Source: Candidatus Limnocylindrales bacterium (lineage in GTDB: Bacteria; Desulfobacterota; Binatia; UBA1149; CAITLU01). From it: a stretch of 64,000 nucleotides of DNA. Numbering within the stretch: the stretch's first letter is position 1; every line of letters starts with the position of its first letter. The notes beneath the pieces were generated by a model. The model saw nothing but the letters and a program-made list of their open reading frames with translations, was not told where the DNA came from and ran no database searches. This document shows positions 1 through 64,000 of this stretch, piece after piece. Position numbers and translations under genes: made by a program. The DNA lies in NCBI GenBank assembly GCA_035571835.1, contig DATNBU010000041.1:75955-139954 (forward strand), in the 5' to 3' direction.

Positions 1-779
1 CAACGGGAGGAGTAGATCGCGGACTGCTTGCAGATGTGCGAGATGTTCATCACGTCGGGACAGGACGGTCGCGATGCTTCTGCTCGAAGGCATTACGAAG
101 AGGAGAAGTGTACGGCAATCGTTCAACGCCTTTGCCTGCCCAGTACGATTTGTCCACCACTGCTGAACGCGGACAACTATTTCATCGGCTGGGGCGCGCG
201 CGATCTGCCATAACTCGAGTGAGCCGACGATAAGTAGGTACTCGACGCAGATTACGTCGATGGCATCACGGATCGGGTGGAGCACCAACGGCAACAGCCA
301 GAATAGAGCGAGGTAGTGGAGGCCCACAAGGAAAAGTGCCGACAGTGCAATCCGTAGTTGTCTTGCGTGTAGAGCGAGCCAGACAGAAAACTGATTCGGC
401 GAACCAATCGATTCAAGTTGCTCGTCGAACTTCCTAACCCACTCGAAGAAACCCTTTACATGTTGGGCTAGATCGACTGCATTACTCCCGGCCGATGCTG
501 GATAGAAAGCTCGAAGTGTTCGTCTTCTGATCCAAGCTCGCCGGAGGAGTTTGCCAATCTCCAATACTACGGTGCCGAGTAGCGACGTCAGGATGGCTCC
601 GACGACGGGGTGCTGCGTGTATAAGAAGTACGCGCCGTGAAGGCTTCGAGAGAGCTGGAAAAGCACCCAAGCCACGGCATACTCTGTACACAAATAGCGA
701 ACAGCGTGTCAAGCCCTTTCACCCAAAGCTTAGGCGGGAAGGGAACGTTAGGCGGACCGATAGGGCGCGATGTTGCCAT
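1..779 (-). CDS. Membrane protein fragment, cut by window edge, probable frameshift
   Basis: A minus-strand frame stays open from 708 down to base 1 with no stop, so the C-terminus lies outside the window. It has no early ATG and could start at a TTG (693) or GTG (675). The translation has protein-like composition, with a hydrophobic stretch near its start (EYAVAWVLF, then GAYFLYT and a run around LLGTVVL), and a second hydrophobic pair (LRIALSALFLVGLHYLALF, then WLLPLVL). This suggests a membrane protein of three or four segments. A neighbouring frame supplies an ATG at 779 (MATSRPIGPPNVPFPPKLW) that runs into the same region, so the intact gene may start at 779 with a one-base frameshift near 690. 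I do not recognise the family. The frameshift could be real or an assembly error. Confidence 0.5.
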
Positions 780-1475
780 CGGTCGCTCATAGTCACGCCA
801 CCGTCTGCGGCGATCACCGAGATTTTGCACCGGCTGTTAACCAGGCGCTCCGGGATTCGCGGCGTGGTTAACAGGTTCTATTAAACACTCTGCCGACTCT
901 CTCCCCGGAGAGGCTCTCTGAGAGCGAAATTCTGCCTGGTCGACGTAAGAACGGCTTTCTCAGTCGCCGCCCTGGTTAACAGAGGGGCGCTGAGCTTCGG
1001 TAACTCGAACTCGCAAAGCCTCGCGACATCACGCGGATTCGCGCCGCTCCTGTAGGGAGGCAGCGCGGCCAATCCGCGGAGAGACATTTGGTGTTCAGAG
1101 GAGTTGGCTCGGCAGTGAATTCGGAAACCGAAACTCTCTGTCTCGGGAACTTGGCGGGTCGCTGGTCGGAGAGAATTTTGTCACCAAAAACGCGGGGGAT
1201 TTTGTCACCAAAAACCGGGGGGTGCCGAGAAAATCAGTCACGGTTTCAGGTACCTGGGAGATTTGTTCTACGAAAATTCGCAGTGGCTCCTGGGACAGAA
1301 TAGAAACCCGCAGTCATCTCGCTGGGGAATCCGGGAAACTCCGGGCGAGAGCGCTCGAACTGCCGATTTCCCGCAATGCGGCCCTCTGTCGGAGTGAAGG
1401 CTGTTTTGAGCACGACGCGCCGGGGGCGACATGAGCCTGGCCAAGCTGCGGTAGTCTTTGCAAAGGCACACTCTC
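780..1475. other. Intergenic region, no convincing gene
   Basis: About 700 bases without a credible coding frame; the short frames here lack protein-like composition. Several copies of the octamer GGTTAACA lie between about 835 and 985, and a 24-bp tandem duplication lies at 1175-1222. Otherwise nothing is recognised. Confidence 0.5.
1175..1222. repeat. Two tandem copies of a 24-bp unit
   Basis: The unit begins ATTTTGTCACCAAAAAC and ends in a G-run. Copy one is 1175-1198 and copy two is 1199-1222, differing only near the G-rich end. Function unknown. Confidence 0.75.
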
Positions 1476-2561
1476 ATGACTGAAGCCGCAGATTTCAAGC
1501 GAGTGATCGACGCCTGTGTCGAGAAGCACCTGCGGAATTTTGCCGATCGCGCGGAGCGGCCCACTATCTTCCATTTTCTTCTCGAACTTCAGCAGTACTT
1601 GTTCGATCATCTTTGCAGAGCTTGCGACGTTCCGAATGGGAGTGAAGATCTAAAAACCTCATCGGGACTTCGAGCCGTAACGTATTTCTCTTGGGAACCG
1701 CGAGAACAGATATTCCAGGTTCGGCGAACCTACCCAACCGCGATGGATCTGATGTCCTATTCGGTATGCTACCCGGAATGGGGAGCAGTTGGAGCGATGT
1801 TAGATGCACTCCGCGAAGGGTCGGGAAGGGGCACGACACGATTCCCGGTCAGAGTATTCTCGCTTGATGAGTCAAGCTATTTCGAGCAACGCGCGCTGCC
1901 GTACCTGCTGGAAACTCAGAAGCTTAGATTCAATCGGATTATCGCGATCCCGGTCTTCTCGGAGCTTGGATATCAGCAATGGCGCTCGGAACGCATCTTT
2001 TTTTTTGAGAAGGAACTTTTGGGGATCTTTCTTGCCTTCGTCAAGTGCGAGAATGGGGAGGAAATGGAGATAGGCGAGTCTTTAGTCGAATCCATCCAGT
2101 ACTTTTCGGAACGGGTAGGTAGGGTAGTCAACGAGCAGGAATCCAGGTTCACCAAGTTTGAGGAACAGGGTCGAGAATGGACGCTGTCGGATATTTGGAA
2201 GAGCGGTAAGGTTCGCGCGAATTTTATCTCGCTTCGTGTCGCCCCGCGTTCCGACGATCCACCCACCTCCATCTCTATCCGGTCCTTATCGGCCTTTCTG
2301 GTGCAATCACTGCGTGGTCGCTTCTATTTGGTCGAGGTGTCCGAAACGGGTGATGCGGGCCCTGTAACACTGTACGCTGCCCCATCGAAAGATCTGATCG
2401 ACGAGTGCGGAGCGCATAACAATCATCTGCTGAGGACGTTTAAGAGCGACCTGGAGCGGGGGCTGCGCTCGATTGGAATGGTCAGCTCAGAGTTGAGCTA
2501 TGCGACGATCGCCAAGAACTTTGACCTTCAGGTCGATTGGGTGCTACCAACAACAGATTGA
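1476..2561 (+). CDS. Hypothetical protein, about 361 aa
   Basis: A single open frame with good protein composition and no signal peptide or membrane segment. The ATG at 1476 is preferred over the in-frame TTG at 1458 because an AAAGG stretch lies at 1462-1466, about nine bases upstream. The protein mixes hydrophobic and aromatic residues evenly, with several charged helices in its middle (residues about 190-240), and ends in DWVLPTTD. I do not recognise a family, and no catalytic motif stands out. It stands alone on the plus strand, with minus-strand genes beginning 83 bases downstream, so it is probably its own transcription unit. It is likely soluble and cytoplasmic. Confidence 0.6.
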   Translation: MTEAADFKRVIDACVEKHLRNFADRAERPTIFHFLLELQQYLFDHLCRACDVPNGSEDLKTSSGLRAVTYFSWEPREQIFQVRRTYPTAMDLMSYSVCYPEWGAVGAMLDALREGSGRGTTRFPVRVFSLDESSYFEQRALPYLLETQKLRFNRIIAIPVFSELGYQQWRSERIFFFEKELLGIFLAFVKCENGEEMEIGESLVESIQYFSERVGRVVNEQESRFTKFEEQGREWTLSDIWKSGKVRANFISLRVAPRSDDPPTSISIRSLSAFLVQSLRGRFYLVEVSETGDAGPVTLYAAPSKDLIDECGAHNNHLLRTFKSDLERGLRSIGMVSSELSYATIAKNFDLQVDWVLPTTD

Positions 2562-2644
2562 GCCTAGCCTCTAGATTCAGGGCGTGCTCCCGTGAGCCGC
2601 GCACCCCACCGGGCGCAAGTTGCCGCCGAGACGTGTTTTCCGGA

Positions 2645-3250
2645 CTAGTGACCGCGGTCGATCTGGCGAAGGCAGTAGTTCGCAACCTTCGCAAGGAAGG
2701 CATCGTCACAACCGCTGTGCGACTCTATGAATTCGTGAGCGGAGTTGTGGTCGTCCGCTGCCGCTGCCGCACACACGTAGATCCAGCGCTTCGAATCCGG
2801 CTGCGCACCGCTGCTTAGACGTGAGCGGAGGCCGGAAAGAAGATCACCATTCGCACCGTGCCATGCCTTTGTTTCGTGAAGAAACTCTGCCCAGTGCTCG
2901 CACACGAAACTGAAGAGAGCGTCGTGTTGCGCAGCCGAAAGGTCGGCGATGTCGAGCAGCCGCCAGAGGGCCGCATGTCGTACACTGAAGTCTGAAGAAT
3001 CCCGCCAAAGGTTTCTCATGGTCTCTTGGACGCGCGTGTCATAGGAGAAACGGTGCAGAAGGTTTATGGCGAGAAGCCGCGTGCCAGGAGACTTGTCATT
3101 GCAGATTCGGAGGAGTGTAGGAATGTCGTCGGCGCTAATGAGTTTTCGGGCTGAATCGATCTCGGGCCGACGATTGACGGAAGCTGCTTCGGAACTTGTT
3201 ACGTCCTGGTCGATCAGAAGTCGACGAACGATGTCTGCGATGTGCTCCAT
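2645..3250 (-). CDS. Hypothetical helical-repeat (HEAT-like) protein, 201 aa
   Basis: The protein is nearly all helical, with paired amphipathic helices (ADDIPTLLRI, TRLLAINLLHRF, VRHAALWRLLDIADLS) of the kind seen in HEAT or ARM repeat proteins, typically scaffolds for protein-protein binding. No enzyme motif is visible. The ATG at 3250 is used; its upstream sequence (AGGAGAGCACA before the ATG) contains an AGGAG ribosome binding site, which supports this start. The gene lies 125 bases beyond the stop of the six-gene ABC operon on the same strand and may be read through from it or have its own promoter. The repeat assignment is by eye only. Confidence 0.55.
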   Translation of the reverse strand: MEHIADIVRRLLIDQDVTSSEAASVNRRPEIDSARKLISADDIPTLLRICNDKSPGTRLLAINLLHRFSYDTRVQETMRNLWRDSSDFSVRHAALWRLLDIADLSAAQHDALFSFVCEHWAEFLHETKAWHGANGDLLSGLRSRLSSGAQPDSKRWIYVCAAAAADDHNSAHEFIESHSGCDDAFLAKVANYCLRQIDRGH

Positions 3251-3375
3251 TGTGCTCTCCTAATTGCGTCGTTGACTACTGGAGCTTCCGAGTTGAAGCC
3301 CGATTCTTGTCAGGCCGCTTGTCTCGTGCGCGACGGTGTGGGTTCCTGTCGGGTCTCGCTGATTTCCGCCCGCAA

Positions 3376-4065
3376 CTAGTTTCCTATCGTCGAAATCACT
3401 TGTGGAAGCCCAATCCCGACAGCATGACTGAGCCAGTACCGCACGGTCTTTTCTTCCTTGATAGTGCAGCGAACCCCACCGCCGCTCCTACGCAGAAAAT
3501 CCCAAAGCGGTTCCCTGATTCGGTCGATCTGTTCCTGGGTGCCCTGCGCTGTGAAGATGCTCGCCTTCCCCCACGGCTTTGGAATGGTGCCTTTGAGCAT
3601 TCCGATCTCACGCAGCTTCTTCAGTAAACGTGGGTCCGAGCGCTCTGAATCGAGCGTGACGTGAATTTCGCTCTCGCGGAAAGCTGATGGCGAAGGCGAG
3701 CTCATTTCGAGCCGGAAAGGGAGGGGGTTGGATCGATAGGGCGCTTGGGGGAGAGCTTCGCGAAACGTGACACACTCGCACTCGACGTACCCTCGGCGAA
3801 TCGCCTGACCTTCGTCCAGTAGTGCGAAGACGAAATCGCTTACCTTTTTGTACTCCCGTGAGGAGAAGGTCTTGTAGGTGAGGTGATGGTCGTGGCAGAA
3901 GTCAGCGGCATTCGTCTCAAAAGTGCTCGGTTCCAGCGCGTACTCGACTCGCACGAAGCCCTCCGCGAGAAGAAGCTCCTCGAACGACGTAGCGGCGTCG
4001 ATAGGATCGACGTGGATGTGAAATTCGCTTCTCGAAGCGGCTTGAGCGTGCGCAGACGTGTCCAT
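3376..4065 (-). CDS. Hypothetical protein with two related halves, about 229 aa
   Basis: The start at 4065 (MDTSAHAQ) is preferred: earlier in-frame starts would sit inside the methyltransferase gene, and this start leaves a 10-base gap to its stop. Two segments resemble each other: an N-terminal one beginning EFHIHVDPID and a second beginning ESEIHVTLDS around residue 130. Each is followed by a helix with LL residues and a loop, which suggests a duplicated alpha/beta fold. No signal peptide or membrane segment is present. It is the last gene of the operon running from 8242 down, so it may act with the methyltransferase or the transporter. I cannot name the family. Confidence 0.6.
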   Translation of the reverse strand: MDTSAHAQAASRSEFHIHVDPIDAATSFEELLLAEGFVRVEYALEPSTFETNAADFCHDHHLTYKTFSSREYKKVSDFVFALLDEGQAIRRGYVECECVTFREALPQAPYRSNPLPFRLEMSSPSPSAFRESEIHVTLDSERSDPRLLKKLREIGMLKGTIPKPWGKASIFTAQGTQEQIDRIREPLWDFLRRSGGGVRCTIKEEKTVRYWLSHAVGIGLPQVISTIGN

Positions 4066-4075
4066 GTTTGGTGTC

Positions 4076-4786
4076 TCAGTGCGCGCGAGCGCAGAGCAGA
4101 GCGTAATCCGGCAGCGGGCTCTCGCCACCAGCCGGCGAGCAAGAGGCGATTCCGAGTCTACCAAGCGACTGGGCGGACGCGACGGAAAATCCTGATTTGG
4201 TCAGGTACTGAAGGTACGTTTGCGGCCTGCGATGATACTTCACCACGTTATCGACCAGCCACGTGTGCGGGCGAGGTCCTTCGGTATTCCAGAGATCGCG
4301 TTTCTCGAATGGGCTGACGTTGGTTCCCAGTAGTGAAGTGATCAAGGGGTGGCTTACGGTCAGGACCAACGTGCCGTCAGGACGGATCCACTCCGAGCAA
4401 CGGCGGAATACTTCATCAACGGGCTCGACATAGTGCAGCGCCAGCGAGCTGACAATCACGTCGAAAGGGCGGCCGCCCCAGCGGAAGTCCTCGATCCTTT
4501 GTTCCAGGATCTCCGCATGTGCGGTCGTGCCGAGTCGGGTGCGCGCTCTCGCCGACATCCGTGAGGAAGCATCGACGCCGACGACGAGATCCGCACCGCA
4601 GTCGAGCGCGTAGCGGGCGAAACCTCCCGTGCCGCAGCCGAGGTCGAGAATCCGTTTGCCCGCGAGCGGCGGCAGCAGCCGCCGAACCGCCGGCTGTTCA
4701 ATCGTGTCGTTCTTGCAGCCGGCCTCGCTTCGATATCGAGCGTATGCCTCGAACATCTCGGGCCGATCATACAGAACGTCATTCAT
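4076..4786 (-). CDS. Class I SAM-dependent methyltransferase
   Basis: This 236-aa protein has the Rossmann-type SAM-binding motif ILDLGCGTGGFARYA (residues about 46-60), the acidic residue at the end of strand two (VVGVDAS), and a motif IV-like FDVIVSSLALHYV, the pattern of the Methyltransf_11/25 group. The C-terminal part (YHRRPQTYLQYL) is typical of the small-molecule methyltransferases with an LLxxGF-type tail. The start codon overlaps the stop of the upstream binding-protein gene by four bases (ATGA), so translation is probably coupled. The substrate is unknown; the operon suggests it is either the imported molecule or a product made from it. Confidence 0.85.
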   Translation of the reverse strand: MNDVLYDRPEMFEAYARYRSEAGCKNDTIEQPAVRRLLPPLAGKRILDLGCGTGGFARYALDCGADLVVGVDASSRMSARARTRLGTTAHAEILEQRIEDFRWGGRPFDVIVSSLALHYVEPVDEVFRRCSEWIRPDGTLVLTVSHPLITSLLGTNVSPFEKRDLWNTEGPRPHTWLVDNVVKYHRRPQTYLQYLTKSGFSVASAQSLGRLGIASCSPAGGESPLPDYALLCARAH

Positions 4787-5823
4787 TTTTCCGCTACCTT
4801 GACCTTGGAGGCGTGCGCCGCCAGCACCACGTCATTTGTGTAGACGCTCTCGAGTCCCGGAATATTCTTCAACTCGCCGAATTCGTGGAAGACGGATGCG
4901 GTACTTGTCCAGGTTTCCTTCTTCATTACTCCGGCCGTCGCGGGATCCTTCGACAGGAGACGATCCTTGGTTACTTCCCACACCTTGATTTCGGAATCAC
5001 GCTTCAGGTTGGGATTGTACTTCAGAACGATGTCTACAACCTCTGCCGCAGGCATGTCACGCGCGGTCTCGATCGATTTCAGCATGGCCCGTATAAAAGC
5101 CTCGATCTGAGGTCGTTTAGTTCTGAGCGTCTCTTCGCTGACGAAGACGACGTTGCCGCCCACGTCAATCCCGTAGTCGTGAGGATCGATCACGTTGACT
5201 GGGTAGCCCTTCATCTCGGCGACGATCGGCTGGTTCGAGATGTAACCCGCCGTCCATACGTCAATAGTCCCAGCGAGAAATGGCGCCAGATCCGCGCCGA
5301 TGCTCACCTCCTGAAGCGACTTCCGGTCGACGCCTTCCTTCGCCATCAGCGCCTGGTAGACCGTCGCCGTATCCGAGCCCGGTATCCAGCCAATCTTCTT
5401 GCCAACAAATTGTTTCGGGCTGGTGATGCCGGAGGATTTCAGAGCGAGGAACACAACGCCGGACGACACATATTCCTCGGCGATTGCGACCACCGGAATC
5501 CCGTGTTGACGCGCGAGCAATATCTGCCCGTAGCTGGCCAATCCCAGGTCGTCCTCACCGACGGCTACGGATTTGATAGGGTCGATGCCGACGCCTCCTG
5601 GTCGTATGTCTACTTTCAGGCCCTCGGCCGCAAAGAGGCCTTTCTCCTCGGCGACTAGGTGGTGGGCGAAGGAGCTGTAGATGAACCACTTCAGGCGGAG
5701 AGAGATGTTTGCGGCTGGGACTTGTTCTGCAGCCGCGTTACCAGCGGTGATGAGCAGGGCCGCGAGGCTGACGAGTCGCACGAAGCGCCGGATTGACGGC
5801 AAGGCTCTGCAGTTCGATTTCAT
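4783..5823 (-). CDS. ABC transporter substrate-binding protein, NMT1/THI5-like
   Basis: The 346-aa protein begins with a signal peptide (positive N-terminus, hydrophobic LVSLAALLITAG, then AAAEQ) and is therefore periplasmic. The mature N-terminus LRLKWFIYSSFAHHLVAEEK followed by a GLFAAEGL segment and RPGGVGIDP matches the pattern of the THI5/NMT1 and SsuA/TauA-like families, which bind thiamine pyrimidine precursors, riboflavin, nitrate or sulfonates. The ligand cannot be decided from sequence alone; the KW near the start and the GG after the second strand lean toward the pyrimidine/flavin group. ATGA overlaps with both neighbours show tight coupling with permease and methyltransferase. Confidence 0.88.
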   Translation of the reverse strand: MKSNCRALPSIRRFVRLVSLAALLITAGNAAAEQVPAANISLRLKWFIYSSFAHHLVAEEKGLFAAEGLKVDIRPGGVGIDPIKSVAVGEDDLGLASYGQILLARQHGIPVVAIAEEYVSSGVVFLALKSSGITSPKQFVGKKIGWIPGSDTATVYQALMAKEGVDRKSLQEVSIGADLAPFLAGTIDVWTAGYISNQPIVAEMKGYPVNVIDPHDYGIDVGGNVVFVSEETLRTKRPQIEAFIRAMLKSIETARDMPAAEVVDIVLKYNPNLKRDSEIKVWEVTKDRLLSKDPATAGVMKKETWTSTASVFHEFGELKNIPGLESVYTNDVVLAAHASKVKVAEK

Positions 5824-6557
5824 GACTTTGACTCCATGTAGTTTTGCAGTGGAATCTCCAACAGGCGTATTGCACTGAATGCTCCGATTCCGAGGAACGC
5901 GCTCAGGATCGCGGCGCCGAAAAGTAGCGGCGAGTTCAAATTCGCGGCCGCAATCATCATCGTAACTCCGAGTCCCTCTCTAGCTCCCGAATACTCGGCA
6001 ATAAGGCTGCCGAGGACGGCCATCGGCGCCGCGATGCGAAGTCCCGCAACCGCAAACGGCACGCACCTCGGGAGAGAGAGTTTCACGACCGTTTGCCAGC
6101 GCGATGCGCGCAATGTGCGAAACAGGTCGCGGTCGGTTGGCGGGATCGCAGCCATTCCTTCGACTAAGGCGATCAGCATCGGGAACACCGCGACAATGGC
6201 AGCAAGCAGGATCTTCCCCTGCACACCGTAGCCGCACCAGATCAGGAACACCGGAGCCAGTGCGGCTACTGGAATGGACTTCAGTGCGATCGCCGCGCCG
6301 AGTACGGGCTTCAAAGTCCTCGGCTGCAAGCTGACGAAGATTCCGATTCCGAGTGCGACCGCAGCGGCCAGCAGGAACCCGGCGATCGCTTCTAGGGCGG
6401 ATACGAGGGTCGCAGTCGCGAGAAGACTGCGCTCGGACACGACGGTTTGGAAGACTTCGATCGGTGTGGGGAGGAGATAGCTCGGGATCTCGAACAGCCG
6501 ACAAGCCAGCGCCCATGCGGCGACGAACGCCAAGAATGTGAACAATCGAGAGGACAT
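5820..6557 (-). CDS. ABC transporter permease, SsuC/TauC-type
   Basis: A hydrophobic protein of about 245 aa with six predicted membrane helices. It has the cytoplasmic EAA-like loop (TDRDLFRTLRASRWQTV followed by VKLSLP) that docks to the ATPase in BPD_transp_1 permeases. The ATG at 6557 is chosen over one at 6590: it sits five bases after the ATPase stop and has AGGAAG just upstream, whereas 6590 would overlap the ATPase gene. The stop overlaps the binding-protein start (ATGA). Together with its neighbours it forms a complete importer. Confidence 0.88.
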   Translation of the reverse strand: MSSRLFTFLAFVAAWALACRLFEIPSYLLPTPIEVFQTVVSERSLLATATLVSALEAIAGFLLAAAVALGIGIFVSLQPRTLKPVLGAAIALKSIPVAALAPVFLIWCGYGVQGKILLAAIVAVFPMLIALVEGMAAIPPTDRDLFRTLRASRWQTVVKLSLPRCVPFAVAGLRIAAPMAVLGSLIAEYSGAREGLGVTMMIAAANLNSPLLFGAAILSAFLGIGAFSAIRLLEIPLQNYMESKS

Positions 6558-6562
6558 GCTTC

Positions 6563-7348
6563 CTACAACCTTACCTGCGACACGTCGCACGATTGTTGAA
6601 GCAAGGCGCGACCGAGGCGTCGCGCTTCAATGAGTTGAGGATGATCTGGATTTGCAAGGCGGTCCCGCCTCGGCAGATCAATGTCGATGGTGCCGACAAT
6701 CCGGGCCGGTCGCTGGGAAAGCACGACGATGTGATCGCATAGAAGTGCGGCTTCGCTGATCGAATGCGTGACGATCGCCACGCAATTGCGGAATGTCTCA
6801 TTCAGCTCCACCACAAGAGCATGCAGGGATTCCTTGGTGATCTCGTCGACCGAGGCGGTCCATTCGTCGAGCAGTAAAACGTCGGCCTTCTGGGTAAGGG
6901 CCCTGGCGATTGCCGTGCGCGCTTGCATGCCGCCCGAAACCTCTGACGGCCTGAATCGCTCGAAGCCTTTCAGCCCAACGGCTGCTAACACCTCCTCAGC
7001 GCGAGCGTGGCGCTCTCCGGAAGCGACCCCCTCGATCTCCAGTGGGAGAGCGACATTTTCGAGAAGGTTGCGCCACGGAAGGAGTGCGTAGTTTTGAAAA
7101 ACGACGGCGGGCCGCGCGAACTGCGGAGACCGCCCGCCAATTAGGATGGATCCCTTCGTTGGCGCGTCCAGTCCTGCGATGAGTCGCAGTAGCGTGGTCT
7201 TGCCGCAGCCCGAGGGGCCAACGCAGCCGGTGATCTGGCCGGGGCCGATCTCAAGGCTGAGGTCGGCGATCGCTTCGAGGGCGCCCGCAGGGCCCTCAAA
7301 GGACTTCTTCAGTCCAGACACCAGTACGATTGGACTGGCAAGCGTCAT
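6563..7348 (-). CDS. ABC transporter ATP-binding protein, SsuB/TauB-type
   Basis: The 261-aa ATPase has Walker A GPSGCGKT (residues about 44-51), a Q-loop (VVFQNYALLPW), an ABC signature with the order VSGGMQ, Walker B VLLLDEWTASVDE and the switch histidine VTHS. It would power import by the adjacent permease. One oddity: the usual DEP after Walker B in this subfamily is DEW here. The catalytic glutamate is kept, so activity is still expected. It follows the regulator gene by three bases and precedes the permease by five. Confidence 0.9.
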   Translation of the reverse strand: MTLASPIVLVSGLKKSFEGPAGALEAIADLSLEIGPGQITGCVGPSGCGKTTLLRLIAGLDAPTKGSILIGGRSPQFARPAVVFQNYALLPWRNLLENVALPLEIEGVASGERHARAEEVLAAVGLKGFERFRPSEVSGGMQARTAIARALTQKADVLLLDEWTASVDEITKESLHALVVELNETFRNCVAIVTHSISEAALLCDHIVVLSQRPARIVGTIDIDLPRRDRLANPDHPQLIEARRLGRALLQQSCDVSQVRL

Positions 7349-7351
7349 TGC

Positions 7352-8242
7352 TCAGTCATCCAATGCGGCCCTGCTTTCGAGCAGGGGTTGCAGCTGGTGT
7401 AGCGACGGTTCCGTACGAAACGCGTGTGTTAGGTAAGTGTGACAGTGCTGAGCTAGATTTGCTCCGTCAGTCGGCAGCAGGATTTCTCCGCCGCGCGATG
7501 ACCCAAGAGTCGAGGGAAACTTGGCGAAAAGCTTGTATTCGCGTCTGGGAAAGCGGCCGGTCGCGTAGTATCCGAATCGAAGACCGAGACACCAGAGCGG
7601 GCAATAGTCCGGCCGCCACAGCACGCAGTTCGCCATCGCTTCCCCGGACCCCGCTGCCTTCAGGTTTCTCTGGAGAATCTTGAACTGTTCATCGGGATCG
7701 AATTCCGGATAGTCCGGCATGGCGCTTAGGAAAGTCCGTACGGTACTCCTGCTCGGACGCACGTGCAGGAGTCTAGCGCCTCGCTGCAGCGCAGCAGCCA
7801 ATACCGCCCCGATAGCGCTCCAGCCTTCGCGCGTGCATTCCAGCGGCGGCTCGGCCAATGAAAACACAACCACGAGGTCGTCGCGGTTAAGACTCGAATA
7901 CAAGAATTCGACGCTTCTGCTGATTGTCAGGCTTCGCTTTCTTGGATCCTTTTCGGCGTCGCGTTCAACAATGAGCCTAGGATTTTCGACGAGAGATCGT
8001 TCGCCTGTCTTCTCGAAGCGGAAGTCCGTCTCTAGCTGTGCCTCATTGACGCCGAGAAGGACGGCAACAGCTCTCAACGTAGACTCGGAATAACGGTTTC
8101 GGGACAACTGCTCGCGAAACGCGCTCAGCTTCAGTTTCTCGTTGCTGCAGAAGTCCTCCTGCGTCCACCGAGCGACGGCCAACTCACGCTTTATCTGCTC
8201 TTTGAGGGGCGGACGGGGTTCCGGAGGAGTTCTCTTTGCCAT
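7352..8242 (-). CDS. XRE-like regulator with unknown C-terminal domain
   Basis: The N-terminal 70 residues (QIKRELAVARWTQEDFCSN, then LSAFREQLSRNRYSEST) resemble a lambda-repressor-type helix-turn-helix with a recognition-helix-like stretch. The remaining 220 residues form an alpha/beta domain (DDLVVVFSLAEPP, GAVLAAALQRGARLLHV) that I do not recognise; it could sense a ligand. The ATG at 8242 (MAKRTPPEP) is preferred over an upstream start at 8311 because CAGGA precedes it at good spacing. As first gene of the operon that continues with the ATPase, permease, binding protein and methyltransferase, it probably controls them in response to the transported molecule. Confidence 0.65.
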   Translation of the reverse strand: MAKRTPPEPRPPLKEQIKRELAVARWTQEDFCSNEKLKLSAFREQLSRNRYSESTLRAVAVLLGVNEAQLETDFRFEKTGERSLVENPRLIVERDAEKDPRKRSLTISRSVEFLYSSLNRDDLVVVFSLAEPPLECTREGWSAIGAVLAAALQRGARLLHVRPSRSTVRTFLSAMPDYPEFDPDEQFKILQRNLKAAGSGEAMANCVLWRPDYCPLWCLGLRFGYYATGRFPRREYKLFAKFPSTLGSSRGGEILLPTDGANLAQHCHTYLTHAFRTEPSLHQLQPLLESRAALDD

Positions 8243-8876
8243 TGCTGTTCCTGATGGGCCTCGCACTCGCGCCCAGTCGGCAAAACTGTCACGGCCTGCT
8301 TCCGCCGGCAACTTATTTATCCGGTCCAGTCAGTTAGTTAACCAAAAACATTGACGAGAAGTCGTACGCCCTGCTAGAGAAGGGCTATGCGGCGCACCGG
8401 CGGTAACCACGCAGCGAACAAGTCGATCGCAGTCCCGCCTGCGCGGGGCACCTGCATTGTGCTCGTGGTGGTTCCCTCCGGCGTTCCGCAGACCAGCAGG
8501 ACGCCTGGCCATGGCCAAGCTACCGAAAAGGATGAGTTTTTCCTGAACTGGAGGGCTGCCGGAACCTAAGGAGGTGAGACAGAAAGTTTGTTTTGCACGA
8601 TTTCGCTGGGGTCGAGAACTGAAGAGAGAGGTGCGCGGCGGTTGACGCCGCCGCGCACCGAGTCTCCGACGGGTCACCCAGGTCGGAGGCCGCTCCGTAA
8701 GAAAGCGTAGCGGCCAGCCCAGTAGTCCGCAACCCAAGTTCATCCCACGCTCGAGGGTTCCCGCACGCCGGAGGCCGCTCCACTCCTCCTCGCCGCGATG
8801 CCGAGCATTCCGAAGCTTCCCGCGCACCCTGCGGGTGAGCCAAGGCCGCATCACAACCGGCCCTAGGAGGACACGA
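8243..8876. other. Divergent intergenic region with two hairpins
   Basis: No credible gene in 634 bases. Two inverted repeats are visible. The first has arms at 8630-8641 and 8648-8659, with a perfect 12-bp GC-rich stem and a six-base loop. The second has arms at 8688-8694 and 8709-8715, a 7-bp stem. They could be part of a structured leader upstream of the secreted protein at 8877, but no known riboswitch consensus was recognised. A strong ribosome binding site, AGGAGG at 8865-8870, serves the 8877 start. Confidence 0.5.
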
Positions 8877-11762
8877 ATGGATTCCCCCACTTTTCTCTCC
8901 CGTTTCAAGCGCACCGGGAAAAGGGTCAGCGGCTTTCTGGCTTTCAGTTATGGACTGACTGTGACGCTGACTCTGGGTATCGCATCAACTGCAGCCGCCG
9001 CGGTGCCGACTACCCCGACCGGCACGACGCCCGGCAGCACGACAAGCCCCGGTCCGACTACTTCGAGCACTTCGGTGCCGCTGGGCTGGAACTCGGTCAG
9101 CGGCGCGACGTACTACGACCTCGGGGTGAAAGATCTCGCTGCCGGCACGCTGGTGGTCGACACGACGACTACCGGCACTTCGTACTCGGCCAGCCTGGCA
9201 GCGGGCAAGACGTACAGATGGAACGTCGCAGCCTGTAATGCCTCGGGCTGTTCGGGCTACACGACGGTCCTGTACTTCCAGACGCCGTCGGCGGTCACTG
9301 TTCCGGCGATGCCGACGGGGACGACACCGGGCAGCACGACGAGCCCCGGCCCTACGACCTCGGGGACGACGGTCGGACTGGGCTGGAACGCGGTCTCCGG
9401 CGCGACGTACTACGACTTCGGAGTCAAGGATATCGCCGCCGGCACGCTGGTGGTCGACACGACGACTACCGGCACTTCGTACTCCGCTGCCCTGGCAGCG
9501 GGCAAGACGTACAGATGGAACGTCGCAGCCTGCAATGCCTCGGGCTGCTCAGGCTACACGACGCTGCTCTACTTCCAGACGCCGTCGGCGGCCACGGTGC
9601 CAGCGATGCCGACGGGGACGACGCCGGGCAGCACGACGAGCCCCGGCCCTACGACCTCGGGGACGACGGTCGGCCTGGGCTGGAACGCTGTGACCGGTGC
9701 GACGTACTACAGCTTCGGCGTCACCGACATCGCAGCGGGTGTACTGGTGGTCGACAAAACGACGTCCGGAACCTCGTACTCGGCCAGCCTGTCGGCGGGA
9801 AAGAACTACAGGTGGAACGTTGCCGCCTGCAACGCGTCGGGCTGCTCAGGCTACACGACGCTTCTCTACTTCCAGACCCCCTCGGCGGCCACGGTACCAG
9901 CGACGCCGACGGGCACGACGCCGGGAAGCACGACGAGTCCCGGGCCGACGACCTCGGGAGCGACGGTGGGCTTGGGCTGGAACGCCGTGACTGGTGCGAC
10001 GTACTACAGCTTCGGCGTCACCGACATCGCCGCGGGCGTGTTAGTGATCGACACGACGTCGACCGGTACCTCGTACTCGGCCAGTCTGTCGGCGGGAAAG
10101 AAGTACAGGTGGAACGTTGCCGCCTGCAATGCTTCGGGCTGCTCGGGCTACACGACGCTCCTCTACTTCCAGACGCCCTCGGCGGCTACGGCACCGGCGA
10201 TGCCGACGGGGACGACGCCAGGCAGTACGACCAGCCCCGGACCTACGACTTCGGGTACGACAGTGGGCCTGGGCTGGAACGCCGTGACCGGCGCGACGTA
10301 CTACAGCTTCGGCGTCACCGACATCGCCGCGGGCGTACTGGTGGTCGACACAACGACGACCGGAACCTCGTACTCGGCCAGCCTGTCGGCGGGAAAGAAG
10401 TACAGATGGAACGTCGCCGCCTGCAATGCCTCGGGCTGCTCGGGCTACACGACGCTCCTGTACTTCCAGACGCCGAGCGTGGTCGCCAGCCAGCCCGCGA
10501 AGCTGACTGCACCATCGCCCGGCAGCGCTTTCTCGGGGACCTCGGCAACCTTCAAGTGGTCGACGGGTACCGGTGTGACTGACTACTGGTTGTACGTGGG
10601 CAGCTCGGCAGGCGGGAATGACTTCTATAGCCAGGATCAGGGGACGAACCTCTCCGTGACCGTGAGCGGATTGCCGACGGATGGGCGCGTTCTCTACGTC
10701 ACGCTCTGGTCCTGGATCGGCGGTGCATGGCAGAACACGAACGCTACCTATACTGCCTATACCGCATCGTCACAGAGTGGGACTGAGCTGAGCCCGGGAA
10801 GCACGATCGCGAATCGTGCCATCGCTCTCGGCGAACAGCACCGCTACCGGTTCCCCATGGTCCTGGGGCGCACGTACTTTGTCGTGGCGATTCCTGGCGC
10901 ACACCCTGCGACGGACGTGGATCTGTACACGTCGAACAACAGCAACCTATCGACGACCGCGTACCAGTGCGCCCCGCGAGAAACCGGGACGACCCCTGAG
11001 GTTTGTAAGTTCGTCGCCTCCTTCACGGGGACCTACTGGTTGTTGGTGAACGGTACGACCGCGGGAAGATATATGCTCTCGGTGTTCGAGCAGTACAGCG
11101 GTCAGCCCGTGCCTACGGCAAGCGTGTTCGACAGTCCGGTTGCTCCGCCCGCGGCAACTGAAACCGATACGGATGCAGATGGATGGTACTCCGCGCAGGA
11201 CTTCGGAGAGTGCAACACGTCCACGATCCCGCCCAAGCTGCATCTCGGAGAAGACTGGAATCGTTCCGGGCCCGACCGCGGTGAGGTGGTGCGTGCCGTC
11301 GCAGACGGCGTGGTGACCTACGTGGCCCAGCCGCTTGCCTCCGATGGCACGCCCAGTGATTCGTGGAAGGGCGTCCTCGTAGTCAGGCACGCCGCGCCCA
11401 CGGCGACTCCGTTCCTGGTCCCTGCAGGTTCCAGGGCGACTTCGACCTGCACGTCCGCGAAGAACTGGTCGCAGAGTAAGGTCTCAACGGCGTGGTCCTT
11501 CTACGGCCATCTGGACAAGTGCTGGACCAATACGCCTCTGACAGGGTGCCCGTCGGCCGGAAGCCTGAGGTCCTGGTTGCGCGTTGGCGACGTCGTCCGT
11601 CGCGGACAGCCGATCGGGATCATCGGTGAGACTCCGCTCGGCAGCACCGGGTCGCACTCCCACATCGAAATGTGGACCTCACCGCTGACGCCGCCGGGTA
11701 CCGGTTACTCGAATGATCTCACGGGTAGGACGGACCCGACGGCGTTCTTCAACGCAAACTGA
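8877..11762 (+). CDS. Secreted FN3-repeat/PPC protein with M23 peptidase domain
   Basis: The 961-aa protein starts at ATG 8877, seven bases after AGGAGG. A long N-terminal signal peptide (KRVSGFLAFSYGLTVTLTL, ending AAAA) directs export. Residues about 43-537 are five fibronectin-III-like repeats of 99 residues each. Residues about 540-635 are a diverged sixth domain of the YWLYVGSSAGGND type, and about 635-738 a PPC-like beta domain (DVDLYTSNNS). The C-terminus is an M23/LytM endopeptidase fold: His789 and Asp793 (HLGEDW) and the HSHIEMW pair around 927-929 form a plausible zinc site, so peptidoglycan or protein cleavage outside the cell is possible. The gene stands alone, with a strong hairpin after it. 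The FN3 repeats probably act as a spacer or carbohydrate-binding stalk. Confidence 0.85.
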   Translation: MDSPTFLSRFKRTGKRVSGFLAFSYGLTVTLTLGIASTAAAAVPTTPTGTTPGSTTSPGPTTSSTSVPLGWNSVSGATYYDLGVKDLAAGTLVVDTTTTGTSYSASLAAGKTYRWNVAACNASGCSGYTTVLYFQTPSAVTVPAMPTGTTPGSTTSPGPTTSGTTVGLGWNAVSGATYYDFGVKDIAAGTLVVDTTTTGTSYSAALAAGKTYRWNVAACNASGCSGYTTLLYFQTPSAATVPAMPTGTTPGSTTSPGPTTSGTTVGLGWNAVTGATYYSFGVTDIAAGVLVVDKTTSGTSYSASLSAGKNYRWNVAACNASGCSGYTTLLYFQTPSAATVPATPTGTTPGSTTSPGPTTSGATVGLGWNAVTGATYYSFGVTDIAAGVLVIDTTSTGTSYSASLSAGKKYRWNVAACNASGCSGYTTLLYFQTPSAATAPAMPTGTTPGSTTSPGPTTSGTTVGLGWNAVTGATYYSFGVTDIAAGVLVVDTTTTGTSYSASLSAGKKYRWNVAACNASGCSGYTTLLYFQTPSVVASQPAKLTAPSPGSAFSGTSATFKWSTGTGVTDYWLYVGSSAGGNDFYSQDQGTNLSVTVSGLPTDGRVLYVTLWSWIGGAWQNTNATYTAYTASSQSGTELSPGSTIANRAIALGEQHRYRFPMVLGRTYFVVAIPGAHPATDVDLYTSNNSNLSTTAYQCAPRETGTTPEVCKFVASFTGTYWLLVNGTTAGRYMLSVFEQYSGQPVPTASVFDSPVAPPAATETDTDADGWYSAQDFGECNTSTIPPKLHLGEDWNRSGPDRGEVVRAVADGVVTYVAQPLASDGTPSDSWKGVLVVRHAAPTATPFLVPAGSRATSTCTSAKNWSQSKVSTAWSFYGHLDKCWTNTPLTGCPSAGSLRSWLRVGDVVRRGQPIGIIGETPLGSTGSHSHIEMWTSPLTPPGTGYSNDLTGRTDPTAFFNAN
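9003..10487 (+). repeat. Five tandem 297-bp in-frame FN3 repeats
   Basis: Units start at 9003, 9300, 9597, 9894 and 10191, exactly 297 bp (99 codons) apart, and are close to identical at protein and DNA level. Each encodes the same block from PTGTTPGSTTSPGPTT to LYFQTPSA. The precise period and high DNA identity indicate recent amplification or ongoing homogenisation. Confidence 0.95.
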
Positions 11763-11786
11763 CCGCGGCAACTAGTCGTTATGAGC

Positions 11787-11820
11787 GTCCCGCCCTGCAG
11801 GTTCTTCTGCAGGGCGGGAC
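11787..11820 (+). terminator. Perfect 14-bp hairpin after the M23 gene
   Basis: Arms 11787-11800 and 11807-11820 are perfect reverse complements (GTCCCGCCCTGCAG), with the six-base loop GTTCTT. There is no T-tract, so it may be a factor-assisted bidirectional terminator between the secreted-protein gene and the convergent minus-strand operon, or a processing or stability hairpin. Confidence 0.6.
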
Positions 11821-11903
11821 TGGAGCGGGCAGGGCATGCGACGAAGTCGCGCGGCTCGGTATCGCAGCATCGACGTGGTGCGATACGCGGGAACAGAAAA
11901 TCG

Positions 11904-12281
11904 TCACGGCAACTCCGTCGCGGCGGCTGGGTGCCCGCCCGGACACCACTCGACCACTCCATCCTTGATCCAGAAATGGCATCCGCACGCATTTGTCTGA
12001 TGCACGCTCGGCGATACGGTTGGCCGCGTCCAGAAGTCGGTCAGGACCGCCCAGCGAGGCCGTCGCTGAGGATTCAGCGACAGCGAGATCGCCGAGCCGC
12101 AACCGCCAGGACACAATAGGCACGCCCATTTCCGTACCTCGCCGTCGATTACGATCACCATCTCGTCTGACTTCAGCGCGCCGGGACCGGGATGTTCTCG
12201 GTGCATGACGGCGACAAGGTCGAAGTCGAGCCAGCCGATTCTCCGCAGCAGTTTGGCAATGCGTTTCCTGAGCAGCGTCAC
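11904..12281 (-). CDS. DUF6527-like Cys-rich protein of ubiquitin-like operon
   Basis: About 125 aa. The conserved pattern is VIDGEVRKWACLLCPGGCG near residue 40, followed by LSLN, RPRW and a C-terminal CGCHFWIKDGVVEWC. This matches what I recall of the DUF6527 family, whose members sit beside bacterial E1/E2/JAB genes. The Cys pairs suggest a zinc-binding treble-clef-like fold, possibly a ligase-like or adaptor role, but that is inference. The GTG at 12281 is chosen because it overlaps the stop of the E1 gene (GTGA), giving translational coupling; an ATG at 12323 would overlap the E1 gene by 46 bases. It is the last gene of the cassette. Confidence 0.7.
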   Translation of the reverse strand: MTLLRKRIAKLLRRIGWLDFDLVAVMHREHPGPGALKSDEMVIVIDGEVRKWACLLCPGGCGSAISLSLNPQRRPRWAVLTDFWTRPTVSPSVHQTNACGCHFWIKDGVVEWCPGGHPAAATELP

Positions 12282-13675
12282 CCCATTATCCCAAGGAATG
12301 GGTCGGTGTCTGCACGGCCCCATGCGGATGTGCCCACGCAGACCGGGCAGCCGTCGTTGCGCTTCGGGGCAAGACTCCGGTCATCACCGGCATGGAAGCG
12401 CCGTATGTGGTTCGGGATCATCCCATCCGGACCACGGTAGCCGGTGATCGCGTCGACCATCTCGTTCACCGCGACGCAGGCCATCTCGGTGGTGAACGTC
12501 ACCACCGCTGGAGCCGGGTCGCCTGCACCGATGACGTAAGCCTCTGCCTTGCGCTTGCTGAATTCTTCCGGGTCCGCACGTTCGAGCGCCTCTTCGGCCG
12601 CGCGCCGTGGGTTGATGACGCCGCTGCAGAGAAGGCAAGGCCGTCCCGGCGAGAGCGTTGTTACCCTGCCGTTGATATCGTGGCCGTCTCTGGCAGCGGC
12701 CATCCTCAGGCCGACGTCGATGACAGGGATACCGTAGTAGTAGGCGAGGCGGTTCAGCATCGCGCGTCCGGAATGGTCATCTGTGCAGCCGAAAACGAAG
12801 TCGCACGACTTGATCGCGTCCCGCATCTCGCGGGAATTCGCCCATGCTTTCCTCGTTACGACCTGGGTGCCGAGGCCGGCGGCTGCGATTTCGCGTTCGG
12901 CGAGCGAGACCTTCGCCAGTAGCTCATCGACATCGCTCCGACGGGACCCATGCACTCGGTTTAGATTGCTGGTCTCGACCACGTCATCATCGAGTAGCAG
13001 TAGGTACCCGACGCCAAGGCGCGCCAGGAGCATCGCCACGGCACTGCCCGTGCCGCCAAGCCCAACGATCGCGATCCGCAGGCCGCGTAAGGTCGGGTTG
13101 AACGACAGGCCGAACAGCCTTGCCTGGCGGTCCAGGTGTTCGGTGTTGGCGGCGACGGCCGCATCCATCGTCCACCTAGTGAACCGGCCACCGACGCGCT
13201 GTACGTTCACCGCGTCGACGGGGGGCGCGTCGCCGCGCCAGAGTCGCGCTCGGATTGAGCCATCGCCGCCGAGCACGATGCTGACGAGACCGAGGACACC
13301 CTTCACCGCTGCGGTGCGCGCGAGCTTGGTTTCGTTCGCGGTGTCCTGCTCCGAGAAGAAGGCCGTGCTGCCGGGATGGGTGTGGACAATGGCCGGTACC
13401 AAGCCAGCAGTGAGGGCGTCGCAGAGCAGCCTCATGTAACCGGCGGTGCTCCATGTGACGTGCTCTGCAGACGTGCTTACGAATGCCGTCGACTCGATGT
13501 CCCGGAACTGGTGCGATACCAGCCGTGTTCGCGCTCGGCCTGTCCAAGGATCGGAGGCGATGTCCGACACTCCGAGTAGCATGTAGGCCGCTGTCTCAGC
13601 GGAACCGCTGGCGAGCATCTGTCGGAGGCGCGAGTTGTGTGGCTCGAGCACCGTGAGATCGAGAACGGGGGCCAT
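12278..13675 (-). CDS. JAB peptidase fused to E1-like (ThiF) ubiquitin activator
   Basis: The 465-aa protein joins two enzymes. Residues about 1-160 form a JAB/MPN metallopeptidase with HTHPG at about 98 and Asp at about 111 (FSEQD), the zinc ligands of deubiquitinase-like enzymes. Residues about 190-440 are a ThiF/E1 adenylation domain with GLGGTG (about 205), the DDDVVETSNLNR segment (about 229-240), and Cys pairs CLLC (about 347) and CPVC (about 441) that likely bind zinc. The family adenylates and passes on a ubiquitin-like tail, while JAB trims or removes it. The start at 13675 overlaps the upstream stop (TGATG). Having both halves in one chain means modification and removal are made in equal amounts. 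Confidence 0.88.
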   Translation of the reverse strand: MAPVLDLTVLEPHNSRLRQMLASGSAETAAYMLLGVSDIASDPWTGRARTRLVSHQFRDIESTAFVSTSAEHVTWSTAGYMRLLCDALTAGLVPAIVHTHPGSTAFFSEQDTANETKLARTAAVKGVLGLVSIVLGGDGSIRARLWRGDAPPVDAVNVQRVGGRFTRWTMDAAVAANTEHLDRQARLFGLSFNPTLRGLRIAIVGLGGTGSAVAMLLARLGVGYLLLLDDDVVETSNLNRVHGSRRSDVDELLAKVSLAEREIAAAGLGTQVVTRKAWANSREMRDAIKSCDFVFGCTDDHSGRAMLNRLAYYYGIPVIDVGLRMAAARDGHDINGRVTTLSPGRPCLLCSGVINPRRAAEEALERADPEEFSKRKAEAYVIGAGDPAPAVVTFTTEMACVAVNEMVDAITGYRGPDGMIPNHIRRFHAGDDRSLAPKRNDGCPVCVGTSAWGRADTDPFLGIMG

Positions 13676-14598
13676 CAGCGTGCCCTCTCGATGGCGTAGC
13701 GGGCGCGCGCGATCATGGTGTGGAGCCCGTCGATACCGGGACGCCACTCTCCGCAGTGGCGCGACCACCTCTGCCACGACTGCCCGCTGAATTGGTGCGC
13801 ATGGTCAGCGCGTTCCGGGTAGCGCCCCGTCTCCGCGAGACGAACCCATGGGTCCATGAAGAACATGTCGGGGCACGCGTCGGGATAGCCGCCTGGGAGA
13901 ATGATTAGCAGGTCGACGTGGTCGCGGTCGTACTTGTGCGGCGGCAGCTGGAAGCCCTCGATGACGACGCCTACCTGGCCGCCGTGGCCGACCAGCCGGT
14001 GGGCGATTCCGTGCTGCTCGAGGTAGTTGCGGTCCGCCTCCGGAAGGGCCGTCAGCCCCTCCGTCGTCTCCTTGATGACAGTGATGAAACGCTCGATGCC
14101 GGGCTTCGATAGATCGACCGGGTCGGTGTCGCCGATTTCGACATCCTGCCCACCGCGTACCTCAAGGTAGATCGCGTACTTCGGACCGACGGCGGCGAGA
14201 CGGCGCAGGATGGCGCCGGTGATCAGCGCCTTGCCCCACTCCTGCTGCTTGTTGTCGATGGTGAACTTGAAGAGTCGATCGGTGCGAAAGTAGATGAACC
14301 TTTCCGTTCCGTGGCCGCGGAGATCGAACGGCTCGTCGAGCCGCAGGTCTTCAAACTCGCCGTTCGGTAGCACGGCGCAGACGCTGAATTCATCGACGGG
14401 ACGGGCCCCCGCGGCGTCGAGCACCTGACGGCCCAGGGGCACCGGGTCCGTCACTTCGACAACGCGGTAGTTCAGAGTTTCGTCCGCGACCTTGATCAGG
14501 TAGGCGCGGGCGGGATGCAGTGGACGGTCTTCGCGGATAGCCGTCTCGAGGTCATCGACGTCGGGACGGCTGGTGGGAGCGGGGGAAGATACACTCAT
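13675..14598 (-). CDS. Double ubiquitin-like protein fused to E2-like domain
   Basis: The 307-aa protein has two tandem Ubl-like domains of the Multi_ubiq type (about 30-103 and 107-174). Each closes with a similar block, TERFIYF or IERFITVI. They are followed by a prokaryotic E2 domain (about 185-305) with the family-E-like motif WQRWSRHCGEWRPGID. Cys242 (YPDACPD) and Cys282 (RHCGEW) are candidate thiol sites; which is catalytic cannot be said. No terminal diglycine is visible on either Ubl because both are internal, so the modifier may be used as a fusion or cut out by the JAB enzyme. It is the first gene of the three-gene conjugation cassette, 102 bases after the helicase gene. Confidence 0.82.
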   Translation of the reverse strand: MSVSSPAPTSRPDVDDLETAIREDRPLHPARAYLIKVADETLNYRVVEVTDPVPLGRQVLDAAGARPVDEFSVCAVLPNGEFEDLRLDEPFDLRGHGTERFIYFRTDRLFKFTIDNKQQEWGKALITGAILRRLAAVGPKYAIYLEVRGGQDVEIGDTDPVDLSKPGIERFITVIKETTEGLTALPEADRNYLEQHGIAHRLVGHGGQVGVVIEGFQLPPHKYDRDHVDLLIILPGGYPDACPDMFFMDPWVRLAETGRYPERADHAHQFSGQSWQRWSRHCGEWRPGIDGLHTMIARARYAIERAR

Positions 14599-14700
14599 AT
14601 GATTGAACCTCTGTTTGAATTTCTGTCTAGCGATGGTCCGGTATGGGCCGTCTACGACAGGTCAATCAGAGCCGGACAACCCGACCGGTAACTCGACTCG

Positions 14701-17700
14701 CTAGATTGTGAATCTTTTTTCGATGGACCCGTCGGGCACGGGGCCGCAGATGAAGAACGCTGGGCACCGGGGACAAGTCCGAGGAGACTCGTCCCGCGGA
14801 AAGCGCCCAGCACGGATCTCGTCCAAGGCCTTCTCTGCTGTGGACTTCCGATCGGCGAGGGTTTTCGGCTTCATGCCGACCATTCTGACAGTGGCGTCGC
14901 CCAGATGAACGAATTCCACCACGCAACCGGGAATGGTCTCGTGCGCCGCCAGCGCGAAGACGGCGGCGGACACAGTTTCCAGTTCCTTCGAGGAAGCGTG
15001 TCCCGTCCGGATCATCCGAAAACGAGTGTGGCCGTCCTTTCCGGTCAGCACGTCGTCGGGTCGGACAACAATCTCGCCGCCGGACACACCCAGCCGCAAC
15101 TCGGTCGACAGCGACTTCGCGTACCCGTCGCGGGATTCGATGAAAAAACCGACGAGCTGTCTCGCGATGACCATGAAGTCGTCGGAGTAGCCGTGATCCC
15201 CTAATCGTTGCTGGTCCCATGCTTCGGCGAGGCGAGACTCGACTTCCGAAGGCGACGGCGCCGCCGACGGCTCACCGGTGAGCCAGTCGACGATGGATCT
15301 CACCGCATCATGCATCTGCATAAACGGCGTTTCGTTTCGTCTCCCGCCGAGTTCGAGCACGTGGGTGTAGAAGAAACGTCGAGGGCACCGCTCGAAGAGT
15401 CCCAGCTTGCGCTCCGTGAGCAGGACACCTTCGGGAAACTCCACCGGAATGGGCACGTCGTCGGCGGCGCGGGGCAACGTGAGCTTCGGTGTCACCGGTG
15501 TGCTGTCGATCCTGCCGCCGAGCCGATCGATGAAAGGCGACCGCCCGCGTGCGTGTCCGTTGGATTTTTTCGTTGGCGAATAGAGGATCAGGCGGTCTCT
15601 GGCGCGCGAGAGCGCGACGAAGAACAGGCATTCCTGCTCTTCGACATGTCCGGCCTTAAGTACCTCGATCCCCGTGCCGGACACGCCTTCCACCATCCCG
15701 TCCGGCGGTGCGCATCCCTTCACATGATTGGGCGATCTGGGGAGCGTGTCCGAGTTCATGCCCGGGATGTGGACCGCAAGGAACTCGAGCCCCTTGCTGC
15801 CGTGGATCGTCATGAGTCTGACCGCATCGATACTCTGCGCCGCGGCAGGTAGCTGGCGCAGGTCCCGCTCGTCCGACAGAAGCACGAGCCGGCGTATGCG
15901 GTCCAGCAGTCGCGTGATCGGCAGACCGGCTGCGAGCGGCTGCGCCCTTACAAAGTTCATGAACTGCCAGATTGCGACGCCGCGCGCCCGGAGGGCGACT
16001 TCCCCCGATTGTGCTATTCCCGCCCCGATGCGGGTTCGGTCGAGCAAAAGCTTCGCGAGCACCATCCAAGGGTTGGATGTTGCGTCGAACCCGTTGAGGG
16101 CCTGCTGCAGCGTGCCGAGCACTGCGACGGCGGTGGACGAAAGCCCCGCGATGCCGTCGATCGCATCGAGCCATTGAAGCGGTCGCTCCTCGCTGTCCTT
16201 TAGGTGGGCGATCACGGTCGAGACGTCGGAAAGTTGCAGGGGAAATTCCGGCATAGTCCCGACGCGAACCAATCCCATCGCTCGGCGATCGGCGAGCATG
16301 GACAGCAGCGAAAGGAGTTCCTGAACTTCGTCTCGCTCGAAGAGGCTACCCAGGTATAGGACCGGGATGCCCATACTTTCGAGTCCGGCGGCCATCCGTC
16401 CGAGCCGCTCATTGCCGGTGCAGAGCAGAGCCTGATCGCGGTACGACATTCCTGCCGCGCGATGCTCTTGAATGGCCTCGGCGATCGCCGCGATCTCAGC
16501 AGATGCCATCTCAACCGCGCGGTACTCCGGCTTGACGCCGGAGGCGCCTCGGTCGGCCTTCAGCCTGACGTCGTCACCAGCGGCCGCCTTCATGTCGCGG
16601 CCGGCGAACTCGACGAAGGCATCGACGATCTCTTCGCTGGAGCGGTAGTTGATACTGAGGCGGTCACGCTTGCCGCCAGGAAAGTCTTCTCTGCCGAACT
16701 GCGCCACATTGACCGATGACGCGCCACGAAAACGGTAGATCGACTGCTTAGCGTCGCCAACGACCCACAGATTTTCCCCGGACCCGGCGATGGCCTTGAG
16801 CAGGCGAACGCTCGCACGGTTCACGTCCTGGAATTCGTCGATGAGGACGTGCTGATGGCGGGCGCGCAAAAGGTTCAGGACCTCTTCATCACGCTCGATG
16901 AGCCGCACCGGCATCGACACCAGATCCCCGAAGTCCAAGCATCTCCGCTCCTCCTTGAGCGATTCGTAGTATGCATAGACCTTGGCCACCTCTTGGCATT
17001 TTTCAGCCGCCTCCTGCTGTTCGGGTGTTCTTGCGGCGCGGAACATGTCGTCCGATAACTCGGCATATCGCCGGGCGCAGACGACTTCGTCCTTGGCGCG
17101 CGAGATAGCGGCGAGAATGTCACTGATCTCGAAAGAGGGATCCCACAGATTTTGGTAATGGGTGAGCGCAAGCCGCGGAAAGCCGTCCGCCAGCAGATCG
17201 ATCGCCTCCGTGCGGTCCATCAGTCGTGGGTTTGGTGGCAGGTTAAGCCGCTCGTGAAAGCGACGGATGATATCGAGGCCGAACGAATGGAAGGTGCCGA
17301 TCCACATCGCGGCCGCTGCCTGCGGCCGCTTAGCCGCGATCCTGTCCGAGAGCTCGCCAGCCGCTTTGTTTGAGAAGGTCAGTACGAGGATGTTTTCGGC
17401 CGGCACCTTCTTCTCTTCGAGAAGCCACTCTACTCGGCCGACAAGAGTCTGCGTTTTTCCAGTGCCCGGTCCGGCTTCCAACAGGTACGGCGAGCCCCAA
17501 TGCTCGGCAGCGCACTTCTGTTCACTGTTGAGATCCTGCTCCTCGCGACCATGCAGGTCGAGCGTCACCGGCGGCAACAGGAGCGCGTCGAGCAACTGAA
17601 GAGCTACCACATCGAACGGCGCGCCGAGGCGGGCGGCGATGTCCGACGCCGTCATTCCTTCATCCACGTGCAGCCGCCGCGCGACGGAACGTGGCAGAAG

Positions 17701-18117
17701 GAATTCACGGGCGAAGAGATCCATCTGGACTTCGCGCCGCTCGCGGCGGCTGTAGTCGATGACGCGATCGACGCCTATGGGTGCGGCCTCCGCTGGTCGA
17801 GTAGGATCAGGCACTAACGAGACGTTCGCTTCGCTTGCACCGCCAAATTCTACGTGTCCAAGCTCGTGGGCGACGAGGAACGCATTCGTGAAGTCGTCAC
17901 CCGCGTCTTCGTGAAGAATCGCCAAAGCGCCGGGATCGTACAATGCGCGGGCTCCTCGCAGTCGGACGTCGCCCTTAGGCAGCTTCTCGACAGCGACATT
18001 CCGGCGGAATCCCTCAGTGCACGCGAACTCGTAGAGACGCCAAGGATCCAGGCCGCGGGCGATCGCTTGCGAGTGCAGACTTTCGGCTGTTTGACGCGTG
18101 ACCTCGACGGTGTCCAT
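14701..18117 (-). CDS. ImmA/IrrE peptidase fused to UvrD/AddA-like helicase
   Basis: This 1138-aa protein carries an N-terminal ImmA/IrrE zinc-peptidase domain with HELGH at about 84-88 and the downstream AREFLLP signature (about 136). A superfamily 1 helicase follows: Walker A GPGTGKT at about 216, DEFQDVN motif II, GDAKQSIYRFRG motif III, TIHGSKGLEF motif V and VALSRARDRL motif VI. The C-terminus looks like a RecB/AddB nuclease with a four-Cys arrangement (FERCPRRFFY, then CPRCPAFFICGP), as in iron-sulfur nucleases. The usual DYKTG active-site stretch reads MIRTG here, so nuclease activity is doubtful. The start at 18117 lies one base after the XRE-like gene's stop. A peptidase-helicase fusion suggests a DNA-damage or invasion sensor. 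Confidence 0.85.
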   Translation of the reverse strand: MDTVEVTRQTAESLHSQAIARGLDPWRLYEFACTEGFRRNVAVEKLPKGDVRLRGARALYDPGALAILHEDAGDDFTNAFLVAHELGHVEFGGASEANVSLVPDPTRPAEAAPIGVDRVIDYSRRERREVQMDLFAREFLLPRSVARRLHVDEGMTASDIAARLGAPFDVVALQLLDALLLPPVTLDLHGREEQDLNSEQKCAAEHWGSPYLLEAGPGTGKTQTLVGRVEWLLEEKKVPAENILVLTFSNKAAGELSDRIAAKRPQAAAAMWIGTFHSFGLDIIRRFHERLNLPPNPRLMDRTEAIDLLADGFPRLALTHYQNLWDPSFEISDILAAISRAKDEVVCARRYAELSDDMFRAARTPEQQEAAEKCQEVAKVYAYYESLKEERRCLDFGDLVSMPVRLIERDEEVLNLLRARHQHVLIDEFQDVNRASVRLLKAIAGSGENLWVVGDAKQSIYRFRGASSVNVAQFGREDFPGGKRDRLSINYRSSEEIVDAFVEFAGRDMKAAAGDDVRLKADRGASGVKPEYRAVEMASAEIAAIAEAIQEHRAAGMSYRDQALLCTGNERLGRMAAGLESMGIPVLYLGSLFERDEVQELLSLLSMLADRRAMGLVRVGTMPEFPLQLSDVSTVIAHLKDSEERPLQWLDAIDGIAGLSSTAVAVLGTLQQALNGFDATSNPWMVLAKLLLDRTRIGAGIAQSGEVALRARGVAIWQFMNFVRAQPLAAGLPITRLLDRIRRLVLLSDERDLRQLPAAAQSIDAVRLMTIHGSKGLEFLAVHIPGMNSDTLPRSPNHVKGCAPPDGMVEGVSGTGIEVLKAGHVEEQECLFFVALSRARDRLILYSPTKKSNGHARGRSPFIDRLGGRIDSTPVTPKLTLPRAADDVPIPVEFPEGVLLTERKLGLFERCPRRFFYTHVLELGGRRNETPFMQMHDAVRSIVDWLTGEPSAAPSPSEVESRLAEAWDQQRLGDHGYSDDFMVIARQLVGFFIESRDGYAKSLSTELRLGVSGGEIVVRPDDVLTGKDGHTRFRMIRTGHASSKELETVSAAVFALAAHETIPGCVVEFVHLGDATVRMVGMKPKTLADRKSTAEKALDEIRAGRFPRDESPRTCPRCPAFFICGPVPDGSIEKRFTI

Positions 18118-18118
18118 G

Positions 18119-18697
18119 TCATTCTGCCGCCGTGTAGATGTCGAGCTTCTGCTCCGTCGTCGTACCGGACGCATCAAGCAGCGTATCGAACGCCACCTTG
18201 TCTGCGAGCGTTGGTTTTTCGTTGGCCTTATAGTTCGCGGGCGTGGCGACAACCGGAGGCAAGTCCAGATGCGTCATTAGGTCAGCGACTGTTGTGTTTG
18301 CCGCTCGAGCGACCCGCTCCACGAACGCCGCCGGCACCGATGAAGCGATAACGAGGCGATCCCTGAACGCCAATAGGACCGATCTTGGTACGCGTAACTT
18401 CTTCGCTAAGGCGGCGAATCCCGCTCCTCGGAAGGCGTCGAAGGGATTGATTACGGCGGCTGGCCTCCGCACGCCTGTGAACTGTTTCAGCGCCCGCTGG
18501 AAGGTCGCTTCGTCTTCCACGGCCTCGGCAATGCCGCGACCTTCAATGCGAAGTTCATGCGACAGATCGACGAGATCCTCCGTAAACTGCGGATATAGCG
18601 TCAGGTAGCGTTCGAGCGTCAACTTGTCGTGGGTGGGCTCGACCGAAAACGCGAATAGTACGTCCTCGAGCGGTATCTGCGGCTTCGCCGGGCTCAT
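18119..18697 (-). CDS. XRE-like partner of the ImmA/IrrE fusion
   Basis: About 192 aa. The central part (FAALAKKLRVPRSVLLAFRD, then AFVERVARAANTTVADL) has the spacing of XRE/Cro-type antitoxin or repressor folds that pair with ImmA/IrrE peptidases. It is therefore a likely substrate or partner of the adjacent fused peptidase, as ImmR is for ImmA. The N-terminal 100 residues are acidic and helical with no recognised domain. The ATG at 18697 overlaps the sigma-like gene's stop (ATGA) and is chosen over an upstream ATG at 18775. Function is inferred from context, since the HTH match is weak. Confidence 0.6.
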   Translation of the reverse strand: MSPAKPQIPLEDVLFAFSVEPTHDKLTLERYLTLYPQFTEDLVDLSHELRIEGRGIAEAVEDEATFQRALKQFTGVRRPAAVINPFDAFRGAGFAALAKKLRVPRSVLLAFRDRLVIASSVPAAFVERVARAANTTVADLMTHLDLPPVVATPANYKANEKPTLADKVAFDTLLDASGTTTEQKLDIYTAAE

Positions 18698-19503
18698 GAC
18701 TCCTCCTCCTCGAGCACCTTCCGGACTACTTCGAATGCTTTGTCTCGGCGGTTTCGGACGGTCTTCTCGGCGCACTTGAGAATACCTACGATCGTCTGGA
18801 CTCCCGGCTCCTTGGAATCGATCGGGAATCCCCGCCTCAGCAACTCGACAACCCGGCGCTGATCCTCTGGCAAGGCATCAATCGCAACGTTAATCCGGAA
18901 CCGGTAACCCGGATCGTCAATTCTCGAATCCATCGGGGGATTTTGGGCGGCGGCCGCGTCGGCAGCCGCTTCCTCGATCTCGGCCTCCAACTCACCAGCC
19001 TCGTCTTCAGTCATTGGCTTGGACCGGTTTTCCTCTTTCCATGCCTTTTTTCGTGCTGTCAGCCGGAGCTTCGCCACTGCATCGTCGAAATTGATCTCGA
19101 AATAGTCGAGTCGGTCCTCGTACCCGTCGCGGTCGAGCAACAGTAGCTCTTGGAATCGGTCCATGACCGCATCGGCAATCACGGTTTTCGTGTGGGATTC
19201 GAGCAACCTGCCATCAGGCAAGCGCCCAACCACCAACCTCGGCAGTAGCGCCAATATGCGCCGTCGGAGCGTCCGGAATAGCGCCGTGAAGTGGACGTCC
19301 GAGTCGTCTGCCCTTGACGCCCGGACGAGGTGAAGCAGGCATTCTGACGGGAGATACTCGGCGTGCGCAGTATCGACTATTTTGCACCGGTCGGCGACGT
19401 CTGACTCCGGCAACACGACGAGGTCGACCAGCGCCGCTTCGACGTTGGGCCGCCGGGAGTAGGGAGTCCCGTCCAGTCTCGCCCGGCGAAGCGGCGCTAC
19501 CAT
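18694..19503 (-). CDS. Sigma-70 region 4-like DNA-binding protein
   Basis: The last 70 of 269 residues read like sigma region 4: IDALPEDQRRVVELLRRGF, then VQTIVGILKCAEKTVRNRRDKAF, a helix-turn-helix with the typical R-R recognition end. Upstream lies a region-2-like helical block (residues about 70-130, LLPRLVVGRLPDGRLL and DRFQELLLLDRDGYEDRLDYFEINFDDAV with gaps). An acidic linker with an AADAAAAQ stretch joins the two. It probably directs RNA polymerase to dedicated promoters, maybe those of this gene set. The start overlaps the upstream gene's stop by seven bases. The domain ends differ enough from ECF factors that it may be a diverged family. Confidence 0.7.
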   Translation of the reverse strand: MVAPLRRARLDGTPYSRRPNVEAALVDLVVLPESDVADRCKIVDTAHAEYLPSECLLHLVRASRADDSDVHFTALFRTLRRRILALLPRLVVGRLPDGRLLESHTKTVIADAVMDRFQELLLLDRDGYEDRLDYFEINFDDAVAKLRLTARKKAWKEENRSKPMTEDEAGELEAEIEEAAADAAAAQNPPMDSRIDDPGYRFRINVAIDALPEDQRRVVELLRRGFPIDSKEPGVQTIVGILKCAEKTVRNRRDKAFEVVRKVLEEEES

Positions 19504-20696
19504 CGGTAGGCTCTAATGGCCGACTCGAACGCTGAACCCGGAGCAGTCAACGTGCTCGCCAGCGGTCCCGCGAGATCCAAGTGACCACCGCTTGCGAGTG
19601 ACTCGCCGCACCCGGTCCGGCTGGCGCGCGCTTCAGCTGCACGCCTCTCGACGAGTGCTTCGTACTCGCCCACGTTCTCGTTCAGCAGATTGTCGAGTGG
19701 AGATTCTACCGCAAGGGGCCAATCGATTCTCCGGTACCGGCTGCCGTCAGCCATGATGCGTTTGCGATGGACGGCCGAAATAAAAGGCACGGAATCAACA
19801 ATCGTCAGCCTCTCGAATTCTCGCGCGAGAGTTCTGAGGTAGCGCCTACCGGCGACGGCGACGACATGCAGCTCGCGACCGAGTCGATCGCGAAGCCTAG
19901 CCAGATCAGCGATCGCGGTGAGTCCGCGCTCCCTGTTCTTGAGCCCGGTCTGAAACTCCTTGCAGACGTATGTCGCGCTTGGGGTATTACGAAGGACTTC
20001 CAGCCACTGCTCCCAATCTCCACCGGACTGCGCGTTGAGATGGAGGATCGGATGGATTCCCGCATCCGCGAGTTCCTCTGCGCTCCGAATGATGCGCCAG
20101 AAATTGCGCTTGGTATCGGTGCGTGGCGCCTCGTCGAAGAACGAAAAATTAGGAGTCGTCATGGCGAGCAGGTTCAGAGCAGCGAGCGCCTTCAGCTTTT
20201 CCGCGCTTCGAGATTGCCAGAATCCTTCGACCCATTTGTCCTGCTGCACCGAGATAAGGAGCAGCTTTGCCTTCGCATCGACCTTGAAACGCCTTCGCAA
20301 TGAGGCTGCGGAACGCACGCGTGGGCGACAGTCCCCCGTGATAACTCGAAAGGTGTCGAGTGCGACCGTCTGGCGAGGCAGGACGTCGCGCCGCGCACCA
20401 CTGTGCCGGATCATAGGGACATACAGCGGAAGTTGTGTCGTAGGACTCGGGAGATCACGCCGCTGTGTCGGAGCCAGGCCGCCGATCTCGGCATAGTTGC
20501 GAAAAAATTCTTCCGGCTTTCCCGGGCAGGTGAAGGAACAGTTGCCATCCGCCGCTCCGCAATCCCCGCAACTACCGAAGCACCCGAACAATTCCGACTG
20601 ATCGCCGGCGAGCCCCGGGCATCCCTGCTGATAGGCGCAGGAGTGACAGGGGCCCTTCGGCGAAGGCTCATACAGCCGGTGGTTACTTTCTGGCAT
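19497..20696 (-). CDS. Cys-rich DUF4417-like protein
   Basis: About 399 aa. The N-terminus holds an unusual cysteine cluster between residues about 16 and 57 (PCHSCAYQQGCPG, CFGSCGDCG, CSFTCPGKP), suggesting iron-sulfur or zinc binding. The middle, TTPNFSFFDEAPRTDTKR followed by an AGIHPILHLN block, is similar in layout to DUF4417 proteins (PDFS-type strand, then basic helix, then hydrophobic strand). Function is unknown. The ATG at 20696 is preferred to one at 20756, giving a short 14-base overlap with the upstream gene. Its place between the STAS-like and sigma-like genes suggests a sensor or effector. The DUF match is by eye and may be wrong. Confidence 0.5.
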   Translation of the reverse strand: MPESNHRLYEPSPKGPCHSCAYQQGCPGLAGDQSELFGCFGSCGDCGAADGNCSFTCPGKPEEFFRNYAEIGGLAPTQRRDLPSPTTQLPLYVPMIRHSGARRDVLPRQTVALDTFRVITGDCRPRVRSAASLRRRFKVDAKAKLLLISVQQDKWVEGFWQSRSAEKLKALAALNLLAMTTPNFSFFDEAPRTDTKRNFWRIIRSAEELADAGIHPILHLNAQSGGDWEQWLEVLRNTPSATYVCKEFQTGLKNRERGLTAIADLARLRDRLGRELHVVAVAGRRYLRTLAREFERLTIVDSVPFISAVHRKRIMADGSRYRRIDWPLAVESPLDNLLNENVGEYEALVERRAAEARASRTGCGESLASGGHLDLAGPLASTLTAPGSAFESAIRAYRW

Positions 20697-21069
20697 TCCC
20701 AGCCTCGCTTCCCATCTGCAGCGATAGTCCACCGAATGGATCGACCCGCGTGACACGGCACGGGACGATACCGTTGAATGTCGGGGCTGAAGCTATCGTT
20801 TCGCGCGCAAACTCTGCCGCGTCCTTGGGGAGCGTGACGAGAACTTTGTTGCCGCGCACGACGCGAAATGCGTCGCCTACTTGCAGAAGCAGGCACCTAT
20901 CGCCGACAGCAATTGTCCCGTCGTCGCGGTCGCGCCGACAGATGAGCTCGCGTTCGACGCGCGTCCTCCGCGTAAGCCGGAAGAGGTCGATGTCGACGAG
21001 TTCCTGATAGGCATCATGACTCAGATTCTTGAACGCTCGCGCACGTTTTCGTTTGAACGATTCACCCAC
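20683..21069 (-). CDS. Small hypothetical protein, about 128 aa
   Basis: A basic N-terminus (GESFKRKRARAFKNLSHDAYQ) is followed by an all-beta-looking C-terminus (VGDRCLLLQVGDAFRVVRG, VTRVDPFGGLSLQMG). The GTG at 21069 is proposed because it overlaps the STAS-like gene's stop by eight bases, as every other pair in this run overlaps; a start at 21132 would invade that gene. No family recognised. Its coupling on both sides argues that it is a working member of the operon. Confidence 0.5.
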   Translation of the reverse strand: MGESFKRKRARAFKNLSHDAYQELVDIDLFRLTRRTRVERELICRRDRDDGTIAVGDRCLLLQVGDAFRVVRGNKVLVTLPKDAAEFARETIASAPTFNGIVPCRVTRVDPFGGLSLQMGSEAGNARK

Positions 21070-21625
21070 GAAGCACCTCGTTGGCTGCCGGATAGAATCG
21101 CGATGCGCGGCCGGCCGGCTCCCGGTACGCAAGGCCCAATCGCCACAATTCGTTCAACCTGTTTGTCCACGCAGTCGGCGTGAGCCTCTGATCGCTTGCG
21201 CGATAAAGCTCGGGCGCAGTCGCGCCCCGCATCTCGGTCAGAAGTCTTAGCGCGGCGTAGGCAGCGTCCTCGATGCGGCCATGGAGCCGTGCGACGGACA
21301 CCCCGTCGTCGGTCCAATCTGTGGCTTCAAGGCCGGGGAGGCGGTTACCGTGGAGGAAGATGTCGAACTCGGAACGCACCTCTTCGCAGAGGTCAGTGAC
21401 AAGACAGCGCGGGCCGCGCGGCTGTGTTTGGTGGATCTTCAACCACGTGGCCTTGAGGAAACTTCCAGTGGCGAGTTCCACGCCGGCGAAGGAGAGCACC
21501 AGGCGGTCATCGGGTCGGCACCCCTCAAGGGCGGGCAGGATGGTCGTTTGGAAAACGCTCTCGGCCAGCGTTCTACCGACAAGGTGTTTTCCTGAGAGAG
21601 CGACTATGCGTATCTCTGATCTCAT
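21062..21625 (-). CDS. STAS-like (DUF4325-type) protein with winged-helix tail
   Basis: The 187-aa protein has, at residues about 30-70, the pattern RLVLSFAGVELATGSF, which matches the STAS-like DUF4325 fold in which a beta strand ends in an F-x-G/D pair and a phosphorylatable Ser or Thr precedes a helix. The C-terminal 60 residues (TPTAWTNRLNELWRLGLAYREPAG) look like a winged helix. In known partner-switching systems such proteins bind GHKL-type kinases; the GHKL gene lies only 33 bases upstream. It may be the switch that frees the sigma-like protein. Assignment is pattern-based. Confidence 0.65.
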   Translation of the reverse strand: MRSEIRIVALSGKHLVGRTLAESVFQTTILPALEGCRPDDRLVLSFAGVELATGSFLKATWLKIHQTQPRGPRCLVTDLCEEVRSEFDIFLHGNRLPGLEATDWTDDGVSVARLHGRIEDAAYAALRLLTEMRGATAPELYRASDQRLTPTAWTNRLNELWRLGLAYREPAGRASRFYPAANEVLRG

Positions 21626-21658
21626 TCTGAGATGTGAGATACGCTCGCTCGTCTCGCC

Positions 21659-22579
21659 TCACAAAGGCGGGCTGTGCGTAAAGCCTGGGGTTGCCGTTAC
21701 GGACATCTGAAACCCCACCAGTTCCGGGGAGTTGGAGATCGTTTCGACCCGCTCGCCCGAACCGCGGCCGTCCAACTGGAGCCGAGCCGAGCCGGTTCGG
21801 AAGCAGAAAAGGCCTTGGAGGTCCGCTAGCGCCTGCCGGAGCTCCAAGAAGCCACTGCCCGGGGCGTCCGTCCGCCTCGATGCGCCCAGGAGAACAGCAG
21901 CCGTGAGAGCCGCTGAGTCGCTCGTCACGGTCCGATTGGTCGGATTCTCGCGTAGTGAGGACAGGATGCCGCGTCCGGTATCCGCGACAGACATGCTGAA
22001 GCTCTGCGTGTTGACCTCATACGCAACCAAGGCCTTCGGCGTGTCGCCGAGCCCGGCATGCTGCACGACATTGTCGACCATCTCTCCGAGTGCGGCAGCG
22101 ATCCCTCGAGCTAGCTTCGGCGAGAGCGAGAGCCTGTTGGCGAGGGACCGGCGGAAACGATCCTGAAAATAGCTCCATTCCGTGTCGGCGGCTGGATCCT
22201 GCAGTTCCCGGGCGGTTGGGCAGCGCCGCAGCTCGAAAAGTGGCGCGTCGTGCGCCCCGGGCGTGCGCTGACTCTTTCCCTCGACCAGTGCGGAATAGGC
22301 GAGATCAATACTGACCATAGTCGCGCGCCACCGGGCGACGAGAGGTCTGGTCTCTTCAGGTTCAGCCGCTGCCCAGCAGGCAAATTCCAAGGCGGTCCCG
22401 AGCGTGCAAGTGCCAGTCGACGTACTGAGCACTTGATCGAGCCCGCCGCTTCGACACGCGTGGCGGACTGAATCCAGCATGATTGCGTCGACGACCACAA
22501 TGTCTGGAGGAGGCATTCGCAGAAGAGTGTCTCCGCCCGAGAGGCCGAAGGCAAGAATTGCCGTGCGGACCCTCCTCAA
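21659..22579 (-). CDS. GHKL (HATPase) anti-sigma-like ATPase
   Basis: About 306 aa. The ATP-binding motifs of the Bergerat fold are clear: the N-box LGEMVDNVVQHAG near residue 165 and the G1 box VADTGRGI near 200, with a GSGFLEL G2-like loop near 240. There is no HisKA dimerisation domain or receiver, as in RsbW/SpoIIAB-type kinases and stand-alone ATPases. The first 120 residues are unrecognised. The start is uncertain: TTG at 22579 itself contains AGGAGG, so the true start could be the ATG at 22516. It is the first gene of the run that ends with the ubiquitin-like cassette. Confidence 0.75.
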   Translation of the reverse strand: MRRVRTAILAFGLSGGDTLLRMPPPDIVVVDAIMLDSVRHACRSGGLDQVLSTSTGTCTLGTALEFACWAAAEPEETRPLVARWRATMVSIDLAYSALVEGKSQRTPGAHDAPLFELRRCPTARELQDPAADTEWSYFQDRFRRSLANRLSLSPKLARGIAAALGEMVDNVVQHAGLGDTPKALVAYEVNTQSFSMSVADTGRGILSSLRENPTNRTVTSDSAALTAAVLLGASRRTDAPGSGFLELRQALADLQGLFCFRTGSARLQLDGRGSGERVETISNSPELVGFQMSVTATPGFTHSPPL

Positions 22580-22616
22580 AACCCCGGGAACCGACCCGTG
22601 TAACCGCCTGTCACTG

Positions 22617-24089
22617 TCAGTCCATGTTCTCCCACAGCTCCACCACGCTCATCCGTGCCAGCATCTCGCCGATCGCATCAATCATCGGATCCACCTGATC
22701 GTCATGCAGGTGGCTGTCGTCAGCCGTGAATGCCTCGCATTCCGCCACGAAGTCGTTCGTGAACGGCGCGTCCTCTGGCAGCATCACGTGTCCCGATTCG
22801 ATGTAGCCGACGGCGTCGAGCACGCGCGTGTACTTATCCTTAGTGCGCTCGATGCCGACGACGGGGATCCTCGCAGGCCACTTGAGTTCCTGGATCAATC
22901 CGGTGCCGCTCGTCTTGTCCTCTACCTTCATCTCGCGGAGGTCGCCCATTTTGAAAGTGTCGGCGGCGTGATGCTTGTTCCAAAATTCGATCGCCCGACG
23001 CTTGAGGTCAGGCGCCTCCCATTTCCCACGGATCATGTCGAGTAGGTAGATCTTGCCGTCCTCGCCTTTGCCCCAGAGTTCGAAGACGCTGAAGTCATTC
23101 CGCTCGGCAGTTTTCTGCGCCGTATCGACGAAGATCATTCGGTATTTGATCCGCGGCGGGAGCTTGTATCGGCCGAACCACTTTCCTTTGATGATGTCCC
23201 CGCCGATCACCTGCGGGTTCTGCTGATATAGGGCCTCCCAACTCACATTCGCCATGATGGCCTTCTTCTCCATCAGGAACTCGAGCGACTTGTGATCCGG
23301 GAACAGGGGCTCGCCCTCCCGACGGTGGACCTCATCCTGTACGGCGATGGCGGGGTACGAGACCACGCGCAGTTTGTCCCCGAGCTCCGCCTTCAGGCGA
23401 CCGACGGGGTCGTCGATATGCCAACGCGTAAGAATCATCAGCAGGCCGGCGTGCTCGGAGAAACGCGTGAAGAAGTCGTCAGTAAACCAGTTCCACGTCT
23501 TGTCGCGTACAACTTTGCTGCCGGCCTCGTCATGACCCTTGATCGGATCGTCAATGATGCCGAGATCCAAGCCCTCGCCAGTAATCGCGCCGCGGATAGT
23601 TGTATTCCGGAACGATCCCTCCCGGCCGACAAACTCGATGATGGTCTGGGTCAACATGGCCGGAGCCAGATCGTCGGCGTCGACTGATGTCAGCCTCGTC
23701 ATTGTCTGCGGGAACACCAGCCGGTATCGCGACGTGGCGTAGATCCGTTGCAGATCCGTGTTTGCTCTCTTGCCGAGTCGCTCGCCGTAGCTGGCGAAGA
23801 TCACCTTGAGGTCGGGATTCTTGCCGGCAACCCACGCAGTGAACTCGACGACCATTCTACTCTTGCCGTGCTGGGGCGGAGCCTCGATCACGAGCTTTGG
23901 CCGCGAGCCCCGAAGCAGGTCGTCATAGAAGCGCTGCAACTCGGCCGTTATTTCCCGCTGCCACCATCCACGCTTCATCTTCGGATAGAGAAACTGCCGG
24001 AAGGCCCAGAAGGACTCCCGGGCTTCCGCGGCAGCGAGGGCGGTGAGGATCGCGAGACCTTCGCCGGTACGTCGAGCATCAGTCTTCAA
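22617..24089 (-). CDS. Phage terminase large subunit
   Basis: The 490-aa protein has the packaging ATPase pattern: Walker A APPQHGKS (residues about 70-77), Walker B LGIIDDPIK, a coupling-type TRWHIDDP, and a C-terminal RNase H-like nuclease with acidic residues (MIFVDTAQKT, HDDQVDP). It would drive DNA into phage heads with the small subunit, which overlaps it by 11 bases. No portal, capsid or tail gene follows; the next genes are signalling proteins. It is therefore either a remnant or part of a satellite that uses another phage's particles. Length is normal for the family. Confidence 0.9.
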   Translation of the reverse strand: MKTDARRTGEGLAILTALAAAEARESFWAFRQFLYPKMKRGWWQREITAELQRFYDDLLRGSRPKLVIEAPPQHGKSRMVVEFTAWVAGKNPDLKVIFASYGERLGKRANTDLQRIYATSRYRLVFPQTMTRLTSVDADDLAPAMLTQTIIEFVGREGSFRNTTIRGAITGEGLDLGIIDDPIKGHDEAGSKVVRDKTWNWFTDDFFTRFSEHAGLLMILTRWHIDDPVGRLKAELGDKLRVVSYPAIAVQDEVHRREGEPLFPDHKSLEFLMEKKAIMANVSWEALYQQNPQVIGGDIIKGKWFGRYKLPPRIKYRMIFVDTAQKTAERNDFSVFELWGKGEDGKIYLLDMIRGKWEAPDLKRRAIEFWNKHHAADTFKMGDLREMKVEDKTSGTGLIQELKWPARIPVVGIERTKDKYTRVLDAVGYIESGHVMLPEDAPFTNDFVAECEAFTADDSHLHDDQVDPMIDAIGEMLARMSVVELWENMD

Positions 24090-24510
24090 AGATTTTCTCC
24101 GGCAAGCCGAGGGCTGCCGCCTTCGCCACGAGTTCCTCGCGGCTCATGTTGGCCAGTTCCAGAAGCTGGATGGGCCCGCCGTTCTTCCCGGTCATCTCGA
24201 CGATGGACTTGTCGTTTTGGCCGAGACGGTGCTTCGACAAGTGGAGCAGCATTGTGACGGCCGACGGAGATTCCGAGTTGGCCAGAGCCCACTGACGCCT
24301 GCGCAGCGAAACGTTGGCCTTCAGAAGGCCGTCTTCCCAGACGCGCTTGTACTTGGGGTCCTCGAGGCGCCGCAGCAGCGTCCGTTTGGATATCCTGAGG
24401 ACCGCCGCTGCCTCCTCGATCGTACAAGCGAGACCCGCGAGCCGTTCCAATGTGTCGATGTCGATTGCCGCCTCGGGCCGGCCGCGCTTCTTCCGTTCGG
24501 CCTTCATCAC
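24079..24510 (-). CDS. Phage terminase small subunit-like protein
   Basis: The 143-aa protein starts with a basic tail (KKRGRP) and a helix-turn-helix with CTIEEAAAVLRISKRTLLRR, the DNA-recognition fold of small terminase subunits. It then has a helical oligomerisation part (LRRRQWALANSESPSAVTML) and the tail LGLPEKIFED. It overlaps both neighbours: ATGA with the methyltransferase stop and 11 bases with the large subunit. Assignment rests on the HTH plus this gene order. Confidence 0.78.
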   Translation of the reverse strand: MMKAERKKRGRPEAAIDIDTLERLAGLACTIEEAAAVLRISKRTLLRRLEDPKYKRVWEDGLLKANVSLRRRQWALANSESPSAVTMLLHLSKHRLGQNDKSIVEMTGKNGGPIQLLELANMSREELVAKAAALGLPEKIFED

Positions 24511-25799
24511 GCGGCCTCCTGAAGGCGCTGCGTTCGGATGTCGGCGAAGGTCTCACCGGTCTCTTCGAGGACGGCCTGCTTGCCAGTGAACTCTTCCCAG
24601 CGGCGCACGGCGATATCGACGAAGCGGGGATCGATCTCGAGAGCGCGGGCGATTCGTGCGGAGCGCTCGCAGGCGATCAGCGTGGTGCCCGAGCCCGCGA
24701 ACAGGTCGAGGATGACTTGGCCGGTCTTGGTCGAGTTCACGATCATGCGCTCGACCAGGCCGACGGGCTTCATCGTCGGGTGCTCGGTGTTGCGGAACGG
24801 CTTGTTCTCGTCGAGAACTGTCGTCTTGTCGCGGCCGCCGTACCAAGCGTGCGCGGCTCCGGGCTTCCAACCGTAGAGGACGGGTTCGTGGGCCCACTGC
24901 CAGTCCGATCGGCCGAGGACGAGCGAGTTCTTTCGCCAGATTAGACAGGACGAGAGTTTGAAGCCGGACTCGACGAAAGCTCGGCGGAAAGCCATACCCC
25001 CCGTCTCGGCGTGACAGATGTAGGCGACCGCGCCGGGACGCAGCGTTGTGAAGGCGTTCGTAAATGCCGAACCGAGAAATACGGCGAAAGCTGCCGGATC
25101 GAGGTCGTCATTTTGGATCGTACCGGCGTTGCCTTCATAGGCGACCCCGTACGGCGGATCTGTCCAAAGGCAGTGGACCTGTCGTCCGCCAACCAGCCGG
25201 CTTACATCGTTCGCGATCGTTGCGTCACCGCAGAGCAGCCGGTGTCGACCTAGTGTCCAGAGATCTCCTGTTCGCGAGACGGGTGTGACAGGCGGATTCG
25301 GCGCATCGTCTTCATCGATTGCGCCGGTGATCTGCGAATCGGCAGTTGCGAAGATCGCATCCAGTTCTTCATCATCGAAACCCGTAAGCCCGAGGTCGAA
25401 GCTGTCGAGCTTCAAGCCCGCCAGTTCAGAGGCCAGGAGGGCTGGGTCCCACCCGGCGTCCAGCGCCAGGCGATTGTCGGCGATGATGTAGGCGCGGCGC
25501 TGGGCCGCGGTCAGGTGATCGAGCACGACCACCGGCACCTCGGTCATGCCGAGGGCGCGGGCGGCTTCGAGCCGGCCATGGCCGGCTACGATTCCATCCG
25601 TGGAGTCGACCAGGATCGGGTTCGTAAATCCGTACTCACGGAGTGAAGCCACAAGCTTGGTGATCTGCTCCGGGGAGTGCGTGCGCGGGTTCTTGTCGTA
25701 GGGCCGAAGCCGATCAATATCCCAGTGTTCGAAGCGCTTGGGCAGAACTACCGGTTCGGCGCTCGAAGTTGCGGCGGGCGAGGGGGACGGTTTCATCAT
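24507..25799 (-). CDS. ParB-like nuclease fused to DNA adenine/cytosine-N4 methyltransferase
   Basis: The 430-aa protein opens with a ParB/Srx-type domain (residues about 25-115: LRPYDKNPRTHSPEQITKL, then IVAGHGRLEAARALG). It continues as an N6-adenine/N4-cytosine methyltransferase with motif IV TDPPYG near 218 and motif I LDLFAGSGTT near 365, the beta-class order. Such fusions are common in phages and mobile elements, where they modify the host's or element's own DNA. It is the gene upstream of the terminase pair and shares ATGA with the small subunit. No cognate restriction enzyme is next to it. Confidence 0.87.
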   Translation of the reverse strand: MMKPSPSPAATSSAEPVVLPKRFEHWDIDRLRPYDKNPRTHSPEQITKLVASLREYGFTNPILVDSTDGIVAGHGRLEAARALGMTEVPVVVLDHLTAAQRRAYIIADNRLALDAGWDPALLASELAGLKLDSFDLGLTGFDDEELDAIFATADSQITGAIDEDDAPNPPVTPVSRTGDLWTLGRHRLLCGDATIANDVSRLVGGRQVHCLWTDPPYGVAYEGNAGTIQNDDLDPAAFAVFLGSAFTNAFTTLRPGAVAYICHAETGGMAFRRAFVESGFKLSSCLIWRKNSLVLGRSDWQWAHEPVLYGWKPGAAHAWYGGRDKTTVLDENKPFRNTEHPTMKPVGLVERMIVNSTKTGQVILDLFAGSGTTLIACERSARIARALEIDPRFVDIAVRRWEEFTGKQAVLEETGETFADIRTQRLQEAA

Positions 25800-25946
25800 G
25801 ACCTCCGGGGCGGGCGTGGTTTGCTCGGTGCTGCGTTTTGCAGACCGAACGTCGCCGCTCCGGGATCAAGTTAGTCGACGGCCATGGGGGAAAAGTGGGA
25901 GTGGAAGTGGGGGGAAACGGGGGTTTTCTGGGGTTTCTGCGGCGAG

Positions 25947-26705
25947 CTACTTCGGCGTGCAGAAATCGCCCGGTCGGCCGAGGGCATACATGCCTCGGTC
26001 GACCTCGTGAATCATCGTATTCCACGCCGGGTGCATTTCGCCCGTCTTGCCTGACAGCCGAAAAAGATCGCGCATACGAAAACGATCGCTTCTCGAGTCG
26101 ATCAGGTCCCCCAGCACTTTCTGCGTCAGGCCTAGGCCGCCCTGTTCCCAGTGTGACCACAGCACTTCGACAGCACGAGCCTGATTCGGTGAGAACGTGT
26201 AGGTCGTTCCAAACCACCGAACTCTTCGGAAGTCGTCGGTGTGGTGACAATCCGGGGCCGCTTCGCTGTCCGTCGCTACGGGCGCAGCCGCCGGGGTTCC
26301 ACACTGACGACCATTCCAAAATCCGTCCTCGGCGGCGGGAGGGTACAAGAATCTAGGTACGGGAACTTTTAGCGCCTCGCAGGTCTTCGCCAGTACGTCG
26401 CGGCTCAACATCGTCGGTGGTGCGGCATCGAGTCCTTTGCCCGAAGCTGCGAGCGTACGAAGGGTTGTCGCTGCTTCGCTCTGCAGGTCACGCCGCGCTT
26501 TGTGTTGATCTTCGTCCCATACATCGAGATCGGGATTGGTGTTCGCGATGTGAATACAGTGTGCATCCGCCTCGATAACGTCGGCGAGCAGCTTGGCTAC
26601 CTCGTAGGCGTCGTCTCCCGGATAGTCGTCGAGCCAGAATTTCATGAACTGTCCAGTCGTCATCACCTCGCGCGCCCGGTACGCCTGAATTTCCTTAATA
26701 CCCAT
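25947..26705 (-). CDS. Hypothetical phage- or plasmid-type protein, about 252 aa
   Basis: The start at 26705 (MGIKEIQAYR) is preferred since the upstream part of this frame (to 26948) is Arg/Pro-rich and shadow-like. The protein has a helical N-terminal half with WLDDYPGDDAYEVAKLL and a C-terminal block (VRWFGTTYTFSPNQARAVEVL, WSHWEQGGLGLTQKVLGDL) that resembles a winged-helix or DNA-binding module seen in mobile-element proteins. It lies 147 bases ahead of the methyltransferase gene on the same strand, probably in one unit with the terminase genes. Family not identified. Confidence 0.6.
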   Translation of the reverse strand: MGIKEIQAYRAREVMTTGQFMKFWLDDYPGDDAYEVAKLLADVIEADAHCIHIANTNPDLDVWDEDQHKARRDLQSEAATTLRTLAASGKGLDAAPPTMLSRDVLAKTCEALKVPVPRFLYPPAAEDGFWNGRQCGTPAAAPVATDSEAAPDCHHTDDFRRVRWFGTTYTFSPNQARAVEVLWSHWEQGGLGLTQKVLGDLIDSRSDRFRMRDLFRLSGKTGEMHPAWNTMIHEVDRGMYALGRPGDFCTPK

Positions 26706-27253
26706 CGTCCCAATTCTCCGTGCACGTTCACCAGCGATACGAGGATTGACCAAGTTGCCAGTTGCCCCCTCCGGCCGACGAGCAAGCGCTGCCACGGCGA
26801 CTCTACCAAGGCGGCGTGGCGGTCTCGAAAATGCGTCGCATCGATCTCGCGGGCCGTGGCGTCGATGGGCTTTGGGGGATCGGGTTTTTCCAGCTTCGTC
26901 CGGTCTTTTTCTGTCGCGCCTTGAGGAGCGCGATCTGGTGGAGACCATCGGAAGTGATCAATAAAGACCGACGAGTACAGGGGAGCACACCGCAACTTCT
27001 CGCAGCGGCAGGGACCCGCCGCGCCGAGGCCATCGACATCATGGCTGGCGCCTTGGTCCGGCTGGTGACGAGCCCTCCCCGGGCCTCCCGGCCCTCCGTG
27101 GGCGGTCTTTACGCACAACCTACGAAACAAGCACCGAAGCACCCAAAAACACAGCGGAAAGCCCCGCCGGTTAACTTGATAAGATCGCCCCGTCACGCGG
27201 TCATGTCGCCGCCCGGCGGGTCCGAAGAGGCCCTCCGGCAAGGAGGCACAACC
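26706..27253. other. Divergent intergenic region between the phage modules
   Basis: About 550 bases separate the minus-strand terminase unit from the plus-strand recombinase unit. Arg/Pro-rich open frames cross it on both strands, but they look like GC-driven shadows. It probably holds the promoters of both units; I could not point to convincing boxes. The AGGAGG at 27241-27246 is the ribosome binding site for the 27254 gene. Confidence 0.5.
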
Positions 27254-27805
27254 GTGGGAAAACCCACACCAGCACAAAGACGAGACGATAGGGAAACGAC
27301 GGCGCGCGTCGCCGAGCAACTGGCCGCTCTGGCCACGATGACCACGGCCGAACTCGCGACGAGGTTCGCGGAACTGACCGGCCAGCTACCCCGAAACAGG
27401 AACCGCGCCTACCTTAGAAAGCGCGTTGCCTGGCATCTCCAGGCGGCCGAGTACGGTGGGCTCTCCGAAGCCGCGCTCGCCAAGATCGACGAGTTGGCGC
27501 CTATGGCCATGAGGCGCTTCGACCAGTCTTCGCGGCGACGCGCGAGGCCCGAACCGCGCTCGAAGACCACGGCAACGGACGCAGCCCGCGATCCCCGGCT
27601 CCCCAATCCGGGAGCAGTCGTCAGCCGCGTGTACGGCGGCAACGTCCACGAGGTCACGGTCCTGGAGGATGGTTTCGAGTACCGGGGCCAGCGTTTCCGG
27701 TCCCTGTCGAAGATCGCGCGCGAGATTACGGGGACGCCGTGGAACGGGTTCACGTTCTTCGGGTGCGGCGCAGGAAAGCTGACCCCACCGGAGGGCGCAG
27801 CATGA
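27254..27805 (+). CDS. DUF2924-like protein of recombinase cassette
   Basis: About 183 aa. The middle carries the DUF2924 pattern: MTTAELATRFAELTG, NRNRAYLRKRVAWHLQAAEYGG and, near the C-terminus, EYRGQRFRSLSKIAREITG. The GTG at 27254 lies seven bases after a perfect AGGAGG, much better supported than upstream starts. In alphaproteobacterial and related prophage-like elements this gene regularly precedes a large serine recombinase, as here; its role is unknown, perhaps accessory to recombination. It shares ATGA with the next small gene. Confidence 0.8.
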   Translation: MGKPTPAQRRDDRETTARVAEQLAALATMTTAELATRFAELTGQLPRNRNRAYLRKRVAWHLQAAEYGGLSEAALAKIDELAPMAMRRFDQSSRRRARPEPRSKTTATDAARDPRLPNPGAVVSRVYGGNVHEVTVLEDGFEYRGQRFRSLSKIAREITGTPWNGFTFFGCGAGKLTPPEGAA

Positions 27806-27990
27806 GCGACATCCCGTTCCACCAGACACGCATGGGCCATGCCTTTTATGAGGCCACGATGCCGGGCCTCGTCCGGGAACTCGCGCGCCTGAACGCCAAC
27901 CTTGAACAGCTTCTCGTCGTCGCCGAGGTCGAGGGGGAGAAGGTGGCGACGACTGCTCCCGCCGATTCCGGTTCGGAAAGTGGCCGATGA
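27802..27990 (+). CDS. Small protein of recombinase cassette, 62 aa
   Basis: A small protein (MSDIPFHQTRMGHAFYEATM, then PGLVRELARLNANLEQLL) with one amphipathic helix that could form a coiled coil. It overlaps the genes on both sides by ATGA. A start at 27739 is possible, but 27802 gives the coupling seen elsewhere. Function unknown; a recombination directionality or regulatory role is a guess from position. Confidence 0.6.
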   Translation: MSDIPFHQTRMGHAFYEATMPGLVRELARLNANLEQLLVVAEVEGEKVATTAPADSGSESGR

Positions 27991-29477
27991 AGCGAGCCTC
28001 GTCAGCCGCGATCGCGTCGGCGCCGATCAAGCGCTGTGCCATCTACACCCGTAAGTCGACCACGATGGGGCTCGAGCAGGAGTTCAACACTCTCGATGCG
28101 CAGCGCGAGGCTTGCGAGGCTTACATTCGTTCGCAAGCCAGTGCCGGCTGGACGACTCTGGCTGACCGTTACGACGATGGCGGTTTCACCGGCGCCAATA
28201 TCGATCGCCCGGCATTCCAGCGACTCCTTGCCGATGTCGAGGCAGGAAGGGTCAACACGGTCGTTGTCTACAAGCTCGACCGCGTTTCGCGGTCCCTGCT
28301 CGATTTCGCCACCGTTATGAATCGGCTCAACCGTGCAGGCGTGGGCTTCGTCTCGGTTACGCAGAACTTCTCGACGACGGACGCTGTAGGGCGCATGACT
28401 CTAAACCTGCTCGCGACCTTCGCCGAGTTCGAGCGCGAGCAGATCGGCGAGCGGACGCGCGACAAGATGGCTGCGTCCAGACGACGCGGGAAGTGGACGG
28501 GAGGGGTGGTGCCGCTCGGCTATCGGGTCATCGACAAGAAGCTGGTGATCGACAATCATGAGGCCGAGCTCGTCCGCGAATTGTTTGGACTCTACTTGGA
28601 ACAACGCTCGGCGCTGACTGTTGCTCAAACCCTTACAGACCGCGGTCGCACTACTGGTCGTTACCTCGCAAATTCGGGACGCGTCCGAGAGGCTCGTGCC
28701 TGGGGAAAGGGGGACGTGCTCAGTGTCCTCAAAAAGCCTCTCTACATCGGTCTCATGAGGTATCGTGATGAACTCCATGACGGGGAGCACGAGGCCATCA
28801 TCGATCTGCGAACGTTCGAGTTGGCAAGAACCCTGCTCGCGCGCACCAACGGAGGTAGAACTCCGCGGCGGCGAAATCCAGACTACCTGCTCAGCGGGAT
28901 CCTGATGTGCGCGCGCTGCGGTTCGGCGCTGACTGCGGCGTCGTCGCGGAAAGGAGGGCGTGCTTATCGCTACTATCGATGCACCAAGCGTGACCGGGAG
29001 GGCAGGGCGGCTTGTCCAACAAGACCTATGTCAGCCTCCGCCATCGAAGAATACGTCGCCCAGCGCCTGCGTGAGGCAATCGCGAATTCGGACCTGGCCG
29101 CGTCGGCGACTAGCGTCACGGTACGCATAGAAACTCGGCGTCGTGACCTCACGGTCGAGCGTCACCGACTTTCGTCTGAGATCGCGACGCTCTCCACCGA
29201 CCTGAACGACACAAATATTCGGCTACAAGAGCGCGAGCGCCGACTCGCGGAGGTCGAGGGCGAAATTGCGATGCTCGATGCGACGAAACTTGAGGCCTGC
29301 TGGATCGCCCAGTGCCTCCGCGACTTCAACTCGGTTTGGGACGTGCTTACCTCGCAGAACCGAGGACGACTGTTTAGAGCCGTCGTCGAGCGTGTGGACG
29401 TCGACGACGAGGGCGGGGAAGTGCGGATAACGTTGGCAAATCTCGGCGGGGATGCGACGGAGGAGAAATCGGCATGA
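27987..29477 (+). CDS. Large serine recombinase
   Basis: The 496-aa protein has a resolvase catalytic domain (CAIYTRKST with the nucleophile Ser near residue 24, then YDDGGFTGANIDRPAFQRLL and YKLDRVSRS), a recombinase domain, and a zinc ribbon (CARCGSAL, then YYRCTKRD, then CPTRP near 345). A coiled-coil C-terminus follows (residues about 385-430, ERHRLSSEIATLSTDLN). It would catalyse integration or excision of the element at an att site. The start overlaps the upstream gene (ATGA). Its attachment sites were not found in the window. Confidence 0.92.
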   Translation: MKRASSAAIASAPIKRCAIYTRKSTTMGLEQEFNTLDAQREACEAYIRSQASAGWTTLADRYDDGGFTGANIDRPAFQRLLADVEAGRVNTVVVYKLDRVSRSLLDFATVMNRLNRAGVGFVSVTQNFSTTDAVGRMTLNLLATFAEFEREQIGERTRDKMAASRRRGKWTGGVVPLGYRVIDKKLVIDNHEAELVRELFGLYLEQRSALTVAQTLTDRGRTTGRYLANSGRVREARAWGKGDVLSVLKKPLYIGLMRYRDELHDGEHEAIIDLRTFELARTLLARTNGGRTPRRRNPDYLLSGILMCARCGSALTAASSRKGGRAYRYYRCTKRDREGRAACPTRPMSASAIEEYVAQRLREAIANSDLAASATSVTVRIETRRRDLTVERHRLSSEIATLSTDLNDTNIRLQERERRLAEVEGEIAMLDATKLEACWIAQCLRDFNSVWDVLTSQNRGRLFRAVVERVDVDDEGGEVRITLANLGGDATEEKSA

Positions 29478-29941
29478 GCATCGGGACGAAGGTTGAGATT
29501 TCCGGCAGTTCGCGAGTAGTCGTGGGGCGGCTGGACCGTGTCAGGCGAGGCAAGCGGACCGCTTTCGAAGCAACGCTGCCGAAACCTTCGGCCGAGCCGT
29601 CTCACGCCAATGCGGCGCTAGCACTGGCGCTCGCTCATGCGATCCAGCGATCGATCGATTCAGGAGAGAACCGCAACCAGGCGGATGTAGCGCGAAAGCT
29701 TCAGACGACGCGGGCGCGGGTGACGCAACTACTCGACCTGACGCTGTTGGATCCGCGAATTCAGAAGGCGGTTCTCCGGCTGACGGATACCGACATGGAG
29801 CGGATCAGTGAGCGAACGCTTCGACGGATCGGTAGTCACGAGTCGTGGTCGGCCCAGAGCGCGGCCTGGGACGACGGTGTCTTGATTGAGAGCCCCACCA
29901 CATTGGATGTGCCGTGCGGAGGTGATGACAGACTTACCTGA
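29474..29941 (+). CDS. ParB-like HTH protein of recombinase cassette
   Basis: The 155-aa protein contains a KorB/ParB-type HTH: NRNQADVARKLQTTRARVTQLLDLTLL with a LDPRIQ segment after it, preceded by a basic region with GRLDRVRRG. It overlaps the recombinase by ATGA and closes the DUF2924/small/recombinase/HTH cassette. A DNA-binding helper or regulator role is likely. The following 65 bases lead to the convergent DUF262 gene. Confidence 0.7.
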   Translation: MSIGTKVEISGSSRVVVGRLDRVRRGKRTAFEATLPKPSAEPSHANAALALALAHAIQRSIDSGENRNQADVARKLQTTRARVTQLLDLTLLDPRIQKAVLRLTDTDMERISERTLRRIGSHESWSAQSAAWDDGVLIESPTTLDVPCGGDDRLT

Positions 29942-30006
29942 TGTACCCGAATGCGGTGCAAAGCCGCGTGGTACCAGCTTGCCGGCTAACAGGCTGGCAA
30001 AAGACA

Positions 30007-31911
30007 CTATTGCCCGATCGTGAGCCCAGCTTCGGCAGCGTCCTCGTCAATCTCTACATCCTCACCTTCATCCTCGACGTCTCCGACGTACGCGGCTTTG
30101 CCGATCGCTTTCTCAATGAGCCTAAGAAGGCGTTGTTGCCGATCTGCCATAAAAGCATCAAACCGATCTGCGCGTAAGAGGGTTGGGTCGATCAAGTGGG
30201 AGGTGAGATAGGTGTCGAGGCTTTCACCCTTGATTGGCGGCGCCTTCGCATTCCCTCCTTCCAATTTGGCGAGATACTCAGATGGCGCGACGCCACCGAC
30301 GATACGATTCGTTCTATACGAGAGAGGCGTCTTGTTGATGATGGAGTCGTAGACGGCTTGCTTCACGCCTTGGCGCTTACACCAGTCTTGCGGGAATATG
30401 TGATGAATGTCGACGTTCTCCCCGAAGAACACTGTGTGATCGAACCGTTGGCCTGAGCGAAAGTCGAGTGCCCCTTCCTTCATAAGAAGCGCATTCACGC
30501 CTTTGTAAGCGGCTGAGAGGCGCATGCGCATGGTCTTCAGACGGTCCGCTCGGAACATAGTTTCGGATACGGTGGATGGCTCTGGGCCACCCTTCAGCCA
30601 AGCCGGGACTTCCATGAAATCCCGCGCAATGCGGGAATCGACTGCCGATCCGTAGAGTTCTCCGAACACGCCATTCCAGTACCAGCGAACGAGCATTGCG
30701 CGGTTCGCCTCGTGCTCCCATGCATCACCGATATCCGCCAAGATGGCAGCCAACGGAACGATCTGGGATTGGTACGGAAGATCAAAAATCCGATAGATAT
30801 GGAGCGTGTGTAGAAATTTTGCTGCCTGAGTGAAGCCCCGTTCTACTTGGGCCTCGTACTTCTTGTACGCTTCGAGGGGTAGATTCAGCAGCGCTTGTCG
30901 ATTGCCCGATATAGCGGGCAATTCCTTCCCCTGCTTGCCGGCGACTTCCGCCGCGCGGCGCCGGTCACGGGTGTAAAATAGCGAGACGGCCTGCAGGAAG
31001 TCGGTATTGGCGACCTCGGCAATGATACCAGTGTCTGCACCGGCTGGCCGCAGCGTTTCTGCGAACCGTCGGTGCCGACCTTTTGACGTGTCATCGCCGT
31101 ACCAGTCTCTCCGCAGTTCGTGATTTGACGCTGCGTACATCGCCGTCACGAGCTCAAACGCATCTAGCGACTTTCCGCCCGTATTCACCTTCTCGAAGAC
31201 AACGCAGACCGCTTCTTTCGAAGTCGATTTGTCCAGTGTGATGACCGGTACGTGGTACGATTTGAAGTTCTCCAGTACCTGTTTCTTAAAAGTCCGAAAT
31301 TCGTCGCGAATGCTTTTGTTCTGGTCACCGCACCAGTATTCGTCGAAGCCGTCCTGCCAATGGTCCCAATCGAAGACTTGGGTGATCGGGTACATGAGTA
31401 ACGCGTATTCCCGCTCCGGAGTAGAAAGATCGAATGCGATCTCGCGGCCGAAATCGGTTCGGACGAGGCGATCTTCAGGCACACCGACCACGGCCTCCTC
31501 GCGATCCACGGAAGGGTCGAGCGCTTTTTTGATGTCGAGGTAGAACCAGCGCTTTACCTTTTTGTTTTTGGGCGTGACTGTCTCGACAACCTTTCCGCGC
31601 AACGTGACCTGGTAGAGGGAGGTCATTCGCTGCTGACCATCGAGAAGAAGGGCATGAGGAACAGTCTGTTTTGATTCGGGCGGCGCGCCTTCGATCGGCC
31701 TGGGCTTGAAATTCACCGGGCCTCCCGTGTTGAGCGTCATGAGGGCGCCAACAGGGAATGCTCGCGAGATTGAAGCAATCAGACTCTTGATGCGATCCTC
31801 ATCCCAGACCCAACTTCGCTGAAAATCTGGCAACTGAAGACTGCCGACATGGCACTCTTCGAGAAGCTTATCGAGATTGAACGGGTTGGTTTGGAACGTG
31901 GAGCCGGGCAT
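30007..31911 (-). CDS. DUF262 and HNH (GmrSD-like) restriction protein
   Basis: About 634 aa. The N-terminal DUF262 (ParB-like) part shows LQLPDFQRSWVWDEDRI, LLDGQQRMTSLYQ and FEKVNTGGKSLDAFEL. The C-terminal DUF1524/HNH part has NVDIHHIFPQDWCKRQG with HH as nuclease core. This is the one-chain layout of GmrSD-type enzymes, which cut modified (for example glycosylated or hydroxymethylated) phage DNA with nucleotide help. The ATG at 31911 (MPGSTFQTNPF) has an upstream AAGGAC and is preferred over a GTG at 31965. It is divergent from the helicase-restriction operon. Confidence 0.85.
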   Translation of the reverse strand: MPGSTFQTNPFNLDKLLEECHVGSLQLPDFQRSWVWDEDRIKSLIASISRAFPVGALMTLNTGGPVNFKPRPIEGAPPESKQTVPHALLLDGQQRMTSLYQVTLRGKVVETVTPKNKKVKRWFYLDIKKALDPSVDREEAVVGVPEDRLVRTDFGREIAFDLSTPEREYALLMYPITQVFDWDHWQDGFDEYWCGDQNKSIRDEFRTFKKQVLENFKSYHVPVITLDKSTSKEAVCVVFEKVNTGGKSLDAFELVTAMYAASNHELRRDWYGDDTSKGRHRRFAETLRPAGADTGIIAEVANTDFLQAVSLFYTRDRRRAAEVAGKQGKELPAISGNRQALLNLPLEAYKKYEAQVERGFTQAAKFLHTLHIYRIFDLPYQSQIVPLAAILADIGDAWEHEANRAMLVRWYWNGVFGELYGSAVDSRIARDFMEVPAWLKGGPEPSTVSETMFRADRLKTMRMRLSAAYKGVNALLMKEGALDFRSGQRFDHTVFFGENVDIHHIFPQDWCKRQGVKQAVYDSIINKTPLSYRTNRIVGGVAPSEYLAKLEGGNAKAPPIKGESLDTYLTSHLIDPTLLRADRFDAFMADRQQRLLRLIEKAIGKAAYVGDVEDEGEDVEIDEDAAEAGLTIGQ

Positions 31912-32134
31912 TCGTTGGTGCTGTCCTTCGGATTGGCGACGGGAGGTCGCGAGTGTTTCTTGCACGGCGGTTGGAGATGAACGCGCGTGTTCCTATTTCC
32001 TATGCTGCTGCCGGCGGCGTGGCAAATAACCGGATACGACCACTTGTGTCGCGCGCGTCGCTCGCGTGGCCAGGTGCGCGTTACCAGCTGGCTCCGGCAG
32101 TCCATCCGCCCGATACTCACATCCCGAGCGCCAC
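31912..32134. promoter_or_regulatory. Divergent promoter region between defence genes
   Basis: This gap lies between the DUF262 gene and the start of the plus-strand defence operon, so both promoters are expected here. I did not see clear -35/-10 boxes. Confidence 0.35.
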
Positions 32135-32415
32135 GTGGCCATCAACGTTCGTCGATTGAAGATCGAACACGAGTCCGCCAGCGCGCGCGCGGAGTCCGAG
32201 CAGCGTCCAGAGCTCGAAGCAGACCCTCGTCGCTGTGTGACACGTGTCTCTCTGGACTCAGGGTCAACGAGATTCGTGGCACGCGTCAGTCCGTCGCGCG
32301 ACCTACACGAGGCGTTCTTTGGCACGATGCGTGGCCGATTCCCGAGGCCGCACTGGCGCGGCTTCGCGAGACGGGACTGATGGGCGCCGACCTGAGGGTT
32401 GGCCGAGCAGTCTGA
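32135..32415 (+). pseudogene. Small gene with -1 frameshift ahead of SNF2 helicase
   Basis: The frame beginning GTG at 32135 (VAINVRRLKIEHESASAR) continues through RVSLDSGSTRFVARVSPSRD and LHEAF. It then needs a -1 shift at TTCTTTGG (about 32321-32328) to continue as WHDAWPIPEAALARLRETGL and finally a stop at 32413-32415. Both parts have good protein character and join smoothly at LHEAF/LWHDAW, while the unshifted end is Arg-rich and stops at 32378-32380. The intact product would be about 93 aa. The family was not identified. It is either a natural frameshift, a decayed gene or a sequence error. Confidence 0.45.
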
Positions 32416-32473
32416 ATGCCAATGCGGTGCATCCCCCATGCTCGCCCGAGCGGCACCCCTAAGGTAAAACCTC

Positions 32474-32749
32474 TTGGAGAAAGCGGCCGGGAGGCCGAAC
32501 ACCGAAGATGCCGCCCGTCCATACCTCCACCCGCCACTTGCCAACCCGGGTCTGGCCGTCGGCGCTCAGATACGGGTCAGGATCCACCCGGACCGCATCG
32601 CCGTCAACGCTGGCGTACGCTGCTCCGACGGCGGCCGCATCGGAATTCGCGCAGACATCGGCGACGTCGCCCTTGTCACGGTCGGGTGCCGTGTCGTTGA
32701 AGGCCGGCCCGCTTTGAAACCCAGCACCACGGTAAGGCTCTTACGATGA
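32474..32749 (+). CDS. Small hypothetical protein at head of helicase operon
   Basis: A frame starting at TTG 32474 and ending 32749 encodes about 91 aa; the second half, GAQIRVRIHPDRIAVNAGVR followed by a RIGIRADIGDVALVTVG block, has beta-strand-like alternation typical of a real fold. Its stop overlaps the helicase ATG (ATGA), the same coupling found downstream in the operon. Alternative frames here are Arg-rich shadows. Start and function are uncertain. Confidence 0.45.
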   Translation: MEKAAGRPNTEDAARPYLHPPLANPGLAVGAQIRVRIHPDRIAVNAGVRCSDGGRIGIRADIGDVALVTVGCRVVEGRPALKPSTTVRLLR

Positions 32750-35646
32750 GCCTTACGGACTATCACGCCAAATATCTGGCCCACGAGCTGACGAGGCGCT
32801 GCGCTTCAGACAGCGTCGAGAAGCTCGCGTCGGTGCTAGCCGACGCCCAAGTCGATCTGAATCCTCATCAAGTCGAGGCGGCACTCTTCGCCTTCCGGAG
32901 TCCTTTCTCGAAAGGCGCGATCTTGGCGGACGAGGTTGGGCTCGGGAAGACAATTGAGGCCGGACTGCTCATCGCGCAGAAGTGGGCCGAGCGAAAGCGG
33001 CGTCTGCTGATCATCCTCCCCGCCAATCTACGTAAGCAATGGAGCCAGGAGCTCGAAGACAAATTCTATCTTCCATCAGTGATTCTTGAGAGCCGAAGCT
33101 TCAACGAAACCGTTCGCGCCGGCAATCTAAATCCGTTTCAGCAAGATGCGATCATCCTCTGTTCCTACCAGTTTGCGCGGACCAAGGAGCCTTATCTCCG
33201 GCAGACGGCTTGGGATCTCGTTGTCATCGATGAGGCCCACCGTCTTCGCAACGTGTACAAGAACTCGAGCAAGATCGCGCTGGCAATCAAACAGGCCATC
33301 GCTCCATTTCCGAAAGTCCTTCTAACCGCCACTCCGCTTCAGAACTCACTATTGGAACTGTACGGGCTAGTCAGCATCATCGACGAGTTCGCTTTCGGTG
33401 ACCTCGAAAGCTACCGCGCGCGGTATGCGCGGATCGGTAACGATGCGGACTTTGCCGAGTTGAAGCTACGACTTGCGCCACTGTGCAAACGCACGCTTCG
33501 TCGCCAAGTGCTCGAATACGTAAAGTACACCAACCGCCACGCCCTTGTGCAGGAGTTCGTGCCGACGCTTGAGGAGCAACGACTGTACGACCTGATCTCC
33601 GAATACCTTCAGCGCGAAACGCTATATGCGCTGCCCGCTAGCCAACGTCAGCTCGTAACGCTGATCCTTCGGAAGCTACTGGCTTCGTCGACCTACGCCA
33701 TCGCCGGGACACTCGACGGCATGGCCCAGCGCCTCCACGCGGCTGCATCGGCGGCGGAAGCGGTTGAGGCCGGGCCGGCTGGTCTCCAGCAGGATTGGGA
33801 GCAACTTGATGAACTGGCCGACGAGTGGGAGGAGGAGGGCCAGGGCGACATGCCAGCCGACCGGGCGCGCCTCGCTCCGGAACAGCTTTCGGGGCTAAAG
33901 CATGAGATGGCCGAGTTGCGTGAGTTCCACGCGCTTGCCACGTCGATCGTCAAGAACTCAAAAGGAGAAGTCCTTCTGACTGCGCTTCGGCGCGGCTTCT
34001 CCGCTGCCGCCGAGGCTCAAGCGGCCCAGGGTCGCGCGGTACTGCAAGAGAAGGCCATCGTCTTCACTGAATCGCGTCGCACCCAGGAGTACCTGTTCGG
34101 GCTGCTGGAAAAGACAGAGTTCGCTGGCCGCGTCATGCTGTTCAATGGCACGAACAACGACTCAAGTTCCAAGGCCATCTATAAGAGATGGATGGAGCTA
34201 CACGCGGGCACCGATCGAGTTAGCGGCTCGCCGAGCGCCGACATGCGCGCAGCCCTGGTAGAGCATTTCCGCGACGAAGCGGCGATCCTGATCGCCACGG
34301 AGGCCGCCGCAGAGGGGGTTAACCTTCAGTTTTGCAATCTCGTAGTGAACTACGATCTGCCTTGGAACCCACAGCGGGTTGAGCAGCGCATCGGCCGCTG
34401 TCACCGCTACGGTCAACGATTCGACGTAGTAGTCGTCAACTTCCTCAACAAGAGCAACGCCGCTGACCGCCGTGTTTATGAACTGCTTGACGAGAAGTTC
34501 CGGTTGTTCAGCGGCGTATTCGGTGCGAGCGACGAAGTGCTTGGCGCCATCGAGTCCGGCGTGGACTTCGAGAAGCGGATTGCGGCGATTTACCAGAAGT
34601 GCCGCGCGCCTGACCAGATTCAGTCCGAATTCGACCAACTGCAGCGGGAGTTGGAGGCAGAGATCGGCGAGGGGCAGCGCGACGCACGCGAGAAGCTCCT
34701 CGACAATTTTGATCAAGAGGTGGTTGAGAAAGTCCGCGTCCAGACCCTAGACGTTCTGGATCGCTTCAATGATCGCCTGTGGCGACTCACCCGCCATCTA
34801 CTCCGTGACTGCGCGCGGTTTGATGATACCGAGTTCGCGTTCGTGTTGCTGGTCAATCCATTCGGTGGCGAGGCGATCCATCCTGGGCCGTACCGCCTTG
34901 GGAAACGAACGGAAACTGCGAACACTTATCGCGTTGGACACCCGCTAGCACAGGGAGTTCTCGCGCTCGGCCGCAGCCTAGCAACACCCGTTGCGCAACT
35001 TCGCTTTTACTACGGCGAGAATGGCAAGAAAATCACGATCCTCGAGTCGCTCATCGGGGCTAGCGGGTGGATCGGCTGCATGCGGTTGACCGTGGGTGCG
35101 GTGGAAATTGAAGACCATCTCTTCTTCGTCGGAACGACTGACACAGGCGAGCCGATTGACGAGACCCAATGCCGACGGCTTTTTGACCTTTCGGCGGATG
35201 TAGAGAGCTGCTGCGCCGTTCCGGACGCCGCTGCGGGGATTCTTCGTGAGGCGGAAACGCAACGCCGTGCGGTGTTGCTCCAGGAGTTGACGAGGCGCAA
35301 TGGCGCTTGGTTTGATCTGGAAATAGACAAGCTTGACCGCTGGGCCGAGGATGTGAAGTTCACCCTCGAGCGCGAGCTAAAGGAACTCGACGCGGAGATT
35401 CGAGCCGCTCGCAAGAGCTCGAAGTCCGTAATCGTACTCGCCGATAAGCTTGAGGCCCAAAGAGCGATCAAAACTCTAGAACAGCGACGCACGGCGAAGC
35501 GTCGACAATTCTTCGACGCTCAGGACGATATTGACGAGAGGCGCTCCGAACTGATCGCAAAGATCGAGCGTCAGCTAGCCATAGAGACACAATGCGAGAC
35601 GGTCTTCACGATTAGATGGACGGTCTCAGCCAACGCGCGGACCTAA
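32746..35646 (+). CDS. SNF2-family helicase, RapA/DrmD-like
   Basis: The 966-aa protein has a two-lobe SNF2 ATPase: DEVGLGKTIEAGLLIA (residues about 62-77), VIDEAHRLRN, LLTATPLQNS, and a C-terminal lobe with VNYDLPWNPQRVEQRIGRCHRYGQ, the motif V/VI signature. A helical insert (residues about 325-400, acidic, Glu/Ala-rich) and a long C-terminal coiled-coil tail (about 880-950) flank it. This layout resembles SNF2 helicases of defence operons such as DISARM class 1 DrmD. It likely translocates on DNA or displaces proteins for the downstream methyltransferase and Res enzyme. It couples to the upstream small gene by ATGA. Confidence 0.9.
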   Translation: MSLTDYHAKYLAHELTRRCASDSVEKLASVLADAQVDLNPHQVEAALFAFRSPFSKGAILADEVGLGKTIEAGLLIAQKWAERKRRLLIILPANLRKQWSQELEDKFYLPSVILESRSFNETVRAGNLNPFQQDAIILCSYQFARTKEPYLRQTAWDLVVIDEAHRLRNVYKNSSKIALAIKQAIAPFPKVLLTATPLQNSLLELYGLVSIIDEFAFGDLESYRARYARIGNDADFAELKLRLAPLCKRTLRRQVLEYVKYTNRHALVQEFVPTLEEQRLYDLISEYLQRETLYALPASQRQLVTLILRKLLASSTYAIAGTLDGMAQRLHAAASAAEAVEAGPAGLQQDWEQLDELADEWEEEGQGDMPADRARLAPEQLSGLKHEMAELREFHALATSIVKNSKGEVLLTALRRGFSAAAEAQAAQGRAVLQEKAIVFTESRRTQEYLFGLLEKTEFAGRVMLFNGTNNDSSSKAIYKRWMELHAGTDRVSGSPSADMRAALVEHFRDEAAILIATEAAAEGVNLQFCNLVVNYDLPWNPQRVEQRIGRCHRYGQRFDVVVVNFLNKSNAADRRVYELLDEKFRLFSGVFGASDEVLGAIESGVDFEKRIAAIYQKCRAPDQIQSEFDQLQRELEAEIGEGQRDAREKLLDNFDQEVVEKVRVQTLDVLDRFNDRLWRLTRHLLRDCARFDDTEFAFVLLVNPFGGEAIHPGPYRLGKRTETANTYRVGHPLAQGVLALGRSLATPVAQLRFYYGENGKKITILESLIGASGWIGCMRLTVGAVEIEDHLFFVGTTDTGEPIDETQCRRLFDLSADVESCCAVPDAAAGILREAETQRRAVLLQELTRRNGAWFDLEIDKLDRWAEDVKFTLERELKELDAEIRAARKSSKSVIVLADKLEAQRAIKTLEQRRTAKRRQFFDAQDDIDERRSELIAKIERQLAIETQCETVFTIRWTVSANART

Positions 35647-35654
35647 GAGAAACC

Positions 35655-37433
35655 ATGGCAGAGAGAAAGAAACGCTTGGAACTTACATGGATCGGCAAAG
35701 AGGAGCGTCCTCGCTTAGAGCCACGCATCCTGCTGGAGACGACCTCACTCTCCTACCACGCCGCAAAACGGGCCACGGAACACGATAGCTTTGAGAATCT
35801 GCTGATTCACGGCGACAACCTGCTCGCGTTGAAGGCGTTAGAGCAGCAGTTCACCGGCAAGATCAAATGTATCTACATCGATCCGCCCTATAACACCGGG
35901 TCAGCGTTCGAACACTATGATGATGGTCTCGAACACTCGCTTTGGCTGTCGCTCATGCGGGACCGATTGGAGTTGCTAAGGCTACTGCTGACAGAAGACG
36001 GCGTTCTATTTTCGTCTATCGATGATTCGGAAGTTGCGTACCTAACAATTCTACTCGACGAGGTCTTCGGCCGAAAGAACGGATGCGGACAATTCGTCTG
36101 GGAGAAGAAGAAGAAGCCGTCCTTTCTCAACGCCAGTATGGGGGTGGTGACAGAGTACGTTCTAGCTTACGCAAAAGATCGGACTAAGTCGCCGCCGTTC
36201 ATCGGCGGACTCACGACGGCGGGCAAGAAGTACCCACTGAACAATGCGGGAAACGGCGTCAAAGTGCTGACATTTCCGTCTGGAGCCGTTGTGTTTCGCT
36301 GCGTCGATCAGGTCTTCGAGCCACAGGACATGAGCGAGGGCAAGATTGTTACGAGGCTTCTAGACCGGCTTGAGGTGCGCGACGGGCGCAATGTCGGCAT
36401 CTTCCGCTTGGAAGGCGAATGGCGATACTCCCAATCGAGGGTCGATGAGATCATTGCCGAAGGCGAGACCCTGGTGATCAGTAAGTCTCCATTTCGCCCG
36501 AACCACGTTAAGGATGGTGGTGAACCGAAGAAGCTCAAGAATCTCCTGAGCGTCGCTCACTACGAGATGAGCACCTACGAGGATGCCACGGCCGAGAGTA
36601 TTGCGCTCTTCGGAGATGCAGCCTTCGACTACCCGAAGCCTGAGAAACTGATATCGACGCTCATCGACGCGGTAACTAACCCCGGCGACTGGGTGTTGGA
36701 TTCTTTTGCGGGATCCGGAACGACCGGGGCCGTCGCGCACAAGATGGGCCGTCGGTGGATCATGGTGGAGTTGGGTGAGCACTGCCTTACCCATGTCCTT
36801 CCGCGCCTAAAACAGGTCATAGATGGTGCCGACCCTGGAGGGGTTACCGAAGCTACGGGCTGGAGAGGCGGCGGTGGGTTTCGTTGCTACCGACTCGCCC
36901 CGTCTCTTTTGGAGAAGGATAAGTGGGGCAACTGGATCGTGAGTAGAGCCTACCATCCGGAGATGTTGGCGGAGGCGATGTGCAAGCTCGAAGGGTTTCA
37001 CTACGCGCCAGAACCCGAGGTCTTCTGGAATCATGGAAGGTCCACTGAGAACGATTTCATCTACGTTACGACACAAAACCTGAGCCGCGAGCAGTTGAGG
37101 TTCATCAGCGATCAGGTGGGACGCGAGCGTACACTGCTAATCTGCTGTTCTGCTTTTCGCGCTAAGAAGGACGAGTTTCCGAACCTCACTGTCAGGAAGA
37201 TTCCCCAAGCTGTGCTGAGTGCATGCGAGTGGGGGCGCGATGACTACAGCCTCAACGTCGAACAGCTACCGCCGGTACAGGTTGTCGAAGAAGCCAAGGT
37301 TGAGGCGCGTATGAACGCGGGCGCTAACGGCGAGGCGACCAGTCGCAAGTCTGAGGGGCGCCGTAAGAAAGGCCATGCCGTGCAGGACCTCCCTCTGTTC
37401 GCGGGGCTCGGAAACGGAGAGGGGCATCGATGA
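35655..37433 (+). CDS. Type III-like (Mod) DNA methyltransferase
   Basis: About 592 aa. Motif IV IDPPYNTG (about 75-82) precedes motif I DSFAGSGTTGAVA (about 352), the beta-class order of type III Mod subunits; a long middle segment would be the target-recognition part. The ATG at 35655 is eight bases after the helicase stop with AAGAGA upstream, and is preferred over an ATG at 35616 inside the helicase gene. It probably methylates adenine in the host's recognition sites to mark self DNA. Its stop overlaps the Res gene by ATGA. Confidence 0.9.
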   Translation: MAERKKRLELTWIGKEERPRLEPRILLETTSLSYHAAKRATEHDSFENLLIHGDNLLALKALEQQFTGKIKCIYIDPPYNTGSAFEHYDDGLEHSLWLSLMRDRLELLRLLLTEDGVLFSSIDDSEVAYLTILLDEVFGRKNGCGQFVWEKKKKPSFLNASMGVVTEYVLAYAKDRTKSPPFIGGLTTAGKKYPLNNAGNGVKVLTFPSGAVVFRCVDQVFEPQDMSEGKIVTRLLDRLEVRDGRNVGIFRLEGEWRYSQSRVDEIIAEGETLVISKSPFRPNHVKDGGEPKKLKNLLSVAHYEMSTYEDATAESIALFGDAAFDYPKPEKLISTLIDAVTNPGDWVLDSFAGSGTTGAVAHKMGRRWIMVELGEHCLTHVLPRLKQVIDGADPGGVTEATGWRGGGGFRCYRLAPSLLEKDKWGNWIVSRAYHPEMLAEAMCKLEGFHYAPEPEVFWNHGRSTENDFIYVTTQNLSREQLRFISDQVGRERTLLICCSAFRAKKDEFPNLTVRKIPQAVLSACEWGRDDYSLNVEQLPPVQVVEEAKVEARMNAGANGEATSRKSEGRRKKGHAVQDLPLFAGLGNGEGHR

Positions 37434-40153
37434 GCCGCCACGTGAATAGCATCAGTGGACGTCTCAGTCTGCGCACACCGCAACGAAAGTCGCTCGAGAT
37501 CCTGCATCGCGTAATGGAGATCGCTCCGCCTCGCAAGAACGGTGATCTCGAGGCAGCACTGTCTGTCATTCGCTCTGAGTTCGCGACAGTGGAAGATTTT
37601 GAGCGCTCGTTTCCTAGCTTGTGCTTCGCGCTGGCCACTGGCGTGGGCAAGACACGCCTAATGGGAGCGTTTATTGCCTACCTCCACCTTGAGCACGGCA
37701 TCCGTCATTTTTTCGTGCTGGCGCCAAACCTTACCATTTACAACAAGCTCGTCGCTGACTTCACGCCGAACACCCCAAAGTATGTGTTCCAAGGCATTGC
37801 GGAGTTTGCAGTGAAATCGCCCGCATTGGTGACGGGCGAGAACTTCGAGCAACGGCCGCAGGTTTTGGACCTATTCGAGCGCGACGACGTAGTTGTGAAT
37901 ATTTTCAATATCGCGAAGTTCAATACGCGCGCGGCTGATTCGCGGAAAATCCGCCGACTCTCGGAGTTTCTCGGGCAGTCGTACTTCGACTACCTCGCCG
38001 GTCTTGATGACCTTGTGCTGATCATGGATGAGGCACACCGATACCGAGCGGATTCGAGCATGAAGTCGATTGAGGAACTCAAGCCCGTTCTCGGGTTGGA
38101 AGTGACGGCGACCCCGCAGGTCGAAGCTGGAAACAAGCCGATCCGCTTCAGCAACGTTATTTTCGACTATTCACTCGCCCTGGCGATGCGGGATGGCTAC
38201 GTGAAAGAGCCAGCGGTCGCCACACGGGCCAACTTCAACCCCGCCACCATGACTGAGGCGGCGCTCGAGCGCCTCAAGCTCGAGGACGGCATCCGTGTCC
38301 ACGAGTCGACCAAAGTGGATCTCGACGTGTACGCACAACAGAACGACGTCCGAAAGGTGAAGCCGTTTATGCTGGTGATTGCCTCGGACACCGAGCATGC
38401 CAACACGCTGGTAAAGCTCATCGAGGACGCTCAATTCTTCGATGGACGCTACAAGGGCCGTGTCATCCAAGTTCATTCGGGGCTCAAGGGCGCTGAGAAG
38501 GACGAGAACGTTGAACGGCTATTGTCGGTTGAGCGCGCCGACGAGCCGACCGAGATCGTTGTCCACGTCAACATGTTGAAAGAGGGGTGGGACGTTACCA
38601 ACCTCTACACAATCGTACCGCTTCGTACGGCCGACTCGCGTACACTCGTCGAGCAGTCAATCGGACGAGGACTCCGCTTACCTTACGGGAGGCGCACCGG
38701 AGTCCCGGCGGTGGACCGATTGACCATTGTCGCGCATGACCGTTTTCAAGATATCGTCGATCAGGCCAAGAGAGGCGGATACACATTCAGCACGGTTACG
38801 ATCGGAGTAGATGTCCCCGAAGTACCGAAGCAGACGGTCATGATTGCGCCGGTGCTCGAAGCGCTTCTCGGCATCACGCACGAGCCCGTCGTGGCCGGCC
38901 GCACCGGCGAGTCAGCGGCAGCGGGCGCTTCGCCGACGCTTATTGAAGCGGCAGTCGCGCCCAGGTTCACGAAGCCGGAGGAAGCGGCGGCGGCGAGGCT
39001 TGCCCTAGACGCCATCTACAATGCCACGCGTGATCCCAAGACGGTGCCCGGCCCCAAAGCGCTTCAAACCGAGGAGGTACAGAAGCGACTGGTCACCGAA
39101 GTGACGGAGAAGGTCAACTTGGGTCAGCTGTCTATGTATCCCGCGCTCAGCAGTAACGATATCGTGGGGCTCGTACGCGACGCCACGGCGATCTATGTCG
39201 CTTACACGATCGCCATCCCGAGGGTGATAGTGCTGCCAAAGGGCGTCGTAAGGGCCGGCTTCCGCGATTTCACTCTCGACTTTTCCTCTCTCCGTCTGCA
39301 GCCGATCTCGCGGGAGATTCTTGTACAGCACCTGGCAAGCGAAACTCGCGACGTTATCGGTGCGCTCGAAGGCGGCTACGACGAAGAGCGCCTCGAGGAC
39401 TACGTGGTACGCGGGCTGATCGATTTTGACGACGTGAGTTATGACGAGCAGGCGGATCTCCTCTACAAGCTTGCGGGACAAGTCGTAGCTCATCTCCGAA
39501 GCTATCTTAAGGATGACGAGGAGGTCCGAAATGTATTGCTTTTCCATCAAAAGCAGATTTCGACGTCGATTCACACTCAGATGCAGCAGCACGCGTGGGA
39601 GGATGCATCCGCTTACGAAGCGGTGGTTTGTCACGGCTTCTCCGAGGTGCGGTCACAGGCTTTCGCGGCGTCCGCCGACGAGCTCATGCGCGATTTCGGT
39701 ATGCCGATCGACAACAAATCCGACATCCGAAAAATGTTGTTCGGCGGATTCAAAAAATGCCTTTACTCGACGCAGAAGTTCGACTCTGATCCGGAGCGAC
39801 GGTTCGCCGTGGTCCTAGAGAAGGACCCGGCGGTGATCAAGTGGTTCAAGCCGGGCAAGGGCGTCTTCCAGATCCGCTACACTCCAGACAGCGACTACGA
39901 GCCGGACTTCGTCGTCGAGACCGCCACTGAAAAACTACTCTGCGAGCCTAAGCGCGCCGATCAAACAAAGGATCCTGTCGTCCTGGCAAAGGCGAAAGCG
40001 GCGGCGACATGGTGCGAGCACGCGACGGCTCACGAGAATGAGAACGAGGGCAAGCCTTGGCGCTATGTCCTCGTTCCGCATGACGCGATCGCCGACAATA
40101 TGACGGTTGCCGGTCTGGCCAAGCATTTTACAGTTGTAGCATCGAGAGACTGA
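37430..40153 (+). CDS. Type III-like Res helicase-endonuclease
   Basis: The 907-aa protein starts with a superfamily 2 helicase: ATGVGKTRLMGAFIAYL (about 69-85), IMDEAHRYR near 200, VTATP near 225, and a second lobe with VEQSIGRGLRLP. The C-terminus has a PD-(D/E)XK-like nuclease motif, EPDFVVETATEKLLCEPKR around 824-842 (Pro-Asp, then Glu-x-Lys). Together with the preceding Mod protein it forms a type III-like restriction pair, here combined with an SNF2 helicase and PLD protein. The start overlaps the Mod stop. Confidence 0.9.
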   Translation: MSRHVNSISGRLSLRTPQRKSLEILHRVMEIAPPRKNGDLEAALSVIRSEFATVEDFERSFPSLCFALATGVGKTRLMGAFIAYLHLEHGIRHFFVLAPNLTIYNKLVADFTPNTPKYVFQGIAEFAVKSPALVTGENFEQRPQVLDLFERDDVVVNIFNIAKFNTRAADSRKIRRLSEFLGQSYFDYLAGLDDLVLIMDEAHRYRADSSMKSIEELKPVLGLEVTATPQVEAGNKPIRFSNVIFDYSLALAMRDGYVKEPAVATRANFNPATMTEAALERLKLEDGIRVHESTKVDLDVYAQQNDVRKVKPFMLVIASDTEHANTLVKLIEDAQFFDGRYKGRVIQVHSGLKGAEKDENVERLLSVERADEPTEIVVHVNMLKEGWDVTNLYTIVPLRTADSRTLVEQSIGRGLRLPYGRRTGVPAVDRLTIVAHDRFQDIVDQAKRGGYTFSTVTIGVDVPEVPKQTVMIAPVLEALLGITHEPVVAGRTGESAAAGASPTLIEAAVAPRFTKPEEAAAARLALDAIYNATRDPKTVPGPKALQTEEVQKRLVTEVTEKVNLGQLSMYPALSSNDIVGLVRDATAIYVAYTIAIPRVIVLPKGVVRAGFRDFTLDFSSLRLQPISREILVQHLASETRDVIGALEGGYDEERLEDYVVRGLIDFDDVSYDEQADLLYKLAGQVVAHLRSYLKDDEEVRNVLLFHQKQISTSIHTQMQQHAWEDASAYEAVVCHGFSEVRSQAFAASADELMRDFGMPIDNKSDIRKMLFGGFKKCLYSTQKFDSDPERRFAVVLEKDPAVIKWFKPGKGVFQIRYTPDSDYEPDFVVETATEKLLCEPKRADQTKDPVVLAKAKAAATWCEHATAHENENEGKPWRYVLVPHDAIADNMTVAGLAKHFTVVASRD

Positions 40154-40274
40154 AAGAGAGCCACCCGTCAGGCGGATTGATCGCTGCGCGCGCTACGTGC
40201 TCGCCGTTTCCCCGGGCAGTGCGTGGCGTTCTTTCACCGTCCGGCACAACTGACCGCTTCTGTGAGGATTGCCA

Positions 40275-41393
40275 ATGGGTAGCGCTCGTCCGACACTACA
40301 ATCCGCCGCTTGGGCGATGACCGGGTTCTTCGATGCGGCACGTGATCTTCTCCGCGAGGATCGTGCGGCAACGGAACTTCGTTTGTATTTTTATGCTGTA
40401 ACGGGTGCCGGCTGGACTGAGATCTCCCGCGACGTCGCGGCCTGGAAGCGGAATGGGAGTCGTCGCGTCGTTACCGCGTACGTCGGCACGGATCACGGGC
40501 TGACGGAACCGACGGCGTTAGACCGCATGAGCCGCGCGGGGATTCGCGTTCGTATGCTTCGACGCTACAACGGTGTCTACCACCCGAAAGTCCTCTGGTT
40601 CGTCGAAGGCACCCATGGTCATCTGCTGGTCGGGAGTAACAACCTCACGCTTGACGGCCTTAAGAACAATATCGAGTTCGCTACCATCACTCGGTTGGCG
40701 GCGACGGATGGCAATCTGATTGGGTGGCATGATGCCATCCACGAAGCTAGTGATCCGCTCTCTGCGACGCTTCTTGCCAGCTATGGGGGAGAGCGTGAGG
40801 CCTTTGGCAGGGCACGTGCCAAGGCGAAAGTGGCGGCGACATTCACTTGGAGTAAACGGTCCAGCAGCAGAAGTGGAACAGGGGCTTCGAGCCAACGTCG
40901 TGCGCGATCAACGTCGAAGGGGAGGGCAACGACCCAAGGAGTTGCACCAACAAGCAGAGCGGCTGTTGGTGACCTTGGGGCGGCGCGCGGTGCCGACCTC
41001 ATAGTTGAGATCATGCCGTTGGAGACCGGGACCGGCGGAAGTCAGATCCAGATCCCTATGGAACCCGCTCGCGCGTTCTTCGGACTTGGCGGTCGACCTC
41101 GCGCTCGAACGAAGGTCACACTTCGAAACACGGCGACGGGTGAACAGCGCAAACTCACGATGACGCGTTTTGGCAACTCAACCGCGCGTCTGGTGGTGAA
41201 GGAGCTAGACTACAGGGATCGGCCTTGCTTAATTTTGTTTCGACGAACCGCGGGTGGCGTCGTCAAGTTCGAGATCGTTCGAAAATCGATAGATCCTGAC
41301 CGTTATAGGGATCTACTGCGCCGCTGCGGTACTCCGACTCGAAAAGGCAGCCGCAGGTGGGTTCTGATTGCAGGTTCCTCGTCGCGTCCGTGA
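40275..41393 (+). CDS. Phospholipase D-like nuclease
   Basis: About 372 aa. One HKD motif is clear: YHPKVLWF near residue 101 followed by LLVGSNNLTLDGLKNN near 122, so the active enzyme is probably a dimer. The N-terminal half has the alpha/beta fold expected of PLD; a Ser/Arg-rich linker (about 195-235, AFGRARAK, RSSSRSGTG, SQRRARSTSKGRA) leads to an all-beta C-terminus (EPARAFFGLGGR). DrmC of DISARM is a PLD protein, so this may be its counterpart here. The ATG at 40275 follows GTGAGGA and lies 121 bases after the Res stop. Confidence 0.8.
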   Translation: MGSARPTLQSAAWAMTGFFDAARDLLREDRAATELRLYFYAVTGAGWTEISRDVAAWKRNGSRRVVTAYVGTDHGLTEPTALDRMSRAGIRVRMLRRYNGVYHPKVLWFVEGTHGHLLVGSNNLTLDGLKNNIEFATITRLAATDGNLIGWHDAIHEASDPLSATLLASYGGEREAFGRARAKAKVAATFTWSKRSSSRSGTGASSQRRARSTSKGRATTQGVAPTSRAAVGDLGAARGADLIVEIMPLETGTGGSQIQIPMEPARAFFGLGGRPRARTKVTLRNTATGEQRKLTMTRFGNSTARLVVKELDYRDRPCLILFRRTAGGVVKFEIVRKSIDPDRYRDLLRRCGTPTRKGSRRWVLIAGSSSRP

Positions 41394-41422
41394 GATCTCG
41401 GAGGTCGAGGGATTAGCAGGGA

Positions 41423-41458
41423 GAACACTCTCTCAAAACTCGTCCAAAGAGAGTGTTC
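41423..41458 (+). terminator. Hairpin after PLD gene
   Basis: Arms GAACACTCTCT (41423-41433) and AGAGAGTGTTC (41448-41458) are perfectly complementary over 11 bp with a 14-base loop, 30 bases beyond the PLD stop. There is no T-run, so it may be a factor-dependent terminator or stability hairpin at the end of the defence operon. Confidence 0.5.
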
Positions 41459-41648
41459 CGAGAGCGAGGGGGCGGCTCGAAACTCGTCGAGATTGTCCAT
41501 CTCGACTCGCCCGCGCTTAACAGCCCAGCCCGGAGTCTAGGTGGCCCGAATTCGCAGGCCCGCGCGAATTAACGCTGGTTCCGTGTCGTCCCAGGCTTTA
41601 GGAACGCCGCAGCGGCCCGCAGACAGAGATTCAGACTGAAAAAGGATT

Positions 41649-41724
41649 TGGCTCCCCGGGCCGGACTCGAACCAGCGACATGGTGGTTAACAGCCACCCG
41701 CTCTACCGACTGAGCTACCGGGGA
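41649..41724 (-). tRNA. tRNA-Asn (GTT)
   Basis: On the minus strand the acceptor stem TCCCCGG pairs with CCGGGGA, followed by the discriminator G and an encoded CCA (41649-41651). The D-loop has AGCTCAGTCGGTAGAGC. The anticodon loop CTGTTAA gives anticodon GTT (Asn), and the T-loop is GGTTCGAGTCC. Total length is 76 nt. Its 3' end points toward the accessory region, the usual orientation of a tRNA used as an integration site. Confidence 0.95.
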
Positions 41725-41734
41725 ACCTCCGGCG

Positions 41735-41762
41735 CTTATAGCGAAGCCGTCATCCGGAGCAA
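41735..41762 (-). promoter_or_regulatory. Predicted promoter of tRNA-Asn
   Basis: Read on the minus strand: -35 TTGCTC (41762-41757), a 16-base spacer and -10 TATAAG (41740-41735), ending ten bases before the tRNA 5' end. Good match for a sigma-70 promoter. Confidence 0.5.
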
Positions 41763-41928
41763 TTCGCGCGCCGCGGCGCGGGCTTACGCCGAACAGTCCA
41801 GACACCGACAACTACCGCATATAAAGGAGGTGCCGACCGCTCCGAAGACCTGAAAGGCGATGGAGCACACCAAGCGAACGCAACGCGCGCCGTTACGACG
41901 CGGGAAGCCGAAGACATCGAGAGACCGG

Positions 41929-43431
41929 CTACTGCAGATACCCGAGCGACTTCAAATCCTTCTTCAACTCCTCCGGCATCTTGTCCCTCTTCGCACCCGG
42001 CTTCGCCTTCCCCGAAGTCTTCGCCGCGTCCTTCCCGGAAGGCGCCGAACCGTCGTCATCCTCGCGCTCGCCATTCCCCGTAGAATCCTCGTCATCCATC
42101 GCCGCCGCCTTCGTCGCATCATCCAGCTCGACAGCCGGCCGCGGCAGCGGCCGCAGCGCGTCGGCCCACTCGCGAAGCGTCTGACGCATCAGATACGCCG
42201 CGTTCTTCTCGGGCAGAGGATTCTTTTCGCCGGGATCTTCGACGAGGTTGTACGCCTCGTCGGTGCCTTCGTCGGTGTACGAGATCAGCTTGATCTCGTT
42301 CTTGGTGATCGCGATCGAGCGCCCGCGGCTCGAAAGCTGTCCCGGCGCGCTGTCAGCCTCGCTGTAGACGACCGGAAACGCTTTCTGCTTGCCCTCGATC
42401 ATGGGAAGCAGCGTCACGCCCGGCATCGCATGCTCGATGCCGACGATGTCGAGCACGGTCCTCGCAACCGAGATCGACGCGGGGATCAGCCCGGGAATGC
42501 GCCGGGCGCTTACGGTCTGGCCCGGCAGGTAGATCATGTACGGCACGTGCAGCGACTCGTTGTACAGGAACCGCACGTGGTCGCAGTGGCCGTGCTCGAA
42601 GAACTCCTCGCCGTGATCCGACGTCAGCAGGATCACGGTGTTCTCCATCAGGTGCATGCGCTCGAGCGCCTCGAGCAGCACGCCGATCCCGCGGTCGCCG
42701 TGATGGATCGCGGCGTCGTAGTACCGCACGATCTTGTCCCTGCGGTCGCTGTTGGTGTCCTCGCGGTCGTCGCGCAGGCAGAAGTGGCTCTGCTCGGATT
42801 CGGCGTCGGCCGGCAGGCCCATCTCGGTCTTGTCGGCGGGCTTTGAGTAGTACGGCCGGTGCGCGTCGTAGCCGTGGAAGAAAAGAAAGAACGGGCTCCG
42901 CTTGTGGTCGTCGATCCACTCGAGCGTCGTGTCGATGTTGTGCTCGTAGTGCCGGCCGCGCGTCGCGTAGATGTCGAAGCCGCGGTTGAAGCCGTAGTGC
43001 TCGGAGACGAAGCCGCCGCCGGTAAAGCCCGCGGTCGCGTAGCCGGCGGCGCGGAAGACTTCCGGAAGCACGGTGTTCTGGTCCGACAGGACCCGCGACG
43101 CAGGGTAATGGAGCACGCCGAGGCGGCTCGGATACAGCCCGCTCAGCATCGCGGCGTGCGAGGGCAGGGTCCACGGCGCCTGCGCGATCGCGCGCTCGAA
43201 GACGATCGACTTGGCGGCCAGCGCGTCGACGTTCGGCGTGGTCGCCCGCTCGTAGCCGTACGAGCCGACGTGGTCGGCCCTTACGGTGTCGAACGAGATC
43301 AGGATGACGTTGCAGCGCTCGCAGAGCGGGCGGTCGGTGCGTGCGACCGACTCGGGCAGCCGCATGTACAGCAGTGCCAGGGCAAAGGCCGCCACCACGA
43401 GGGCACTCGCGCGCAGTAGAACATTTGCCAT
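41929..43431 (-). CDS. Membrane-anchored sulfatase-fold hydrolase
   Basis: The 500-aa protein begins with a single membrane segment (residues about 6-24) and continues as an alkaline-phosphatase-superfamily sulfatase: ILISFDTVRADHVGSYGY (metal Asp48), then APWTLPSHAAMLSGLYPS. The position usually held by the formylglycine Cys or Ser is Thr88, as in LTA synthase-like enzymes, so it may be a phospho- or phosphoglycerol transferase/hydrolase rather than a true sulfatase. A second metal site LLTSDHGEEFFEHG is present. The tail from about 440 is charged and disordered (DDEDSTGNGEREDDDG) and ends KSLGYLQ. Divergent from the next lipoprotein gene, 98 bases away. Confidence 0.85.
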   Translation of the reverse strand: MANVLLRASALVVAAFALALLYMRLPESVARTDRPLCERCNVILISFDTVRADHVGSYGYERATTPNVDALAAKSIVFERAIAQAPWTLPSHAAMLSGLYPSRLGVLHYPASRVLSDQNTVLPEVFRAAGYATAGFTGGGFVSEHYGFNRGFDIYATRGRHYEHNIDTTLEWIDDHKRSPFFLFFHGYDAHRPYYSKPADKTEMGLPADAESEQSHFCLRDDREDTNSDRRDKIVRYYDAAIHHGDRGIGVLLEALERMHLMENTVILLTSDHGEEFFEHGHCDHVRFLYNESLHVPYMIYLPGQTVSARRIPGLIPASISVARTVLDIVGIEHAMPGVTLLPMIEGKQKAFPVVYSEADSAPGQLSSRGRSIAITKNEIKLISYTDEGTDEAYNLVEDPGEKNPLPEKNAAYLMRQTLREWADALRPLPRPAVELDDATKAAAMDDEDSTGNGEREDDDGSAPSGKDAAKTSGKAKPGAKRDKMPEELKKDLKSLGYLQ

Positions 43432-43529
43432 CGAAGGGAACTCGTGGGTTAGTCTAGGGGTTTTCGGCCTCCGGCACTAGCGAATGACGCGGTGGCCGCG
43501 CCCAACCGCCCTCCAGGAATCGCCAGGAA

Positions 43530-45380
43530 ATGAAACGCGCGCTACTCCTTTTCTGCGCCGTCGCGCTTGTCGCGGCGGCGTGCTCCTCCGGCACGAAGAC
43601 CGACGACTCGGCGCGTGTGATCGTACTCGGCATCGACGGCGGCACGTGGAACGTGATCGAGCCGATGATGCAGGCGGGCGAGCTGCCGAACATCAAGAAG
43701 CTCTACGACTCGGGCCTGCACGGCATCCTCGAGTCGCGCCCGCCGATCCTGTCTCCCGTTGTCTGGACGACGATCTTCACCGGCTTCGGTTTCCAGAAGC
43801 ACGGCGTCAAGGACTGGAAGACCTCGCAGTCGACCAACCGGCGCGTCAACGCGATCTGGGAGATCCTTCGCGACCAGAAAAAGCGCGTCGATGTCTTCAA
43901 CGTGCCGGCCACCTGGCCGCCCGATCCGATACCGGGCTCCATGCTGTCGGGCTTTCCGCTGAGCGGCGCGACGTTCGGCGGCAACACCGGCCAGCCGGTC
44001 ACGCGCGAAGACCTCGACGGCGGCAAGATGGCGATCGCGTACAAGGACAACATCGACGCGATCAAGCAGAACGTGCTTCCGCTCGAAGTCGGCAAATGGA
44101 CGCCGTGGTTTGCGGGCAAGGTCGCGAGCCGTCCGTCGTTCCGCGGCATGATGCGCGGATACCGCCTCGACGAGACGCAGTACTACCTGACGCCGCTATA
44201 CCGCACCGACGAAGGTCTCGTCGCGAGCGAGCCGAAGAAGCTGCGCTCGCAGGTCTCCGAGAAAATCGGCGAGCCGTACATCCCCGAGGGTCCGGGCTGG
44301 AGCAAGTGGGCGGAAGACTACACGCCGGCGGTTCTCTACCAGCATCTCGAGCAGGTCTTCTCGATCCAGTCGAAAGCGGCGCTCCTGTACGCGCCCGGCG
44401 ACTGGAAGCTCTTCCTTTACGTGATGACGTTCGTCGACCGCATCTCGCATCCGTACTGGGCGTACTCCCATCCGGAGAACTTCCCGGACATGAATCCCGA
44501 CAAGGCGAAGAAGTACGGCGGCATGGTGGCCGACGCGTATCGCCGCTCGGACGAAGAGCTCGGCAAGATTCTCGCGGCCGTCAAAGGGACGGCGCCGTAT
44601 GTCGTGGTCGTCTCCGATCACGGCTTCCAGGCGTCGGCCGACAAAACCAAGATGATCGGCACGCACAATCCCGACGGCATCTACATGGTCAGCGGCCCCG
44701 GCATCACGCCGAAGGCCGGAGTTCCGAAGTTCATCGAAGACGTGACGCCGACGCTTCTCTACCTGATGGGCATGCCCGTCGGTCAGGACATGGACGGGTC
44801 GGTGTTCGCGGAAGTCGAAGAGATGGTCGGCCGCAAGGTCGAGACGGTGGCGAGCTACGAAAAGGAAAAGCGCGACTCGACCGACAAGCCCGTCGACAAC
44901 GACACGTGGGAGTCGCTGCGCGGTCTCGGTTACGTCGACGGCGCGCCGCCGCGCGCGCAGCAGGACAAGCAGCCTCCGCGCTCAGCGAATCAGCCCGGAC
45001 AGCAGAGAGGCGGCGCAATGAATGCGCCGGCCGGGCAGGGCAGGACCAACGCCGCGCCGGGCGATGGCGGCTCGATCGGCAGTCCGCCGCGCTCCGGCGG
45101 AGTGCCGCCGCAGACAGGCGGCGGGGCGCAGCGAGGCACGAACACCACACCGCCGGACGCAGGTACCAACGCGCGGCCCGGCACGAACGCACGGCCCGGC
45201 ACCAACGCTCCGCGTGCTGGCATGAACCCCGAGATGAAAGCCGGACAGCCGAGACCGTCGCGCCCGCCCGCCGGCGAAGCCGCTCCCGCACCAAACGGCG
45301 ACGCCCCGGCCGAAGCTCCCCCAGCCAACGCGCTCGAGGACTGGCCCGAAGACAAGCGCCCGTCCCCGAAGAACCCGTAA
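43530..45380 (+). CDS. Phosphodiesterase/pyrophosphatase-family lipoprotein
   Basis: The 616-aa protein has a lipoprotein signal peptide with lipobox LVAAACSS (Cys18) and then a type I phosphodiesterase/nucleotide pyrophosphatase fold: VIVLGIDGGTWNVIEPM for the first metal site, SPVVWTTIFTG with the catalytic Thr, HPYWAY and VVVSDHGFQ for the others. Substrate unknown. From residue about 475 the tail is low-complexity, rich in Pro, Gly, Asn, Ala and Arg (repeats of GTNARP and TNAPR), likely disordered in the periplasm. Its stop is followed within five bases by the 27-bp repeat array. Confidence 0.85.
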   Translation: MKRALLLFCAVALVAAACSSGTKTDDSARVIVLGIDGGTWNVIEPMMQAGELPNIKKLYDSGLHGILESRPPILSPVVWTTIFTGFGFQKHGVKDWKTSQSTNRRVNAIWEILRDQKKRVDVFNVPATWPPDPIPGSMLSGFPLSGATFGGNTGQPVTREDLDGGKMAIAYKDNIDAIKQNVLPLEVGKWTPWFAGKVASRPSFRGMMRGYRLDETQYYLTPLYRTDEGLVASEPKKLRSQVSEKIGEPYIPEGPGWSKWAEDYTPAVLYQHLEQVFSIQSKAALLYAPGDWKLFLYVMTFVDRISHPYWAYSHPENFPDMNPDKAKKYGGMVADAYRRSDEELGKILAAVKGTAPYVVVVSDHGFQASADKTKMIGTHNPDGIYMVSGPGITPKAGVPKFIEDVTPTLLYLMGMPVGQDMDGSVFAEVEEMVGRKVETVASYEKEKRDSTDKPVDNDTWESLRGLGYVDGAPPRAQQDKQPPRSANQPGQQRGGAMNAPAGQGRTNAAPGDGGSIGSPPRSGGVPPQTGGGAQRGTNTTPPDAGTNARPGTNARPGTNAPRAGMNPEMKAGQPRPSRPPAGEAAPAPNGDAPAEAPPANALEDWPEDKRPSPKNP

Positions 45381-45384
45381 CCGG

Positions 45385-45461
45385 AAATCGGGGACAGACA
45401 CTGATTTCGCGAAATCGGGGACAGACACCGATATCGGGAAATCGGGGACAGACACCGATTT
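45385..45461. repeat. Three palindromic 23-nt units, 27-bp period
   Basis: Units start at 45385, 45412 and 45439, exactly 27 bp apart. Each has arms AAATCGG and CCGATTT around the core GGACAGACA, so the 23-nt unit is an imperfect palindrome; copies differ by one or two bases (CTGATTT in copy one, CCGATAT in copy two). This is the clearest reference for family 1, seen elsewhere in the right part of the window. Confidence 0.92.
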
Positions 45462-45586
45462 CGCGACGTGCCGCGCGGGATTAATCGATATTGCGACGTC
45501 TGCGCTTCGCGACGTGCCTGCGGAGAATGCGTATCGCGACGTACGCGATTCGCACGTCTCTGCGCAGAGAGCCCGTATCGCGACGG
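45461..45586. repeat. Irregular array of the motif TCGCGACGT
   Basis: TCGCGACGT occurs at 45461, 45507 and 45534, with near-copies at about 45491 (TTGCGACGT) and 45578 (TCGCGACGG). Spacing is irregular (30, 16, 27, 44). It may be low-complexity drift after the repeat array or binding sites. Confidence 0.4.
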
Positions 45587-45602
45587 AGAACGTCGCGGTC
45601 GT

Positions 45603-46121
45603 TTAGCGGGGAACGCCGTAAGGCTGGTAGCGGTAGCCGGGAGCCTGATTGATGTTCGGCGTCGCAGGCGCGACCGGCGCTGTCGGCGCGGCCGCCCCCG
45701 CAGCGGGAGCAGTCGGCAGCACGCTTCGCACGGCGGCCGCATTGCATCGCGCCTGAAGATCGAGCTTGTCGGCCTGACACTCCTGGAGGTCGCTGCGCGC
45801 CTTCAGAAGCTCGGCGGGGTCGGCCCCGGCGACTTCGACCGGAACGGCCGAGGCCTTTTCGAGCAGCACCTTCTGATCGGCCAGATCCGCGCGAACCGCC
45901 GCAATCCCTTCGTTGATCACGTGCAGCTCTTCGGTCGCCTTGGCGGTGCCTTCCTGCGGCGCCTCGGCGGCCGGCGATGCCATGCGGTTGCGCATCGCAT
46001 CGAGCTCGATCGTCAGACCGTTGACCGATTGAGTCAGATGGCTCACCGGCTCGTTGCCCAGGTAGTAGCCGCCGAGGAACGCGGCCAGCACCAGCAGCAT
46101 CGTCAGGAAAATCCGGAACAT
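45603..46121 (-). CDS. Small membrane-anchored coiled-coil protein
   Basis: The 172-aa protein starts with one membrane segment (residues about 4-22, TMLLVLAAFLGGYYLGN) followed by a heptad-like region (about 30-125) and a Pro/Ala-rich tail (SVLPTAPAAGAAAPTAPVAP, ending YRYQPYGVPR). It could be a periplasmic or outer-face anchored rod or an envelope accessory protein. It is divergent from uvrB, with a family-2 repeat between them. Family not recognised. Confidence 0.65.
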   Translation of the reverse strand: MFRIFLTMLLVLAAFLGGYYLGNEPVSHLTQSVNGLTIELDAMRNRMASPAAEAPQEGTAKATEELHVINEGIAAVRADLADQKVLLEKASAVPVEVAGADPAELLKARSDLQECQADKLDLQARCNAAAVRSVLPTAPAAGAAAPTAPVAPATPNINQAPGYRYQPYGVPR

Positions 46122-46183
46122 TCGGGTTTCATAAGTGCCCCGCGACGGGCAGTCAAAACCCGACCGGTGCGCGGGCGGACCGG

Positions 46184-46213
46184 AAAAGGGACCAGGTACA
46201 TTTAAAAAAGCGC
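46184..46213 (+). repeat. Family-2 repeat (GGGACCAGGTACATTT)
   Basis: The core AAAAGGGACCAGGTACATTT followed by AAAAAAGCGC matches copies at 50461-50490 and 50508-50533, differing by C for A in the middle. It lies between the coiled-coil gene and uvrB. Confidence 0.85.
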
Positions 46214-46294
46214 TGAAAATCCGGGCGGCGGCTCTGAGGTCGGGCGTTCGCAGACTCTACACGGCGCGCAGCCTGCGCTACCCTGTACGGTTCG

Positions 46295-48287
<1,993 letters not shown>

Positions 48288-48298
<11 letters not shown>

Positions 48299-50462
48299 CG
48301 AAGACAAGCCGGAAGCGAAATCGGCGACAGACGCGAAATCGGGGACTGATACCGATTTCCAGAACTCCACTCCGGCCACCGAGCCGACGCCCGCGAAATC
48401 GGTGTCTGTCCCAGATTTCCAAGCCAACGCTTCGCCAGAGCACGCCGCATCCGTCTCGAATACCGAAACCGACGCCGCGCCGGAAAAATCGGTGTCTGTC
48501 CCCGATTCCCCGCCAGAAGCACCGGCATCCGTCTCCGATCCCGCCGACCCCGACGACGCGAAGACCACCGCCTCCGACCGCGAAAAGCTCGAAGCGCGCA
48601 TGGCCGAAAAAGCCGCCGTCGCGCCGACCGGCCCGGGCGTCTACATCTTCAAGGACAAGCGCGGCAAGGCGATCTACGTCGGCAAGGCCAAGAACCTTCG
48701 CGACCGCGTGCGCAGCTACGTCCGCGGAGGCGACGGCCGCTACCAGGTCAGCTTCCTGATGAACCGCGCGGCGGACTTCGAGACGCTCGTGACGGTCAGC
48801 GAGACCGAAGCGCTGATCCTCGAGAACAACCTGATCAAGCAGTACAAGCCGCGCTACAACATCAAGCTGCTCGACGACAAGAGCTACGTGTCGGTCAAGG
48901 TCACCGTCAAGGACGCGTGGCCGCGCATCCTCGTCACGCGCAAGATCCAGCGCGACGGCAGTGTCTATCTCGGTCCGTTCGCGTCGGCGTCAGGCATCCG
49001 CGAGACGCTCGAGATCGCACGCAAGATCTTTCCGCTGCGAAGCTGCTCGGACGCGGTGTTTCGCAACCGCTCGCGGCCGTGCCTCGAGTACCAGATCAAG
49101 CGCTGCCTGGCACCGTGCGTGCTCGAGGTCGACCGCGTCGAGTACGAACGCCAGCTCAAGGGCGCGACGCAGCTTCTCGAAGGCAAGACCGATGCGCTCG
49201 TCGCCGACCTCAAGGTGTCGATGAGCGCGGCGGCCGATGAAGAGCGCTACGAGGACGCGGCCCGCATCCGCGACCGCATCGAAGCGGTCTCGAAAGTCGC
49301 CGAGAAGCAGAAGGCGCTCGTGCACGGCGGCGGCGACCGCGACGTTTTCGGCTTCTATCGCGAGGGCGGGTTCCTCGAAGCGCAGGTGCTGCTCGTGCGT
49401 TCGGGTAAGCTCATCGGCAACAACTCGTATCATCTCGAGGATTTCGACTTCCCCGACGAAGAGGTGATCTCGGCGCTGACCGGCCGTTACTACGAAGGCG
49501 ACCGCTACATTCCGGAGGAAGTGCTGCTGCCGGTCGCGTTCGAAGGCGCCGACGCGCTCGCCACGTACCTCGGCGGGCTTCGCGGGACGAAGGTCGACGT
49601 GTACGTGCCGCAGCGGGGCGACAAACGTCGCCTCGTCGAGATGGCCATCGACAACGCGCGCCAGGCCTTCGCCGACCGCAACGACGAGGCGCTGCGCCGT
49701 GAGCGGATGCTCGACGAGCTGCGCAGGAAGCTCCACCTCGCATCGACGCCGAAGCGCATCGAGTGCGTCGACATCTCGCACGTCCAGGGCGAGGCCGTGG
49801 TCGCGTCGCTCGTCGTGTTCGACGAGGGTCGCCCCGACAAGTCGAGCTACCGGCGCTACCGCCTGCGCGGCGTGCAGCGCAACGACGACTTCGCATCGAT
49901 GAAGGAAGTGCTGTCGCGGCGGTTCACGCGCGGCAAGGAAGAGGGCGGCCTTCCGGACCTGTTGATGGTCGACGGCGGACGCGGCCAGCTCGCGATGGCG
50001 GTCGAGGCTGCGAAGGAACTCGGCATCGAGGGCGTCGAGCTCGCGTCGCTCGCGAAGGACCGCGTGGCCGGCGAGTTCCAGTCCGAGAACATCGAGCATA
50101 CCGAGGAGCGCGTGTTCCGGCCGGGCCGCTCGAACCCGATCGTGCTGCGTCGCAACTCGAACGCGCTGTTCCTGCTGCAGCAGCTTCGCGACGAGGCGCA
50201 CCGCTTCGCGATCACGTACCACCGCTCGCTGCGGGCGCGGAAGCGGCTGCGCTCCGTGCTCGACGACATCGGCGGCATCGGCCCGCGAAAACGCCGCGCG
50301 CTGCTGTCGGCGTTCGGCAGCGTGAAGCGGCTTCGCCAGGCGACCGTCGCCGAGATCGCCGAAGTCAGCGGCATCGGCCCGATGCTCGCCGAGAAGGTCG
50401 TCACCGCGTTGAACGCCCGGCACGTGAAGACGACCGCCGACGAGCGCGAAGCCGACGAATAA
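48288..50462 (+). CDS. uvrC: UvrABC system protein C with long N-terminal extension
   Basis: The open frame begins at TTG 48288 and encodes 724 aa. The GIY-YIG domain ([19 protein letters not shown]) begins only near residue 113; the preceding 104 residues are a Ser/Thr/Pro/Asp-rich extension that contains family-1 repeats in both orientations ([24 protein letters not shown]). The ATG at 48600 would give a normal-length 620-aa UvrC, but it has no good ribosome binding site while the 48288 start is coupled to uvrB. Then follow a UVR motif, the UvrC RNase H-like domain ([18 protein letters not shown]), and two HhH motifs ([22 protein letters not shown]). It makes the dual incision at lesions. 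Confidence 0.93.
48318..48508 (+). repeat. Family-1 repeat copies inside uvrC
   Basis: Copies are at 48336-48358 (direct; read KSGTDTDF), 48396-48418 (inverted; KSVSVPDF) and 48486-48508 (inverted; KSVSVPDS). A shortened copy begins at 48318. The frame is kept through all of them. Spacing here is 60 and 90 bp, not 27. Confidence 0.9.
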
Positions 50463-50940
50463 AGGGGACAGGTACATTTAAAAAAGCGCCGCAATTTCAC
50501 GGGCGAGAAATGGACCAGGTACATTTGAAAGGGTCTTCGTGGGTTCGTGTGGGTCCGCGTTCGATCAAACGGGCTCCGTCAGATTGGCGGCAGCATCAGC
50601 GTCGGGAACTCCAGCCTGAGTTACTCTTCGTCGCGTAGACTGTAGGTCTCGGCCCCGACGATCCTGAATCATGCGGATGGACACCGCGTGCCGCTATCGG
50701 CGATGGGCTTGTTGTTGCGATGCGCAGCACGATCAGCGCGCTACGCCTGCTGCACGAACATTCCCCGGGGAATGTGATCCAGGTTTCGTCTGATGCACCA
50801 GCGCGCAGAGTGATCGGTGTCTTGAGCACCTGCACCGGGGCGGGCGATAGCGACGGCTCCGAGGGTTTGTCGATGTGGACGCCTTGGTAGGCGGCCGCGT
50901 TTTTCCACGAGAAAATTAAATGTACCTGTCCCCCTTTTTC
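50461..50940. repeat. 480-bp segment with inverted family-2 ends
   Basis: The left end, AAAGGGGACAGGTACATTTA at 50461, overlaps the uvrC stop codon. The right end, TTAAATGTACCTGTCCCCC at 50917-50935, is its reverse complement with one extra base. A third copy (AAATGGACCAGGTACATTTG) lies inside at 50508. The stretch between has no credible gene. It looks like a small non-autonomous, possibly REP/RAYT-type element or the wreck of a larger one. The remainder of the gap to 51039 holds nothing recognised. Confidence 0.65.
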
Positions 50941-51039
50941 ATTGCGGCGCTGTGATGAAGCGGGGCGGAACATTTCATCGCCGTCATCTCGACGCGCGGG
51001 AGTCTTTCGCACGGGAGCGAGGTCGTTTAGCGGGAGGGG

Positions 51040-53724
51040 ATGCGATTTGTTCTCTCGGCGCTCGCGCTGCTCATCGTGCAGCAGGTTTTCTGGCGCACGA
51101 TTGATCCGCCCGGCGCACCGGGCGACCCGGGCCTCGCGGTACCGATCGCTGCATTCGCAGGCGACGCGAGCACGACGAACGAAGCGGTTCACCTCACTGG
51201 CCGCGTCGTCGATGCGGCGCCAACGTGGGGAGAAGGCGTTCGCCTCACGGTCGTTGCCGAATCGGTAGACGACCGCGCGGCCGAAGGGCTCGTCAACGTC
51301 TCGCTGCGCGAAACGTCGCGGCGGTGGCGAACCGGCGACCGCCTCGCGCTTCGCACGCGACTTCGCCGCATCACCGGCTTCGGCAACTTCGGCGAGCTCG
51401 ATTGGGCGGCCTACAACGCACGGCGCGGCATCTTCGCCGGCGGCTACGCGTGGCACGACGAAGACGTCGAAGTGCTGCCGCCGAATGACGGCATCGTCGA
51501 CCGGCTGCGACGGGCGTTCTCGGAGAGCTGCGAGCGCGCCGGAGGGCAGGGCGCCGAGATCCTCGAAGCCCTCGTGATCGGCGACCGCACGGGCATCGAC
51601 GCCGCGACGTCGAACGCCGTCCGCGACGCCGGCCTCGCGCACTTCCTCGCGATCTCCGGATCGCACATGGCCCTGATCGTCGCGCTCGTGGTCGCGTTCG
51701 TCCGCCGGGCCGCCGGGCTGCGCGTGACCCTCCTCGAGCGCTACGACGTGCTGCGCGTGGCGGCGGTCCTCGCGGCGCTCGCGGTAATCGTTTACGGCGC
51801 GGTCTGCGGCGGCGGGGTCTCGGTGCTTCGCTCCGAGCTGATGGCGCTCGCCGCGATGGCCGCGCTGTGGCGAGGCCGTCCCGGCGACGAGATGCGCGCG
51901 CTCGGCGGCAGCGCGATCGTCCTCGCGCTCGCGATGCCCGGCGTCGGCGAGGAGGCCGGCTTCCAGCTCTCGTACATCGCCGTCCTCGCGCTGATCATGG
52001 ACTCCCGCCGCCGCCGGAGATCGGTGAGATCCGCGACAGTGAAATCGGGGTCAGTGAAATCCGGGACAGACACCGATTTCAGCAAATTGGGGACAGACAC
52101 TGATTTTCGTGAATCGGGGACAGACACCGCTTGCCGGCAATCCGGGACAGACACCGCTCCTCCGCAACCGCGCTCAGACACCGATTCCCGCCGCACCATC
52201 GCCGCAACTGCCATCGCCGCGAAAGCAGTCAACGCCGCTCCGGCGCCCGTGCTTCGCGCCCTTCACCTGCTCGCCGAAGCTGCCCGACTAACCGCGGTTT
52301 GCTGGCTGGTTACGTCGCCGGTCGTCGCCCATCACTTTCAACGCATCTCGCTGGTCGCGCCGCTGGCGAACCTGCTCGCGGCACCGCTCGTCTCGGCGAT
52401 CGTTGTCGTTGGAATCGGTGGTCTGGCGCTGCTGCCGATCACGCCGCCGGCCGGCGATCTCGCGGTTCGCGTCGGAGCGTTCCTGTCCGATCTCGTCATT
52501 CGCGTGGCTGCCTGGTGCGCATCGATCCCGATGGCCGCGACGCTCACGCCGACCCCCGGCCCATGGCTGACGCTCACGCTGACCCTGCTCGGGCTCGCGA
52601 TGCTTCTGCCCGCCAGTCGCGCTCAGCGGCGCGCGGCGGTCGCTCTCGCCGCAGCCGCCGGCGTCATGATCGCGCTGGCCGTCCACGACCGATTCCGCAG
52701 CGATCGCCTCGACGTGTGGTTCGCGTCGGTCGGGCAGGGCGACGCCGCCATCGTCCGCATGCCGGGCGGCACGGTCTGGGTCGTGGACGAAGGCCCGCCC
52801 GGTCGCGGCCGCATGGTCGTCGCTCCGCTGCTGCGGCGCGCGTGGATCGGCCGGATCGACGTGCTGGTCGCGAGCCACGTGCAGTCGGACCACGCCGGCG
52901 CGCTCACCGAGCTTCTCGAAGACTTCGACGTGGGCGAGATCTGGCTGCCCGACGGGCCATGCGACGACGTGCCGGCGGCCCGGGCGATTGGCCGTGCAGC
53001 GAACCTGCGCGGCATTCCCGTGCGGTTCGTGTCGCGCGATGACGACAAACCGGGGCTGCCGAGATTTCGCAACGCCGGAAGCGAACACCGCGACGCCGGA
53101 AGCGAACACCGCGACGCCGGCAGCGAAAGCCGCGACGCCCGAATCGAAGCCCGCGCCCCGGTCTTCGAAAATGCGCGCCGGTCGCCGATCCCGGAAAATC
53201 AGTGTCTGTCCCCGATATCCGGAAATCAGTGTCTGTCCCTGATTTCTCCAGAAGTGCTGTGGCCGGCGCGTGGCGCGGCGAAGTGCAACGACAACGATCA
53301 GTCGCTCGTGCTGAGGTTCGGATTTGCGGGGCGAAGCGTGCTGTTCACGGGCGACATCGAGGCGCCGGCCGAGCACGAGCTCGCGTCACGCTTCGACGTT
53401 CGCGCCGACGTGCTCAAGGTTCCGCATCACGGCAGCCGCACGTCGTCGACCGAAGCGTTTCTCGATGCGGTCCGGCCCGGGCTCGCGGTCGCGTCGCTCG
53501 GGCTCGACAACCAGTTTCACTTTCCGGCCCCCGAAGTCGTCGCGCGCTACTCGGCGCACGCGGCGAGGTTCCTGCGCATGGACGAAACCGGCGCCGTGCA
53601 CCTGACGATCGATCGCGACGGTTCGCTCGGGATCGAGACGTTTCACCCAGAGGTAAACGCACTCGACGATCGGCCGGATGCCCTGGCAACGCTCAGTGCG
53701 ATGGAAGCAGCTCCGCCGCCGTGA
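51040..53724 (+). CDS. comEC: ComEC/Rec2 DNA-uptake channel with repeat insertions
   Basis: The 894-aa protein has a first membrane segment, a DUF4131-type OB domain (about 45-145), a competence membrane domain (LEALVIGDRTGID, AHFLAISGSHMALIVAL, GFQLSYIAVLAL) and a metallo-beta-lactamase-like C-terminus (ASVGQGDAAIV, SHVQSDHAGAL, TGDIEAP, VPHHGSRTSST). It moves single DNA strands across the inner membrane during transformation. Two insertions consist of the family-1 repeat: residues about 334-383 between membrane segments, and about 720-735 within the lactamase-like fold, next to a 7-residue tandem repeat (AGSEHRD). The third position of HxDxDH-like SHVQSDH is Gln. The start at 51040 follows GGAGGGG. 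Confidence 0.9.
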   Translation: MRFVLSALALLIVQQVFWRTIDPPGAPGDPGLAVPIAAFAGDASTTNEAVHLTGRVVDAAPTWGEGVRLTVVAESVDDRAAEGLVNVSLRETSRRWRTGDRLALRTRLRRITGFGNFGELDWAAYNARRGIFAGGYAWHDEDVEVLPPNDGIVDRLRRAFSESCERAGGQGAEILEALVIGDRTGIDAATSNAVRDAGLAHFLAISGSHMALIVALVVAFVRRAAGLRVTLLERYDVLRVAAVLAALAVIVYGAVCGGGVSVLRSELMALAAMAALWRGRPGDEMRALGGSAIVLALAMPGVGEEAGFQLSYIAVLALIMDSRRRRRSVRSATVKSGSVKSGTDTDFSKLGTDTDFRESGTDTACRQSGTDTAPPQPRSDTDSRRTIAATAIAAKAVNAAPAPVLRALHLLAEAARLTAVCWLVTSPVVAHHFQRISLVAPLANLLAAPLVSAIVVVGIGGLALLPITPPAGDLAVRVGAFLSDLVIRVAAWCASIPMAATLTPTPGPWLTLTLTLLGLAMLLPASRAQRRAAVALAAAAGVMIALAVHDRFRSDRLDVWFASVGQGDAAIVRMPGGTVWVVDEGPPGRGRMVVAPLLRRAWIGRIDVLVASHVQSDHAGALTELLEDFDVGEIWLPDGPCDDVPAARAIGRAANLRGIPVRFVSRDDDKPGLPRFRNAGSEHRDAGSEHRDAGSESRDARIEARAPVFENARRSPIPENQCLSPISGNQCLSLISPEVLWPARGAAKCNDNDQSLVLRFGFAGRSVLFTGDIEAPAEHELASRFDVRADVLKVPHHGSRTSSTEAFLDAVRPGLAVASLGLDNQFHFPAPEVVARYSAHAARFLRMDETGAVHLTIDRDGSLGIETFHPEVNALDDRPDALATLSAMEAAPPP
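52042..52188 (+). repeat. Family-1 array inside comEC, 27-bp period
   Basis: Units begin at 52057, 52084, 52111, 52138 and 52165, each 27 bp (nine codons) after the last, with a half unit at 52042. They translate in frame to nine-residue steps [36 protein letters not shown] and QPRSDTDSR, with decay toward the right. All lie in the same frame and orientation. Confidence 0.92.
53074..53136 (+). repeat. Three tandem 21-bp units inside comEC
   Basis: Units at 53074, 53095 and 53116, 21 bp each, encode AGSEHRD, AGSEHRD and AGSESRD. The third differs by two bases. They sit just before the inverted family-1 pair, in the same insertion of the lactamase-like domain. Confidence 0.9.
53196..53245 (+). 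repeat. Two inverted family-1 copies inside comEC
   Basis: Units start at 53196 and 53223, again 27 bp apart, in inverted orientation and in a different reading frame from the uvrC copies. They are read as ENQCLSPIS and GNQCLSLIS. The second copy is nearly perfect at its ends (AAATCAG and CTGATTT arms). Confidence 0.92.
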
Positions 53725-54262
53725 CGACGGCATCGGGAAAAGCATCCATCGGCAGCCGGTCCGATCCGCCGGCAATTCCCTGCGCCCGATACTCGTGCGT
53801 CATCGAGTCCGGTTCGCCGAACCATTCGACCGTGTGATTGCGCAGATTGACGATCCAGTAGTTCGCGACACCGGCGCGAGCATAGATCGGTGTCCTCGTC
53901 AGGCGGTCCTGCGGCAGCGAACGATCGGAAACGTGGACGACGAGCAGAGCGGTCGTCGGGTGCTGAGTGTCATAGTCACGGAGCTGCCCCGGAAGAATTG
54001 CGACGTCCGGCTCGGGAACGCAGAACGGGCTCGCAACGAGCGGCGATCTCGAGGCGATGGGAATGTCCGGGCCGACAGCGCGACGCAATGCGCTGATCGC
54101 GCGGCGCATGCCCGAGGCCTGCGCGGGCGTCGGCGGCGCCGACGAAACGACGATTCCGTGGAGAAGCTCGGTTCTCTCGTCGGGATCAAGAACGCCTTCC
54201 TCGACGAGCGCGAAATACTTTTCCACCGTGTAGCGGCCATCGTCGGATGTCGTCGTTTCCAT
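53693..54262 (-). CDS. Uma2-family (DUF820) protein with altered active site
   Basis: About 189 aa with the Uma2 layout: YTVEKYFALVEEGVLDPDER, ELLHGIVV, PEPDVAIL (metal Asp), VVHVSDRSLPQDRLTRTPIYA and NYWIVNLR. In active members of this PD-(D/E)XK fold the segment reads EVSD and a later Lys replaces the Arg in DRLTR; here the Glu is His and the Lys is Arg. It may therefore be catalytically dead or use a changed site. The ATG at 54262 is preferred to a GTG-type start at 54298. It overlaps the end of comEC by 32 bases, convergent. Confidence 0.8.
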   Translation of the reverse strand: METTTSDDGRYTVEKYFALVEEGVLDPDERTELLHGIVVSSAPPTPAQASGMRRAISALRRAVGPDIPIASRSPLVASPFCVPEPDVAILPGQLRDYDTQHPTTALLVVHVSDRSLPQDRLTRTPIYARAGVANYWIVNLRNHTVEWFGEPDSMTHEYRAQGIAGGSDRLPMDAFPDAVVTAAELLPSH

Positions 54263-54491
54263 GCGCGTCACACTAGCGCCGCAGCCGGATCCGGCCAAGG
54301 TCAGGGCATGACTTCGATGACATGAAGTGCGACGCGCGGTTCAAGAATCTGGACGCGAAAGCCGGGAACCGTCCCGGCGACGCCGGGCATCGGACCCCGC
54401 ACGACCCGCGACCGGACCGCACACGCCAAGTCCGGCCCTGACCTGTACGTACCGGTGCTTTCCCGCTATTGCGCGACGCGGAGGACCGAGC

Positions 54492-56885
54492 ATGAGCGAT
54501 GAACCGAAGAAGGCCGGCATCAAGCGGCGCGATTTCCTGATCGGCGCGACGTCGGGTGCGGTCGTCACGGCGCTCGGCGCGGCGGGAATCGTCAGTGTGC
54601 GCGAGAAGACGCGCAAGCTGCGCACGCCGGCCGAAGTCGATGCGGGAGCGCCGGCCGAGGTCGCCGAGTCGTTTGCCGATTCGCGGCCGTCGTACGTCGG
54701 AGAGGTCTCGGCCAAGGCCGGCTCACCGAACATCCTCGTGATCGTCCTCGACGACGTCGGTTTCTCCGACCTCGGCGTCTACGGCAGCGAGATCCGCACG
54801 CCGAACCTCGACGGCATCGCGCTCGCGGGGCTCCGCTACACGAACTTCCGTACCTGCGCGATGTGCTCGCCGACGCGCGCGTCGCTGATGACCGGCCTCA
54901 ACCACCATTCGGCCGGCATGGGCTGGCTCGCCGATCTCGACAGCGGCTATGCGGGCTATCGCGGCGACATGACGCTCGAGGCCGCCACGCTCGCCGAGGT
55001 TCTTCGCGACGCCGGCTGGTCGACGATGCATGTCGGCAAGTGGCACGTGAACCTTGCGGCATCGTGCGGCGCCAACGGCCCGTACCACAACTGGCCGACC
55101 AACCGGGGCTTCGAGCGCGCGTTCTGGTTCCAGGGTCACTCGACCGACTACTTCCGGCCGTCCGAGCTGATCGACGGCGTCTCGCCGGTCGAAGCGCCGG
55201 TCAAGGACGACTACTTCGTCACCGAAGACCTGACGGACCGTGCGATTGCGTACGTGCGCACGCAGCAGTCGCTCGCACCCGAGAAGCCGTTTTACCTTCA
55301 GGTCGCGTATCCGACCGCGCACTCGCCGCTGCAGGCGAGGGCGCGCGACCGCGATGCGTACAAGGGCACGTACGATGCCGGCTGGGACGTGATCCGTGCG
55401 GCGCGGCTCGAGCGCCAGCGCAAGCTCGGCGTAATGCCGGAGACCACGCAGCTTCCGCCGCTGTCTCCCGGTGCCGACTCATGGGACACGCTCGATCCGA
55501 CGCAGAAGAAGATCTACGCGCGCTACATGGAAGTCTACGCCGGCGCGATCACGAGCGTCGATGGGCAGATCGGCCGCCTGATCGATTCGCTCGACGAGAT
55601 CGGCGTGCGCGACAACACGCTGATCATGGTCATCTCGGACAACGGCGGCTCGGCGGAAGGAACGACGACCGGCACGCCGAACGTGTTCGCCGCCGCGCTC
55701 GGTCGCCCGGTACCCGTCGACGAGGCGATCAAGCACTACGACATCATCGGCGAGAATCCGACGTTTCCGCACTATCCGATCGGATGGGCGTGCGCGTCGA
55801 ACACGCCATTCCGCATGTACAAGCAGTACGCGCATCTCGGAGGGGTGGCCGATCCGCTGCTGGTCTCGTGGCCGAAGAGAATCACGGCGCGCGGCGAGAT
55901 CCGCGACCGCTTCGTGCACGTGGTCGATCTCTACCCGACGATTCTCGAAGCCGCCGGCATCAAGCGGCCCGACGTCTATCGCGGCCGCAAGCTCAAACCG
56001 ATCGAAGGCGCGAGTGTCGTCGCGACGTTCGCGAGCGCGACCGCGGCCACGCGCACCGAGCAGTACTTCGAGCTCGGCGGCCAGCGCGGCTATCTCGACG
56101 GCAACTGGCGCCTCGCGTGCCGTCACGAGCGCGGCACGCCGTTCGAGAACGACGCGTGGGAGCTCTTCGACCTCAGCAAGGATCCGAACGAGCTCGTCAA
56201 CCTCGCGGCGTCCAACCCGGAGAAGGTCAAGGAGCTCGCCGCCAAGTGGAATGCAGCGGCGGAACGCTACGGCGTGTTCCCGCTCGACGACCGCAACCTC
56301 GTCATCAAGATGAGCCAGGATCGCCTGCGCCGCGGGCTGCGGCGGCACTGGGAGTTCCGGCCGCCCGTCGAACGCATCTCCGCGCAGGTCTCGCCGTTCA
56401 TGAACGGTTTCGACCACGAGATCGTCGCCGAGCTGCAGCGTCCGGCGGGCAAAGGCGACGGCGTGATCGTCGCGTGCGGCTCGCAGCCGGCGGGCTACGT
56501 CCTGCACATCACCGGCGGCAGGCTCGTCTACGAGCAGAGCATGTTTCCGTGGAACGAACGCATCGAGTCGTCGGAGCCGGTGCCCGACGGCGACGTGACG
56601 GTGCGCTACGTGCAGAAGATGACGTCGCGTCCGTTCGAAGGCGGCGGCTCGCTGTTCATCGGCGACCGCAAGGTGGCCGAGCACAAGTTCACGCACTGCG
56701 TGCTGTCGACGAGCTACGACGGCTTCTCGCTCGGAGCCGACCTCGGCAACCAGGTCTCGACGATGTACCGCGGCACGCATCCGTTCCAGGGGCGCATCGT
56801 CAAGGTGACGATCGACATCGACACGACACCGTTCACGACGCTCGAGCAGATGCGCTTCGTCGACAAGCTCGGGATCAAGGTGTGA
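54492..56885 (+). CDS. Tat-exported arylsulfatase
   Basis: The 797-aa enzyme opens with a twin-arginine signal (KRRDFLIGATSGAVVTALGAA). The sulfatase core has VIVLDDVGFSDLGVYGSE (metal Asp pair), the CSPTRASLMTG signature at Cys125-Arg129 (Cys is converted to formylglycine), HVGKWHVN, and ISDNGGSAEG for the second metal site. The C-terminal 200 residues form a beta domain. The start at 54492 is chosen over one at 54327 for its GAGGA upstream and the correct Tat signal. The converting enzyme is encoded 13 bases downstream. Export after folding fits activation in the cytoplasm. Confidence 0.92.
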   Translation: MSDEPKKAGIKRRDFLIGATSGAVVTALGAAGIVSVREKTRKLRTPAEVDAGAPAEVAESFADSRPSYVGEVSAKAGSPNILVIVLDDVGFSDLGVYGSEIRTPNLDGIALAGLRYTNFRTCAMCSPTRASLMTGLNHHSAGMGWLADLDSGYAGYRGDMTLEAATLAEVLRDAGWSTMHVGKWHVNLAASCGANGPYHNWPTNRGFERAFWFQGHSTDYFRPSELIDGVSPVEAPVKDDYFVTEDLTDRAIAYVRTQQSLAPEKPFYLQVAYPTAHSPLQARARDRDAYKGTYDAGWDVIRAARLERQRKLGVMPETTQLPPLSPGADSWDTLDPTQKKIYARYMEVYAGAITSVDGQIGRLIDSLDEIGVRDNTLIMVISDNGGSAEGTTTGTPNVFAAALGRPVPVDEAIKHYDIIGENPTFPHYPIGWACASNTPFRMYKQYAHLGGVADPLLVSWPKRITARGEIRDRFVHVVDLYPTILEAAGIKRPDVYRGRKLKPIEGASVVATFASATAATRTEQYFELGGQRGYLDGNWRLACRHERGTPFENDAWELFDLSKDPNELVNLAASNPEKVKELAAKWNAAAERYGVFPLDDRNLVIKMSQDRLRRGLRRHWEFRPPVERISAQVSPFMNGFDHEIVAELQRPAGKGDGVIVACGSQPAGYVLHITGGRLVYEQSMFPWNERIESSEPVPDGDVTVRYVQKMTSRPFEGGGSLFIGDRKVAEHKFTHCVLSTSYDGFSLGADLGNQVSTMYRGTHPFQGRIVKVTIDIDTTPFTTLEQMRFVDKLGIKV

Positions 56886-56898
56886 CGGGTCCGGCGGC

Positions 56899-57801
56899 AT
56901 GACGGCCACCCGCGACGCAGTATCCTCGATCCGCGACGGAACGTCCGCCGCCCGCGACGGAACGTCCGAAGTCCGCGAAGGAATGATCGTTGTGGAAGCC
57001 GGCCGCTACCGCCTCGGATCCGATGCGCACTATCCGGAGGAGCGGCCGCTGCGCGAAGTCGAGGTGCGGCGCTTTGCGATCGATCGTGCGCCGGTGACCA
57101 ACCGTGAGTTTTCCGAGTTCGCCCGTTCGACCGGTTACGTGACGCTCGCCGAGCGCGCCGTTCCCGCAGGTTCCGCCGTATTCCGCATGACGGCGGGGCC
57201 GGTCGATCTTCGCGATCCGTCGAGCTGGTGGACGTTTGAACCCGGCGCGAGCTGGCGAGCACCCGACGGACCGGGCTCCGCCACGGACGATCGCGACGAT
57301 CATCCGGTCGTGCACGTTGCGTACGAGGATGCGTGCGCGTTCGCGAAGTGGCGCGGCAAACGTCTGCCCGACGAATGCGAATGGGAAGCGGCCGCGCGCG
57401 ACGGTCTCGACGCCGCAACGTACGCTTGGGGCGACGAGCTGACGCCGCAAGGCCGCATGATGGCCAACTTCTGGACCGGTGCGTTCCCGTGGTACTTCGC
57501 GCGCGGCACTCCGGGGACGACTGCGGTCGGCTCGTTTCCGCCGGCACGAAGCGGCGCCGTCGACATGATCGGCAACGTCTGGGAATGGACGCGAACGCCG
57601 ATGCACGACCCGAAGCCGTGCGGATGCACGCCGCCGCCGCTCGCGGGCGCAGCGGCTCGCGATGCGATGCTGGTGCTGAAAGGCGGATCGTGGCTGTGCG
57701 CTGCGGAATACTGCGCGCGTTACCGGCCGGCCGCGCGCATCGCGCTCAGCGCCGAATCGACGACCGCGCACGTGGGCTTTCGCTGCGCGATCGACCTCTG
57801 A
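56899..57801 (+). CDS. Formylglycine-generating enzyme (sulfatase activator)
   Basis: The 300-aa protein has the FGE-sulfatase (SUMF1-like) fold: VEAGRYRLGSD, VTNREFSEFARSTGYVT, PVVHVAYEDACAFAKW, LPDECEWEAAAR, and the copper-binding pair Cys267 and Cys272 in GGSWLCAAEYCARYRPAAR, ending TTAHVGFRC. The C(x4)C spacing is that of aerobic enzymes that oxidise the Cys of CxPxR to formylglycine. It directly follows the arylsulfatase gene, its evident substrate. The first 29 residues contain a short repeat (RDGTSAARDGTSEVREG), and translation may start at the later ATG of MIVVEAG. Confidence 0.92.
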   Translation: MTATRDAVSSIRDGTSAARDGTSEVREGMIVVEAGRYRLGSDAHYPEERPLREVEVRRFAIDRAPVTNREFSEFARSTGYVTLAERAVPAGSAVFRMTAGPVDLRDPSSWWTFEPGASWRAPDGPGSATDDRDDHPVVHVAYEDACAFAKWRGKRLPDECEWEAAARDGLDAATYAWGDELTPQGRMMANFWTGAFPWYFARGTPGTTAVGSFPPARSGAVDMIGNVWEWTRTPMHDPKPCGCTPPPLAGAAARDAMLVLKGGSWLCAAEYCARYRPAARIALSAESTTAHVGFRCAIDL

Positions 57802-57847
57802 ACGTGTCGGTCTGCGCGTGGCCGCGCTCGTGGTCGGTCGAACGCTG

Positions 57848-58489
57848 CTACTGCTGGACCTTGACCCAATAGTTGATCTTCACGTCGCCGTAGTGGCTCT
57901 GCTCGACGAACGGTTGGGGAATGGGAGACCCGAATACCAGCGGCTGGTACCGGACCAGCGTGCCCGACGGCGTGTTTTCGTCGGTCGCGACCGTGGTGTT
58001 GGCGTCGTAGACGCCCATGATCCAGTAGACGCCAGCCGTCACGTGAGTCGGCGCGATCGGGATTTCCTGGCTTCCGATCACGGTCAACGTGGATGCGGAC
58101 GTCGCGACCAGCTGTCCCGGCGAGCCGCCGGCATCCTTGTACAGCACCATCTGCACATGCGCGCCGCCGGTGCGCATGATGAGGCCGAAGTGCGTGACCG
58201 TTGCGTCGAATTCGATCGTGACGGGGAACCCCAGCAGGTAATTTTTTTCGAACGCCGAGTCGAGATTGGTGTCGAGCGGAAAGCCGTAGCGGTTGATGAA
58301 ATCGGGGCAGGTCAGCGCAAGCGGCTGCCCCACGGCCTTCCTCAGCACCGACAATGCGTCGGTCGACGTGACCGTGCCGTTGCTGTTGACGTCGCCGCAA
58401 AGTGCCGCTGCGTCGGCTGCGGCCGTGCGCAGGGCAACCAGAAGGCAAGCCAGGACGATTGCGTTCAGCAGCCGGGGAATTCTCGACAT
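57848..58489 (-). CDS. Secreted protein with dockerin-like repeat
   Basis: The 213-aa protein has a signal peptide (residues 1-24, IVLACLLVALRTAAADAAA) then a dockerin-like calcium loop CGDVNSNGTVTSTDALSVLR followed by KAVGQPLALTCPD. The rest is a beta-sandwich-like domain (VTHFGLIMRTGGAHVQMVLY). Such short dockerin-like units without cohesin partners are frequent in deltaproteobacterial-type genomes. Role unknown, perhaps cell-surface binding. It is convergent to the FGE gene. Confidence 0.8.
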   Translation of the reverse strand: MSRIPRLLNAIVLACLLVALRTAAADAAALCGDVNSNGTVTSTDALSVLRKAVGQPLALTCPDFINRYGFPLDTNLDSAFEKNYLLGFPVTIEFDATVTHFGLIMRTGGAHVQMVLYKDAGGSPGQLVATSASTLTVIGSQEIPIAPTHVTAGVYWIMGVYDANTTVATDENTPSGTLVRYQPLVFGSPIPQPFVEQSHYGDVKINYWVKVQQ

Positions 58490-58849
58490 CGTTGCTCTCC
58501 TGCTCTTCGGTGGAGGGCGACGATCGCCCGGTTGTCGCCGGCGTCGCGATTGTCACCGGCGTCGCGACGAAATGTTCGCACGCGCGTCCCCGTTGAGCCG
58601 CTTCGCGCTTTAGCGGTGGTCTTCGCAAAAGAAAACCGGGACCGTCGCGGTCAGTTGCCGTGACTGTCCCGGTGTCCGCGCATGTAACCCGCGCGTGGTT
58701 CTGATTCGCGCCGGCAGTCCGGAGCAAGAGCCGGTGCCGGTTTCGGAATTTACCCGTGACCCGCGCGGGGCGTTGCTCGCAGAGCGCGTCCGCGAATCGG
58801 ATCGCGCCAGAAGGGAGCGAGCGCACCCCGCGCGGAGCGCACGGCGTCG
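58490..58849. other. Intergenic region with terminator
   Basis: About 360 bases between two minus-strand genes. Apart from the terminator at 58625-58673 nothing is recognised. Promoter elements for the dockerin-like gene must lie in 58490-58620 but were not clear. Confidence 0.5.
58625..58673 (-). terminator. Rho-independent-type terminator, minus strand
   Basis: Outer arms ACCGGGAC (58635-58642) and GTCCCGGT (58666-58673) pair; inside, more complementary bases around GGTCA/TGACT extend the stem. On the minus strand the hairpin is followed by TTTTCTTTTGC, a T-rich tail. It would end transcription of the small secreted-protein gene at 58850-59188. Confidence 0.55.
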
Positions 58850-59188
58850 TCAGCGATTCTTCCCGGGCGCGAGTCGAGGCTGCCCGGGAATCGGGTTGCG
58901 GCCGGGCTCGTTTATCCCGTCGGACGGATCGTCGTCACCGGGCGTCTTCGAGAAGTCGGTCTCGTTGCCCATTCCCTCGGGAGTTCCACGCGGAGTCGGG
59001 ACCGCGCCGACCGCCGTATTCTTCGGCATCGCGCCCGGCGGAAGCGGGTCGTTGAGCTGCTTCGGAGACTCGTTGTCTCCATCGCGGTCATAGTCCGTGC
59101 GGTGCTCGGCGTACGCGGCCAGCGGGAGCACGCCAACCAGCAGCGCGGTTGCGGCAAGCCTCGCCAGGAGTCGGTTTTGAGTTCGCAT
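58850..59188 (-). CDS. Small secreted hypothetical protein, about 112 aa
   Basis: The start at 59188 (MRTQNRLLARLAATALLVGV, ending AAYA) gives a clear signal peptide; earlier in-frame starts would add an Arg/Cys-rich shadow. The mature part is hydrophilic and Gly/Pro/Asp/Asn-rich (DYDRDGDNESPKQLND, DDDPSDGINEPGRNP), likely disordered or calcium-binding. No family is recognised. Confidence 0.6.
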   Translation of the reverse strand: MRTQNRLLARLAATALLVGVLPLAAYAEHRTDYDRDGDNESPKQLNDPLPPGAMPKNTAVGAVPTPRGTPEGMGNETDFSKTPGDDDPSDGINEPGRNPIPGQPRLAPGKNR

Positions 59189-59494
59189 GGCGCACCTCGT
59201 GTCGCTTCGGCGCGAATTCGCCGGTTGGTCGACTGGCCGGCTCGCCGAAAAAACTCGATCTTCGGACGGCCGCTGTGCGGCTGCATTCGACTTCTGCCCG
59301 ACGCTGCGAAGCGAGTGAGTCTCGACGTGACAGTTGTTCCCGCACCTGCGGAAATACTCTCTGCATCCGCATTGCCGACGACGGCACTTTCTCACCAATG
59401 ATGTTGTGTGCTTTCGCTGCATTGGACACATCGGCCCCCCGCATTGCCGGTTTCCGAGCAATTGCACCGGGCCGTGTCCTCGACGCGCCGGGCC
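59189..59494. other. Divergent intergenic region
   Basis: About 306 bases between the small secreted protein and the cytochrome gene. It must hold both promoters. No convincing boxes or repeats were found. Confidence 0.45.
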
Positions 59495-61573
59495 ATGGCG
59501 CTGCTGCGTCGAGTGGTGCTCGGTCTTCTTACCGTTGTTGCGATCGCGTTGGGGGCGGTGCTCGTGGCCTCGGTCGTCGGACTGCCACGCTATTCCTACC
59601 TCCCGGCGATGGAGTCGGTGCTCAACCCGCAGGTCCTCGACGTTGCCGTCACGTACGACACGTCCGGCCGCAGCCTGACGGACATCGATGCGCCGCCGGC
59701 CGCCGACCTCGCGCCGCTGCCGGCACGCGAAGGCGACGTTCGCATCGATTCGGCCATGCTCGCGCTCGGACGCGAGACGTTCTATCGCGAGACGTTCGGC
59801 AACGAGGTCTTCCTGACCGACGTTGCCGGCTTCCTCGACGGTCCGCTGCGGCCGTACAACCTTGCGAGGGCCGTGATGGCGCTCGAAGGACGCGGCACCA
59901 CCAATCTACGCGTCGAGCTGGCCGAGACGGTCCGCATCGGCTCGGTGACGTACCGCGAAGGTTCCACGATCGATACCGGACTCGACGTACCGGCCGGCTC
60001 CTACGCGATCCTCGGGATGCCGATCCGGATTGCGCGCGGGCATGTCATGGCCGGCATGACGTGCGCGGCGTGCCACTCGACCGTCGATCCGGACACGAAG
60101 CAGGTCATCGACGGCGCGGTCAACAGCGACCTCGCGGCCGGCCTGCTGCTCGCGTTCGCGACGAACTCGGCTGCGTACTTCCCGCACGCCGAAGTTGCGT
60201 CGCTCGAGCCGTACGTGCGCGATCGATCGAGGAGGGTCGCCGCCTTCGACGGCAGCGCGGTGCCGCTTCCCGATGCGTCCGCGCTCGAGGCTGCGGTCGA
60301 CGAAGTGTTCGCGAGCTGGCCGCCGGGAAGCTTCGATACGACGACCGACATGAAAGCCGATCCGACGCAGATTCCGGACTCGTTCACGCTCGGCGACCAT
60401 CCGTACGGCTGGAGCGGATATGCCGCGGTCGGGCCGTTCCTCGGGCTTGCGTCGCTGTGCAACAACGCGCACGGGCCGAACGCGGATTCTCTGGCGCAGG
60501 CCGACCTTGCGCCCGCGCTGTTCGGTATCGACAGCGAAGTCTACATCGCGACGATCCTGCAGAATGCGGCCAATCCCGGATTCCGCTTCGATCCGGAGCA
60601 GCAGGAAAGGCCGTCGGCGTTCGTCGCATCCGTCGATCCGACGCCCGGCGCGCCGGGAATCAACGAGCTCGTCAAACCGCCCGGCTACCCGGAGATCTCG
60701 TGGATCGCGCCCGACGGCATGTTCGTCGGCTCGCCCGGCCGCAACGCGTGGGAACAGAGCAACGCGATGGCGGCATGGCAGAACACGCTCGCTCCGCCGC
60801 CTTCGCCTGTGGAGGCCGATGCCGAGAAATTCGCGCGCGGACGCGTGGTGTTCGAGAAGGCGCGGTGCGCGGGATGTCACGCCGGGCCGGCTCTGACCAG
60901 CAACAAGATCATTGCCGCGTCGCAGATCGAGACCGAGCCGGCGCGCGCGCTCGCATACCAGAAGACCGAAGCGAGCTTCGGGCCGCCGCTGATGTTCACG
61001 TTCGATACGCCGGTGCCGCTGCCTGCGGAACCGAAGACGATGCTCGTCAACATGAAGGGTCTCGAGCCGCATCAGCTCGATCTGGCCTGGGCGCACGACA
61101 ACACGACCGGCGGCTACAAGATTCCGAGTCTCGTGGGGCTGTACTGGTCGGCGCCTTATCTTCACGATGGCGGCGTCGCGGTCGGAGCCAACGATGAGCT
61201 CGGCGTCTCCGGCACGCTGCTGCGCGGTGTTGCGGTGAGTCCCGAGAAAAGCCTGATCGCGTTCGTCGATCGCAACCTGCGCGAGCTCGTCGTCGCGGCC
61301 AACGATGGGTCCGCATCGCTGCGCAGGGTACACGTGCGCGGCAGCGGTCATCCGTTCTGGGCTGACACGCAGGCGGGTTTCTCGGCCGACGACCAGCGTG
61401 CACTCGTCCACTATCTGCTGACCGCGGGTCAGCCCGAGCAGGATGAGGACGAGATCACCGACAGTCCTGGCTCCGAGGTCATGGCTCTTGCGTGGGTCTC
61501 CGACGACGACAGGCCGCAGCAACGTTCTGCCATCCGATCCCGACATTCGGTCGTGCCGGGATCACGGAAGTGA
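59495..61573 (+). CDS. Dihaem cytochrome c-type protein
   Basis: About 692 aa. One N-terminal membrane segment (VVLGLLTVVAIALGAVLVASV) anchors or exports it. Two c-type haem motifs are present, CAACH at Cys190 and CAGCH at Cys458, with a distal block IPSLVGLYWSAPYLHDGG typical of the peroxidase-like/RoxA-type cytochrome folds. It is expected in the periplasm, in electron transfer or oxidation of an unknown substrate. The ATG at 59495 (MALLRRVV) is preferred over 59408, which only adds a poorly conserved-looking prefix. Confidence 0.8.
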   Translation: MALLRRVVLGLLTVVAIALGAVLVASVVGLPRYSYLPAMESVLNPQVLDVAVTYDTSGRSLTDIDAPPAADLAPLPAREGDVRIDSAMLALGRETFYRETFGNEVFLTDVAGFLDGPLRPYNLARAVMALEGRGTTNLRVELAETVRIGSVTYREGSTIDTGLDVPAGSYAILGMPIRIARGHVMAGMTCAACHSTVDPDTKQVIDGAVNSDLAAGLLLAFATNSAAYFPHAEVASLEPYVRDRSRRVAAFDGSAVPLPDASALEAAVDEVFASWPPGSFDTTTDMKADPTQIPDSFTLGDHPYGWSGYAAVGPFLGLASLCNNAHGPNADSLAQADLAPALFGIDSEVYIATILQNAANPGFRFDPEQQERPSAFVASVDPTPGAPGINELVKPPGYPEISWIAPDGMFVGSPGRNAWEQSNAMAAWQNTLAPPPSPVEADAEKFARGRVVFEKARCAGCHAGPALTSNKIIAASQIETEPARALAYQKTEASFGPPLMFTFDTPVPLPAEPKTMLVNMKGLEPHQLDLAWAHDNTTGGYKIPSLVGLYWSAPYLHDGGVAVGANDELGVSGTLLRGVAVSPEKSLIAFVDRNLRELVVAANDGSASLRRVHVRGSGHPFWADTQAGFSADDQRALVHYLLTAGQPEQDEDEITDSPGSEVMALAWVSDDDRPQQRSAIRSRHSVVPGSRK

Positions 61574-61637
61574 CAACTTCGGCATTGACTGGTCACCCGA
61601 AGCAGCAGAGATTTTTGTTGCGTTCTCAGTACGCTGC

Positions 61638-61665
61638 TTGTTGGGCCGGTCGGGGTCCATATAAC
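61638..61665 (+). promoter_or_regulatory. Possible sigma-70 promoter of histidine kinase gene
   Basis: TTGTTG at 61638-61643, a 16-base spacer and TATAAC at 61660-61665, 55 bases ahead of the start codon. Weak -35 match. Confidence 0.35.
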
Positions 61666-61719
61666 ATCACCAAGGTTACCCCGACTGCGCCCCGTCCTCT
61701 GTCTGCGAGGTAGAAATGT

Positions 61720-63261
61720 ATGGATGAACGAACGCGACACCCAATCGAGTCCGGCGAGGTCGCGGCGGCGCGTCTGGCCGCGATCGTCGATTCGTCGGAC
61801 GATGCGATCGTCGCCAAGACCCTCGAGGGCATCATCACGTCGTGGAACCGGTCCGCCGAGAGGATGTTCGGCTATACGGCGGACGAGGCCATCGGCCAGC
61901 ACATCAGCCTGATCATCCCGAAGGATCGCCGAGGCGAAGAAGTCCAGGTCATCAACCGCATCAAGAACGGCGAGAAGGTCGACCATTTCGAGACCGTGCG
62001 GCAGGCCAAGGACGGCAGCCTTCTCGACATTTCGCTCAGCGTTTCGCCGGTCCTCGATCCGACCGGCAAGATCGTCGGAGTCTCCAAGGTCGCCCGCGAC
62101 ATCACCGACCGCCGCAGGATCGAGCGCGAGCGCGTGCAGCTTCTCGAACAGGTCCAGGCCGACAACAAGGCGAAAGACGAATTCCTCGCGCTGCTCGGAC
62201 ACGAGCTTCGCAATCCGCTTGCGGCCATTGCGAGCGCCGGCCAGCTGCTCGCGATCGCCCGCAACCTCGAAGACATCGCGCGGCCGCAGATCGTGATCGC
62301 CCGCCAGGTCGCGCATCTTGCGCGCCTGGTCGACGACCTGCTCGACGTTGCCCGCGTGCGCGCCGGAAAGATCACGCTCGACCGCAAGCCGGTCGTGCTG
62401 TCGGACGCCGTCGAGCACGCGCTCGACGTGCTGCGCTCCGGAATGCGCCCGGCCTGGCACGTGATCGAGGTCGACTGCGGCGACGTCACCGTCGATGCCG
62501 ATCCGGTGCGGCTCGAACAGATCATCCTCAACCTGCTGACCAACGCGGTGAAGTACACGCCGGCCGGCCGCCGTATCCGCGTGAGCGCACGCGCGGCGAA
62601 CGGGCAGGGCGAGCTTCGCGTGCAGGACGAAGGTGTCGGGATTGCGCCGTCGTCGCTGCCGAGGATCTTCGGGTTGTTCGTGCAGGGCGAATGGACGGTC
62701 GATCGCGCCGAAGGCGGCCTCGGAATCGGCCTTACGCTCGTGCGTACGCTGACCGAGCTGCACGGCGGTACGGTCGAAGCGTTCAGCGAAGGACCGGGCC
62801 GCGGAAGTCTCTTCACCGTGCGGCTCCCGCTGGCTACGCAGGCGGAGCAGGCAAAGACCGCCCCGCCGGAACCGGGTTCGAGCCGTCGCATCCTGATCGT
62901 CGAGGACAACGCCGATGCGCGCGAGATGCTGCGCGTGCTGCTCGAGCGGCAGGGCCACGAGGTCTTCGAAGCCGCCGACGGAGCCGAAGGCCTGCGCATG
63001 GCGCTCGAGCTGAGGCCGAATCTTTCGCTGATCGATATCGGCCTGCCGATCGTCGACGGCTACGAGGTCGCGCGCCTGATTCGCGAATCGAACGAATCGG
63101 GCCGCCTGGTTGCTCTGACGGGATACGGGCAGCCCGAAGACCGCCAGCGCTCGCTCGCCGCCGGCTTCGACGATCACCTGGTCAAGCCGGTCGCTCCCGC
63201 GCGTCTTCTCGCGGTCGTCTCCAAGGCCGGAGACAACAAGAACCGCGCCGCCGGCAGCTGA
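61720..63261 (+). CDS. PAS-containing hybrid histidine kinase
   Basis: The 513-aa protein has a PAS domain (residues about 15-130, ending VARDITDRR), a HisKA dimerisation helix with the phosphorylated His161 in LGHELRNPL, and an HATPase domain (N-box NLLTNAVKYTP, G1 DEGVGIAP, G2 GGLGIGLTLV). A receiver domain (about 390-505) ends it, with the acceptor Asp in LSLIDIGLPIVDGYE and VALTGYG plus KPV at its end. There is no membrane segment, so it senses a cytoplasmic or dissolved signal. No separate regulator gene is adjacent; the CBS gene is convergent. Confidence 0.93.
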   Translation: MDERTRHPIESGEVAAARLAAIVDSSDDAIVAKTLEGIITSWNRSAERMFGYTADEAIGQHISLIIPKDRRGEEVQVINRIKNGEKVDHFETVRQAKDGSLLDISLSVSPVLDPTGKIVGVSKVARDITDRRRIERERVQLLEQVQADNKAKDEFLALLGHELRNPLAAIASAGQLLAIARNLEDIARPQIVIARQVAHLARLVDDLLDVARVRAGKITLDRKPVVLSDAVEHALDVLRSGMRPAWHVIEVDCGDVTVDADPVRLEQIILNLLTNAVKYTPAGRRIRVSARAANGQGELRVQDEGVGIAPSSLPRIFGLFVQGEWTVDRAEGGLGIGLTLVRTLTELHGGTVEAFSEGPGRGSLFTVRLPLATQAEQAKTAPPEPGSSRRILIVEDNADAREMLRVLLERQGHEVFEAADGAEGLRMALELRPNLSLIDIGLPIVDGYEVARLIRESNESGRLVALTGYGQPEDRQRSLAAGFDDHLVKPVAPARLLAVVSKAGDNKNRAAGS

Positions 63262-63265
63262 TCAG

Positions 63266-63316
63266 AAATCGGGGACAGACACCGATATCCGAAAATCGGT
63301 GTCTGTCCCCGTTTTT
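63266..63316. terminator. Family-1 pair forming a terminator hairpin
   Basis: A direct unit (63266) and an inverted unit (63293), 27 bp apart, pair perfectly over 17 bp (63270-63286 with 63295-63311, loop 63287-63294). The stem is followed by TTTTT at 63312-63316. It begins five bases after the kinase stop and serves as a plus-strand rho-independent terminator between convergent genes. Confidence 0.8.
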
Positions 63317-63334
63317 CTGGTTTTCCCCTTTCGA

Positions 63335-63805
63335 TTACGAGTGCAGGCGTTGCGAGCGCGGGTGGCAGACCGCGGCGTAGGCCTCGACCACTTTCTTCGG
63401 ATCGACGTCGCCGGTCTTTCCTCCGCGCGCTTCTTCGCTCTGGCGCGTGATGTCGGCGAGCGAGAGGATTCCGCACAGCCGCCCTTCGTTGTCGGTGACG
63501 GGAAGGCGCCGCACCTGACACTGCTCCATGATCTGTTCGGCAGCCCGGACCGAATCGTCCGGACAGCAGCATTTGACGTCGGCGGTCATCGTATCGCAGA
63601 TCCGCACGCTGCTCGGCGCGACGTCGCGCGACCAGCATGCGATGGCGATGTCGCGATCGGTGATCGCGCCGACCACCCGGCGATCCGAGTCGACGATCGG
63701 GACGATGCCGCAGTCGTTATCCCACATCAGCTTGACCGCTTCGCTGCAGGGATCGTCGGGCCGGCACGCCGCGACGTCGCGGGTCATGATTTCCTCAACT
63801 TTCAT
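63335..63805 (-). CDS. CBS-domain pair protein
   Basis: The 156-aa protein has two CBS motifs: the first around VEEIMTRDVAACRPDD to VGAITDRDIAIA, the second around VRICDTMTADVKCCCPDDSV to GRLCGILSLADI. Such stand-alone pairs bind adenosyl nucleotides and regulate partner enzymes. The ATG at 63805 follows GGAGACAGG and is preferred to an upstream start at 63994, whose extra residues would come partly from a repeat. The Cys-rich stretch CCCPDD is unusual. Role unknown. Confidence 0.85.
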   Translation of the reverse strand: MKVEEIMTRDVAACRPDDPCSEAVKLMWDNDCGIVPIVDSDRRVVGAITDRDIAIACWSRDVAPSSVRICDTMTADVKCCCPDDSVRAAEQIMEQCQVRRLPVTDNEGRLCGILSLADITRQSEEARGGKTGDVDPKKVVEAYAAVCHPRSQRLHS

Positions 63806-63977
63806 ATCGCCTGTCTCCTTTCCGTCAGGTCCTGGGGTTCCGAGTGCGAGTCGGTGGCCGCGATCGACGGAATCGCCGATCACTGATCGCAGGCTAGGCG
63901 CACGCCGCTGGACGCGGCAACGGTGCCCGCACGAAAATGCTCTCCGCCGGGGGACGCGCCGAAACCGGACGAAACGG

Positions 63978-64000
63978 AAATCGGGGACAGACACCGATTT
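63978..64000. repeat. Family-1 repeat at right window edge
   Basis: A perfect unit, arms AAATCGG (63978-63984) and CCGATTT (63994-64000). Further units may follow outside the window. Confidence 0.9.

What the first reader, a model, noticed from the sequence alone, without database searches (positions are those of the whole stretch)
11904..14598. Complete bacterial ubiquitin-like conjugation cassette in three coupled genes
Double-Ubl fused to E2, JAB peptidase fused to E1, and a Cys-rich DUF6527-like gene are joined by TGATG and GTGA overlaps. The two fusions put modifier, conjugation and removal into two polypeptides. This resembles predicted polyUbl/E2/E1-JAB operons (Iyer, Burroughs and Aravind), and related Bil/Bub systems act in antiphage defence. 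Neither Ubl has an exposed C-terminal glycine, so how the modifier is released is an open question.
Basis: partly seen in the sequence, partly recalled or inferred. Interest (0 to 1): 0.82.

Follow-up and report, generated by a model that had tools for sequence, protein, structure and literature searches.

The report
Bacterial ubiquitin-like cassette with shared controller
The three genes are a bacterial ubiquitin-like tagging cassette of a known type, but the three genes next to it look like a separate switch, with its own promoter sequence, that bacteria reuse in front of several different ubiquitin-like systems.

Summary
In detail: P1 is two ubiquitin-like domains plus an E2-fold domain, P2 is JAB plus E1, P3 is DUF6527. 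It is operon class 6e of Iyer 2006, now called Bub, so a new member of a known kind. The release question has a likely answer: Ubl2 ends at Gly181 in TTEG at the Ubl/E2 junction; four cyanobacterial Ubls from separate genes end exactly at TTTEG-stop. E1 and E2 lack a conserved catalytic cysteine.

The surprise lies upstream. A triad, R1 (sigma-like), R2 and R3 (M78 protease, UvrD helicase, nuclease-dead domain), adjoins a Ubl-conjugation operon in 24 of 24 opened loci selected by R2 or R3 (22 of 22 without two already known to adjoin one), of four operon types including Bil. The element TTACCGG-N16-YGATT precedes the operon in 23 of 27 discovery loci, 3 of 4 held-out loci and 0 of 3 distant ones; a second copy lies inside the R1 coding sequence. 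I propose a dedicated sigma-factor switch for ubiquitin-like systems. Nothing is tested at the bench, and key papers could not be read.

The parts
13675..14598 (-). P1: Ubl1 (about aa 33-106), Ubl2 (aa 110-181, ending TTEG) and Prok-E2_E domain (aa 185-305), one polypeptide of 307 aa
   Evidence: Pfam; PDB multi-Ubl proteins and Citrobacter BubB; alignment
14056..14058 (-). Gly181 codon: predicted cut site and mature C-terminus of Ubl2
   Evidence: four unfused cyanobacterial Ubls end exactly at TTTEG; a PDB construct named Citrobacter BubA 155-229 ends at the number of the equivalent glycine (229) in L037
12278..13675 (-). P2: JAB (JAMM residues E27, H98, H100, S108, D111) fused to a ThiF/E1 domain, 465 aa
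   Evidence: (Citrobacter BubCD, 2.5e-30)
11904..12281 (-). P3: DUF6527 protein, GTG start, 125 aa, CPxGCG ... CxCHF metal-binding-like signature
14664..14691 (-). Predicted R1-dependent promoter of the Ubl operon, TTACCGG-N16-TGATT
18880..18907 (-). Second copy of the element, inside the R1 coding sequence, about 180 bp before R2
18694..19503 (-). R1: sigma-like protein, 269 aa, sigma-70 region 4 near its C-terminus
18119..18697 (-). R2: 192-aa protein with a weak Xre-like HTH signal; proposed R1 inhibitor and R3 substrate
14701..18117 (-). R3: M78 (ImmA/IrrE-like) metallopeptidase, UvrD helicase and PD-(D/E)XK-like domain that has lost the acidic residue of DxK, 1138 aa

Best explanation
The cassette is a Bub (6e) ubiquitin-like conjugation operon. 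P1 is a precursor: the JAB half of P2 is inferred to cut after Gly181 and so release Ubl1-Ubl2 from the E2-like domain. The E1 half of P2 is inferred to adenylate that glycine, and transfer is inferred to go without E1/E2 cysteine thioesters; Ser279/His281 of the QRWSRH motif in the E2 domain are candidate residues. P3 is a metal-binding-like helper, perhaps for target recognition (Iyer's suggestion). Expression is inferred to be controlled by R1-R2-R3: R1 is a dedicated sigma-like factor that reads TTACCGG-N16-YGATT both before the operon and inside its own gene (before R2-R3); R2 holds R1 inactive; R3 couples DNA engagement by its helicase to its M78 protease, which cuts R2 and frees R1. Shown by sequence: domains, conserved residues, linkage and promoter-like elements. 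Inferred: every catalytic and regulatory step.
For: Family and closest structures; operon class. Gly181: four separate cyanobacterial Ubls end at TTTEG-stop; of 17 fused Ubl-E2 proteins aligned, 14 have TTEG at the junction and the other three have TTAG (L034), NNG (L037) or QTEG (L007). JAMM residues are invariant in 11 aligned P2 sequences. Linkage: 24 of 24 opened loci selected by R2 or R3 with readable flanks (L038-L045, L085-L087, L065-L068, L070-L073, L075, L081-L084) adjoin a Ubl-conjugation operon; for L044 and L045 the P1 search had already shown a Ubl gene nearby, so 22 of 22 without them. R3: HExGH and Walker A are kept and the acidic residue of DxK is absent in all 22 aligned. Element: strict match in the gap in 23 of 27 discovery loci and 3 of 4 held-out, 0 of 13 Bub loci without the triad; in 26 loci both strands hold 46 matches, 42 of them at the two expected places, against a Markov mean of 2.2; window shuffles give mean 0.00 against 2 found; own genome 3 matches in 5.46 Mb, 2 of them here. 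Internal site: 19 of 20 against 0.73 expected from codon use. Region 4 in 14 of 15 R1 proteins; the R1 profile hits sigma factor FliA at 0.0014. ssDNA-activated CapP cleaving CapH is the reported precedent (PMC13373217, passages).
Against: No sigma region 2 was detected by Pfam in R1, and annotators also call R1 a response regulator or LuxR-type regulator. R2's HTH is weak (2 of 17 members, best 0.0034) and its model matches nothing significantly. The element was found post hoc; L042, L068, L073 and L075, L081 and L085-L087 fail the strict pattern in the gap, and L068 and L084 lack the strict internal copy. With one mismatch allowed the element is not unusual in the window. Many Bub loci have other neighbours instead, so the triad is not essential to Bub. 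The best PDB hit of P1's Ubl part is named Ubl-BilA, so the Ubl part alone does not separate Bub from Bil names. Cleavage, conjugation and defence are untested.
Confidence: 0.62

Rival explanations
1. R1-R3 is part of the immune effector: R3 attacks or unwinds phage DNA and the Ubl system tags its targets; R1 and R2 are accessory.
For: R3 is a large RecB/AddA-like machine and lies in the same direction as the operon in 23 of the 24 R2- or R3-selected loci (all but L042). R3-like helicases occur in defence systems such as Gabija (one search shows GajB models matching the helicase part).
Against: The acidic residue of the nuclease motif is lost in all 22 aligned R3, while M78 residues are kept; the element before the operon and before R2 fits control better; in L042 the triad is divergent from the operon.
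Confidence: 0.2
2. The cassette works as a canonical E1-E2 thioester ubiquitin cascade.
For: P1 has cysteines in its E2 domain, including one right after WSRH; E1, E2, Ubl and JAB are all present.
Against: No E2 cysteine is conserved in the alignment; P2's cysteines are CxxC pairs (lost in L037), unconserved ones, or the C of CTDD. Iyer 2006 called the E2 inactive/RWD-like.
Confidence: 0.08
3. The TTACCGG-N16-YGATT element is an operator bound by R2 or another repressor, not a sigma-type promoter.
For: R2 may have an Xre-like HTH.
Against: The element is not a palindrome; spacings of 14-20 were allowed, yet the gap match of each of the 23 loci has exactly 17 bases between TTACCG and YGATT (one further match in L004, elsewhere, has 15), as in a -35/-10 pair; locus-specific variants are shared by both copies (L044 TTACCGA, L067 TTTCCGG, L071/L072 TTTCCGGG).
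Confidence: 0.2
4. The M78 gene next to Bub is a toxin-antitoxin pair that keeps the plasmid-borne cassette (proposal of PMC4963859).
For: That paper (passages) reports COG2856/DUF955 toxin-like genes next to 70% of PF14452 genes.
Against: Here the M78 domain is the N-terminus of a helicase and comes with a sigma-like gene and a promoter-like element before the operon.
Confidence: 0.07

Closest known systems
Bub (bacterial ubiquitination-like), operon class 6e of Iyer 2006 (PMC1779556)
   Same: polyUbl, E2/RWD-like domain (fused to polyUbl in some species), JAB-E1 fusion, metal-binding protein; Citrobacter BubA, BubB and BubCD are in PDB
   Different: Different controller (R1-R2-R3) from the CapH+CapP, CapW and CapK+CapS that PMC13373217 reports next to Bub
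Bil (BilABCD)
   Same: Two-domain Ubl, JAB, E1, E2; a Bil operon (L038) carries the triad closest to the window's (R3 74% identical; sisters at 100/100); the best PDB hit of P1's Ubl part is named Ubl-BilA
   Different: The window's P1 and P3 match no PADLOC model and P2 no Bil model among the 25 of 32 hits shown; Bil has separate genes
CapH+CapP
   Same: M78/ImmA-IrrE protease domain adjoining an immune operon
   Different: M78 is fused to a helicase with a dead nuclease-like domain; a sigma-like protein is added; R2 has only a weak HTH signal
6A-MBL (E2-E1-JAB plus MBL)
   Same: One held-out triad (L081) sits before an MBL-like gene (by eye) and cap2_3 (NF058523, 652 bits)
   Different: Different conjugation operon; the window's P2 scores 39 bits against a cut-off of 320

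Membership tests
Bub / class 6e | Tandem Ubl domains (polyUbl) | tested here: met
   Two Multi_ubiq stretches in P1
Bub / class 6e | E2/RWD-like domain without conserved catalytic Cys, fused to polyUbl in some species | tested here: met
   Prok-E2_E; no conserved Cys
Bub / class 6e | JAB fused to E1 in one polypeptide | tested here: met
Bub / class 6e | Metal-binding gene with paired Cys and Cys/His | tested here: met
   DUF6527; pattern near but not identical to Iyer's C-x3-C-x(35-38)-H-x2-C
Bub / class 6e | Conjugation of the Ubl to targets | not testable with these tools
   needs biochemistry
Bil | BilA-D family matches | tested here: not met
   P1 and P3 no model at E <= 1; P2 no Bil model among the 25 of 32 hits shown
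6A-MBL | cap2_3 (NF058523) above cut-off | tested here: not met
   39.3 bits against 320
CapH+CapP controller | M78 metallopeptidase with intact active site | tested here: met
CapH+CapP controller | HTH repressor as substrate | tested here: inconclusive
CapH+CapP controller | Stand-alone protease | tested here: not met
   R3 is a fusion to a UvrD helicase
CapH+CapP controller | Activation by ssDNA | not testable with these tools
   needs biochemistry
Sigma-70 family factor (R1) | Region 4 | tested here: met
   14 of 15 members (E <= 0.05, best 1.6e-6); window member itself only 0.019; FliA hit 0.0014 with the profile
Sigma-70 family factor (R1) | Region 2 (-10 recognition) | tested here: inconclusive
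   no Pfam match; AlphaFold model poor, pLDDT 59

The most novel reading that the evidence does not exclude
Bacterial ubiquitin-like conjugation systems of at least four kinds (Bub, a JAB-less polyUbl type, Bil and 6A-MBL) share an exchangeable control cassette: a dedicated sigma factor (R1), its inhibitor (R2) and a DNA-engaging helicase whose own M78 protease domain releases the sigma factor. One of the two promoters is written into the coding sequence of the sigma factor gene.
Probability: 0.55. Interest if true: 0.85.

Novelty: new variant of a known kind. Interest (0 to 1): 0.66.

Why it matters
The Ubl cassette itself extends a known family. The controller would link DNA engagement by a helicase directly to sigma-factor release and to the switching on of ubiquitin-like tagging, and would give several systems of unclear trigger one testable trigger. 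The conserved element predicts members of the regulon from sequence alone, and the gene-internal copy is a clear case of one DNA stretch serving as protein code and probable promoter. The TTEG boundary makes the JAB-processing question directly testable.

Tried and rejected
Rejected or unproductive: scans of viral contigs gave no relatives of P1 or R3 and phage records none of P1. In a sample of 395 genomes of the window's phylum R2 was found only in the window's own. Unfused sigma/hypothetical/ImmA genes at L034 and L035 are not detectably related to R1 or R2. AlphaFold on 3 (R1) or 4 (R2) sequences gave mean pLDDT 59 and 72, and Foldseek nothing at E <= 0.001. DdrO, the IrrE substrate, appears among the R2 hits only at E 7-10 and I do not use it. 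Allowing one mismatch, the element is no longer unusual in the window (3 found, mean 1.19 in shuffles). L085-L087 lack the strict element.

What I could not read: Chambers 2024, Gong 2025 and Ye 2026 were looked up by id and are not held (the id was recalled and proved not to be Gong's); Hor 2024 was seen only as a citation (one search's paper) and Millman 2022 only as a name in a passage. I therefore cannot say the triad is unreported; the full-text searches that showed no report of it were made, and PMC13373217 holds no 'helicase'.
Full report
1. The observation. Three minus-strand genes lie at the stated place with the stated overlaps. Pfam assigns P1 to Multi_ubiq (two stretches) and Prok-E2_E, P2 to Prok-JAB and ThiF, P3 to DUF6527, all above curated cut-offs. 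P3's start is the GTG at 12281, giving 125 aa.

2. What the cassette is. Iyer 2006 (PMC1779556, passages read) describes class 6e: polyUbl with two or three Ubl domains, an inactive E2/RWD-like domain that is fused to polyUbl in some species, JAB fused to E1, and a metal-binding protein. That is this cassette. PMC13373217 (passages read) calls such operons Bub, counts 544, finds 219 of them next to CapW or CapH+CapP and 59 next to CapK+CapS, and says they have not been shown to protect against phage. The PDB sequence search finds Citrobacter BubCD for P2 (2.5e-30); for P1 it finds multi-Ubl proteins (best 5.6e-35, a chain named Ubl-BilA) and Citrobacter BubB (5.9e-10). P1 has relatives in 175 of 72,556 plasmid records and none in the phage records.

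3. How the modifier is released. In four cyanobacterial loci with separate Ubl and E2 genes (L020, L025, L027, L028) the Ubl ends exactly at TTTEG-stop. Two other split loci (L035, L030) carry 3 and 8 residues after TTEG. Of 17 fused Ubl-E2 proteins, 14 have TTEG at the Ubl/E2 junction, L034 has TTAG, L037 NNG and L007 QTEG; all 17 have the glycine. In the window it is residue 181. In Citrobacter L037 the NNG glycine is residue 229, and a PDB construct is named "Citrobacter BubA 155-229"; that the two Citrobacter proteins share numbering is assumed. I infer that JAB cuts P1 after Gly181. The JAMM residues E27, H98, H100, S108 and D111 are invariant in 11 aligned P2 proteins.

4. Chemistry. No cysteine is conserved in the E2 domain. 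WSRH is present in 23 of the 26 rows of the alignment; two of the other rows (L011, L013) hold no E2 domain there, and one, L008, is a distant Prok-E2_E hit above cut-off that lacks it. In P2 the only cysteine conserved through Citrobacter L037 is that of CTDD. I therefore expect chemistry without E1/E2 thioesters. Ser279 as nucleophile is a guess. [quoted passage not shown]

5. The triad. Directly upstream lie R1, R2 and R3; R1 and R2 overlap by four bases and one base separates R2 from R3. R3 carries an M78 peptidase, a UvrD helicase and a PD-(D/E)XK-like domain. In 22 aligned R3 sequences the HExGH and Walker A motifs and the Fe-S-type cysteines are kept, while the acidic residue of the nuclease DxK is absent in all 22 (commonest form RxR; one sequence, L073, keeps the lysine) (the printout was cut in its middle, and the motif was placed by eye). 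R1 has sigma-70 region 4 in 14 of 15 members (the window's own at 0.019), and its profile hits sigma factor FliA at 0.0014. R2 has a weak Xre-like signal in 2 of 17 members.

6. Linkage. Loci found by P1 are biased, so I count only loci selected by R2 or R3. Of the 97 plasmid records with an R3 relative (E <= 1e-40), 11 were opened this way (L038-L045, L085-L087): 11 of 11 adjoin a Ubl-conjugation operon. For L044 and L045 the P1 search had already shown a Ubl gene nearby, so they are not blind. L044's record ends after the Ubl gene; L085-L087 are judged from annotation and gene order alone. Five more of the 97 had been opened through P1. In 397 genomes of the order of L003, the R2 profile hit 15: the seed; 9 with complete flanks (L065-L068, L070-L073, L075), all 9 with R2, R3 and a Ubl operon (R1 not found in L075); L069 cut off after R3; one contig-edge fragment not fetched (G665); and three weak hits without R3 (G537 at 1.9e-6, G459 and G501 at about 5e-4). 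In 390 genomes of the order of L005 it hit 5: the seed and 4 others, 4 of 4 with triad and conjugation operon. Total 24 of 24, or 22 of 22 without L044 and L045: Bub 6, JAB-less polyUbl with a PRK06153-like E1 10, Bil 7, 6A-MBL 1. L038's four genes match PADLOC BilA, B, C and D (4.5e-44 to 4e-146), L072 BilA and L071 BilC and D likewise; L075 rests on my own L038-based profiles. L081's fusion matches the 6A-MBL cap2_3 model at 652 bits against a cut-off of 320. The R2 profile was built from triads already next to Ubl operons, so triads elsewhere could have been missed.

7. Exchange. An R3 tree of 26 rows needs 6 changes of operon type (least possible 3). The window (Bub) and L038 (Bil) are sisters at 100/100. 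I read this as movement of the module between operon types. L073 sits on a very long branch.

8. The element. In the gap between R3 and the operon (for L042, the divergent gap between R1 and the operon), TT[AT]CCG-N17-[CT]GAT[TC] occurs in 23 of 27 discovery loci (the list includes near-copies such as L065/L066 and L003/L006). The misses are L042, L068 (CTACCG-N17-AGATT, read), L073 and L075. In 26 of these loci (all but the window) both strands hold 46 matches against a Markov mean of 2.2 (largest 5); 42 lie at the two expected places and 4 elsewhere. Held-out loci: 3 of 4 strict, and L081 has TTACCG-N17-AGATT before its MBL-like gene (read). L085-L087: 0 of 3. Bub loci without the triad: 0 of 13 in 400 nt (L021 and L037 are near-copies). 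In the window, 2 exact matches to TTACCGG-N16-YGATT against a shuffle mean of 0.00; with one mismatch allowed the count is not unusual. In the whole genome, 3 matches, 2 of them here; the pattern read backwards gives 0.

9. The gene-internal copy. The second window match (18907-18880) lies in R1 and encodes Y-R-x5-A-I. In 19 of 20 loci tested the codons spell the element, against 0.73 expected from each locus's own codon use with the peptide held fixed; in a subset of 12 more distinct loci 12 of 12 against 0.43. The miss is L068; L071-L073 and L075 were not in that test. Of the held-out loci L081, L082 and L083 have it and L084 does not. Locus-specific variants are shared by both copies. In the Bil loci L071 and L072 the second copy lies near or before the start of R1 instead. 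It would drive R2-R3.

10. Model and standing. See Best explanation. The domain content, linkage and conserved elements are sequence facts; every catalytic and regulatory step is inference. The precedent for an M78 protease activated by ssDNA is CapP (PMC13373217) and PprI/IrrE (PMC10904395; title and start of abstract seen in the listing).

11. Context. The cassette lies in what looks like a defence island: serine recombinase, GmrSD, a methylase/Res pair, and a tRNA-Asn at 41649-41724.

12. Changes made on re-checking the calls: the linkage count now sets apart L044 and L045; the junction motif, the WSRH count, the R2/R3 spacing, the nuclease motif and the Bil E-value range were corrected. 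None of these changes the odds given.

Noticed in passing
window 21659-41724: Probable mobile defence island: GHKL ATPase-like, terminase-like, ParB_N-methylase, serine recombinase, GmrSD, SNF2 helicase, N6/N4 methylase, Res subunit and PLD genes up to a tRNA-Asn.
   Followed up: partly
window 19497-20756: 419-aa protein with a cysteine-rich N-terminus and no Pfam match, whose end overlaps the start of R1. Its relatives were not searched for.
   Followed up: no
window 8835-11762: 975-aa protein with, by eye, about five similar repeats of roughly 95 aa and a C-terminal M23-like stretch.
   Followed up: no
L039-L041, L043-L045, L065-L068: A polyUbl operon with a third, diverged Ubl-like part, a PRK06153-like E1 without JAB and a second DUF6527 type; in the four Ubl genes printed (L039, L041, L043, L044) the protein ends NV(T/S)(R/K)TxxS, not in glycine. 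How it is activated is unclear.
   Followed up: partly
L006: A decayed copy of the same six-gene cluster in Brucella cytisi: R1, R3, P1 and P2 are split over several frames while R2 and P3 are intact.
   Followed up: no
L086 4949-9787: A distant Bil-like triad has a different two-box sequence shared, by eye, between the R1 upstream region and the operon gap (TTCCGATTCC ... TTGCGA), as if sigma and promoter had changed together.
   Followed up: no
L025: A Bub operon in Nostoc lies next to a nucleotidyltransferase and a SAVED-domain gene (CBASS-like).
   Followed up: no
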